Shown in pieces: positions 1 through 41,310 of a DNA stretch of 41,310 nucleotides; the first letter of the stretch is position 1; each line of letters starts with the position of its first letter. The stretch is taken from contig JAJFFJ010000016.1 in NCBI GenBank assembly GCA_021776685.1, positions 1 to 41,310 on the forward strand. Direction: 5' to 3'. The notes beneath the pieces were generated by a model. It worked only from the letters and a program-made list of their open reading frames with translations, searched no databases and had not been told where the DNA came from. Both the position numbers and the translations under genes were made by a program. This stretch comes from Alphaproteobacteria bacterium. GTDB lineage: Bacteria > Pseudomonadota > Alphaproteobacteria > Bin65.

Positions 1-1
1 C

Positions 2-4864
<4,863 letters not shown>

Positions 4865-4900
4865 GTCCTGCGGGGCACAGTCAGGGATTGAAACGGAATG

Positions 4901-4939
4901 CGGGGCGTCTGGTAGAAATACCGGCGCCCCGTTTCTTTT
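4901..4939 (+). terminator. Intrinsic terminator of the exoprotein gene
   Basis: CGGGGCG (4901-4907) pairs with CGCCCCG (4925-4931). An inner GGT/ACC pair extends the hairpin, and TTTCTTTT follows. It lies 37 nt past the TAG stop and separates the exoprotein from the kinase-dioxygenase gene transcriptionally. Confidence 0.75.
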
Positions 4940-5059
4940 CAACATTACCCGGCCAGAAACCTATGAAGGCGTCGCACTGTCAGGATTATGAGTGGTGGCC
5001 GCTTAAGAAAATCATAGTAAATCATCGGTTAAGCTGACGGCGGTCTGATTGGGTTCCCT

Positions 5060-7000
5060 ATGGCTTTGCTGGCAACACAAACATCGAACTCTGTCGAGGC
5101 TGCGCTGGAATGGGCGCGGTCCGAGTTCGGTTTTGTGGAAAGCAAGGCCATCACCAATCACCCCTGGGCCAAAACGATCCGCCTCGATGCAGATGGCGGA
5201 GCCGCCTACCTCAAGATTTTGCCGCTCGATCCGGCGCGACGCGTGCGGTTGCTGAGCCGGCTGGCCGAATGCTTCCCCGATCATACGCCCCGGCTGCTGG
5301 CGGCCGATGAGGCCTCAGGGTTTTTGCTTTACTGCGACCATGAAGGCGCGAGCCTGGACTCTAATCCTGATCACGATACCCGACTCCAGCTGCTGGCCAT
5401 ATATGCTGAACTACAGCGCGGTGCAGCGGAGTCGCCTGCGCTTTTGACAGCGCTACCGGTTCAAAATGCTGGCGAGCAGATCGACCGCCTGCTTGCATTC
5501 CTCTCTGGCGATGGATTGCCTGACGGGCATGTCGGTGCCCAGGCGTATTTGGGAGCAGGATCAGCCGCCCGGTATTTGGGTGTTTTCAGTGCCGTCGAGG
5601 ATGTGTTTCGCGCGTTCCTTGCCGACGCCGACAAACTGACCCCGACCGTCAATCATTGCGATCTCAGGCCGGCCAATGTGGCCCGCCGTCCAGACGGGAG
5701 TTTGGTGATTTTCGATTGGGATGATGCTGTTTCCGGTCCACCCGGTCTCTCTCTCCATAACTTTTTCCGCGGGTGTGTTCGACCCTGGCAGGTTTTGACC
5801 GGCGAGGTGAATGAGCAGGATGAGACCGCCAAGCGCGACCGTGAACTGCTGGAGGCATATTGTCAGACTCTCAGCCAATCTGAGGGCTGGGGCTACGCTT
5901 CACTGACAAAGGTCCTGCCGTCGGCGATTTGCGCGGGAGTGATCAAATTCATTGTCAGTTTTGGCGAGTTCCCAACGGAAAGCGATCGTCTGCGGAAGAC
6001 GATAGGCAGAAATATTCGCCGCCGTCTGAGCAGTCTTATGGATTTGTCAGCACTCCTGGTGCACGACAAGCCCAAACAAAAGGAAGCACTTGCACAGGCG
6101 TTTATCGGGGCCGGTCGAAAGGAGCGGGCGCAGGCGCTCACCGGTCTAGGTGGGCCAATCAAAGTTAAGGTTCGTTCAGGTGGTGTTATCACATCACACG
6201 ACAGCGGCGAGTTCCCAGCTATTGCGATTTCCAGCCACGAGCACAAGAACGGCAATCTGGATCGCGAAAACCATGACAAGGCCGTCACCTTGTTCGACAG
6301 CCATGGCGCCCTCCTCATTAAGGACGCATTGCCCATGGCCGCCGTCGAGCGGTGCCGGGACGCATTTTTTGAGCGGTACGACAAATACCTGTCCGACGTG
6401 AAACACGACGACGCCCTTAGGGTCGGCAACAAACGGTTCATGATTACCGTTGAGCTTTCGCCGCCATTCAGCGATTCCGAAATCCTTACGTCCCCGATGT
6501 TCATGCCAATTGTGCAAGAGTTTCTGGGCGAGGACCTGATCCTGGGTAGTCTCACCTGCGTCGCGTCATTACCTGGGTCCAAGACCCAAAGTTTGCATAA
6601 GGACCACAAGGCGCTGTTCCGTGAGAAACCTGAGCTACAATTGCCCAGCTTCGCTATGTCGGTCGTCGTGCCGTTAATTGGGCTCGATGCGGCTACGGGG
6701 GGAACGCGGGTGCTTCGGGGCAGCCATCGAGTGAGCTCGGATGACGCAAAATCGATGCCTGGCCAGACCGCCGATATGCCGCTTGGTTCTTGTTATCTTA
6801 TGGATTATCGCCTTTCTCACCACGGACTGGCTAACCGTTCGGACAAAGTGCGGCCGATTCTCTGTATGATCTTTCACCGCCCTTGGTTTCGCGATTATAT
6901 CAATTTTGGCAAGCAGAATCCCATGGTCATACCGCCTGGTGCCAAAGCCGGTCTGTCAAAGGAAATCAAGCGCATGACTGCCTGGGCATCCCAGGAATAG
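5060..7000 (+). CDS. APH-family kinase fused to phytanoyl-CoA dioxygenase (PhyH) domain
   Basis: 646 residues with two enzyme domains. The N-terminal half (about 20-320) is an aminoglycoside/choline-kinase-like phosphotransferase: a candidate ATP lysine K52 (YLKIL), catalytic loop HCDLRPANV with H199, D201 and N206, and metal-binding IFDWDD at D219. The C-terminal part (about 405-625) is a PhyH-type Fe(II)/2-oxoglutarate oxygenase: H513-K-D515, distal His in LSHHGLANR (587/588) and 2OG-binding Arg R598. Both active sites look intact. The substrate is unknown; APH enzymes phosphorylate small-molecule or side-chain hydroxyls and PhyH enzymes hydroxylate, so sequential hydroxylation and phosphorylation of one target is a reasonable inference. 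It follows the exoprotein gene with its own ATG (weak SD) after a terminator. The fusion is continuous in one frame, so it is not an assembly join of two ORFs. Confidence 0.85.
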   Translation: MALLATQTSNSVEAALEWARSEFGFVESKAITNHPWAKTIRLDADGGAAYLKILPLDPARRVRLLSRLAECFPDHTPRLLAADEASGFLLYCDHEGASLDSNPDHDTRLQLLAIYAELQRGAAESPALLTALPVQNAGEQIDRLLAFLSGDGLPDGHVGAQAYLGAGSAARYLGVFSAVEDVFRAFLADADKLTPTVNHCDLRPANVARRPDGSLVIFDWDDAVSGPPGLSLHNFFRGCVRPWQVLTGEVNEQDETAKRDRELLEAYCQTLSQSEGWGYASLTKVLPSAICAGVIKFIVSFGEFPTESDRLRKTIGRNIRRRLSSLMDLSALLVHDKPKQKEALAQAFIGAGRKERAQALTGLGGPIKVKVRSGGVITSHDSGEFPAIAISSHEHKNGNLDRENHDKAVTLFDSHGALLIKDALPMAAVERCRDAFFERYDKYLSDVKHDDALRVGNKRFMITVELSPPFSDSEILTSPMFMPIVQEFLGEDLILGSLTCVASLPGSKTQSLHKDHKALFREKPELQLPSFAMSVVVPLIGLDAATGGTRVLRGSHRVSSDDAKSMPGQTADMPLGSCYLMDYRLSHHGLANRSDKVRPILCMIFHRPWFRDYINFGKQNPMVIPPGAKAGLSKEIKRMTAWASQE

Positions 7001-7140
7001 TGTCCAAAAAGGCCTGTTGAAGGCGCCGGATCGGGGTTGCCACCGGGTTCGCCTATGTACCGGGGTCCCCCAACAAAGCTGGCTTTTTTTGAGTCCCGAC
7101 CTCCGGTATTCATGACCCATGAGGCCGGTTTGGGCAGATC

Positions 7141-8169
7141 TTACTCGGCGGCGACTGCGTCAGCGTCCTGCTTCTGGATAAAGGCCAGAACATCAAGGAA
7201 CCATTCACTAAGCGGCGCGGTTGCGGCATTGGCCAGGGCCCAGCGGGCGCCACGCTTGCACAGCCGCTCGACGCAGATGGCGGCGACGCCGATTTTGTCG
7301 CCCTTCATGCAATAGTCGAAGTCCCACCACTCGCCGTCGCGCAGACGCCGATAGACGATCAGCTCTAGCCTGACGGTCATGTGGAACACGCCAAAGGCGA
7401 GCAGGTAGAGGAGCGTCTCTTCCGTGCTGTCAAAGCCGCGTGAAAATCGGCCGATATGATCTGTGAGCACCCGCGCTTCGATCTCGGGTTCGTCCGGCAT
7501 GAACTCGTCGCCGAGCAGCCAGGCCAGATCATCCGGCGGGTTCCGGCGGCCGCAATGCTCCCAGTCGAACCAGGCGCAGGCGCCATCATCACGAATCGCT
7601 GCGTTGCCGGGCCGGGAATCCCATTTCACCACGGATGCCGTGCGAACCCTCAGAAAGGGCACCAGTGTGTCCAAATCCAGTTTGGGCGCGTCGACGCCGA
7701 TTTTCTTGCCGATCTGCCGCGGGTTGCCAATGAGCTTTTCAATCCAGTCCCGTTTGAAGCCCAGCAGGTGGGCGGATTTCAGCGGCTCTGCCGCACGGGA
7801 GGCGTCGTGGCAATTTGCGAGCCCCACGACCGCGGCCTCCATGGCGTGTTCCCGTTCGTCGCGGTCATCACCATTGAGCACAAAAGACAGACGGCGGTTC
7901 CCAAGATCTTCCTGGACCATCCACAGGCCGTCAAAAGCGAATATCTCTGGCACCGGCCCGCCATTCTCGTGCAGAGCGCGCAGGATGCGGGCTTCGCGCC
8001 GTGCCTTGTCGCTGTCCGGGCGCCGCGTCAGGATGCGGGTCTGATCGCCGAAATGCAGGCGCACGGATTCGCGGCTCCTGCCCCCGGGGTAGGTGACGTT
8101 ATCCGGGCGTTCGCCGATCAGTTTTTCACAGACGTCCAGCGCCTGCAGTTTTTCGATGCCTTTTCCCAT
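7141..8169 (-). CDS. APH-like phosphotransferase with altered catalytic loop
   Basis: 342 residues resembling the aminoglycoside phosphotransferase/choline kinase superfamily. The expected HGDxxxxN catalytic loop reads KWDSRPGN (K182, D184, N189), and the metal-binding Asp is present in WFDWEHCG (D202). The general base Asp and metal ligands are therefore kept while the usual His is Lys. The N-lobe is recognisable (TRILTRRPDSDKARREA). It converges on the kinase-dioxygenase gene and is divergent from the TIGR03032-like gene. Substrate unknown; it could be an active kinase with an unusual loop or a partly degenerate one. ATG at 8169 is preferred because it begins just before the first predicted helix. 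Confidence 0.8.
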   Translation of the reverse strand: MGKGIEKLQALDVCEKLIGERPDNVTYPGGRSRESVRLHFGDQTRILTRRPDSDKARREARILRALHENGGPVPEIFAFDGLWMVQEDLGNRRLSFVLNGDDRDEREHAMEAAVVGLANCHDASRAAEPLKSAHLLGFKRDWIEKLIGNPRQIGKKIGVDAPKLDLDTLVPFLRVRTASVVKWDSRPGNAAIRDDGACAWFDWEHCGRRNPPDDLAWLLGDEFMPDEPEIEARVLTDHIGRFSRGFDSTEETLLYLLAFGVFHMTVRLELIVYRRLRDGEWWDFDYCMKGDKIGVAAICVERLCKRGARWALANAATAPLSEWFLDVLAFIQKQDADAVAAE

Positions 8170-8316
8170 GCCCTATTTATGGCCCAACAGTCCTTTTCAA
8201 TTGGTAACCAGAATTCCCGCGCAGTTAACCATTTCCCAGTGTCTGAAACCTTAGGGTGGCCATTCGCTGCCCGAGATGATGTATCACTCCCGAGGCAAGA
8301 ATAGATCGCCCGATAG

Positions 8317-9372
8317 ATGAGCACAAATTCAGATAACGGCCTGGATATCTCCACGTCCCGCGGGTTCGCCCGCTGGCTTGCCGATACTGGGGTCAGTATC
8401 GCCGTTTCAACGGATACGGCGGGCAAGTTGCTGCTTGTCGGCCTCGATGGCCATGGCGAGGTGTCGGTTTTCGAGCGTGCATTTGACCGCACCGGCGGCC
8501 TGTGCTTCGACCAGGGCGGCCTGCTGATCGCAACCCGCTATCAGATCTGGCGTCTGGAAAATGTCCTGACAGACGGGCCGACCGCGGACGGATATGACGC
8601 CCTGTATGTGCCCCAGGCGGGCTGGGTCACCGGCGCAGTACAGGCCCACGACATTGCGGCGACGCCCGATGGCAACATCCTGTTCGCCAACACCATGTTC
8701 AGCTGCGTCGCGGCCGCCAGCGCCCAATACAGCTTTGCGCCCGTTTGGCGTCCGCCCTTTATCGATGCATTGGTGGCGGAGCAGCGCTGCTATTTGAACG
8801 GTCTGGCCGTGAGCGGCGACCAACCCGTATTCGTGACCATGGCGGCGGAGACCGAGGCGCGGCGGGGCTGGAAACAGTCCATCATCGGCGGCGGCGCGGT
8901 CTATGACGTGGAGACCAGCATTCCAGTGATCGGCGGGCTGACCCTGCCGGCCTCGCCCCGTCTATATAGCGACCGGTTGTGGATGCTGGAGTCCGGCAGC
9001 GGCTATTTCGGCGTCGTCGATCCGGCGAACGGTCGCTTCGAGAAAGCGATTTTGTGCCCCGGTTTCGTGCGGGGATTGGCCTTCCATGAAAACTTTGCGG
9101 TAACATCGACGTCCCGCCAGTTCGCTGGCCAGGACATCAGCGGCATGCCAGTGGAAGAGAATCTGCAGAGGTCCAGGGCCGAGCCCCGCTGCGCCCTGGT
9201 CGTGCTGGACCTGCAACAGGGTGTGCTGGCCCACTGGATGCGCATCGAAGGCCAGGTGTCCGAGATCCAGGATGTGGCGATTCTGCCGGGGGTGCGCCGG
9301 CCAGCGGCTATCGGCCTGGATGGCGAAGAAATCCAGCGCATTCTGAGCATTGCTCCGGAGCAGCCGCGGTAG
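8317..9372 (+). CDS. TIGR03032/DUF4915-like protein
   Basis: 351 residues, probably a beta-propeller-like soluble protein with no signal peptide. The order of conserved blocks fits the TIGR03032 family of uncharacterised proteins: SRGFARWLADTGVSIAVST near the N-terminus, TRYQIWRLEN, LYVPQAGWVTGAVQAHDIA, ANTMFSCVA, PVWRPPFIDAL, CYLNGLAV and WMLESGSGYFGVVD. I recall the family from memory and could not search it. Members are of unknown function. Position next to two APH-type kinases and a large RTX exoprotein suggests a shared role, but nothing in the sequence defines an activity. The 147-bp gap to the divergent kinase gene presumably holds both promoters. Confidence 0.75.
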   Translation: MSTNSDNGLDISTSRGFARWLADTGVSIAVSTDTAGKLLLVGLDGHGEVSVFERAFDRTGGLCFDQGGLLIATRYQIWRLENVLTDGPTADGYDALYVPQAGWVTGAVQAHDIAATPDGNILFANTMFSCVAAASAQYSFAPVWRPPFIDALVAEQRCYLNGLAVSGDQPVFVTMAAETEARRGWKQSIIGGGAVYDVETSIPVIGGLTLPASPRLYSDRLWMLESGSGYFGVVDPANGRFEKAILCPGFVRGLAFHENFAVTSTSRQFAGQDISGMPVEENLQRSRAEPRCALVVLDLQQGVLAHWMRIEGQVSEIQDVAILPGVRRPAAIGLDGEEIQRILSIAPEQPR

Positions 9373-9470
9373 GTCAGCCAGCGCCCCGCGACAGGTGGGT
9401 GATTGCACCCGGCAAATGCATATGGTGATTTGGACCGACGGTCATCAACACAGAACTTTGCCCCGGAACA

Positions 9471-10679
9471 ATGGAAACACCCCGCTTCAAAACCCTCGAT
9501 GACGTGGACGCTGCGGGCAAGCGCGTGCTGGTTCGCGCCGACCTGAATGTTCCCATGCAGGACGGGCAGGTCTCAGACGCCACCCGCCTGCGCGCGGTTG
9601 CGACGACGTTGAGTGAACTCTCGCAGAAGGGTGCCCGGGTGGCCGTGATATCGCATTTTGGCCGGCCCAAGGGCGTCCACGTGCCGGGCATGTCCCTCGT
9701 GCCGGTGGTGTCTGCGCTGGCGACGGCGGCGGATGTTGGGGACATCGCGTTTGCCGACGACTGTGTTGGCGGTGTCGCAGCGACGGCGATTGAAGCCCTG
9801 CAGAATGGGCAAGTGGTTGTTTTGGAGAACCTGCGCTTCCATCCAGGTGAGGAAACGAATGACGGTGATTTCGCGGCCGCGCTCGGCGCCCTGGCGGACC
9901 TGTACGTCAATGACGCCTTTTCCTGCGCCCACCGCGCCCACGCCTCGACCGAGGGCATAACACACCATCTGCCTACATATGCTGGCCGGGCCATGGAAGC
10001 AGAGTTGAAAGCCCTGGCCGGCGCGCTTGATACGCCCGAAAAGCCAGTGGGCGCCTTGGTGGGCGGGGCGAAGGTTTCCACAAAGCTGGATGTGCTCCTC
10101 AATCTGGTGAAACGGGTCGACCACCTGCTGGTCGGCGGCGCCATGGCGAACACCTTTCTGTTTGCGCAAGGAGTGAATGTGGGGCGCAGCCTGCACGAAC
10201 CTGACCTGGCGGCGACGGCGCGGGAAGTGATAGCGGCGGCGGAGGCTGCGGGCTGCACTCTGCATTTGCCGTCGGATTTCATTGTTGCGGCCGACCTAGC
10301 AGTCGGTGTTGAAACACAAGAGGTCGCGGCGGACGCGATCCCACCGGAGATGATGGCGCTGGATGTGGGCGACCAGACAATCGAGGCCTATTCCAGCGCC
10401 GTGGAAACCTGCCGCACGCTGGTATGGAATGGTCCGCTCGGCGCATTTGAAATCGATCCATTCGATGCCGGTACACGCGCTGTCTCCGTTGTGGCCGCCG
10501 CCCGCACCGAGGAGGGGCTGCTGAACAGCGTTGCCGGTGGCGGGGATACCGTGGCCGCGCTGGCGAAGGCAGGCACCATCGACTATTTCAGCTATATCTC
10601 GACCGCTGGCGGCGCCTTCCTGGAATGGCTGGAGGGGCGCGACCTGCCCGGTGTCGTGGCGCTTGGTGTGAAAGGGTGA
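9471..10679 (+). CDS. pgk: Phosphoglycerate kinase
   Basis: Cytosolic glycolytic/gluconeogenic enzyme transferring phosphate between 1,3-bisphosphoglycerate and ADP. At 402 residues it is the usual length. Diagnostic blocks are VLVRADLNVPMQDG near the N-terminus, HFGRPKG, NLRFHPGEE, VNDAFSCAHRAHAS, VGGAKVSTKLDVL and the nucleotide-loop VAGGGDTVAAL near the C-terminus. The ATG at 9471 gives the expected short N-terminus. No gap or fba gene is adjacent, unlike many bacteria. The next gene starts 5 nt after its stop, so the two are probably cotranscribed. Confidence 0.98.
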   Translation: METPRFKTLDDVDAAGKRVLVRADLNVPMQDGQVSDATRLRAVATTLSELSQKGARVAVISHFGRPKGVHVPGMSLVPVVSALATAADVGDIAFADDCVGGVAATAIEALQNGQVVVLENLRFHPGEETNDGDFAAALGALADLYVNDAFSCAHRAHASTEGITHHLPTYAGRAMEAELKALAGALDTPEKPVGALVGGAKVSTKLDVLLNLVKRVDHLLVGGAMANTFLFAQGVNVGRSLHEPDLAATAREVIAAAEAAGCTLHLPSDFIVAADLAVGVETQEVAADAIPPEMMALDVGDQTIEAYSSAVETCRTLVWNGPLGAFEIDPFDAGTRAVSVVAAARTEEGLLNSVAGGGDTVAALAKAGTIDYFSYISTAGGAFLEWLEGRDLPGVVALGVKG

Positions 10680-10684
10680 CACGA

Positions 10685-11122
10685 ATGGCTTTGCGCGCCG
10701 CATTTGCCCTGCTGCTCGCCACATGGGCGTATCCCGGTGGGGCGGTGGCACAAGGCGCCAGCTTTGATTGCGCCAAGGCCCGCACCTTGACCGAGAAGCT
10801 GATTTGCACTCACCCCCGGCTGGCCCGACTGGATGGATATCTCGGCAAAGTTTATGGCGATGCCCATAACGCGCAGCCGACGCCGGGCCGCAATCCCCTG
10901 TACCACGAGCAAATCCGGTGGCTTAAGCGGCGCAATGTCATCTGCCAGGTCAGTGCGAACTTTTCCCGGAACGAGGTGATGGCCCTGGAGCGGGTTGCGT
11001 GTCTGGCGCGCTGGACCGTTGTCCGGATTATTGTACTGGCCGGGCGTTTTCGGCAGGCCACCGGGCAGGATCATCCCATTGCCGACGCCTTGGGCAATGA
11101 ATGGGAGAAGTCCCGGCGCTAG
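10685..11122 (+). CDS. Secreted LprI-like (DUF1311-type) protein
   Basis: 145 residues. A clear Sec signal peptide (MALRAAFALLLATWAYPGG) ends at AVA-QG, so the mature protein should be periplasmic. The segment FDCAKARTLTEKLICTHPRLARLDGYLGKVY matches the pattern of LprI N-terminal/lysozyme-inhibitor-like domains, with paired Cys and helical L-x-x-L-D spacing. Two further Cys (NVICQ, VACLAR) could form a second disulfide. The frame is open further upstream into pgk, but the ATG at 10685 is chosen because it starts the signal peptide. Inhibitor activity is not shown by the sequence. Confidence 0.8.
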   Translation: MALRAAFALLLATWAYPGGAVAQGASFDCAKARTLTEKLICTHPRLARLDGYLGKVYGDAHNAQPTPGRNPLYHEQIRWLKRRNVICQVSANFSRNEVMALERVACLARWTVVRIIVLAGRFRQATGQDHPIADALGNEWEKSRR

Positions 11123-11126
11123 CGGC

Positions 11127-11582
11127 CTAGTCCTCGGCCGGTGTCACCAGGAAATTGGCGTTGATGGCGGCCACCGGCTTTTCCGGATTGTCCTGCCAGG
11201 CTGAGGCGTGGACATTGGCGACCCGCGATCCAAGCTTTGTCACTGTTGCTTTTGCCAGGGTGTCTACCGGCCCGGCGGAGCGCAGGTAGTCCACCGTAAT
11301 GGTGATGGTCTTTGGCACCAGGATGCTTTCCTGCTGCCAAAGCAATTGCAGGATTGCCGTCGTTTCCAGAAATGCCCCGACCACACCGCCATGCAAGGCG
11401 GGCAGCTGTGGGTTGCCGATGTTGCTGTCGCGATAGGCGAGGGTGGCGAGGAGCTGGTCACCCTCCGGCGCGACGGTGATGCCCAGAAACCGGGCATAGG
11501 GGATAGCATCGACAAACTGACCGAGATCGCGGGCCTGCTTTGCCGAACGGATCAGGTCTGCGGTGCTGCCCGTGCTGGTCAT
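11127..11582 (-). CDS. PaaI-family hotdog thioesterase (second of pair)
   Basis: 151 residues with a single hotdog fold. The central-helix motif LHGGVVGAFLETTAIL and the following SILVPKTITITVDYLRSA are typical of PaaI/YdiI-type acyl-CoA thioesterases that hydrolyse acyl-CoA in the cytosol. The frame runs on upstream to 11828, but that part has no similarity. The ATG at 11582 overlaps the stop of the upstream thioesterase by 4 nt (ATGA), which fixes the start and implies translational coupling. The substrate cannot be named. Confidence 0.88.
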   Translation of the reverse strand: MTSTGSTADLIRSAKQARDLGQFVDAIPYARFLGITVAPEGDQLLATLAYRDSNIGNPQLPALHGGVVGAFLETTAILQLLWQQESILVPKTITITVDYLRSAGPVDTLAKATVTKLGSRVANVHASAWQDNPEKPVAAINANFLVTPAED

Positions 11583-12034
11583 GACGACTCCGCCGCCGGC
11601 CGTTTGCCGGTAAACATGAAGGTTGCAGTCGCTGAGGCGACCAGATCGTGCGGGTCGTCCTCGTAGGCCTCTGCCTTCAGAAACGCAATCTGGCGGGTCA
11701 GCTTGTAGACTTCTGCACGGGCGAACAGGTCGCGACCGGGTTTCGCCGGACGAAGATAGTCGATGCGCAGATCCAGGGTCGCAATGCGGCTGGGCACCTC
11801 CGGCGCAGAGATGCCGGCAAAACCGCAAACGGTGTCGATCAGGGTTGTCACCACGCCGCCATGCAGGACGCCCGTTTCCGGATCGCCCACCAGATGTTCC
11901 TGATAGGGCAGCTTGCAGATGGCCATTCCCCGGGCTGCGTGCACCGGTTCGATCCCCAGTTCGCCGCTGTGCGGGATCATCTGGAGGCCGTGAAACATGA
12001 TCTGTTCGGCAGGGCTGAGATTGTCTTCGTTCAT
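11579..12034 (-). CDS. PaaI-family hotdog thioesterase (first of pair)
   Basis: 151 residues, exactly the length of its downstream partner, with motif [19 protein letters not shown] and the strand [14 protein letters not shown]. It is probably an acyl-CoA thioesterase; the two genes may be ancient duplicates or may form a heteromeric hotdog. The start ATG at 12034 ([11 protein letters not shown]) is preferred over an upstream in-frame start at 12220, which would overlap the divergent NUDIX gene. The 66-nt gap to that gene must carry both promoters. Confidence 0.88.
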
Positions 12035-12100
12035 GGCGGGGCCAATGTCATGTGCAGTCCCTGTCTTGTCAGTGACGCCTCGAAGGGTCAATTTGCCATC

Positions 12101-12673
12101 ATGTCTCAAAACACATCCAAAGGGCCGCCCGCGGGCCAGAAGACCGGCCCCAATGCCTGGCGGGTGCCGCCCGGCGACGACCGGGAACGCCTGGTGTGCA
12201 ACGACTGTGGGTTCGTCCACTACGACAATCCCAAGATCGTCGTGGGCAGCGTCGCCTTGTGGGAAGACAAGGTCCTGCTGTGCCGCCGGGCGATTGAACC
12301 ACGGGTCGGCTACTGGACCCTGCCAGGCGGGTTCATGGAATTACACGAAACCACGGCTGAAGGTGCGGCTCGGGAAGCGTGGGAAGAGGCCCGGGCAAAC
12401 ATCGAGATCGTGGACCTTTTCGCCATCTACAACATTCCCCGCATCAGCCAGGTGCAGCTGTTCTACCGGGCACGGTTACGTGGTCCGGACATAGAGCCAG
12501 GTCCAGAGAGCCAGGAAGTGCTGTTGTGCACGTGGGACGACATCCCCTGGGACGAACTGGCATTTCCCAGCTCGCGATGGGCGCTCAACCATTTTGATGA
12601 AATCAGGAACACGGAGGTCTTTGAGGTGCGCACCAATCCGCCCGGTGAAACCGCCAGCCTGCGACGCGACTAG
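12101..12673 (+). CDS. NUDIX hydrolase with CxxC N-terminal segment
   Basis: 190 residues. The Nudix box [22 protein letters not shown] keeps the catalytic REAWEE core, though the conserved Gly after EEx is Arg. An N-terminal [13 protein letters not shown] resembles the zinc-ribbon remnant of the NADH-pyrophosphatase-like NUDIX subgroup. It should hydrolyse a nucleoside-diphosphate-linked compound; the substrate is undetermined. The ATG at 12101 is chosen although the frame is open further upstream, because the preceding part is the shadow of the divergent thioesterase. Confidence 0.9.
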
Positions 12674-12682
12674 GTCGCCTTC

Positions 12683-13354
12683 TCAGGTCTGGGGGTCATC
12701 CGGCGGGGCGCTGCCCTCTTCAGCCTCCGGCTGGATCGTGTGGCGCACGATCAACGGCATCATGGCCAGGGCGAAGACGATGGTCAGGGGCATCACACCC
12801 CAGACCTTGTAGTAGACCCAGGTGGACTCGCTTTGGGTCCGCCAGACTGCCTCGTTGACGATGCCCAGAAGAATAAAAAACGCGCCCCAACGCAGGGAAA
12901 GCTTCCGCCAGCCTTCATCGTCCAGATTAAACACCGGCCCGAACAGGGGTTTGAGCAACCCCTTGCCGAACAGCAGTCCGCCAAACAAAGCGGAGGCAAA
13001 CAGGCCGTTGACGATGGTCGGTTTCATTTTGATGAATTGGTCGTCCTGCAGGATCAGCGTGAGGCCGCCAAAGACCAGCACCATCACCATGGTCACCAGG
13101 GGCATCAGGGGGACGCGCTTTTCCCGGGTATAGGTGATCGCCACCGTAACGGGGACCGCCACCATCAGTACTGCAGTGGCGGCCATCAGACCCTTCAGGG
13201 GAAAGTCCTTGGGGACGAGGTCGTCCCAAAACAGGTAGGTGCCGAAAAAAAGGACCAACGGCCCAATCTCCAGGAAGAATTTGAACACCTGGTCCTGGCT
13301 TGGCGCCACGGTCTGCGGGGAGGCTTGCTGCGCTGCTGGCCGGTCGTCCGTCAT
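12683..13354 (-). CDS. yciB: YciB/septation protein A (IspZ) family membrane protein
   Basis: 223 residues with about five to six hydrophobic segments. Family blocks include FKFFLEIGPLVLFFGTYL, AVPVTVAITYTREKRVPLMP, GGLTLILQDDQFIKMKPTIVN and VNEAVWRTQSESTWVYYKVWGVMPLT. An inner-membrane protein linked to cell-envelope maintenance and septation in family studies. Its ATG overlaps the ftsY stop by 4 nt (ATGA), so it is the last gene of the dapF-mtaB-ftsY series. The N-terminal about 20 residues (TDDRPAAQQASPQ) are a polar leader; a Glu/Pro/Asp-rich C-terminus follows the last membrane segment. Confidence 0.93.
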   Translation of the reverse strand: MTDDRPAAQQASPQTVAPSQDQVFKFFLEIGPLVLFFGTYLFWDDLVPKDFPLKGLMAATAVLMVAVPVTVAITYTREKRVPLMPLVTMVMVLVFGGLTLILQDDQFIKMKPTIVNGLFASALFGGLLFGKGLLKPLFGPVFNLDDEGWRKLSLRWGAFFILLGIVNEAVWRTQSESTWVYYKVWGVMPLTIVFALAMMPLIVRHTIQPEAEEGSAPPDDPQT

Positions 13355-14337
13355 GCAAGTCCCATCAGGCTGCGCGCAAATTCCTGCGCGTCGAAGGGTT
13401 TCAGATCCTCGGCGCTTTCGCCAACGCCCACGGCGTGAACCGGCAAGCCAAACCGCTCTGCCAGGGACACGACCACGCCGCCTCGGGCCGTACCGTCAAG
13501 CTTGGTCACAACGAGGCCGGTCACCTCTGCCATGTCACGAAAGGCTTCTACCTGACTGTGGGCATTCTGGCCAACGGTCGCGTCCAGCACCAGCAGTACA
13601 GAGTGGGGAGCGGTCTCGTCCTGCTTACGGAGGACGCGGACAATCTTTGCCAGCTCCTCCATCAGCTCGGTCCGGTTTTGCAGCCGGCCGGCGGTGTCGA
13701 TCAGCAGGATTTCGTCGCCCCGATCCCGCGCGGCGGCAAGCGCATCAAAGGCGAGACCAGAGGCGTCGGCGCCGGGCTCCCGCGCTTCGATAGCGGCACC
13801 GGTCCGCTCCGCCCAGATCTTCAATTGGTCGATGGCCGCGGCGCGGAAGGTGTCGCCGGCGCAAAGCGTTACCTGGCGGCCTTCCTCGCGAAAATTGTGG
13901 GCCAGCTTGCCGATGGTGGTGGTCTTGCCGCTGCCATTCACTCCCACCACCAGAACCACATAGGGCCGCTGGGCGGGATCGGCCAACAAAGGCTGCGCGA
14001 CGGGCGCGAGAATGTCGGCGATATCCCTGGCGAATTCCTCACGGATCTGCTGGTCATCCATTTCGGCGTCGAATCGACGTTTTGCCAGTTCTGCCACCAG
14101 ACGCGCCGCGGTCGCGGGCCCGAGGTCCGCGGTGATCAACACCTCTTCCAGCTCTTCCAGCAGGTCATCGTCGATCCGCCGTTTTGCGCCGCCAAATATG
14201 CTGCCGATGCCATCGGTCAGTTTCGAGGATGTTTTGCCCAGCCCCGCGGACAGGCGGGCAATCCAACTGCGCGGTTGTTCCGGCTGGTCTGCCTTATTGT
14301 CCGCGCTTTCGGCCGTCTGTCGGCGGAACAGCGCCAT
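13351..14337 (-). CDS. ftsY: Signal recognition particle receptor FtsY
   Basis: 328 residues. An N domain (about 50-120) precedes the GTPase G domain: P-loop GVNGSGKTTTIGKLA, TLCAGDTFRAAAIDQLK, DTAGRLQN, TKLDGTARGG and a C-terminal VGVGESAEDLKPFDAQEFA typical of SRP receptors. It targets ribosome-nascent chain complexes to the membrane together with Ffh, encoded about 8 kb away. The start MALFRRQTAES at 14337 is chosen over a longer frame because it overlaps the mtaB stop by 1 nt (TGATG). The A domain is short compared with enterobacterial FtsY, as is common in alphaproteobacteria. Confidence 0.97.
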   Translation of the reverse strand: MALFRRQTAESADNKADQPEQPRSWIARLSAGLGKTSSKLTDGIGSIFGGAKRRIDDDLLEELEEVLITADLGPATAARLVAELAKRRFDAEMDDQQIREEFARDIADILAPVAQPLLADPAQRPYVVLVVGVNGSGKTTTIGKLAHNFREEGRQVTLCAGDTFRAAAIDQLKIWAERTGAAIEAREPGADASGLAFDALAAARDRGDEILLIDTAGRLQNRTELMEELAKIVRVLRKQDETAPHSVLLVLDATVGQNAHSQVEAFRDMAEVTGLVVTKLDGTARGGVVVSLAERFGLPVHAVGVGESAEDLKPFDAQEFARSLMGLA

Positions 14338-15593
14338 CAGGCAGCCTCCGTCAGCAACGCGCCGTTCTCGGCGCCCAGCACCCTGGCATCGGTGATGCTT
14401 CCTGGCGTGCGGGTGTCGGCAAAACGAACTACCGCGAAATGCTCGCTGCGTCCGATATCCGGCTTTTCCGCCAGGACAGAAATGGTTTTCCCCTGCATGC
14501 TGCGGAGATAGGCCGCTTCTGCGGCGGCGCCCTTGGCGCGCAGCCGGGCCGCGCGCTCTTTGCGAATAGTGACCGGCACTTGCGGCATCAGCGCCGCCGG
14601 CGTACCCGGTCGCTCCGAATAGGGGAAGACGTGCAGCCAGGTCAGCCCGCAGGCATCCACCAGATCGAGGCTCTGGGCGAACTGTTCTTCGGTTTCTGTG
14701 GGGAAGCCCGTGATGATGTCTGCGCCGAAAACCACGTCTGGCCGGACGGCGCGGATTTGATGGCAAAAATCGATGGCTTGTTCCCGGCTGTGACGCCGCT
14801 TCATGCGCTTCAGGATCAGATTGTCACCGGCCTGCAGACTCAGGTGCAGGTGCGGCATCAGCCTTGGCTCGGTGGCGATGAGATCAATTAAATCCAGGTC
14901 TACTTCGACCGAATCAAGAGACGTGAGGCGCAGGCGCGGCAGCTCCGGCACTGCCATTAGTAGCCGTCGCACCAGCTGACCAAGTGTGGGCTGCCCCGGC
15001 AGATCGGTGCCCCAGGACGTGATGTCCACACCCGTCAGCACGACCTCGCCATAGCCATTTTCCAACAGGGTCCGTACTTGCTCCGCAACTGCGCCGATGG
15101 CGACCGAGCGGCTGTTCCCCCTGCCAAACGGGATGATGCAGAAAGTGCATCGATGGTCACAACCATTCTGGATCTGCACAAAGGCACGGGCCCGGCCATC
15201 GAAGCCAGCGACCAGGTGGGACGCTGTCTCGGTCGCCTGCATAATGTCATTGACGCGTACCGGCTCGACGTCCGCCAGGAATGTCGCAGCAGTGAAGGAC
15301 TGGGGGTCCAACTTTTCCTGATTGCCCCAAACCTGGTCGACTTCCGGCATCGCGGCCCAGGGGGCCGGATCGATCTGCGCGGCGCAGCCGGTAACGACAA
15401 TCCGTGCGGAAGGATGTTCCCGCCGCGCGCGGCGGATCGCCTGCCGCGCCTGTCGCTCTGCCTCGGCGGTGACGGCGCAGGTATTGACGATTACTGCGTC
15501 ATCCATTTCCGCCGCCTGGGCATGGGTGCTCATCACCTGCGATTCGTAGGCGTTCAGGCGGCAGCCGAATGTGATGATCTCGGTATCGCGCAT
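14337..15593 (-). CDS. mtaB: tRNA threonylcarbamoyladenosine methylthiotransferase MtaB
   Basis: 418 residues. It adds a methylthio group to t6A37 of tRNA using radical SAM chemistry. The N-terminal methylthiotransferase domain has three cluster cysteines (C11, C39, C70). The radical SAM motif NGCDHRCTFC places C145, C149 and C152. DITSWG, TSLDSVEVD, HLHLSLQAGDN and DIITGFPTETEEQF are also present, followed by a TRAM-like C-terminus. It sits between the VOC protein and ftsY, an order often seen with dapF in alphaproteobacteria. Confidence 0.95.
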   Translation of the reverse strand: MRDTEIITFGCRLNAYESQVMSTHAQAAEMDDAVIVNTCAVTAEAERQARQAIRRARREHPSARIVVTGCAAQIDPAPWAAMPEVDQVWGNQEKLDPQSFTAATFLADVEPVRVNDIMQATETASHLVAGFDGRARAFVQIQNGCDHRCTFCIIPFGRGNSRSVAIGAVAEQVRTLLENGYGEVVLTGVDITSWGTDLPGQPTLGQLVRRLLMAVPELPRLRLTSLDSVEVDLDLIDLIATEPRLMPHLHLSLQAGDNLILKRMKRRHSREQAIDFCHQIRAVRPDVVFGADIITGFPTETEEQFAQSLDLVDACGLTWLHVFPYSERPGTPAALMPQVPVTIRKERAARLRAKGAAAEAAYLRSMQGKTISVLAEKPDIGRSEHFAVVRFADTRTPGSITDARVLGAENGALLTEAA

Positions 15594-15616
15594 GGAATTC
15601 CGGTTTGGTGACGCCC

Positions 15617-16027
15617 CTAACTAGAGGGTTGCACCATACTAAACCAGTTCCCTGAATTGTCGCGGAAGACCGCTTCAATTCCCCAGGGCCGGTCGGTGGG
15701 CGGCTGGAGGAATTCCACGCCACGCTGGCTATAGGCGTCATAGGTGGCCTGGCAATTCTCGGTCTGCAGGAGGCCACCACCGAAGGCGCCCTTTGCCACC
15801 GCTTGGCGGGCAAGCGCCGCGGCCTCTTCATCGACGAAACCGCCGGCGCTGATCGGCATCAGGACAATTTCCAGATCCGGTTGCTCGGGCGGGCTGACCG
15901 TCAGCCAGCGAAAGCCGTCGAACTCTGCGTCCTCGCCCAGGGAAAACCCCAGGGTCTGCGTGTAGAACGCCTTGGCGTCGTCCTGGTCCAGCACGTAGAC
16001 GGAGCAATGGGTCATTCGGGTGATCAT
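15617..16027 (-). CDS. VOC/glyoxalase-fold protein
   Basis: 136 residues. MTHCSVYVLDQDDAKAFYTQTLGFSLGED is the first beta-alpha-beta module and VFRDNSGNWFSMVQP the final strand of a vicinal-oxygen-chelate fold, with candidate metal or substrate ligands H7/E late in the chain. The start overlaps the dapF stop by 4 nt (ATGA), fixing the ATG at 16027. The enzyme class (lyase, dioxygenase or resistance protein) cannot be resolved from the sequence. Its position between dapF and mtaB is not functionally explained. Confidence 0.88.
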   Translation of the reverse strand: MITRMTHCSVYVLDQDDAKAFYTQTLGFSLGEDAEFDGFRWLTVSPPEQPDLEIVLMPISAGGFVDEEAAALARQAVAKGAFGGGLLQTENCQATYDAYSQRGVEFLQPPTDRPWGIEAVFRDNSGNWFSMVQPSS

Positions 16028-16875
16028 ACCCCGGTCTCCCGCCCTGCCAGCGCCGGGTCGAGGGTGCCGGAAAAGCTGATTGCGGTGGGGCCGGTCATCA
16101 GGACGTGGCCGGTGTCTTCCAACCATTCGATGATCAACTCACCACCATCCACCTCTACCGCGACTTTACGGCCGGTCAGGCCCCGCCGTACCGCCGATAC
16201 AACTGCGGCGCATGCACCGGAACCACAGGCCAGCGTGAGCCCCGCGCCGCGCTCCCAAACGCGCAAGCGCATATGCGCTGCGTCCCGCACCGCGGCCACG
16301 CCGATGTTTGCCCGTTCCGGAAACAGCGGGTGGTGCTCCAGCGCCGGGCCGAGCGTCTCGATCGCGATTGCCGCTACGTCATCGACGAAGAATACTGCGT
16401 GCGGGTTGCCCATAGAGACGCCGACTGGATCATCCAAGGCGCCTTCGGCAATACCCATGTGAAGGGTGTCGCGGGCCTCGGCCAAGGGAATATCCTGCCA
16501 ATCGAGTTTCGCCGGCCCCATGTCCACCGTTACGCGCCCATTGGCATCGCGTGTGCAATCGAGCACGCCGTGCTGGGTTTCGAGGCTAAGGGCGTTTAGG
16601 CCGGTTTCCTCCATCAGCAGCCAGGCAACGCAGCGGGTGCCGTTGCCGCAGGCGCCGGATTCAGTGCCATCGGCATTCAGGAATGTCAGGCCCGCATCGG
16701 CCTGGCGCGAGGACGGCGGCGTTATCAGCACGACCTGGTCGCATCCGACGCCCCGCCGCCGGTCGGCGATCGCCGCCGCCGCCGCCCTGCCGGGCGCTTC
16801 ACCGCCGGCGCGCAGATCCAGCACAACAAAGTCGTTGCCTGCACCGTGCATTTTCAGGAAAGGCTGTCCGTTCAT
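16024..16875 (-). CDS. dapF: Diaminopimelate epimerase
   Basis: 283 residues. It interconverts LL- and meso-diaminopimelate for lysine and peptidoglycan synthesis. It begins PFLKMHGAGNDFVVLD and carries the two catalytic cysteine motifs ACGNGTRC and ACGSGACAA, plus MGNPHAVFF. First gene of the minus-strand series running to yciB, joined to the VOC gene by a 4-nt overlap. The asd gene of the same pathway lies about 17 kb away. Confidence 0.97.
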   Translation of the reverse strand: MNGQPFLKMHGAGNDFVVLDLRAGGEAPGRAAAAAIADRRRGVGCDQVVLITPPSSRQADAGLTFLNADGTESGACGNGTRCVAWLLMEETGLNALSLETQHGVLDCTRDANGRVTVDMGPAKLDWQDIPLAEARDTLHMGIAEGALDDPVGVSMGNPHAVFFVDDVAAIAIETLGPALEHHPLFPERANIGVAAVRDAAHMRLRVWERGAGLTLACGSGACAAVVSAVRRGLTGRKVAVEVDGGELIIEWLEDTGHVLMTGPTAISFSGTLDPALAGRETGV

Positions 16876-17052
16876 CGTATGCCACTACATGTATTTCTAG
16901 GTATCTGTCGTGCCGGCCGCGCCAGCATAGCGCGCCTACCTATCATGGGCGGGTGTGTTTGCTGATATTCTATCGGTCGGCCGCGACGTAGATCCCACCA
17001 TCATTTGTACTAAATGTGGCGCGCCGCTGGGCCGCGTCAATGGCCTGCGGAA

Positions 17053-18540
17053 TTATGCGGCAACCCGGCGGCGGTCCCCGCCCGGCGTATTTTCTAGAAC
17101 GACGCGATCTTCCGGGAACCACAGGGACACGACCGTGCCTTGTCCCTGTTTGCTGTCGATCTTCAGACTTCCCTGATGCAGTTCCATCATCATCCGGGCG
17201 ATCGGCAAGCCCAGTCCGCGACCTTCGGGCTGATCCGCTTTCGATGCTTCGGTTCGCTTGAAACGTTCCAGCACCTGGGGAATATCTTCTTTGGCGATGC
17301 CGGGTCCAGCGTCGGTGACCGTCATCGTCATGCCCGACCCCTCGTGGCGTTCCCAGTCGATCTCAACATAGCTGCCGGCCGAGGCATAGTTGACAGCGTT
17401 GCCTACAACATTGGTCAACACCTGGGTGATGAGACGTGCGTCCACGTGCACCAGTGGCGCGGAGGATATGACCCAGTCGTCGATGGTCACACCTGCGCGG
17501 CGAACCCGCTCGCCCAACAGCACCTTTGCCCGTTTTACCAGATCAGCAGGCGCGATTACGGACTCTTCGAAGCTTGGTTGGCCGGATTCAGTCTGGCTGA
17601 CATCCAGGAGATCGTTGACCACCGACATAAGGTGGGTCGCAGATATGTGAATATCGTTGGCATAGTCCCGGTACCGCGCCGGCTGGATTTCGCCGAATGT
17701 CTGATTGCGGATAGCTTCCGCGAAACCGAGTATCGTGCTCAACGGCGTGCGGATCTCGTGGCTGACATCGGCAACGAATTCGGATTTTGCCTGATTGGCC
17801 GCCAGCGCAGAGTCGCGGGCCTGCTCAAGTTCCGACGCGAGAATGCTGAGTTCTATGCTCTTTTTTTCAAGCTCGTCCTTGGCATCCCGCTCCGCCCGAT
17901 AGTTGGCATGCTGCAGGCGGCTCAGATTGTGAATGCGGGAGGCCGACATGACTCCGACGCCGTTGGCGACCAGCAAAAGGAAACTCTGCATGGCAACATC
18001 GGCTGGCTGAAACATATCTCCAATCACCACCACGGTGAGATAGGCCACGGTGACAAAGCAACTGGCTGTCAGCATCATCCAAACTGGGGTGCGCGCGAAA
18101 AAATAGAATCCGAAAACAAAACAGGCCGTCACCATTGGATAGGTGATTTCGGAATAGGGGCTGACGTCTACCGGCCTGATCGCAATGACGGTGACAAATG
18201 TAGCGGCAAACAAAAGCTGAAACAGAAGAATCAGGTGGTCGATCCGGGCCGGCGGCCGTTGGCGCCGGATCGCGTCAAATGCGGCGGCGCCGGCAATGGC
18301 GACCAGCAATCGGAGCGCCAGGATCAGTCCGAAGGTTGGCGAAAGGCCGAGAAACAAATAATCCGGGATCGAAAAAGCCAGGACCACAATGATGAAGACG
18401 GAAATTCCGATCAGGTGGACGCGATCGATTTCACATCGCACAGCCTCACGATATTCTGCCTCATCGGCTGGATCGCGAAACTGCGCAAGAAACCGCCTGA
18501 TAGGCGCAATTCCCGTGCGATTGTCGTTCATGGTCGCCAA
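17053..18540 (-). CDS. Membrane histidine kinase A
   Basis: 495 residues. A polar N-terminal leader (about 1-40) precedes roughly six membrane segments (about 42-200), a coiled linker (ANYRAERDAKDELEKKS, 212-250) and a HisKA domain with phospho-acceptor H261 (FVADVSHEIRTPLSTIL). The HATPase domain has N381 (NVVGNAVNYA), DAGPGI at 410-415 and GRGLGLPIA near 441. Probably a two-component sensor of a membrane or envelope signal. No response regulator gene is in the window. It shares domain order and the linker ANYxAER with the kinase at 20232-21731. The downstream methyltransferase gene is divergent. A start nine bases further in (MNDNRTG) is possible. Confidence 0.92.
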   Translation of the reverse strand: MATMNDNRTGIAPIRRFLAQFRDPADEAEYREAVRCEIDRVHLIGISVFIIVVLAFSIPDYLFLGLSPTFGLILALRLLVAIAGAAAFDAIRRQRPPARIDHLILLFQLLFAATFVTVIAIRPVDVSPYSEITYPMVTACFVFGFYFFARTPVWMMLTASCFVTVAYLTVVVIGDMFQPADVAMQSFLLLVANGVGVMSASRIHNLSRLQHANYRAERDAKDELEKKSIELSILASELEQARDSALAANQAKSEFVADVSHEIRTPLSTILGFAEAIRNQTFGEIQPARYRDYANDIHISATHLMSVVNDLLDVSQTESGQPSFEESVIAPADLVKRAKVLLGERVRRAGVTIDDWVISSAPLVHVDARLITQVLTNVVGNAVNYASAGSYVEIDWERHEGSGMTMTVTDAGPGIAKEDIPQVLERFKRTEASKADQPEGRGLGLPIARMMMELHQGSLKIDSKQGQGTVVSLWFPEDRVVLENTPGGDRRRVAA

Positions 18541-18680
18541 CTGTCCAAAAACCCCCCTGTCGGGATAATGGATTGGCCCGGTGAACCTGTTGTTAACCGG
18601 TAAGGTTGATATTTCTTAACACACGAAACACATATTCACGTTTCAACCTTTTGGCGCAGTTTTGGGGAAGTTGAGAACAT
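18541..18680. promoter_or_regulatory. Divergent intergenic region with nested inverted repeats
   Basis: Between kinase A and the methyltransferase gene. AAGGTTGA (18602-18609) and TCAACCTT (18643-18650) form a perfect inverted repeat. Nested within it GAAAC (18625-18629) pairs with GTTTC (18640-18644). The sequence is AT-richer than its surroundings. It could be an operator, an mRNA hairpin in the methyltransferase 5' leader, or chance. Confidence 0.35.
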
Positions 18681-20216
18681 ATGCACAGGTTTGAAGCGCC
18701 GGTCCCGCTTTCGAGGTCCCTGATCTGGTCCCTGCAATCGCAGAGCTATCAGGCAGGGATGCGCGCGTGGGAAGCGGGTATCGTCCCATCTCACATTAGT
18801 TCCAACGCATTTGTGGCGGAGCGCTATGCACGTGTGATCGAGGGGTTTGCACGTGACCGCGGCGGCCGTGATGGGCCTGTCACAATTGTAGAACTGGGCA
18901 GCGGCTCTGGCAGATTGGCCTTTTACATCCTGCGGAGCTTGGAGAAAATCTGGCAAGCCGCCGCCGGATCGCTGCCACCGTTCCGCTATATCCTGACTGA
19001 CTTCGCCACTGACAACATCGATGCCTGGCAGAAGAGCGGGGCATTCGACGACTTTGCGCGTCGTGGACTGGTGGACTTTGCGCACTTCGATGCTGACATG
19101 CCCAGCAGTCTGGCCTTGCGCCAAAGCGGCGACCAGATCGATATCGATGGGCGTCTGCCCAATCTGGTGATGGTCGCGAACTATGTTGTGGATAGCTTGC
19201 GGCAGGACGAGTTTCACGTGGAGAACGGCGTTTTATCCGAAGTCCGCGTCGCTGCCGCGTCGTCGAAAACCGGCGAGTTGACCGATCCTGAAGTGCGCGC
19301 CTCTATTGAATTGGAGCGAGAGCGGGCACCCATCGATCTGCCCTATTACAATGACAAAATCCTCGATGGTCTCCTGGAGCGCTATCAACGGAAACTGCTT
19401 CGTTCAACCTTCCTGTTTCCCACCGCGTTTGTCGGCGCGATGGTGTTCCTGCAGCGCATGACCGCCGGTCCGATGCTCAGTCTCGTCGGCGCAAGGGGCT
19501 ACCGGTCTCTGGCCGAGATGGAGGGCCTGGAATCAGCGCCCCTGAATCTGGCGGATGGTTATTTCTCGATGCCGGGCAACTTTGACGCGCTTGGTGGAGT
19601 CGCCGCTGCTCATGGAGGCGGCGCGATGGTGAGCGAAGATGTGGACGGCTTGTTCCTGACCGGCGGCTTCCTGATGGGCGCCCGGCCCGCCGCCATGCCC
19701 GAAACGTCCAGAGCCTTCAGAAATGCGCTTGGCAATGGCGGCGCAAGGGACACCTATGGGCTGCTATGGAACATCGGCGGTGTGGCCGGCGACCTGCCGC
19801 CGTCGACCGCTCTGTTTGCGCTGCGCCTCAGCAACTACGATCCGCGAACGATGATGCACCTCTCGCCTGCGATCGAAAAAGCGGCGAAATCAGAATCGCG
19901 CCGCGTGCGTGCGGCAATGGTGGATGCCCTCGAAAAGGTGGCTGAAAACCACTATCCGCTGGGCAGCAGCCGGGACATGATTTATCGCCAGGGGCGGCTG
20001 TTTCAGACATTCGAGGCCCATTCCCGTGCGCTTGCCTGTTTTCAGGAATCCGCCAACGACTCCGGTGACCACTACATGCGTCACTACCGGATGGCCCAAT
20101 GCCACGTCGCCATGGGGGAAGTCGCCAAGGCGCGGCAGCATCTGGATCATTGCCTTCAGGAAAATCCGGAGTTCGACCGTGCGCTCAAGATGCAGGCGAA
20201 GATCGCCAAGCTCTAG
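18681..20216 (+). CDS. SAM-dependent methyltransferase with C-terminal TPR
   Basis: 511 residues. The SAM-binding motif TIVELGSGSGRLAFY (about 68-82) sits in a Rossmann-like N-terminal half, and a later VMVANYVVDSL recalls the ANxxxDxL strand of MidA/NDUFAF7-type methyltransferases. From about 430 to the end is helical repeat material: LFQTFEAHSRALACFQESAND and HYRMAQCHVAMGEVAKARQHLDH are TPR-like. It may methylate a protein. The gene is isolated between two inward-facing paralogous histidine kinases. Family assignment beyond methyltransferase-fold plus TPR is uncertain. Confidence 0.78.
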   Translation: MHRFEAPVPLSRSLIWSLQSQSYQAGMRAWEAGIVPSHISSNAFVAERYARVIEGFARDRGGRDGPVTIVELGSGSGRLAFYILRSLEKIWQAAAGSLPPFRYILTDFATDNIDAWQKSGAFDDFARRGLVDFAHFDADMPSSLALRQSGDQIDIDGRLPNLVMVANYVVDSLRQDEFHVENGVLSEVRVAAASSKTGELTDPEVRASIELERERAPIDLPYYNDKILDGLLERYQRKLLRSTFLFPTAFVGAMVFLQRMTAGPMLSLVGARGYRSLAEMEGLESAPLNLADGYFSMPGNFDALGGVAAAHGGGAMVSEDVDGLFLTGGFLMGARPAAMPETSRAFRNALGNGGARDTYGLLWNIGGVAGDLPPSTALFALRLSNYDPRTMMHLSPAIEKAAKSESRRVRAAMVDALEKVAENHYPLGSSRDMIYRQGRLFQTFEAHSRALACFQESANDSGDHYMRHYRMAQCHVAMGEVAKARQHLDHCLQENPEFDRALKMQAKIAKL

Positions 20217-20231
20217 TTCGAAGCACTGTCC

Positions 20232-21731
20232 TCAGGCAGCCTGTTTGGTCTGCACACGCGATGCCGGAAATGTCATCGCGGTCACGGTGCCACGGCCCAA
20301 ATCGCTCTCGATACTGAGACTGCCACCGTGCAGCTCCATCATCATCTTGGCCAGCGGCAGGCCAAGGCCGGTTCCCTCTGCGCGAAGCGCCCGCGCATGG
20401 TCGGCCCGGCCATAGAGTTCCATCACCCGGGGTAGCTCTTCGGCCGCGATGCCTGGGCCGGTATCTGAGACAGCGATTGTAAAGCCGCCATCAGGCTTCA
20501 GAATCGACGACAGACTGACGATGCCGCCCTCTGGCGTGAATTTGACCGCGTTGGTCAGCAGATTGAGCAGCACCTGGCGAACAACCCGCTCGTCACCGGT
20601 CAGCAGGATGTCCTTCGGCAAGGGCGCGATGGCCAATTCAATTGCTTTTTCCTTGGCATGGTCGCGCACCATACGCAGGGCGGCATGCCCTACATCAGCG
20701 ACAATGAAGACGTCGTCTTCCAGCTCGAAACGCCCTGCCTCCACCCTGGAGAGATCAAGCAGGTCATTGATGACGGCCAGAAGATGATTGGCGGAAGATG
20801 AGATGTCGCCAATATAGGATTCGTAGGGCCCTAAATCTGCCGGGCCCAGCGTTCGAGCCTTGACCACATCAGCAAAGCCAATAATGGCGTTCAAGGGCGA
20901 GCGTAATTCATGGCTCATCTGGGCAAGGAAGTCGGATTTCGCCTGGGTGGCACCCACCGCTTCGTCGCGGGCGGCTTCGAGGTCACGGGAGGCCGCGAGA
21001 AGATCCGCCTCTCTTTGCGCCAGCGCGACCCGCGCTGCGCGCTCTGCGTGGTAATTGGCGTATTGCCGGCGGCGCAACACATGAACCCGGTAAACGGTGA
21101 AGCCGAGCAACAGATTGCCAACCAATTGCAACGCAAAAGCGATGACCGTCTCGGGATTGGGCAGCCCGGGGTTGAGATAGGCGCCCACGTTATAGGCGAC
21201 GGTAACAGTAACGCCGGCCGCCAGTGAGAACAGGAACCGCATATTGAAGAACAGGTAGGCGGCAACCATGAGTGCAATGCCGAGCACCTGATACGTCAAG
21301 GGGTCCTCCTGCCCGGGCGGAATCGGACGGAGGGTGGTATTGACCACAAAGGCGGCGCTGTATGTCAGCAGGAAGGCCAACACTGCCCAGTCACCGGCAC
21401 GTTGGCCTTTCGTGCGCCATACAGTTATGGCGACGATGGTGCCGGTGCCGATTGCCAGCACGCGGCTGATTGCCATTAGTGCCAGATCGCCGGACCATGT
21501 GAGCCGGAAGAGATCCGACAGCTGAACCAGCACCATGAATCCAGCCAAGACGAAGATGCCGACCAAGTTGATGCGACGCCATTCCGGCGCAAAGCTGCGC
21601 CGGTAGTCCGCCTCAATATCGGCGCGTCCAAACTCGCCGGTAAACCGACCAAGCGAAAGCGTATCAGTGGCGCCGGCGGCGTCTGTTACGACAGTTTTGG
21701 CGGGCAGGTTGGGCTCGGGCCGGTGGGACAT
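20232..21731 (-). CDS. Membrane histidine kinase B
   Basis: 499 residues. A polar leader (1-52) precedes about six membrane segments (54-215), linker RRQYANYHAERAARVALAQRE (221-241), HisKA motif FLAQMSHELRSPLNAIIGF with H274, and a HATPase domain with LLNLLTNAVKFTPEGG, SDTGPGIA and GTGLGLPLAKMMMELHGG. It closely parallels the kinase at 17053-18540: same length, same topology, same position of the H box, and LGLPxAxMMMELHxGSLxI near the end. It converges on the methyltransferase gene with only 15 nt between stops. No cognate response regulator is visible. Confidence 0.93.
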   Translation of the reverse strand: MSHRPEPNLPAKTVVTDAAGATDTLSLGRFTGEFGRADIEADYRRSFAPEWRRINLVGIFVLAGFMVLVQLSDLFRLTWSGDLALMAISRVLAIGTGTIVAITVWRTKGQRAGDWAVLAFLLTYSAAFVVNTTLRPIPPGQEDPLTYQVLGIALMVAAYLFFNMRFLFSLAAGVTVTVAYNVGAYLNPGLPNPETVIAFALQLVGNLLLGFTVYRVHVLRRRQYANYHAERAARVALAQREADLLAASRDLEAARDEAVGATQAKSDFLAQMSHELRSPLNAIIGFADVVKARTLGPADLGPYESYIGDISSSANHLLAVINDLLDLSRVEAGRFELEDDVFIVADVGHAALRMVRDHAKEKAIELAIAPLPKDILLTGDERVVRQVLLNLLTNAVKFTPEGGIVSLSSILKPDGGFTIAVSDTGPGIAAEELPRVMELYGRADHARALRAEGTGLGLPLAKMMMELHGGSLSIESDLGRGTVTAMTFPASRVQTKQAA

Positions 21732-21839
21732 GACGCTCCGGTTTCAGCAGCAAAATTCAGGACAACCGCTGCCGGCAATCCAGTGCGCCATGGATAGCAC
21801 CGGCCCGCCGCTTGCGCCATTTGCACCCGTTGCGCTTGC

Positions 21840-21868
21840 TTGACATATCCACAATGCCCCCATAGCTT
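21840..21868 (+). promoter_or_regulatory. Candidate sigma-70-type promoter upstream of ffh
   Basis: TTGACA (21840-21845) is a perfect -35 box; 17 nt downstream is TAGCTT as a weak -10. The 5' leader to the ffh ATG would be about 145 nt. No 4.5S/SRP RNA-like hairpin was recognised in the 287-nt gap. Confidence 0.35.
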
Positions 21869-22018
21869 TCAGCGAGTTCATATTCGGGTTGCCAGTCAGC
21901 TCCCGAGGGGGTCCGTTCGTCCGCGAGGGTTCGCGCACGGGCGCGTTTGTCGTTTGGCGCAAGCAATTTGTTGCGCAGGATTTTCGGGACGCTCGGGAGC
22001 CACGGTGAAAGAGACCAG

Positions 22019-23467
22019 ATGTTTGACAGTCTGACGACCAAACTGGGTGATGTCTTTGACAAGCTGACCCGCCGGGGCGCGCTCCGCGAGGACGATGTCA
22101 ATACCGCCATGCGGGAAGTTCGTGTGGCGCTGCTGGAGGCCGATGTCGCCCTGCCGGTGGTGAAAGACTTCGTTGCCCAGGTCAAGGAACGCGCGCTCGG
22201 ACAGGAAGTGCTGCGCTCGGTCACGCCCGGTCAGCAGGTCATCAAGATCGTCAACGATGCCCTTGTCGATACCCTGGGCCGGGAGGCCGTGCCGATCAAT
22301 CTGGCAGCCGAGCCACCGGCAGTGATTTTGATGGTCGGCCTCCAGGGCTCCGGCAAGACCACCACTTCGGCGAAGATTGGCTACATGCTCCAGGGCCGTG
22401 AGCGGAAGAAGGTCATGCTCGCGTCCCTCGATACGCGCCGCCCCGCCGCCCAGGAGCAGTTGCGCGTACTGGGCGAGCAGGCCGATGTGCCGACCCTGCC
22501 GATTGTTGAAGGGGAACAACCGGTCGCGATCGCCAAGCGGGCGCTCAAGTCCGCCCGCAGCGAAGGCTTTGATGTCCTCATCCTGGACACTGCTGGACGC
22601 CTGCACATCGACCAGGAGTTGATGGACGAGGTCGCGGAGGTCAGCAAAGTGGCCACACCGGTGGAGACCTTGCTGGTGGCCGACGCCATGACCGGCCAGG
22701 ACGCGGTCACCATCGCCAAGGAATTCAACGACAAACTGGGTGTCACCGGCGTTGTGCTTACGCGGGTGGATGGCGACGCGCGTGGTGGCGCGGCGCTGTC
22801 GATGCGTGCGGTGACGGGCCGGCCTATCAAGCTGATGGGCATGGGCGAAAAGTTCGACGCGCTTGAGCCATTCCACCCAGACCGGATCGCCAGCCGCATC
22901 CTGGGCATGGGCGACGTGGTCAGCCTGGTCGAGAAGGCAGCCGAAAATTTTGAACAGGACGAGGCCGAGAAGCTTGCAAAGAAGCTGCAGAAAGGCCGGT
23001 TCGATTTCGAGGATATGCTCACTCAGCTGCGCCAGATGAAAAAGATGGGTGGCCTGGGTGGCCTGATGAATCTGCTGCCGGGCATCGGCAAGATGAAGAA
23101 GCAGTTGGCGGCCGCCAACGTCGACGAATCGATGCTCAACCGCCAGGAGGCGATCATTCTGTCGATGACCCGCCGCGAGCGCGCCAATCCGCAGATCATT
23201 CACGCGTCCCGCAAGAAACGCATTGCCGCCGGCTCCGGCACATCCGTGCAGGAGATCAACAAGCTGATCAAGCAGTGGCAGGAGATGAACAAGGTGATGA
23301 AGCGGATGAAGAAGATGGGCGGCAAGTTCGACCCTTCACAGCTTCCGCCGGAGCTTCGGGCTCAGCTTGAGCAGATGGATGGCGGCGCCCCCGGCGCCGG
23401 CCTGCCGAACATGCCCGGCGGCCTTCCTGGCGGATTGCCGGGGCTCCCCAAAGGATTCAAATCTTAG
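22019..23467 (+). CDS. ffh: Signal recognition particle protein Ffh
   Basis: 482 residues. It binds SRP RNA and signal sequences and, with FtsY, delivers ribosomes to the translocon. N domain [21 protein letters not shown]-loop [39 protein letters not shown] and [14 protein letters not shown]; then a Met-rich M domain ([41 protein letters not shown]). A Gly/Pro-rich C-terminal tail ([20 protein letters not shown]) follows. The frame extends upstream, but the ATG at 22019 matches the family N-terminus. Confidence 0.97.
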
Positions 23468-23529
23468 AATTCACGAAACCAACGAACCCGCGGCAACCAA
23501 CACCCGCCGCATGCAGGAGAAATCAGAAA

Positions 23530-24108
23530 ATGTCCGTAAAAATTCGCCTGGCCCGAGGTGGCGCCAAAAAACGACCCTTCTACCGGATCGTCGTTGCCGA
23601 CACGCGCATGCCGCGCGACGGCCGCTTTATCGAACGGGTAGGTTCCTACAATCCGATGTTGCCCAAGGAACATCCGGACCGTGTGGTGCTGAAAGAGGAA
23701 CGCATCAAGCATTGGCTGAGCGAAGGTGCTCGCCCATCTGACCGTGTGGCGCGCTTCCTGGGTGACGCTGGCCTGGCCGAGAAGCGCACTTACAACGAGC
23801 AGACCAAACAGCATCTGCCGCGCGCGAAGACGCAGGAGCGTATGCGTGAGGCGGAAGAAAAGGCCAAGGCGGCGGCGGAAGCTGCCGAGTCCGCCGAAGC
23901 CGAAGCCGCGGAAGCACCTGCAGAGGTTACGGCTGAAGAGGCACCGGCTGAAGAAGCTGCTGCGGAAGAGGCCGCCGCTGAGGAAGCCCCTGCCGAGGCC
24001 GCCGCTGCTGAAGAAGCCCCCGCTGAGGAAGCTCCCGCCGAAGAAGCAGCCGCAGAAGAGGCCCCAGCTGCGGACGACAAGGCTGACGACGACAAGAAGG
24101 AAGCCTAG
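23530..24108 (+). CDS. rpsP: 30S ribosomal protein S16 with long Ala/Glu tail
   Basis: 192 residues, about 100 longer than the usual S16. The core (1-85) is typical: [39 protein letters not shown] and [17 protein letters not shown]. From about residue 105 the chain is almost entirely Ala, Glu and Pro ([14 protein letters not shown]), strongly acidic and likely disordered or helical on the ribosome surface. A good SD (AGGAG) precedes the ATG. First gene of the rpsP-rimM-trmD-rplS operon. Such extensions are known in some alphaproteobacteria. Confidence 0.96.
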
Positions 24109-24128
24109 CGGCGCGGACGCGCCGCTAG
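24105..24128 (+). promoter_or_regulatory. Perfect hairpin spanning the rpsP stop and rimM leader
   Basis: CTAGCGGCGC (24105-24114) pairs perfectly with GCGCCGCTAG (24119-24128) around a GGAC tetraloop. The rpsP TAG stop lies in the 5' arm and the 3' arm ends 7 nt before the rimM ATG, over its expected ribosome-binding region. There is no T-tract, so it is not a standard terminator. It could lower rimM translation relative to rpsP or act as an RNA-processing site. Confidence 0.6.
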
Positions 24129-24135
24129 CGGCGAT

Positions 24136-24687
24136 ATGGCCGCAGCCGACCGGCCGGCAGGTTCCTCTGACCCGGGCATCGTCTGTGTGGGCGCTGTCGC
24201 CGGCGCCCACGGCGTGCGCGGCGGCGTGCGGATCAAGCCCTTCACGGATGACCCGGAAAGTGTTGCTGCCTATGGCAAGGTGCGGGACGAGTCGGGCGCC
24301 CGGGTGTTCGACCTTCGCCTCACGGGCAAGGCCAAGGGGGTCGTGTTGGCGAAGTTGTCAGGTGTCGAATCCCGGGAGGCGGCAGAGGCGCTCAAGGGGC
24401 TCAGGCTCTACGTGGAGCGGTCCGTTCTTCCTCCTGCTGATGCCGACGAGTTTTATCACGCGGATCTGATCGGGCTGCCGGTGGAGGATACCGAGGGCCA
24501 ACATTTGGGTGTGGTCCACGCGCTGCATGATTTTGGGGCCGGCGATCTGCTGGAAGTGAAAACGAGCGCGACGAAATTGGTGGTCCTGCCCTTTACCGAG
24601 GCAGTGGTGCCGGTGGTGGACGTGGCGGGTGGCCGGCTGGTGGTGGCGCCGCCGCCAGGGCTGATGGATGACAAAGATGCCGAATAG
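24136..24687 (+). CDS. rimM: 16S rRNA processing protein RimM
   Basis: 183 residues. It assists late 30S assembly by binding S19 near the 16S head. The N-terminal RimM domain reads GAVAGAHGVRGGVRIKPFTDDPES; the PRC-barrel-like C-terminal half includes EFYHADLIGLPV, LGVVHALHDFGAGDLLEV and LPFTEAVVPVVD. It follows rpsP by 27 nt across a perfect hairpin and no clear SD is seen. Confidence 0.96.
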   Translation: MAAADRPAGSSDPGIVCVGAVAGAHGVRGGVRIKPFTDDPESVAAYGKVRDESGARVFDLRLTGKAKGVVLAKLSGVESREAAEALKGLRLYVERSVLPPADADEFYHADLIGLPVEDTEGQHLGVVHALHDFGAGDLLEVKTSATKLVVLPFTEAVVPVVDVAGGRLVVAPPPGLMDDKDAE

Positions 24688-24765
24688 GCGCCCATGTGCT
24701 GACATGAAGTCGCCGGATTGCATGGCTATCGTGGGAAGATATTTCCCACTGCAGGCAGTGTCCGG

Positions 24766-25620
24766 ATGAAACTTTTCCTCCTCCCCCTTACCGTTGTTTC
24801 TTTGGCCTTCGCGACCGGCGGAACCTGGGCGCAGCCCACTTATGGTTGGCGTCAGGGGCAGACGCCGGAATCGGCGGGCAACCGGCTGGTCAACCGGTTC
24901 ACGCCGCCACCCGGTTTTGTTCGCCGCACTGTCAGCCCTGGCAGCTTCGCCCACTGGCTGCGCCATCTGCCGATGAAACCGCCGGGGACGCCGGTGCGTC
25001 TTCACACTGGTCGCCTGAAGGGCAATCAGTCCGTTCACGCGGCTGTGGTAGATATCGATACGGGCAGGCGCGACCTGCAGCAATGCGCGGACGCGGTCAT
25101 CAGGCTGCGCGCAGAATATCTCCATGCCCGCCGCAGCTATGGCGCGATCCGGTTCCATTTCACCAGCGGTGATCTTGCCCGGTTTGACCGGTGGGCCGCA
25201 GGCTGGCGCCCACGTATCCGGGGCAACCGGGTGCGTTGGGTGAAACGGTCGGCGACCGGGTCGGGGCGGGCCTCGTTCCGGCGCTATATGCGCACGGTAT
25301 TCACCTATGCCGGTACTATATCGGTGCGCCGTGAGATGAAGCGCGTGCCGGTATCCGGCATGCGGATCGGTGATGTCTTTGTGGAGGCAGGCTCGCCTGG
25401 TCATGCCGTGCTGGTGGTGGATATGGCCTGGCACCCAAAAACGCGCAAGCGGGTCTTTATGCTTCTTCAGAGCTATATGCCGGCCCAGGACATGCACATT
25501 CTGCGCAATCCTGCGACGGGCGGTGTCTGGTATCCAGCGCGTTTCGGGAAAACACTGACGACGCCGGAATGGCGTTTCAAGACGTCGGACCTCAGGCGGT
25601 TTGGGCCCGGCGGGACATGA
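24766..25620 (+). CDS. Secreted DUF4846-like protein inside the trmD operon
   Basis: 284 residues. The Sec signal peptide [20 protein letters not shown] ends at TWA-QP. Conserved-looking blocks are [83 protein letters not shown] and [17 protein letters not shown] recall this pattern as DUF4846, function unknown. The His in [10 protein letters not shown] and the Cys of QQCADAV are candidates for conserved functional residues. The ATG at 24766 begins the signal peptide. The stop overlaps the trmD ATG by 4 nt, so trmD translation is probably coupled to it. A secreted protein here is unusual. Confidence 0.85.
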
Positions 25621-26348
25621 CCAGCAGCCCTGACACCCCCTGGCATGCATCGGTGGTGACGATTTTCCCGGAAATGTTCCCGGGTCCGCTGGCGCACTCC
25701 CTGTCCGGCAAGGCGATGGATGCGCGCATTTGGACCCTCGAAACGGTGGACATTCGGGATTTTGCGCGCGATAAACACGCCACAGTCGATGACACGCCAT
25801 TCGGCGGTGGGCCGGGTATGGTTATGCGGCCAGATGTTGTCGATGATGCGCTTCGATCTGTCTTGGACGGCCGCCCGGCGATATTTCTGTCGCCGCGAGG
25901 CCGACCGTTTGATCAGGCGCTGGCGAGGGAAATGGCTGACGCGGCAGGTGTGGTCCTGTTAGCTGGCAGGTATGAGGGCATCGACCAACGCGTGATTGAC
26001 ACGCACCGGGAAGAGCACGGATTGACCGAAGTCAGTCTGGGCGATTTTGTTCTCTCCGGCGGCGAAGTGGCCGCGATGGCCCTGCTGGATGCCTGCGTTC
26101 GTTTGCTGCCCGGTGTTGCCGGTAATGCGGCGTCGCTGGACGAAGAAAGTTTTTCGCGGGGCCTCCTGGAGTACCCGCAATATACCCGGCCACAGGGATG
26201 GCAGGGGCGGGAGGTGCCGGAAGTTTTGCTTTCCGGACACCATGAGAAAATACGGGCCTGGCGCCAAGCCCAGGCAGAGGAACTGACCCGGCAGAGGCGC
26301 CCAGACCTGTGGCGCAGCTGGGAAAAAGCCGAAGGACAGGACAGATGA
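25617..26348 (+). CDS. trmD: tRNA (guanine37-N1)-methyltransferase TrmD
   Basis: 243 residues; a SPOUT-fold enzyme methylating G37 of tRNAs to prevent +1 frameshifting. Motifs are [55 protein letters not shown] and [15 protein letters not shown] (trefoil knot), then [25 protein letters not shown]. The start [10 protein letters not shown] overlaps the preceding DUF4846 stop by 4 nt, and its stop overlaps the rplS start by 4 nt. Confidence 0.97.
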
Positions 26349-26857
26349 ATATCATTCAGGAGATCGAGCGCGAACAGCTCGAACAGCTCGTTGCCAAGCG
26401 GCCGGTGCCGGAATTTGGACCTGGCGATACGCTGAGGGTCAACGTCCGGGTGATCGAAGGCAACCGCGAACGGGTTCAGGCGTTTGAGGGCGTGTGCATC
26501 GGCAAGAAGAATGCCGGTATCAACAGCGCTTTCACCGTCCGTAAGATCTCATACGGAGAAGGCGTCGAGCGTGTCTTCCCGATCTACACCCCCAAGATCG
26601 AGTCGATCGAGGTGGTGCGTCGGGGCGATGTGCGCCGAGCCAAACTTTACTATCTGCGAGGGCGCACCGGTAAGGCCGCGCGTATCGCGGAAAAGGTGGT
26701 TCATCGCCGGGAAGATGACGCCAAGCCGGAGAGCAAGACTGCCAAGCGCAAAGGGGCGCGGGCTGCCAAGATGGCTGCCAAGGCCGAGCGCAATCAGAAG
26801 CCCGCCGAACCAGCGGCGGCGCCTGAGGTCGAAACCGAGGCCAAGTCCGAGGAATAG
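26345..26857 (+). CDS. rplS: 50S ribosomal protein L19 with charged tail
   Basis: 170 residues against about 115 usual. The core contains [44 protein letters not shown] and [31 protein letters not shown]. The tail (about 117-170) is first Lys/Arg-rich ([20 protein letters not shown]), then Ala/Glu/Pro. It overlaps trmD by 4 nt (ATGA) with AAGGACAGGACAG directly upstream as a strong SD, which would allow higher translation than trmD. Confidence 0.96.
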
Positions 26858-26927
26858 GGCGACGCGCCGGCGGGCGTTTCACTTACGGCCGCCACTCAAA
26901 ATTGGATTTGCTTAGCGGGAGGCCGCC

Positions 26928-28337
26928 ATGTCCCAGCCAAAAACCCTGTTCGACAAGATCTGGGATAGCCACCTTGTCGCTCAGGAAAATGACGACACCT
27001 GCCTGATCTATATCGACCGCCACCTGATCCACGAGATTACAAGCGCTCAGGCGTTTGGCGGGTTGCACGAGAGTGGTCGTCAGGTGCGGCGGCCGGATCT
27101 GACACTGGCTGTGCCGGATCACAACGTCCCGACCGACCTGGGCCGCGGCATGATCGTTGATGACGAAGAGGCGCAGATTCAGATCGACCTGCTGCGCAAA
27201 TATGCGACCGAAGCAGGCATTCAGTTTTTTGACATCAACGACATACGCCAGGGCATTGTCCACATCATCGGCCCCGAGCAAGGGTTCACGCTGCCCGGGA
27301 CGACCGTTGTCTGCGGCGACAGCCACACGGCGACCCACGGCGCGTTTGGCGCGCTTGCATTTGGCATCGGCACGTCTGAGGTGGAGCATGTGCTGGCCAC
27401 ACAGACGCTGATCCAGAAACAGCTCAAAAACATGCGCATCGAAGTGGACGGCTCACTGTCCAACGGCGTCACGGCCAAGGACATGATCCTGGCCATTATC
27501 GGCCATATCGGGACAGCCGGAGGGACCGGCCACGTGATCGAATATACCGGCCAGGCCGTGCGCGACCTGTCGATGGAATCGCGGATGACCGTCTGTAACA
27601 TGTCGATCGAGGCGGGCGCCCGTGCCGGCATGATCGCGCCGGACGAGACGACGTTCGAGTATCTCAAAGGCCGGCCGATGTCCCCAAAGGCCGGCGCCTG
27701 GGAACAGGCAGTGGAATACTGGAAGGGCCTGCCGTCGGACGCGGACGCGGTCTACGACAAAGAAGCCAAATTGAGTGGTGGTGATATCCCACCCCAGGTG
27801 ACTTGGGGCACCAGCCCGCAGGAAGTGCTGCCGGTGGATGGATCAATCCCGCGGCCAGATGATGCCGAGTCCGACAGCCAGCGGGAAGCCTGGACCCGCA
27901 TGTACGACTATATGAACGTGGAGCCGGGCCAGAAGCTGACCGACATCAAGGTCGATCATGTCTTCATCGGCTCCTGCACCAATGGCCGGATCGAGGATAT
28001 GCGGAGCGCCGCTTCGGTCGCCAAAGGCCGCAAGGTGGCCGATGGCGTGCGTGCGATGATCGTGCCTGGTTCCGGCCTGGTCAAAGAGCAGGCCGAGCAG
28101 GAAGGCCTCGACAAGATCTTCACCGAAGCCGGTTTCGACTGGCGTGCGCCGGGTTGCTCCATGTGCCTGGCGATGAATGCAGACAAGGTGCCCCATGGCG
28201 AGCGCTGCGCCAGCACGTCGAATCGCAACTTCGAAGGCCGCCAGGGGCGTGGTGCGCAAACTCACCTTGTGAGCCCCGGAATGGCTGCTGCTGCTGCGAT
28301 TGCAGGACATCTGGCGGACGTCCGCGACTTCCAGTAA
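26928..28337 (+). CDS. leuC: 3-isopropylmalate dehydratase large subunit
   Basis: 469 residues, full length for LeuC. With LeuD it isomerises 2- to 3-isopropylmalate in leucine synthesis. 4Fe-4S cysteines are in [13 protein letters not shown] and [29 protein letters not shown] and [20 protein letters not shown] are diagnostic. A good SD (GGGAGG) precedes the ATG. leuD is not adjacent but about 1.9 kb downstream. Confidence 0.98.
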
Positions 28338-28418
28338 ACTCTCCGCCGTCAAAGCAGTGCGACATGCGCTGTCCGGTCTCTTCAGGCCGGTTGTTCAACT
28401 TGGCTTGAGGGGAGTGTT

Positions 28419-28931
28419 ATGACTTATCCGCAATGGTGGGAACGGCTGGTTGCCGCCGTCATCGATGGCATTATTCTTGGTGTCGTATATTTCATCATCG
28501 AAGCGATTTTCAGATCGATCGCAGTGTCAATGATCATGAGCGGCAGCATTTTCGTAGGCCAACTCGTGATGGCCATCTCCGTGCTGATCTATATTGCCAT
28601 TGTTGTGGCGTATAAGGCCTTCTTTGAAGGCGGAAATTGGCAAGCGACACCCGGTAAGATGGTGTTCGGCCTGAAGGTAATGGCCGAAGGCGGCGGCAAG
28701 GCTGATCTCAAGTCGGTCGTGATGCGCACGTGGCCATGGTGGCTTAACATCGTTGTCGCCTTAGCGTGGCTCATTTCGCTCACCCTGGCAGGTACTCTGT
28801 ACTTCGTCATTATGGTGGTCATGATCGTCGTCGCAGCGAGCTTCTTCATGGCGCCGCTCGGACGGTGTATTCACGATCAGACTGCTAATCTTCACGTCGG
28901 CAAGGCGGGCAAGGGCATGTTTGGTGGCTAA
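28419..28931 (+). CDS. RDD-family membrane protein
   Basis: 170 residues with three to four hydrophobic segments. YPQWWERLVAAVIDGIILGVVYF carries the Arg and Asp of the RDD signature. NWQATPGKMVFGLKVMAEGG, in the loop before the next helix, is the second conserved block. RDD proteins are small inner-membrane proteins; some are implicated in ion transport. It is followed by a strong terminator. Confidence 0.88.
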   Translation: MTYPQWWERLVAAVIDGIILGVVYFIIEAIFRSIAVSMIMSGSIFVGQLVMAISVLIYIAIVVAYKAFFEGGNWQATPGKMVFGLKVMAEGGGKADLKSVVMRTWPWWLNIVVALAWLISLTLAGTLYFVIMVVMIVVAASFFMAPLGRCIHDQTANLHVGKAGKGMFGG

Positions 28932-28953
28932 CACCGTCTAAACCATCACAAAG

Positions 28954-28990
28954 AAAACGGCCCGGTGTCTTCTGACGCCGGGCCGTTTTT
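28954..28990. terminator. Bidirectional intrinsic terminator
   Basis: AAAACGGCCCGG (28954-28965) pairs perfectly with CCGGGCCGTTTT (28978-28989), a 12-bp stem with a 12-nt loop, followed by TT. A and T tracts on opposite sides suit both the RDD gene and the convergent membrane-protein gene. Confidence 0.9.
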
Positions 28991-29010
28991 TGTTGCCAAT
29001 TTTCTGCGGA

Positions 29011-29997
29011 TTAACGGTCTACCTGCGTGGCGTCGTCCGATGGCCCCTTGGGCGCCTCTGCCTTAGGTGCTGGCTTGGGTGCTGGCTTCGGCGCCGGTTG
29101 AGGTGCCGGCTGGGCGGCCGGCTTTGCGGCTGGTTTGGGGGCTGCCTGACCGCCACCCGCCGAGCCGCCAGCAGGCGCTGCGTCCATTGAGGCGAATTCC
29201 TGCTTGTCAGCGGCGCCAAGCGTCAGGATCGAGCGAATCACGTCGATGCCGATATAAAACAGCAGAAAAAGGACATAGCCCAATACCGGCGACAGCGCGG
29301 CAATGGCGTACCAATAGAGCGCGTTCATCACACCGCCGACCGCCCGGCCGGGATCGGCCACCGACTGGATCAGCAGGACGAATGACATGATGCCTGCGAC
29401 GACGATGAAGATGCCGAAGAACAGCGGCACCGCCTTGTAGAGCGCCTTAAGCGCAAAGGTCAGGATGCCGATGGCTTCCTGACCAATGGAAGCTTCAGGC
29501 GAGTGCCGCACATTCACCCGCCCCGGATTGAGCGCCAGAATGCCGATATAGAGCGCAAGCGCGGTCTGGCCGACGAGCTCCAGCGTGCTGTAGTTGCCGG
29601 CGATGGCGTCGATGATGCCGAGCACCAGCGTTACCGGGATGCCGATGACGCCAACTAGAATTAGAAGCACGGCCACCACATTCAGAAAATTCTCTGACCG
29701 GATGGCGGTGGGGGTCGAGGCGATCAGTCGTTCGTTGGTGTCCAGGAGTTTGATTGCCACCCAGTGCAACAGGATGCCAATGGGCAACACGGCGATCGCA
29801 TAGAGGATTAGTTCCATGTTTCCCGCCCGTGCACCCAGGATCAGCATGCCCAGAAACAACAGGATGGTCACCACATACAGCCCCCAGCCGCCGACCATGA
29901 CGGCGACGCTGTCGGTGCGGTTGATCACTTTTTCGCCCAGAAGGGCACGGCATAAATCCAGGACCTTGTCGATGATCCAGACAGTGGGATAGGTCAT
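29011..29997 (-). CDS. Polytopic membrane protein with Pro/Ala/Lys-rich tail
   Basis: 328 residues, not recognised as a named family. About six to seven hydrophobic segments (about 30-245) end in YVLFLLFYIGIDVIRSILTLG. The last 50 residues are a low-complexity tail of Pro-Ala-Lys repeats (PAPQPAPKPAPKPAPK), resembling the rigid periplasm-spanning stalk of TonB-type proteins or a disordered linker. The start MTYPTVWIIDK is preferred because GAGAGAAG lies just upstream; the frame continues further without similarity. It starts divergently from leuD with 221 nt between. Its role is unknown. Confidence 0.75.
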   Translation of the reverse strand: MTYPTVWIIDKVLDLCRALLGEKVINRTDSVAVMVGGWGLYVVTILLFLGMLILGARAGNMELILYAIAVLPIGILLHWVAIKLLDTNERLIASTPTAIRSENFLNVVAVLLILVGVIGIPVTLVLGIIDAIAGNYSTLELVGQTALALYIGILALNPGRVNVRHSPEASIGQEAIGILTFALKALYKAVPLFFGIFIVVAGIMSFVLLIQSVADPGRAVGGVMNALYWYAIAALSPVLGYVLFLLFYIGIDVIRSILTLGAADKQEFASMDAAPAGGSAGGGQAAPKPAAKPAAQPAPQPAPKPAPKPAPKAEAPKGPSDDATQVDR

Positions 29998-30218
29998 CGT
30001 TTCTTCTCTCGTTTGCCAAAGCGCAGACCTCCGGTAGCGTTGATGCCACAAGAAGCGGCGAAAGTGTGCCACACGCGACTGAAGATTCAATGCCGGGCTA
30101 TGGTTAGGGCGGCGATATGGCGGTTGGCGATGTGGAATGCGTGTGTTACCACCCCTCCATCGCGGGATGAATGGGCGGTTTTCGCCCGGTTTCCCCCGGA
30201 TTTTTGCGGATTTGAAGC

Positions 30219-30827
30219 ATGGACAAGTTCACAACGCTGAGCGGCATTGCCGCCCCGCTGCCGATGGTCAATGTCGACACCGACGCCATCATTCCCAAGC
30301 AGTATCTCAAGACCGTCAAGCGCACCGGCCTTAAGGTGGGTCTGTTCCACGAGTTGCGCACCGACAAGGATGGCAAGGTCACGGGTGATTTCATTCTCGA
30401 CCAGCCCGCGTGGGAGAATGCAGAGATCCTGGTGGCCGGCGAGAATTTTGGCTGCGGCAGCTCACGCGAACATGCGCCTTGGGCGCTGCTGGATTTTGGC
30501 ATCCGCTGCATCATCGCGCCGAGCTTTGCCGATATCTTCTTCAACAACTGCTTCAAGAACGGCGTCCTGCCGATCGTCCTGCCGCAAGAGATCGTGGATG
30601 AATTGATGGACGACGCGCAAAAGGGCGCCAACGCGCGCCTGAGCATCGATCTCGAGGCGCAGGAGATCACCCGTCCGGACGGGCAAAAGATCAGTTTTGA
30701 CGTCGATCCTTTCCGCAAACATTGCCTTTTGAATGGTCTCGACGACATCGGCCTGACCATGCAAAAGGATGCGGCTATCGCGGACTATGAAACCCGCCGC
30801 AAACAGGAAGCACCCTGGGCGGTCTGA
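30219..30827 (+). CDS. leuD: 3-isopropylmalate dehydratase small subunit
   Basis: 202 residues. Family signatures are [40 protein letters not shown] and [18 protein letters not shown]. Forms the isopropylmalate isomerase with LeuC. The ATG at 30219 follows TTGAAGC and a small hairpin (GGGCG/CGCCC, 30173-30187) but no strong SD. Confidence 0.97.
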
Positions 30828-30839
30828 GCTGTCTCTCGC

Positions 30840-31196
30840 TTAGGGGCGCGGCTGGTAGGTGAAAAACTGCCAGCGGCCGTCGGCCTTGGCCCAAACCGCC
30901 AGATAGTCATAGTCGAGCGTACGGTCGTTGCCGTTCCGCGTCACGTCGGCATCGATATGACCGAACAGCACCGCTGTGTCGCCCAAGATATGCACCTCCG
31001 GCACGTGGGGCCGAACCTCGCGGTAGACCATGCTGCCCTGACGCATCTGTGCGAGGTAAGCGTCCTTTGCGTCCCGGTCGCCGGTGGAATGCAGATAGAG
31101 CAATTTTTCTGACAACAATCCGTCGAGCGCGTCGATGTCGTTGCGGCCCATAGCCTCCAGGCGCTGGTGCTCAAGCGCCTTGATTTCGTCTTCCAT
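30840..31196 (-). CDS. NTF2-like/SnoaL-type (DUF4440) protein
   Basis: 118 residues, cystatin-like cone fold expected. MEDEIKALEHQRLEAMGRNDIDALDGLLSEKLLYLHSTG and the C-terminal DYLAVWAKADGRWQFFTYQPRP match the pattern of DUF4440/SnoaL-like proteins, which include ketosteroid-isomerase-like enzymes and binding proteins of unknown substrate. It lies between leuD and leuB on the opposite strand, with 12 nt separating its stop from the leuD stop. Confidence 0.85.
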   Translation of the reverse strand: MEDEIKALEHQRLEAMGRNDIDALDGLLSEKLLYLHSTGDRDAKDAYLAQMRQGSMVYREVRPHVPEVHILGDTAVLFGHIDADVTRNGNDRTLDYDYLAVWAKADGRWQFFTYQPRP

Positions 31197-31320
31197 GCTG
31201 TCCTGCCTCCACGTTTGATTCCGAGTCCATTATGTCGCCGCGGGGCCGCCCTGTCTTGCCTGGCGCGCGCCGATGGGGGAAGACTGCGCGCAATTCTGGG
31301 AGAGAGGAACGGAAAATATC

Positions 31321-32436
31321 ATGAGCGCCAACAAGAGCTTGCTGATCCTGCCGGGCGACGGCATCGGCCCCGAGGTCATGGACGAAGTACGCCGGGTCAT
31401 CGACTGGTTCGACCGTGGCCGGGCGGTCAAATTCGATATCGAAGACGGCCTGGTAGGCGGGATTGCGATTGACGAGGAAGGCGCGCCTATCTCGGACGCA
31501 ACCATGGACAAGGCCAAGGCGTCGGATGCGGTTCTGTTTGGCGCCGTTGGTGGCCCCAAATGGGATGGCTTGCCCTTCGAAATGAAGGCCGAGCGCGGCC
31601 TGCTGCGCCTGCGCAAGGATATGGACCTGTTCGCCAACCTGCGTCCGGCGCTGTGTTTCGAGGCGCTTGCGGACGCGTCATCGCTGAAGCGTGAACTGGT
31701 TGCCGGCCTCGATATCATGATTCTGCGGGAATTGACCGGCGGCGTCTATTTTGGCGAGCCGCGCGGTGTTGAGGATCTGCCCGATGGCACCAAGCGTGCG
31801 GTGGACACCCAAGTCTACACCACGCCGGAAATCGAGCGCATCGCCCGGGTCGGTTTCGAGATGGCGCAGAAGCGCCGCGGCATTGTCCATTCGGCCGAGA
31901 AGTCGAATGTGATGCACACGGGCGTACTGTGGCGTGAAGTCGTCCAGCGGGTGCACGACGAGGAATACCCGGATGTGGAACTGCACCATATCCTGGCCGA
32001 CAACTGCTCCATGCAACTGGTCCGTACACCAAAGCAGTTTGATGTGATCGTCACCGACAACCTGTTCGGCGACATGCTGTCTGACGTGGCGGCGATGTTG
32101 ACGGGCTCTCTTGGCATGCTGCCTTCGGCGTCACTCGGCGCGCCCGATCCTGCCACCGGCAAGCGCTATGCGCTCTACGAGCCGGTCCATGGCTCGGCCC
32201 CCGACATTACGGGTCAGGGCATCGCCAATCCCTGCGCCAGTCTCCTCAGCTTCGCCATGGCGCTGCGCTATTCATATGATATGGGGGACGAGGCGGACTT
32301 GCTGGAAAAGGCAGTGTCAAACGTACTCGAGGGCGGCATGCGCACCGCGGATATCATGCAGGATGGCAAGGCACGGGTATCCACCAGCGTCATGGGCGAC
32401 ACCCTCCTCCGCGAACTGGACAAGCTGAACGGGTAG
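31321..32436 (+). CDS. leuB: 3-isopropylmalate dehydrogenase
   Basis: 371 residues; NAD-dependent oxidative decarboxylation in leucine synthesis. [75 protein letters not shown] and [20 protein letters not shown] are characteristic. GGAGAGAGGAAC precedes the ATG at 31321. The upstream frame to 31273 is not needed. Confidence 0.98.
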
Positions 32437-32437
32437 G

Positions 32438-32935
32438 CTATTCGCCCCAGAAGATCCAGCGGCCGACACGGTCGAACAGACCGATGACCATGACAATGCC
32501 GGTCAGCAGGACAAAGACGGCAATTGCCAGAAAGGTGAAATAGCCGCCGTTTGTGCTGAGCAGGCGGCTGAAATAGGGCGCGGCCTGGAATTCCCGCACC
32601 TTGGTTGCCACCGTCTGGCGTAGCTTGTAGCTCGTGGCGCAGTCCCGAGGCAGCGGCAAGGGTTTATTGCCGTTTTTAGCCTGCCAAGTCTTCAGCCGGC
32701 CCTGGTAGCATTCCCGGCTGAGGATCGCCCAGCCCTGTTTGCCGGTTTTCAGCACGACCTCGTTGGCCTTCACCGGCGGCTTTTTTGCTGTGCGATACTG
32801 ATAGGCTGTGCGTTCGGCAACAAAACCGGTGTCGAAATGATAGTGCGCGACCGTATAGGCAATCGGCACCAGGCTGAGGATGATCAGCACCAGGCCGAAG
32901 CGCTTTATCTTGGTGTCGAGGATGCGGGCGAGCAT
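32438..32935 (-). CDS. Hypothetical two-TM membrane protein
   Basis: 165 residues of no family I recognise. A membrane segment near the N-terminus (FGLVLIILSLVPIAYTVAHY) and one near the C-terminus (FLAIAVFVLLTGIVMVIGLF) enclose about 95 residues holding two Cys (SRECYQG, PRDCATS) and many Lys/Arg. If the termini face the cytosol the loop is periplasmic and the Cys pair could be disulfide-bonded. It converges on leuB with one nt between stops. A start at 32977 is possible but gives an implausible leader. Confidence 0.7.
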   Translation of the reverse strand: MLARILDTKIKRFGLVLIILSLVPIAYTVAHYHFDTGFVAERTAYQYRTAKKPPVKANEVVLKTGKQGWAILSRECYQGRLKTWQAKNGNKPLPLPRDCATSYKLRQTVATKVREFQAAPYFSRLLSTNGGYFTFLAIAVFVLLTGIVMVIGLFDRVGRWIFWGE

Positions 32936-33164
32936 GACATGCCGTAATTTTGGGGTCCCGGGAGCCGAGCGCGGCATCTAAGCCTGAAAGTCTGGGCCGA
33001 ATAAACCCCTTTGGATCGCCCACCACAGCTTTCCGTAATATGGCGTCCCCAAATTGCCACTTTATACCGATGTCAAATCGGGCAATAATGGGATGTCGGA
33101 ATTCGCTGTCCGGGCAGCTGTGATGGTTGCTGCGCGGGCATGTGTGAAAAAGAGGATGCTCATC

Positions 33165-33320
33165 ATGCGTATCGTCAAAGCTGCCGTTATTGGTCTCGCC
33201 CTGGTTGGTTTCACGGGCACGACCGCCATGGCCTGCGGTTGGGGCAAGGGCAAGAAGTCCGCCCAGACCATCAAGCCGGGCACCAAGCAAACCACAATTT
33301 CGAGCGACACCAAAAAATAG
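33165..33320 (+). CDS. 51-residue secreted Lys/Thr-rich peptide
   Basis: The chain starts MRIVKAAVIGLALVGF, a clean signal peptide ending TAMA-C, followed by only about 29 mature residues: a single Cys, Trp, then GKGKKSAQTIKPGTKQTT and a basic tail. AGAGG sits 9 nt before the ATG, and a strong terminator lies 60 nt downstream, so it is a self-contained transcription unit. The Cys directly after the cleavage site could be lipidated, though the -3 residue is Thr rather than Leu. Not recognised; function unknown. Confidence 0.65.
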   Translation: MRIVKAAVIGLALVGFTGTTAMACGWGKGKKSAQTIKPGTKQTTISSDTKK

Positions 33321-33379
33321 CGCTTGGGCTGGCTCCGCCGCCCGGATGCTGGGCGGGAGCAAGCTGATACAAAATCTAG

Positions 33380-33410
33380 CCCCCGCCCGTTTGGGTGGGG
33401 GTTTTTGTTT
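33380..33410 (+). terminator. Intrinsic terminator after the small secreted peptide
   Basis: CCCCCGCCC (33380-33388) pairs with GGGTGGGGG (33393-33401), one G-T wobble, loop GTTT, followed by TTTTTGTTT. It also sits just before the convergent DUF962 gene end. Confidence 0.8.
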
Positions 33411-33416
33411 GCGCGC

Positions 33417-33785
33417 TCAGACTGGCTTTTTGTCGGTGCCGTCCCAGACCTCGTGGCGGGCATATTCGCCCTTCAGGCGGCCGGTCAACCAGGTGAAGAA
33501 CATCCGGAAGTCAGAGATCAGCGACCAGCCCGGATATTTGAATGTGGCGGGCTTGTTGTGCTCCACAAGAAAGTGGGCGAGCCAGGCGAAAAAGTAGCCA
33601 GATATGAGTGCGCCGGCGAGCAGCCACCAGATCTGGGTGACAATCGCCACCACCAGAAGCGTCAGGCCCATAGTGGTGCCGAGATAGTGCAGATAGCGGG
33701 TGGCTGGCTTTGTGTGTTCATGCAGGTAGAAGGGCCAGAACTCGCGATAGCTCTGGATTTTCTCGATTGGCGGTTGATAGGCCAT
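33417..33785 (-). CDS. DUF962/Mpo1-like membrane protein
   Basis: 122 residues. FYLHEHTKPATRYLHYLGT and AWLAHFLVEHNKPATFKYPGWSLISDFRMFF are the family blocks with conserved His residues; two hydrophobic helices lie between. In yeast the relative Mpo1 is an Fe(II)-dependent dioxygenase in alpha-oxidation of 2-hydroxy fatty acids, but bacterial members are mostly uncharacterised. The start MAYQPPIEKI at 33785 is preferred over an in-frame one at 33965. Confidence 0.85.
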   Translation of the reverse strand: MAYQPPIEKIQSYREFWPFYLHEHTKPATRYLHYLGTTMGLTLLVVAIVTQIWWLLAGALISGYFFAWLAHFLVEHNKPATFKYPGWSLISDFRMFFTWLTGRLKGEYARHEVWDGTDKKPV

Positions 33786-33946
33786 ACCGGCCTCCCGATG
33801 TTGGCCGGTGGGAAACGTTCCGGCCGGAAAGAGTGACAAGCTGCCGGTTTGAATGCCGACATTGTTGACCCTAAGTTTGATATCAGATTGCCGCGGCGCA
33901 GGTTGCCGATCAAGCGTTGTCCGCGGCTGAAACAAGGACGAAGCCC

Positions 33947-34969
33947 ATGGGCTATAAAGTTGCAATTGCGGGCGCCACCGGCGCGGTTGGCAAGGAAATG
34001 CTCGACATTCTGGCGGAACGGAAGTTTCCCGCAGATGATCTAATCCCGCTCGCGTCGGAGCGTTCTGCCGGCGATTTTATCGATTTCGCCGGTGACGGTC
34101 TTGAAGTGCGCAACCTCGCCGAATTTGATTTCAAGGGCGTGGAAATCGGCCTCTTCTCGCCTGGCGGCGCGGTCTCAGCGATCCATGCGCCGCGCGCGGC
34201 GGAGGCTGGCTGTGTTGTGATCGACAATACCTCCCATTTCCGCATGGACCCCGACGTGCCTCTCGTGGTGCCAGAGGTGAATCCGGACGCCATTGCGGGC
34301 TATACCGCACGCAACATCATTGCAAATCCCAACTGCTCAACCATTCAGATGGTGGTTGCCCTGAAGCCCCTGCATGATATGCAGCCGATCAAGCGCGTGA
34401 ATGTCGCCACCTACCAGTCCACTGCAGGCGCGGGACAGGCCGGAATGAACGAGTTGTTCGAACAGACCCGGTCGGTGTATGGCGGCGGGTCGGTGGAGCG
34501 CACCGAGTTCACAAAGCAGATCGCATTCAATGTCATCCCCCACATCGACAGCTTCATGGACGACGGCTTCACCAAGGAAGAGTGGAAGATGCGCGTCGAG
34601 ACCCAGAAAATTCTCGACCCAGCGATTGAGGTTTGCGCCACTTGCGTGCGCGTACCGGTTTTCATCGGCCATGGCGAGGCCTGCCATATTGAGTTCGAGG
34701 GGCCGATCGACGAGGACGCGGCGCGAAAGGCGCTTGAGGCGGCCCCTGGAATTTCGGTCGTCGATTACCGCGCTGACGAAGGCTACGTCACGCTTGTAGA
34801 GGCCGCAGGCGAAGACAAGGTCTATGTCAGCCGCATCCGCAAGGATCCGGATCTCGACAATGTGCTGTGTCTGTGGGTGGTTTCCGACAATCTGCGCAAG
34901 GGCGCGGCGCTCAATACCATCCAGATCGCAGAAGAACTGATCAAAGGCGCATTGGCCAAAGCGGCGTAG
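33947..34969 (+). CDS. asd: Aspartate-semialdehyde dehydrogenase
   Basis: 340 residues. Converts aspartyl phosphate to aspartate semialdehyde for lysine, threonine and methionine. VAIAGATGAVGKEMLDILAER is the NADP-binding start, and the catalytic Cys is C130 in IANPNCSTIQM. CVRVPVFIGHGEACHIEFE and KDPDLDNVLCLWVVSDNLRKGAALNTIQIAE are also diagnostic. AAGGA lies 8 nt before the ATG at 33947. Confidence 0.98.
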   Translation: MGYKVAIAGATGAVGKEMLDILAERKFPADDLIPLASERSAGDFIDFAGDGLEVRNLAEFDFKGVEIGLFSPGGAVSAIHAPRAAEAGCVVIDNTSHFRMDPDVPLVVPEVNPDAIAGYTARNIIANPNCSTIQMVVALKPLHDMQPIKRVNVATYQSTAGAGQAGMNELFEQTRSVYGGGSVERTEFTKQIAFNVIPHIDSFMDDGFTKEEWKMRVETQKILDPAIEVCATCVRVPVFIGHGEACHIEFEGPIDEDAARKALEAAPGISVVDYRADEGYVTLVEAAGEDKVYVSRIRKDPDLDNVLCLWVVSDNLRKGAALNTIQIAEELIKGALAKAA

Positions 34970-35164
34970 GTTTAGCCTGTCTGACGCCGTCGGAATCTGA
35001 CATTCAACTGAAGATTCTCGGCTGGCGGGACGAAATGGCCATGGCGATTCAGCATCACACCTGCTCTAATGGGCGCTTCCGCTGCATGCGCTGTTTCGGG
35101 ACAAGGCGTCGCTCAGGCTTTGGTCTGGGGCGGCCGGTCCGGCTGCGTAGACCGAGAGAACATA

Positions 35165-35353
35165 ATGGCAGTTGCTGGCTTGAAAACCGACAAATCCGAT
35201 CCCCTTGACCCGCCGCAACAGATGCCCCGGGCAGAGGGCGATGCGCCCGGTCACCGTTCCTGCATGGGATGCGGGATCAACTTCGAGAGTGAAGGCTGGC
35301 ATAATCGCCTTTGCCCCCGGTGTCGCAAGCAAAGCGCGCCGGAAGGCTGGTAG
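35165..35353 (+). CDS. Small zinc-ribbon protein
   Basis: 62 residues. Two CxxC motifs, CMGC and CPRC, separated by GINFESEGWHNRL, suggest a single treble-clef or zinc-ribbon knuckle binding one zinc. The ATG at 35165 is preceded by GAGAGAAC. No other family signature. Small CxxC proteins of this kind are common and mostly unstudied in alphaproteobacteria. Confidence 0.8.
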   Translation: MAVAGLKTDKSDPLDPPQQMPRAEGDAPGHRSCMGCGINFESEGWHNRLCPRCRKQSAPEGW

Positions 35354-35394
35354 GAAAGCCCTCCCGAGCCGCGCCCGGAGATACGAACAATCCC

Positions 35395-35422
35395 TTGACT
35401 TGTCGCCGTTGGTCCCTACCTA
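35395..35422 (+). promoter_or_regulatory. Candidate promoter for the cold-shock gene
   Basis: TTGACT (35395-35400) followed 16 nt later by TACCTA, a weak -10. It would give a 5' leader of about 130 nt, in keeping with long structured leaders on cspA-type mRNAs. The 206-nt gap otherwise holds no ORF. Confidence 0.35.
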
Positions 35423-35559
35423 TTCGGCGACAGCAGGCGTTTTCGCACTCGACGTGTGCACGATAAATCGCCAGCAGCTACCGCTTTCCCAGAGATATCG
35501 GTACAAATTCTTCGCCGGGCCCCTGCTCGGCGGAAATAACTTCTTGATTGGATACGCGT

Positions 35560-35769
35560 ATGACCAAAGGAACCGTTAAGTGGTTCAACCAGGCGAAAGG
35601 CTACGGCTTTATCGCTCCCGACGATGGATCAAAGGATGCATTCGTCCACATCACCGCTCTTGAACGCGCCGGCATTGACGGCCTCGCAGAAGGCCAACAG
35701 GTCGAATACGAGCTGAGGACCGGTGACAATGGTAAGGCAGCTGCCGAAGACATCACGCTGGTCGACTGA
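35560..35769 (+). CDS. CspA-family cold-shock protein
   Basis: 69 residues. The OB-fold cold-shock domain carries both RNA-binding motifs: KGYGFI (RNP1) and DAFVHI (RNP2), starting [11 protein letters not shown]. It binds single-stranded RNA and acts as an mRNA chaperone. A terminator directly follows. Which csp paralog it is cannot be told. Confidence 0.96.
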
Positions 35770-35796
35770 CCCGATGACGTGACACTGCAATGAATG

Positions 35797-35827
35797 AAAG
35801 GCCCGCGCCATGCGGGCCTTTCTGTTT
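35797..35827 (+). terminator. Intrinsic terminator after the cold-shock gene
   Basis: AAAGGCCCGC (35797-35806) pairs perfectly with GCGGGCCTTT (35812-35821), pentaloop GCCAT, followed by CTGTTT. It lies 28 nt past the stop and only 16 nt before the desaturase ATG. Confidence 0.88.
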
Positions 35828-35842
35828 GCAACGTCCCGATGA

Positions 35843-36946
35843 ATGCCCCTGAACTCATTCAAGAGGCATGCAGCTTTGTCTTCCTACATCACCGCTGGCG
35901 CCACGGTTACCGGCGCCGCCACGCTCTCTGAACCGCAAACGTCTGGTCGCCAGCTCCGGCAACAGGTGGCCCGGTACCAGGCGCCGATACTGCACAAAAG
36001 CCTGCTGCAGCTTGTGACATCCATGGGAGGGTTCGTTGCCGTCTGTACGGCGATGTATCTGAGCGCAGATGTCTCATACTGGATCGCGATTGCCTTGGCG
36101 CCACTAGCCGCAGGTTTTCTCATCAGGACGTTCATCGTCCAGCATGATTGCGGGCACGGCTCCTTTTTCCGCTCACACTGGCTGAACACGTTGTTTGGCC
36201 ACCTCTGCACATTCATCACTTTCACGCCCTATGCGTCCTGGCACCGGCAGCATGCCGGCCACCATGGTGTCTGGAACAACCTCGACCGGCGGGACACCGG
36301 GGTCGACATGTATTCGACCTGCCTGACCGTGAAGGAATACCGCGCCCTGGGTCGCCGGCAACGGTGGTGGCACCAGCTGACGCGCAACACCGTATTCGCG
36401 AATCTGCTCCTGCCCCCGTTTGTGTTTCTGGTCCTCTACCGCGTACCGTTCGACATGCCCAAAGGCTGGCGCCGTGAGCGGCTCGGCGTCCTGCTGACCA
36501 ACCTGATGCTGGGCGGCCTGTTTGTCGGCCTGGCCTTTGCGGTGGGCTTTGGCCGGGTTGCCGAAATTCAGATCCCGATTATTGCGCTGGCGTCGATTGC
36601 CGGCGTCTGGCTGTTTACGGTTCAGCACCGTGCCGGAAAGGTCGTCTGGTCCCGGGCCGATGGGTGGACATCGGTCAAGGCGTCTCTTGAAAGTTCGACC
36701 TACCTGCGGATGACTCCGGTGTTGCAGTGGTTCACCGGCAACATTGGCCTGCACCATGTGCATCACCTGGATCCCAAGATCCCCAACTATCGGCTGCAGG
36801 AATGCCACGATGCCGTTGCAGAGTTGCAGGATGTCCCGGTCCTGACCTTGCGCACGGCCTTTCGGACCATGTCCCGCGTTTTGTGGGATGAGAGCCAGGA
36901 GCGTCTGGTGACCATCCGCTCGACCACAGTGCGCCGTCGGAAATAG
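35843..36946 (+). CDS. Membrane fatty acid desaturase
   Basis: 367 residues with four or more membrane segments and the three His boxes of acyl-lipid desaturases: HDCGHG, HRQHAGHH and HHVHH (before LDPKIPNYRL). These bind the di-iron centre. The best match is to the omega-6/delta-12 type (DesA-like), although the regiochemistry cannot be told from sequence. It starts 16 nt after the cold-shock terminator; a start inside the terminator tract is unlikely. No SD is obvious before 35843, so the true start could be slightly downstream. It may be expressed by read-through from csp. Confidence 0.92.
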   Translation: MPLNSFKRHAALSSYITAGATVTGAATLSEPQTSGRQLRQQVARYQAPILHKSLLQLVTSMGGFVAVCTAMYLSADVSYWIAIALAPLAAGFLIRTFIVQHDCGHGSFFRSHWLNTLFGHLCTFITFTPYASWHRQHAGHHGVWNNLDRRDTGVDMYSTCLTVKEYRALGRRQRWWHQLTRNTVFANLLLPPFVFLVLYRVPFDMPKGWRRERLGVLLTNLMLGGLFVGLAFAVGFGRVAEIQIPIIALASIAGVWLFTVQHRAGKVVWSRADGWTSVKASLESSTYLRMTPVLQWFTGNIGLHHVHHLDPKIPNYRLQECHDAVAELQDVPVLTLRTAFRTMSRVLWDESQERLVTIRSTTVRRRK

Positions 36947-37062
36947 CTTCGGAGTCTGGCGCGGCGCCTGAAGCGTCCACCCGTCGCGGTCATGCAACTG
37001 GCCAGCGACATGCTGGATATAGGATACTTCCGCCGATCTAAATCCTGCGGGAAGGAATCCTC

Positions 37063-37827
37063 ATGAAACCTGTCTGTCTTGTCATCGGCGCGGGGCGCGG
37101 CATCGGCGGCCATGTGGCCATGCGCTTTGCGAAAGAGGGCTATCATTCGGTGCTGTGCCGTCGCACGGATGAAGCCGGCCTTCAGGAAATGGTCGATGGT
37201 ATCAAGGCCGACGGTGGCGATGCCTCCGGTTTTCTGCTGAACGCGGTCAAGGACGGGTCCATCGAGGAACGGATCGCCGCTGTCGAGGCGGACATAGGGC
37301 CCGTGGAGGTTCTGGTCTATAATCTGGGTGCCCAGATCGGCGACCATTCGTTGGCCGACACCAGCCTCAAGGCCTACGAGATGGGTTGGCGTTTGGCCAG
37401 CTTCGGGCTTTTCCGGGCGGCGCACATGGCCTGCCCCCTGATGGTCGGCAGGGGCGGCGGCACCATTCTGGTTACTTCCGCAACAGCTGGCATGCGCGGC
37501 AACAAAGGCCAGCATAGCCACACCGCGGCCATGGGCGGACGACGCATGCTGTGCCAGTCGCTGAATGCAGAGTTCGCCCCCAAAGGAATTCATGTGGCCC
37601 ATATCCTGATTGATGGGGCCGTGGATGCGCCGGATACGCTCGGTCGGATGTTGGGCCCAGACGCCTACCAAGAACTTCGGGAGACCCGAGGCATGGAACA
37701 TGATGGCCTGCTGGTGCCGGCCGCCGTGGCGGACACTTATTGGCATCTCTCCCAGCAACATCGGTCGGCCTGGACCCATGAGATTGACCTCAGGCCCTTC
37801 TCCGAACAGCCCTGGTGGAACGATTGA
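37063..37827 (+). CDS. SDR-family protein with degenerate catalytic residues
   Basis: 254 residues. The Rossmann nucleotide motif VIGAGRGIGGH and the NLG segment (YNLGAQIG) are intact, as is the active-site Ser in VTSATAGMRG. The YxxxK catalytic pair of short-chain dehydrogenases is replaced by H153xxxM157 in SHTAAMGGRR. The downstream APKGIHVAHILIDGAVD fits a known subgroup of SDR proteins. It may bind NAD(P) without classical catalysis, or use a different residue. AAGGA precedes the ATG. It starts a run with GST and glutamine-synthetase-like genes. Confidence 0.88.
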   Translation: MKPVCLVIGAGRGIGGHVAMRFAKEGYHSVLCRRTDEAGLQEMVDGIKADGGDASGFLLNAVKDGSIEERIAAVEADIGPVEVLVYNLGAQIGDHSLADTSLKAYEMGWRLASFGLFRAAHMACPLMVGRGGGTILVTSATAGMRGNKGQHSHTAAMGGRRMLCQSLNAEFAPKGIHVAHILIDGAVDAPDTLGRMLGPDAYQELRETRGMEHDGLLVPAAVADTYWHLSQQHRSAWTHEIDLRPFSEQPWWND

Positions 37828-37829
37828 TT

Positions 37830-38468
37830 ATGGGTATGAAGCTTTACATGGTGCCGCTGGCGCCCAACCCCACAAAGGTAATGCTGTATCTGGCTGAGCG
37901 CGCGCAATTGGGCGCGGACCTTCCGATCGAGCAAATCATGGTCAATACGCTCAAGGGCCAGCACCGGGAGCCGGCGCACCTGTCACGCAATCCCTTCGGC
38001 ACGCTGCCTGTCCTGGAGTTGGACGATGGCACATATCTGATCGAATCCCTGGCGATCATGGAATATCTGGAAGACACCTACCGGGACGGCGCCTTGCGGC
38101 CCGGCGATGCATTGGCCTGTGGCCGTGCCCGGGATCTGGAGCGCGTGGTCGATCAGCGTATCGGCGTGCCCATCGCGGCCTACGTGCACGCCACCAAGTC
38201 GCCGATTGGCTGGGACCCGGAACCCGAAGTTGCTGCCAAGATGGTCGAGACCATTCAGATTCCACTGAACCACTTAGAAGGACTCCTGGCTGACGGGAGG
38301 CCGTATCTCAACGGCGAGCGGGTCGATATCGCCGATTGCACGCTGGCAGCCGGGATGCAGTTCCTGCGCTTCATAGAGGAGGATCTGATGGGTGACCGCC
38401 CGAACCTGCGAGCCTGGGACGAACGCTACCGGGCACGGCCAGCGGCTCAGGCTGTCCTCAAGTGGTAG
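37830..38468 (+). CDS. Glutathione S-transferase
   Basis: About 212 residues. The thioredoxin-like N-terminal domain contains LYMVPLAPNPTKVMLYL, the cis-Pro FGTLPVLELDDGTYLIES and MEYLEDTY. The alpha-helical C-terminal domain includes EGLLADGRPYLNGERVDIADCTLAAGMQF. The class cannot be decided. Starts two nt after the SDR stop; an ATG at 37836 is equally possible. Probably a cytosolic detoxification or isomerisation enzyme working with the neighbouring SDR. Confidence 0.9.
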   Translation: MGMKLYMVPLAPNPTKVMLYLAERAQLGADLPIEQIMVNTLKGQHREPAHLSRNPFGTLPVLELDDGTYLIESLAIMEYLEDTYRDGALRPGDALACGRARDLERVVDQRIGVPIAAYVHATKSPIGWDPEPEVAAKMVETIQIPLNHLEGLLADGRPYLNGERVDIADCTLAAGMQFLRFIEEDLMGDRPNLRAWDERYRARPAAQAVLKW

Positions 38469-38496
38469 CAATGGGAGATTGACTCCGGAGGGCGGC

Positions 38497-39804
38497 GTGA
38501 CTCCCGAAGAACTCATCATGGTCTGTACCAGCGACATCGCGGGTCAGGTGCGGGGCAAGGCGTTGACGGCGGTGGACGTGGATGGTGGCCAGCCGCCCCA
38601 GGTGCCTTGGACGCCCACGAACATCATGATCACGGCCCACGGACCGATTGCGGACAGTCCGTGGGGCCCGCTGGGTGACCTGATGCTGACGGGCGATCCG
38701 TCGACCCATGTCCGCCTCGTTTTCGGCGATGGCGATGTTCATCGGTTCATGCTCGGCGATCTCTCGGAGCCTGGCGGCGCGCCCTGGGCCTGTTGTCTTC
38801 GCGATTTCGCCCGCCGCGGCCTGGCCGCGCTGGAGGCGGAATTCGGCCTGACCCTGCGGGGCGCGATGGAGCACGAGTTTCACTATGACGGCGTCGAAGA
38901 ACGTCCAAACTCGGCCTACTCCCTGGATGCCCTCCGCCGGCAGGGAGCTTTCGCCGGCGACCTCCTGGCGGCCTTGCGCGAAGCCGGACTTACGCCCGAG
39001 TCCTTCATGCCGGAATATGGCCCGTCTCAGTATGAGGTGACTGTGGCGCCCTCCGAAGGACTGCGTATTGCCGATGAGGCGGTGATCCTGCGGGAGGTGT
39101 CTCAGACAATAGCGGCGCGGCACGGGGGGCGGGTCAGCTTCACACCGATGGTCCGCCCCGATGCGGTAGGCAACGGCGTCCATGTCCATTTCAGTCTGTG
39201 TGGCGAAGGCGGCGCGCCGGTCAACCACGACCCGGATGGCCCCGCCGGCCTGTCCGCTGTTGCGGGCGCCTTCTTGGCCGGCATCCTCTCCAAGCTACCG
39301 TCCCTTGTTGCGCTAACCGCCGCCAGCACCATCTCCTACCTGCGGCTGGTGCCCAACCGGTGGAGTGCGTCGGCGGTAAATCTGGGCCAGCAGGACCGCG
39401 AGGCGGCGGTGAGACTCTGTCCGGTCTTTGCCGCACGCGGTGCGGTTGAGGATCAGTTCCATTTCGAATACCGGGTCGCCGACGGGACCGCGAGTCCCTA
39501 CCTGCTACTGGGCGCTCTGGTCTGGGCCGGGCTTCACGGCTTGCGTCAGGACCTGCCGGCACCGCCCGTGACCGAGGAAAATGTGGCGGAGATGTCCGGG
39601 ACTGATCGCGCCGCGCTCGGCATTCAGGCCTTGCCCACGTCCCTGTCCCAGGCGCTCGACAGTTTGGCGGCGGACGATGATGTGATCGCATGGATGGGGC
39701 AGGCACTTCACGAAGCCTACCAGCGCCACAAGCGTTTTGAAGTGGGATTGATGGCCGACCTCGATCCCGCTGCGCAGTGCGCGCGTTATCATCTGGCCTA
39801 TTGA
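38497..39804 (+). CDS. Glutamine-synthetase-family enzyme
   Basis: About 435 residues, GTG start preceded by CCGGAGGG. Metal and substrate motifs: MEHEFHYD, GPSQYEVTVAPSEGLRIADE, GNGVHVHFSL, SYLRLVPNRWSA and FEYRVADGTASPYLLLGALVWAGLHGL. These fit the catalytic domain of GS/gamma-glutamyl-amine ligase (PuuA/GlnA3-like) proteins rather than GlnA itself, since the N-terminal beta-grasp is divergent. It likely forms a gamma-glutamyl amide with an amine substrate. 28 nt after the GST gene. Confidence 0.88.
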   Translation: MTPEELIMVCTSDIAGQVRGKALTAVDVDGGQPPQVPWTPTNIMITAHGPIADSPWGPLGDLMLTGDPSTHVRLVFGDGDVHRFMLGDLSEPGGAPWACCLRDFARRGLAALEAEFGLTLRGAMEHEFHYDGVEERPNSAYSLDALRRQGAFAGDLLAALREAGLTPESFMPEYGPSQYEVTVAPSEGLRIADEAVILREVSQTIAARHGGRVSFTPMVRPDAVGNGVHVHFSLCGEGGAPVNHDPDGPAGLSAVAGAFLAGILSKLPSLVALTAASTISYLRLVPNRWSASAVNLGQQDREAAVRLCPVFAARGAVEDQFHFEYRVADGTASPYLLLGALVWAGLHGLRQDLPAPPVTEENVAEMSGTDRAALGIQALPTSLSQALDSLAADDDVIAWMGQALHEAYQRHKRFEVGLMADLDPAAQCARYHLAY

Positions 39805-39849
39805 ACTGCGGCTACGCGGGAGGCGGCGCTCTGCCTCCCCGGGAGATGA

Positions 39850-40422
39850 ATGTTGAACCTATGGTTTCGACTGTTCGGCTATTTACTGACCCTCAGGCTG
39901 CGGCCCCGGCTGACGCCGCCGCTGGAGTCGTCGCGTCTGCGCTTCAGGGTCTGGCCGAGTGACATCGACATGAACCTGCACATGACAAATGCGCGCTTCC
40001 TGTCGATTTCCGATTTTGGCCGGATCGACCTGATCGTCCGCACCGGTCTCTTCCGCGTGGCCAGAAAAAACCGGTGGGTCCCCATTGTCACCTACGCGGC
40101 TGTCGTTTTCCGGCAGGAGATAAAACTGTGGAAACCCTTCGAACTCGAAACCAGGATTGCCTATTGGGACGATTCCGTCACGGTCTTCGAGCACTGCATC
40201 CGGCACCGGAAAGGCGCCAATAAAGGTGTTCTGGCAGCGCTGGCATTTTCGGCTGCATCGCTCTACGACCGTCGGAATAAGCAATTCGTGACGGTCAATG
40301 AGATGCAGGCCGCAGTGGGCATGAAAGACATTGTGCCATCGCCACCGTCGACTCCCGAAATTCAGACCTTTGTCTCTGCGCAGCGGGCCTTCAAGGATGC
40401 GGCAGCAAAAAAGGGAGCTTAG
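39850..40422 (+). CDS. THEM6-like hotdog thioesterase
   Basis: 190 residues. An N-terminal hydrophobic helix (NLWFRLFGYLLTLRLRP) is followed by a hotdog domain with RFRVWPSDIDMNLHMTNARFLSISDFGRIDL, the D..NLHMTN block typical of acyl-CoA thioesterase/THEM6-like proteins. VVFRQEIKLWKPFELETRI is the next strand pair. GGGAGA lies just before the ATG. Its membrane-anchor helix suggests an inner-membrane location. The specific acyl substrate is unknown. Confidence 0.85.
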   Translation: MLNLWFRLFGYLLTLRLRPRLTPPLESSRLRFRVWPSDIDMNLHMTNARFLSISDFGRIDLIVRTGLFRVARKNRWVPIVTYAAVVFRQEIKLWKPFELETRIAYWDDSVTVFEHCIRHRKGANKGVLAALAFSAASLYDRRNKQFVTVNEMQAAVGMKDIVPSPPSTPEIQTFVSAQRAFKDAAAKKGA

Positions 40423-40500
40423 GGCGCCACAAACTATGCGGTATGCGCCTGACGTGAGGTGTTGAAGCCACTTGTGGCCGGGGCCATAGTGGGCTGACCG

Positions 40501-40986
40501 ATGTACCCGCCATGGGGGATGGCAATGCCACAGGCCGATCAGCTTTTTGCCGAAGACTTTGAGATTGGCGCGCGCTTTGAGGGCGCCACGAACCCGGTCT
40601 CCGAGGACAGCTTTGCCGCTTTTGCCGGCATGACCGGCGATGCCCACCCAATTCACTACGATCAGGCCTATGCTGAACAGACCCCGCTGGGCGGGCGGGT
40701 CGCCCATGGGCTGCTGCTCATGTCGATGACCGCCCTGGGCGCGACGCCGCTGTCGGCCCGTCTGAACGACGCCATGGTCGCCTTCCTCGACCAGGGCTGC
40801 CGGTTTCTCAAACCTGTGTTCATCGGCGACGCGGTCACGTCGAGCTTTGAAGTGGCCGAGGTGACGCTGAAGCCCGGTCGGGACACTGGAATCGTTCGTT
40901 TCGCCGTGACGTTGACCAGCCGGGCAGGGGAAACCGTTCTGGACGGTCATCACCTTTACCTGCTCCGGCGGCGGCCGGCGGGCTGA
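40501..40986 (+). CDS. MaoC-family (R)-hydratase-like protein
   Basis: 161 residues. The hotdog hydratase motif FAGMTGDAHPIHYDQAYAEQTPLGGRVAHGLL has the catalytic Asp and His of (R)-specific enoyl-CoA hydratases. Likely acts on acyl-CoA thioesters. Several nearby ATGs (40501, 40519, 40525) could start the protein; the one at 40525 follows GGGGGAT and begins MPQADQLFAEDFEIG. The coding frame is certain; the exact start is not. The acyl-CoA synthetase gene begins 16 nt downstream. Confidence 0.88.
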   Translation: MYPPWGMAMPQADQLFAEDFEIGARFEGATNPVSEDSFAAFAGMTGDAHPIHYDQAYAEQTPLGGRVAHGLLLMSMTALGATPLSARLNDAMVAFLDQGCRFLKPVFIGDAVTSSFEVAEVTLKPGRDTGIVRFAVTLTSRAGETVLDGHHLYLLRRRPAG

Positions 40987-41002
40987 AGGCGCGGACCTGA
41001 AC

Positions 41003-41310
41003 ATGGCCGCCGACGCTCCTTCCTATGATGAGGCAATCGCACGGTTCGACTGGGCCGATGTTCTGGCCAACCTTGGCTGGACCGGGGAGTCCGGGGTCAA
41101 TGTGGCCGAGACGGTGGTCGACCGTCATGCCCGCAGCAGCCCGGCCTTGCACTGGTATGGCCGGGATGCCGAGACAAAGACATTCACCTATGGCGAGCTG
41201 AGCGACCTCAGCAGCCGGTTCGCCAACCTGCTCGACAGCCTGGGCATACGCCAGGGCGACAGGGTGGTGGGTGTTCTGCCCCGGGTGCCGGAGACCATGG
41301 TCGCCATGCT
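41003..41310 (+). CDS. AMP-forming acyl-CoA synthetase, 3'-truncated by window edge
   Basis: Only the first 102 codons are inside the window. MAADAPSYDEAIARFDWADV and NVAETVVDRHARSSPALHW are followed by TKTFTYGELSDLSSRFANLL and GIRQGDRVVGVLPRVPETMVAML, the start of an ANL adenylate-forming enzyme, closest in layout to acetyl-/short-chain acyl-CoA synthetases. With the MaoC and thioesterase genes upstream it suggests an acyl-CoA metabolism cluster. Its substrate cannot be read from this part. Confidence 0.88.
   Translation, partial: MAADAPSYDEAIARFDWADVLANLGWTGESGVNVAETVVDRHARSSPALHWYGRDAETKTFTYGELSDLSSRFANLLDSLGIRQGDRVVGVLPRVPETMVAM

What the first reader, a model, noticed from the sequence alone, without database searches (positions are those of the whole stretch)
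5060..7000. Fused APH-type kinase and PhyH dioxygenase with both active sites intact
One continuous protein joins a phosphotransferase with H199/D201/N206/D219 and an Fe(II)/2-oxoglutarate oxygenase with H513, D515, a distal His at 587/588 and R598. I do not recall this as a named, characterised architecture. The order suggests a two-step hydroxylate-then-phosphorylate enzyme, or a kinase regulated by the oxygenase domain.
Basis: partly seen in the sequence, partly recalled or inferred. Interest (0 to 1): 0.7.

Follow-up and report, generated by a model that had tools for sequence, protein, structure and literature searches.

The report
Hydroxylase-kinase fusion beside lysine-repeat protein
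A single bacterial protein joins an oxygenase that adds hydroxyl groups to a kinase that adds phosphates, and in all three genomes where it was found it sits beside a gene for a secreted protein with a glycine-lysine repeat, which suggests (unproven) that it modifies those lysines much as diatoms modify their silica-forming proteins.

Summary
Window 5060-7000 is one uninterrupted 646-aa ORF that passes the Pfam cut-offs for APH (60-229) and PhyH (412-599). K52, H199, D201, N206, D219, H513, D515, H587 and R598 are invariant in two diverged full-length relatives: a Rhizobiaceae MAG (43% identity) and Ahrensia R2A130 (35%). H588 varies, so H587 is the iron ligand. A third alphaproteobacterium has the two domains as adjacent genes; there the kinase ends in a PqqD domain.

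The main new finding is the neighbourhood. All three fusion loci hold a gene for an RTX-like or glycine-rich protein with dense Gly-Lys-Gly repeats. In the window protein 25 of 35 lysines lie in 230 of 1603 residues. In both relatives the next gene is a homologue of rickettsial outer-membrane protein lysine methyltransferases. Ahrensia and the window also share a second APH-like kinase.

Best explanation: a bifunctional protein-modifying enzyme that hydroxylates lysines (or another residue) of the repeat and then phosphorylates the new hydroxyl, paralleling silaffin trimethyl-hydroxylysine phosphate. Proximity and conservation are shown; substrate and chemistry are inferred. The window genome has no detectable methyltransferase homologue, and two genomes carry the repeat protein with no detected fusion.

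The parts
5060..7000 (+). APH-PhyH fusion protein, 646 aa
   Evidence: ORF; Pfam APH and PhyH; full-length relatives in two genomes
5060..6064 (+). APH-type kinase part (about residues 1-335): K52 5213-5215, H199 5654-5656, D201 5660-5662, N206 5675-5677, D219 5714-5716
   Evidence: Pfam; five residues invariant in four sequences, including the split kinase of G288
6065..6214 (+). Variable linker (about residues 336-385)
   Evidence: gap-rich in the alignment; partly low confidence in the model
6215..6997 (+). PhyH-type Fe(II)/2-oxoglutarate oxygenase part: H513 6596-6598, D515 6602-6604, H587 6818-6820, R598 6851-6853
   Evidence: Pfam; residues invariant in ten sequences; model matches KanJ, Z 23.5, rmsd 2.9 over 247 residues
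53..4864 (+). Secreted RTX-like protein, 1603 aa visible, 5' end cut by the contig start: Calx-beta, VWA, Gly-Lys repeat, RTX-like C-terminal part; proposed substrate
   Evidence: ends 195 bases before the fusion starts
2405..3094 (+). Gly-Lys repeat segment (residues 785-1014): 25 of the protein's 35 Lys, 24 of them as GKG, 78 Ser/Thr, no Arg
7141..8169 (-). Second APH-like kinase, 342 aa; KxD in place of HxD in the catalytic loop; 37% identical to the kinase in the Ahrensia cassette
8317..9372 (+). DUF4915/TIGR03032 protein, 351 aa, divergent from the second kinase; membership in the system uncertain

Best explanation
The fusion is a bifunctional protein-modifying enzyme. Its PhyH half (Fe(II), O2, 2-oxoglutarate) hydroxylates residues, most likely lysines, in the unfolded Gly-Lys repeat of the RTX-like protein encoded in the same locus, before that protein is secreted. 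Its APH half then uses ATP or GTP to phosphorylate the new hydroxyl, giving O-phospho-hydroxylysine. In the relatives a PKMT-type methyltransferase probably also methylates the same lysines, and the second APH-like kinase may phosphorylate Ser/Thr of the repeat. The product would be a dense zwitterionic, silaffin-like segment in a secreted or surface protein, suited to adhesion, coacervation or mineral binding. Shown: the fusion, its conservation, intact motifs, a Gly-Lys repeat gene in the same locus in 3 of 3 cases, and the PKMT homologue next door in 2 of 3. Inferred: the substrate, lysine as the site, the order of steps, and the function.
For: (1) Both active-site motifs are invariant across 35-43% identity. 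(2) All three fusion loci hold a Gly-Lys repeat gene: window 53-4864, directly upstream; Rhizobiaceae L021:2-1384, directly upstream, contig starting inside SGKGGSGSGSAKGG; Ahrensia L022, third gene downstream, ORF starting MLDNLYNQFDWYAFDGG...[14 protein letters not shown] at 12693 and running off the contig. (3) Lysines are concentrated in the repeat: 25 of 35 in 14% of the window protein, binomial P about 3e-14. (4) Such repeats are rare: in the class sample only the window's own genome had one among the 30 fetched hits, checked in six frames; among 201 relatives of the MAG, both fusion genomes and two others carry one (Fisher P 3e-4). (5) The next gene in both relatives, overlapping or 6 bases away, is a methyltransferase whose best solved relatives are rickettsial PKMT2/PKMT1, E down to 1e-29; that family methylates many lysines of bacterial surface proteins (PMC11784438). 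A homologue lies between an RTX gene and type I secretion genes in Ruegeria. (6) In G288 the domains are adjacent separate genes in swapped order, and the kinase carries a C-terminal PqqD domain, with another PqqD gene next to it; PqqD-type domains bind peptides (own knowledge). (7) Silaffins carry hydroxylated and phosphorylated trimethyl-lysine (PMC4557024).
Against: No activity is shown. No methyltransferase homologue was found in the window genome (the assembly is incomplete). G690 and G691 carry the repeat protein with no fusion match at E 1e-15 and no methyltransferase match at E 1e-10. G288 has the split pair but no repeat protein was found. Known PhyH enzymes mostly act on small molecules (own knowledge), and the closest solved one is KanJ, acting on an aminoglycoside. 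In the window the second kinase is convergent with the fusion rather than in one operon.
Confidence: 0.45

Rival explanations
1. Same substrate protein, different chemistry: the PhyH half hydroxylates Lys (or Asp/Asn of the RTX part) while the APH half phosphorylates the Ser/Thr of the GSGK/GTGK repeat directly, as two independent modifications.
For: Every repeat is also rich in Ser/Thr (78 of 230 residues in the window); silaffins carry phosphoserine as well (PMC4557024); APH and Ser/Thr kinases share a fold (own knowledge).
Against: Covalent fusion with a hydroxylase makes most sense if one product feeds the other; a second kinase gene already exists nearby in two of three loci.
Confidence: 0.2
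2. Small-molecule tailoring: the enzyme hydroxylates and phosphorylates a sugar, amino acid or aminocyclitol (free hydroxylysine included), and the proximity to Gly-Lys proteins is indirect.
For: The closest solved PhyH is KanJ. Three of the annotated stand-alone PhyH plasmid relatives examined sit beside sugar ABC transporter genes. Human hydroxylysine kinase AGPHD1 is an APH protein (PMC4013574 and its reference 13).
Against: No small-molecule biosynthetic cluster was seen beside the fusions; three of three loci hold a rare lysine-repeat gene; PKMT homologues next door in two; PqqD domain on the split kinase.
Confidence: 0.2
3. The oxygenase domain senses O2 or 2-oxoglutarate and regulates the kinase.
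For: Any fusion allows it; nothing here excludes it directly.
Against: The complete oxygenase motif is conserved; the split form in G288 has the domains as separate proteins.
Confidence: 0.05

Closest known systems
Silaffin-1A lysine modification in diatoms (trimethyl-delta-hydroxylysine phosphate)
   Same: Lys in Ser/Gly-rich repeats; methylation, hydroxylation and phosphorylation would all fall on the same side chain
   Different: Diatom cell-wall protein, no sequence relationship shown; the modification is not demonstrated here
LH3/PLOD3-type collagen lysyl hydroxylase-glycosyltransferases
   Same: One protein that hydroxylates Lys in Gly-rich repeats and carries a second enzyme that decorates the hydroxyl, with the transferase N-terminal and the hydroxylase C-terminal (own knowledge)
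   Different: Kinase instead of glycosyltransferase; PhyH-type hydroxylase; bacterial; no activity data
Outer-membrane protein lysine methyltransferases (Rickettsia PKMT1/2, Acinetobacter KmtA)
   Same: Homologous gene directly beside two of the three fusion genes; multi-lysine modification of large surface proteins
   Different: That is the neighbour, not the fusion; it was not found in the window genome
Human hydroxylysine kinase (HYKK/AGPHD1)
   Same: APH-family kinase whose substrate is 5-hydroxylysine
   Different: Acts on the free amino acid (own knowledge); not compared by sequence here
KanJ, kanamycin B dioxygenase
   Same: Closest solved relative of the PhyH half in sequence and fold
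   Different: Small-molecule substrate; stand-alone enzyme

Membership tests
PhyH (PF05721) | Profile match above the gathering score | tested here: met
   50.3 bits against 22, E 5e-13
PhyH (PF05721) | HxD...H iron triad and distal Arg for 2-oxoglutarate | tested here: met
   H513, D515, H587, R598 in all ten sequences
PhyH (PF05721) | 2-oxoglutarate turnover | not testable with these tools
   needs enzyme assay
APH (PF01636) | Profile match above the gathering score | tested here: met
   33.4 bits against 23.2, E 5.3e-8; 39.0 and 30.9 bits in the two relatives
APH (PF01636) | ATP-site Lys, HxDxxxxN and metal-binding Asp | tested here: met
   K52, H199, D201, N206, D219 in four of four
Hydroxylysine kinase (HYKK) | Orthology to HYKK and activity on hydroxylysine | not tested
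   no HYKK sequence on hand; the APH profile listed no HYKK chain among solved structures
OM protein lysine methyltransferase (neighbour gene in L021, L022) | Similarity to PKMT1/PKMT2 and the MethyTransf_Reg domain | tested here: met
   PF10119 E 7e-16 and 2e-13; PKMT2/PKMT1 best hits in the PDB
OM protein lysine methyltransferase (neighbour gene in L021, L022) | AdoMet-binding Asp and His (D74 and H118 in PKMT2 per PMC11784438) | tested here: met
   GVD and HGxYSWVS aligned for the Ahrensia protein, within a one-residue numbering offset; both residues are kept in L021
OM protein lysine methyltransferase | Gene present in the window genome | tested here: not met
   no match at E 1e-10
Silaffin | Lys modified to trimethyl-hydroxylysine phosphate, and silica precipitation | not testable with these tools
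   needs mass spectrometry and a silica assay

The most novel reading that the evidence does not exclude
A bacterial silaffin-like system: a fused lysyl hydroxylase / hydroxylysine kinase that, with a PKMT-type methyltransferase in some species, turns the lysines of a secreted Gly-Lys repeat protein into (methylated) phospho-hydroxylysine. This would be a modification not known to me in bacteria and would give candidate enzyme types for diatom steps whose enzymes I do not know to be assigned.
Probability: 0.35. Interest if true: 0.9.

Novelty: new variant of a known kind. Interest (0 to 1): 0.72.

Why it matters
If right, it gives a compact, expressible system for making phospho-hydroxylysine in a repeat protein, a chemistry known from diatom silaffins, and extends lysine modification of bacterial surface proteins from methylation to hydroxylation and phosphorylation. 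It also predicts a clear substrate, so a single mass-spectrometry experiment would decide it.

Tried and rejected
NCBIfam gave no family for the fusion. Phage records and viral contigs: no match. Plasmids: only PhyH-half matches. Broad profile searches for further fusions in 385 class, 298 family, 201 relative and 299 phylum genomes found none beyond the three known; they did find the split pair in G288. A six-frame recheck replaced a first check that had read forward frames only. The structure model of the fusion is of medium confidence (mean pLDDT 68, catalytic loops low) and the fold list covers only the PhyH half; the second kinase's model is poor (40) and was not used. A promoter/terminator scan between the genes was uninformative. 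A literature search for TIGR03032 returned nothing. Aminoglycoside resistance: not favoured, as the APH half has only weak profile similarity to solved resistance kinases.

Full report
What is there. The ORF at 5060-7000 (+) is 646 aa, starts at ATG and is uninterrupted. Pfam assigns residues 60-229 to APH and 412-599 to PhyH, both above the curated cut-offs. The predicted model of the PhyH half fits KanJ and related oxygenases (Z 23.5, rmsd 2.9 over 247 residues), in agreement with the sequence search. The model as a whole is of medium confidence, so the kinase half rests on Pfam and on its motifs.

The fusion is real and old. A scan of 84,980 species' genomes with short peptide patterns returned two full-length relatives: Rhizobiaceae MAG DT_97 (L021) and Ahrensia sp. 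R2A130 (L022). The three align end to end at 43% and 35% identity to the window protein. K52, H199, D201, N206, D219, H513, D515, H587 and R598 are invariant; H588 is not. Profile searches of about 1,180 further genome entries (some repeated between searches) found no more fusions. They did find one genome, G288, with the PhyH gene (39-45% identity) followed directly by an APH gene (about 31%) whose C-terminus is a PqqD domain. A convergent PqqD gene follows. PqqD-type domains are peptide-binding modules (own knowledge), which points to a peptide or protein substrate. Other close PhyH relatives (G384, G307, G305, G382) have no APH homologue in the fetched flanks.

The neighbourhood. Upstream of the window fusion is a 1603-aa RTX-like protein, cut by the contig start. 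It has 35 lysines, 25 of them in a 230-residue segment made of GTGKGTG and GSGKGSG repeats, and the rest of the protein is almost lysine-free. In the Rhizobiaceae MAG the gene directly upstream of the fusion starts at the contig edge inside SGKGGSGSGSAKGG repeats and continues into RTX-like repeats. A second contig of that MAG carries what looks like the matching N-terminus, MAFYNYYGSNSFDWFDWDWKSDGSG...(GSGK)n, running off its end. In Ahrensia the order is fusion, methyltransferase, second APH kinase, then an ORF that starts MLDNLYNQFDWYAFDGG and runs into GSGKGSGK repeats at the contig end; another contig starts with 34 SGKG units followed by an acidic C-terminal part. That these contig pieces join is an inference.

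How unusual is that? A repeat query against 385 class genomes gave 36 genomes with hits. Of the 30 loci fetched, only the window's own contains lysine repeats; the others are Gly/Ser/Thr-rich or frame artefacts. Of the six genomes with weaker hits and no fetched locus, one (G382) was checked and had no such ORF, and five were not inspected. Among 201 relatives of the MAG, lysine-repeat proteins were found in both fusion genomes and in G690 and G691, whose proteins have N-termini like those of the MAG and Ahrensia (Fisher P 3e-4; the MAG itself fell below that search's threshold and is counted). So the repeat protein can exist without the fusion, but in three of three cases the fusion lies in the same locus as one, and the fusions were not chosen for that.

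The methyltransferase. In both relatives the gene after the fusion (overlapping by 13 bases, or 6 bases away) encodes a 522-525 aa protein with a class I methyltransferase domain and MethyTransf_Reg. Its best solved relatives are Rickettsia PKMT2 and PKMT1, and the AdoMet-binding Asp and His described in PMC11784438 align. These enzymes methylate many lysines of OmpB and, as KmtA, of the adhesin AtaA (PMC11784438). A homologue in Ruegeria sp. TM1040 lies between an RTX gene and type I secretion genes. No such gene was found in the window genome.

How it most likely works. The shortest account that uses all parts is modification of the lysine repeat: hydroxylation by the PhyH half, then phosphorylation of the new hydroxyl by the APH half, with methylation in species that have the methyltransferase. 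[quoted passage not shown] Human hydroxylysine kinase is an APH-family protein (AGPHD1; PMC4013574 and its reference 13), so the kinase fold can use that hydroxyl. Collagen LH3 is a precedent for one protein that hydroxylates lysine and decorates the product (own knowledge). Lysine as the site, the order of steps and the biological role are inferences. I put 0.65 on a modification of the neighbouring protein of some kind, and 0.35-0.45 on the specific lysine chemistry.

Limits. The first genome scan found only relatives sharing exact short peptides, so the true number of fusions is unknown. Contig breaks inside the repeats hide parts of each locus. The literature library is open-access only. 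The window genome's repeat protein differs in architecture (Calx-beta, VWA) from the shorter proteins of the relatives.

Noticed in passing
L119:4650-10492, L120:6125-11375, L127:9343-14670: An orthologous molybdenum-hydroxylase (CoxM/S/L-like) operon, 52-72% identical, lies beside the lysine-repeat gene in G690 and G691 and beside a PKMT-type methyltransferase gene in G382; a more distant one (about 30%) lies near the repeat-protein contig end in Ahrensia (L068). The link is unexplained.
   Followed up: partly
L040:9370-12012: Split PhyH and APH-PqqD genes with a second PqqD gene in G288, no lysine-repeat protein found; could be a peptide-modifying system with another substrate. The contig ends soon after.
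   Followed up: partly
7141-8169 (-) and L022:11469-12497: Second APH-like kinase family with KWD in place of HxD in the catalytic loop, DxxxxN and the metal Asp kept; the Ahrensia copy does not reach the Pfam APH cut-off.
   Followed up: partly
8317-9372: DUF4915/TIGR03032 protein divergent from the second kinase; family of unknown function, no paper found.
   Followed up: no
L132:2643-12146: In Ruegeria sp. TM1040 a PKMT-type methyltransferase gene lies between an RTX gene and type I secretion genes, suggesting lysine methylation of type I secreted proteins more widely.
   Followed up: no
L024, L025, L026: Stand-alone PhyH relatives in Caballeronia, Azospirillum and Skermanella plasmids sit with sugar ABC transporter and LacI genes, suggesting a sugar-related substrate for that branch.
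   Followed up: no
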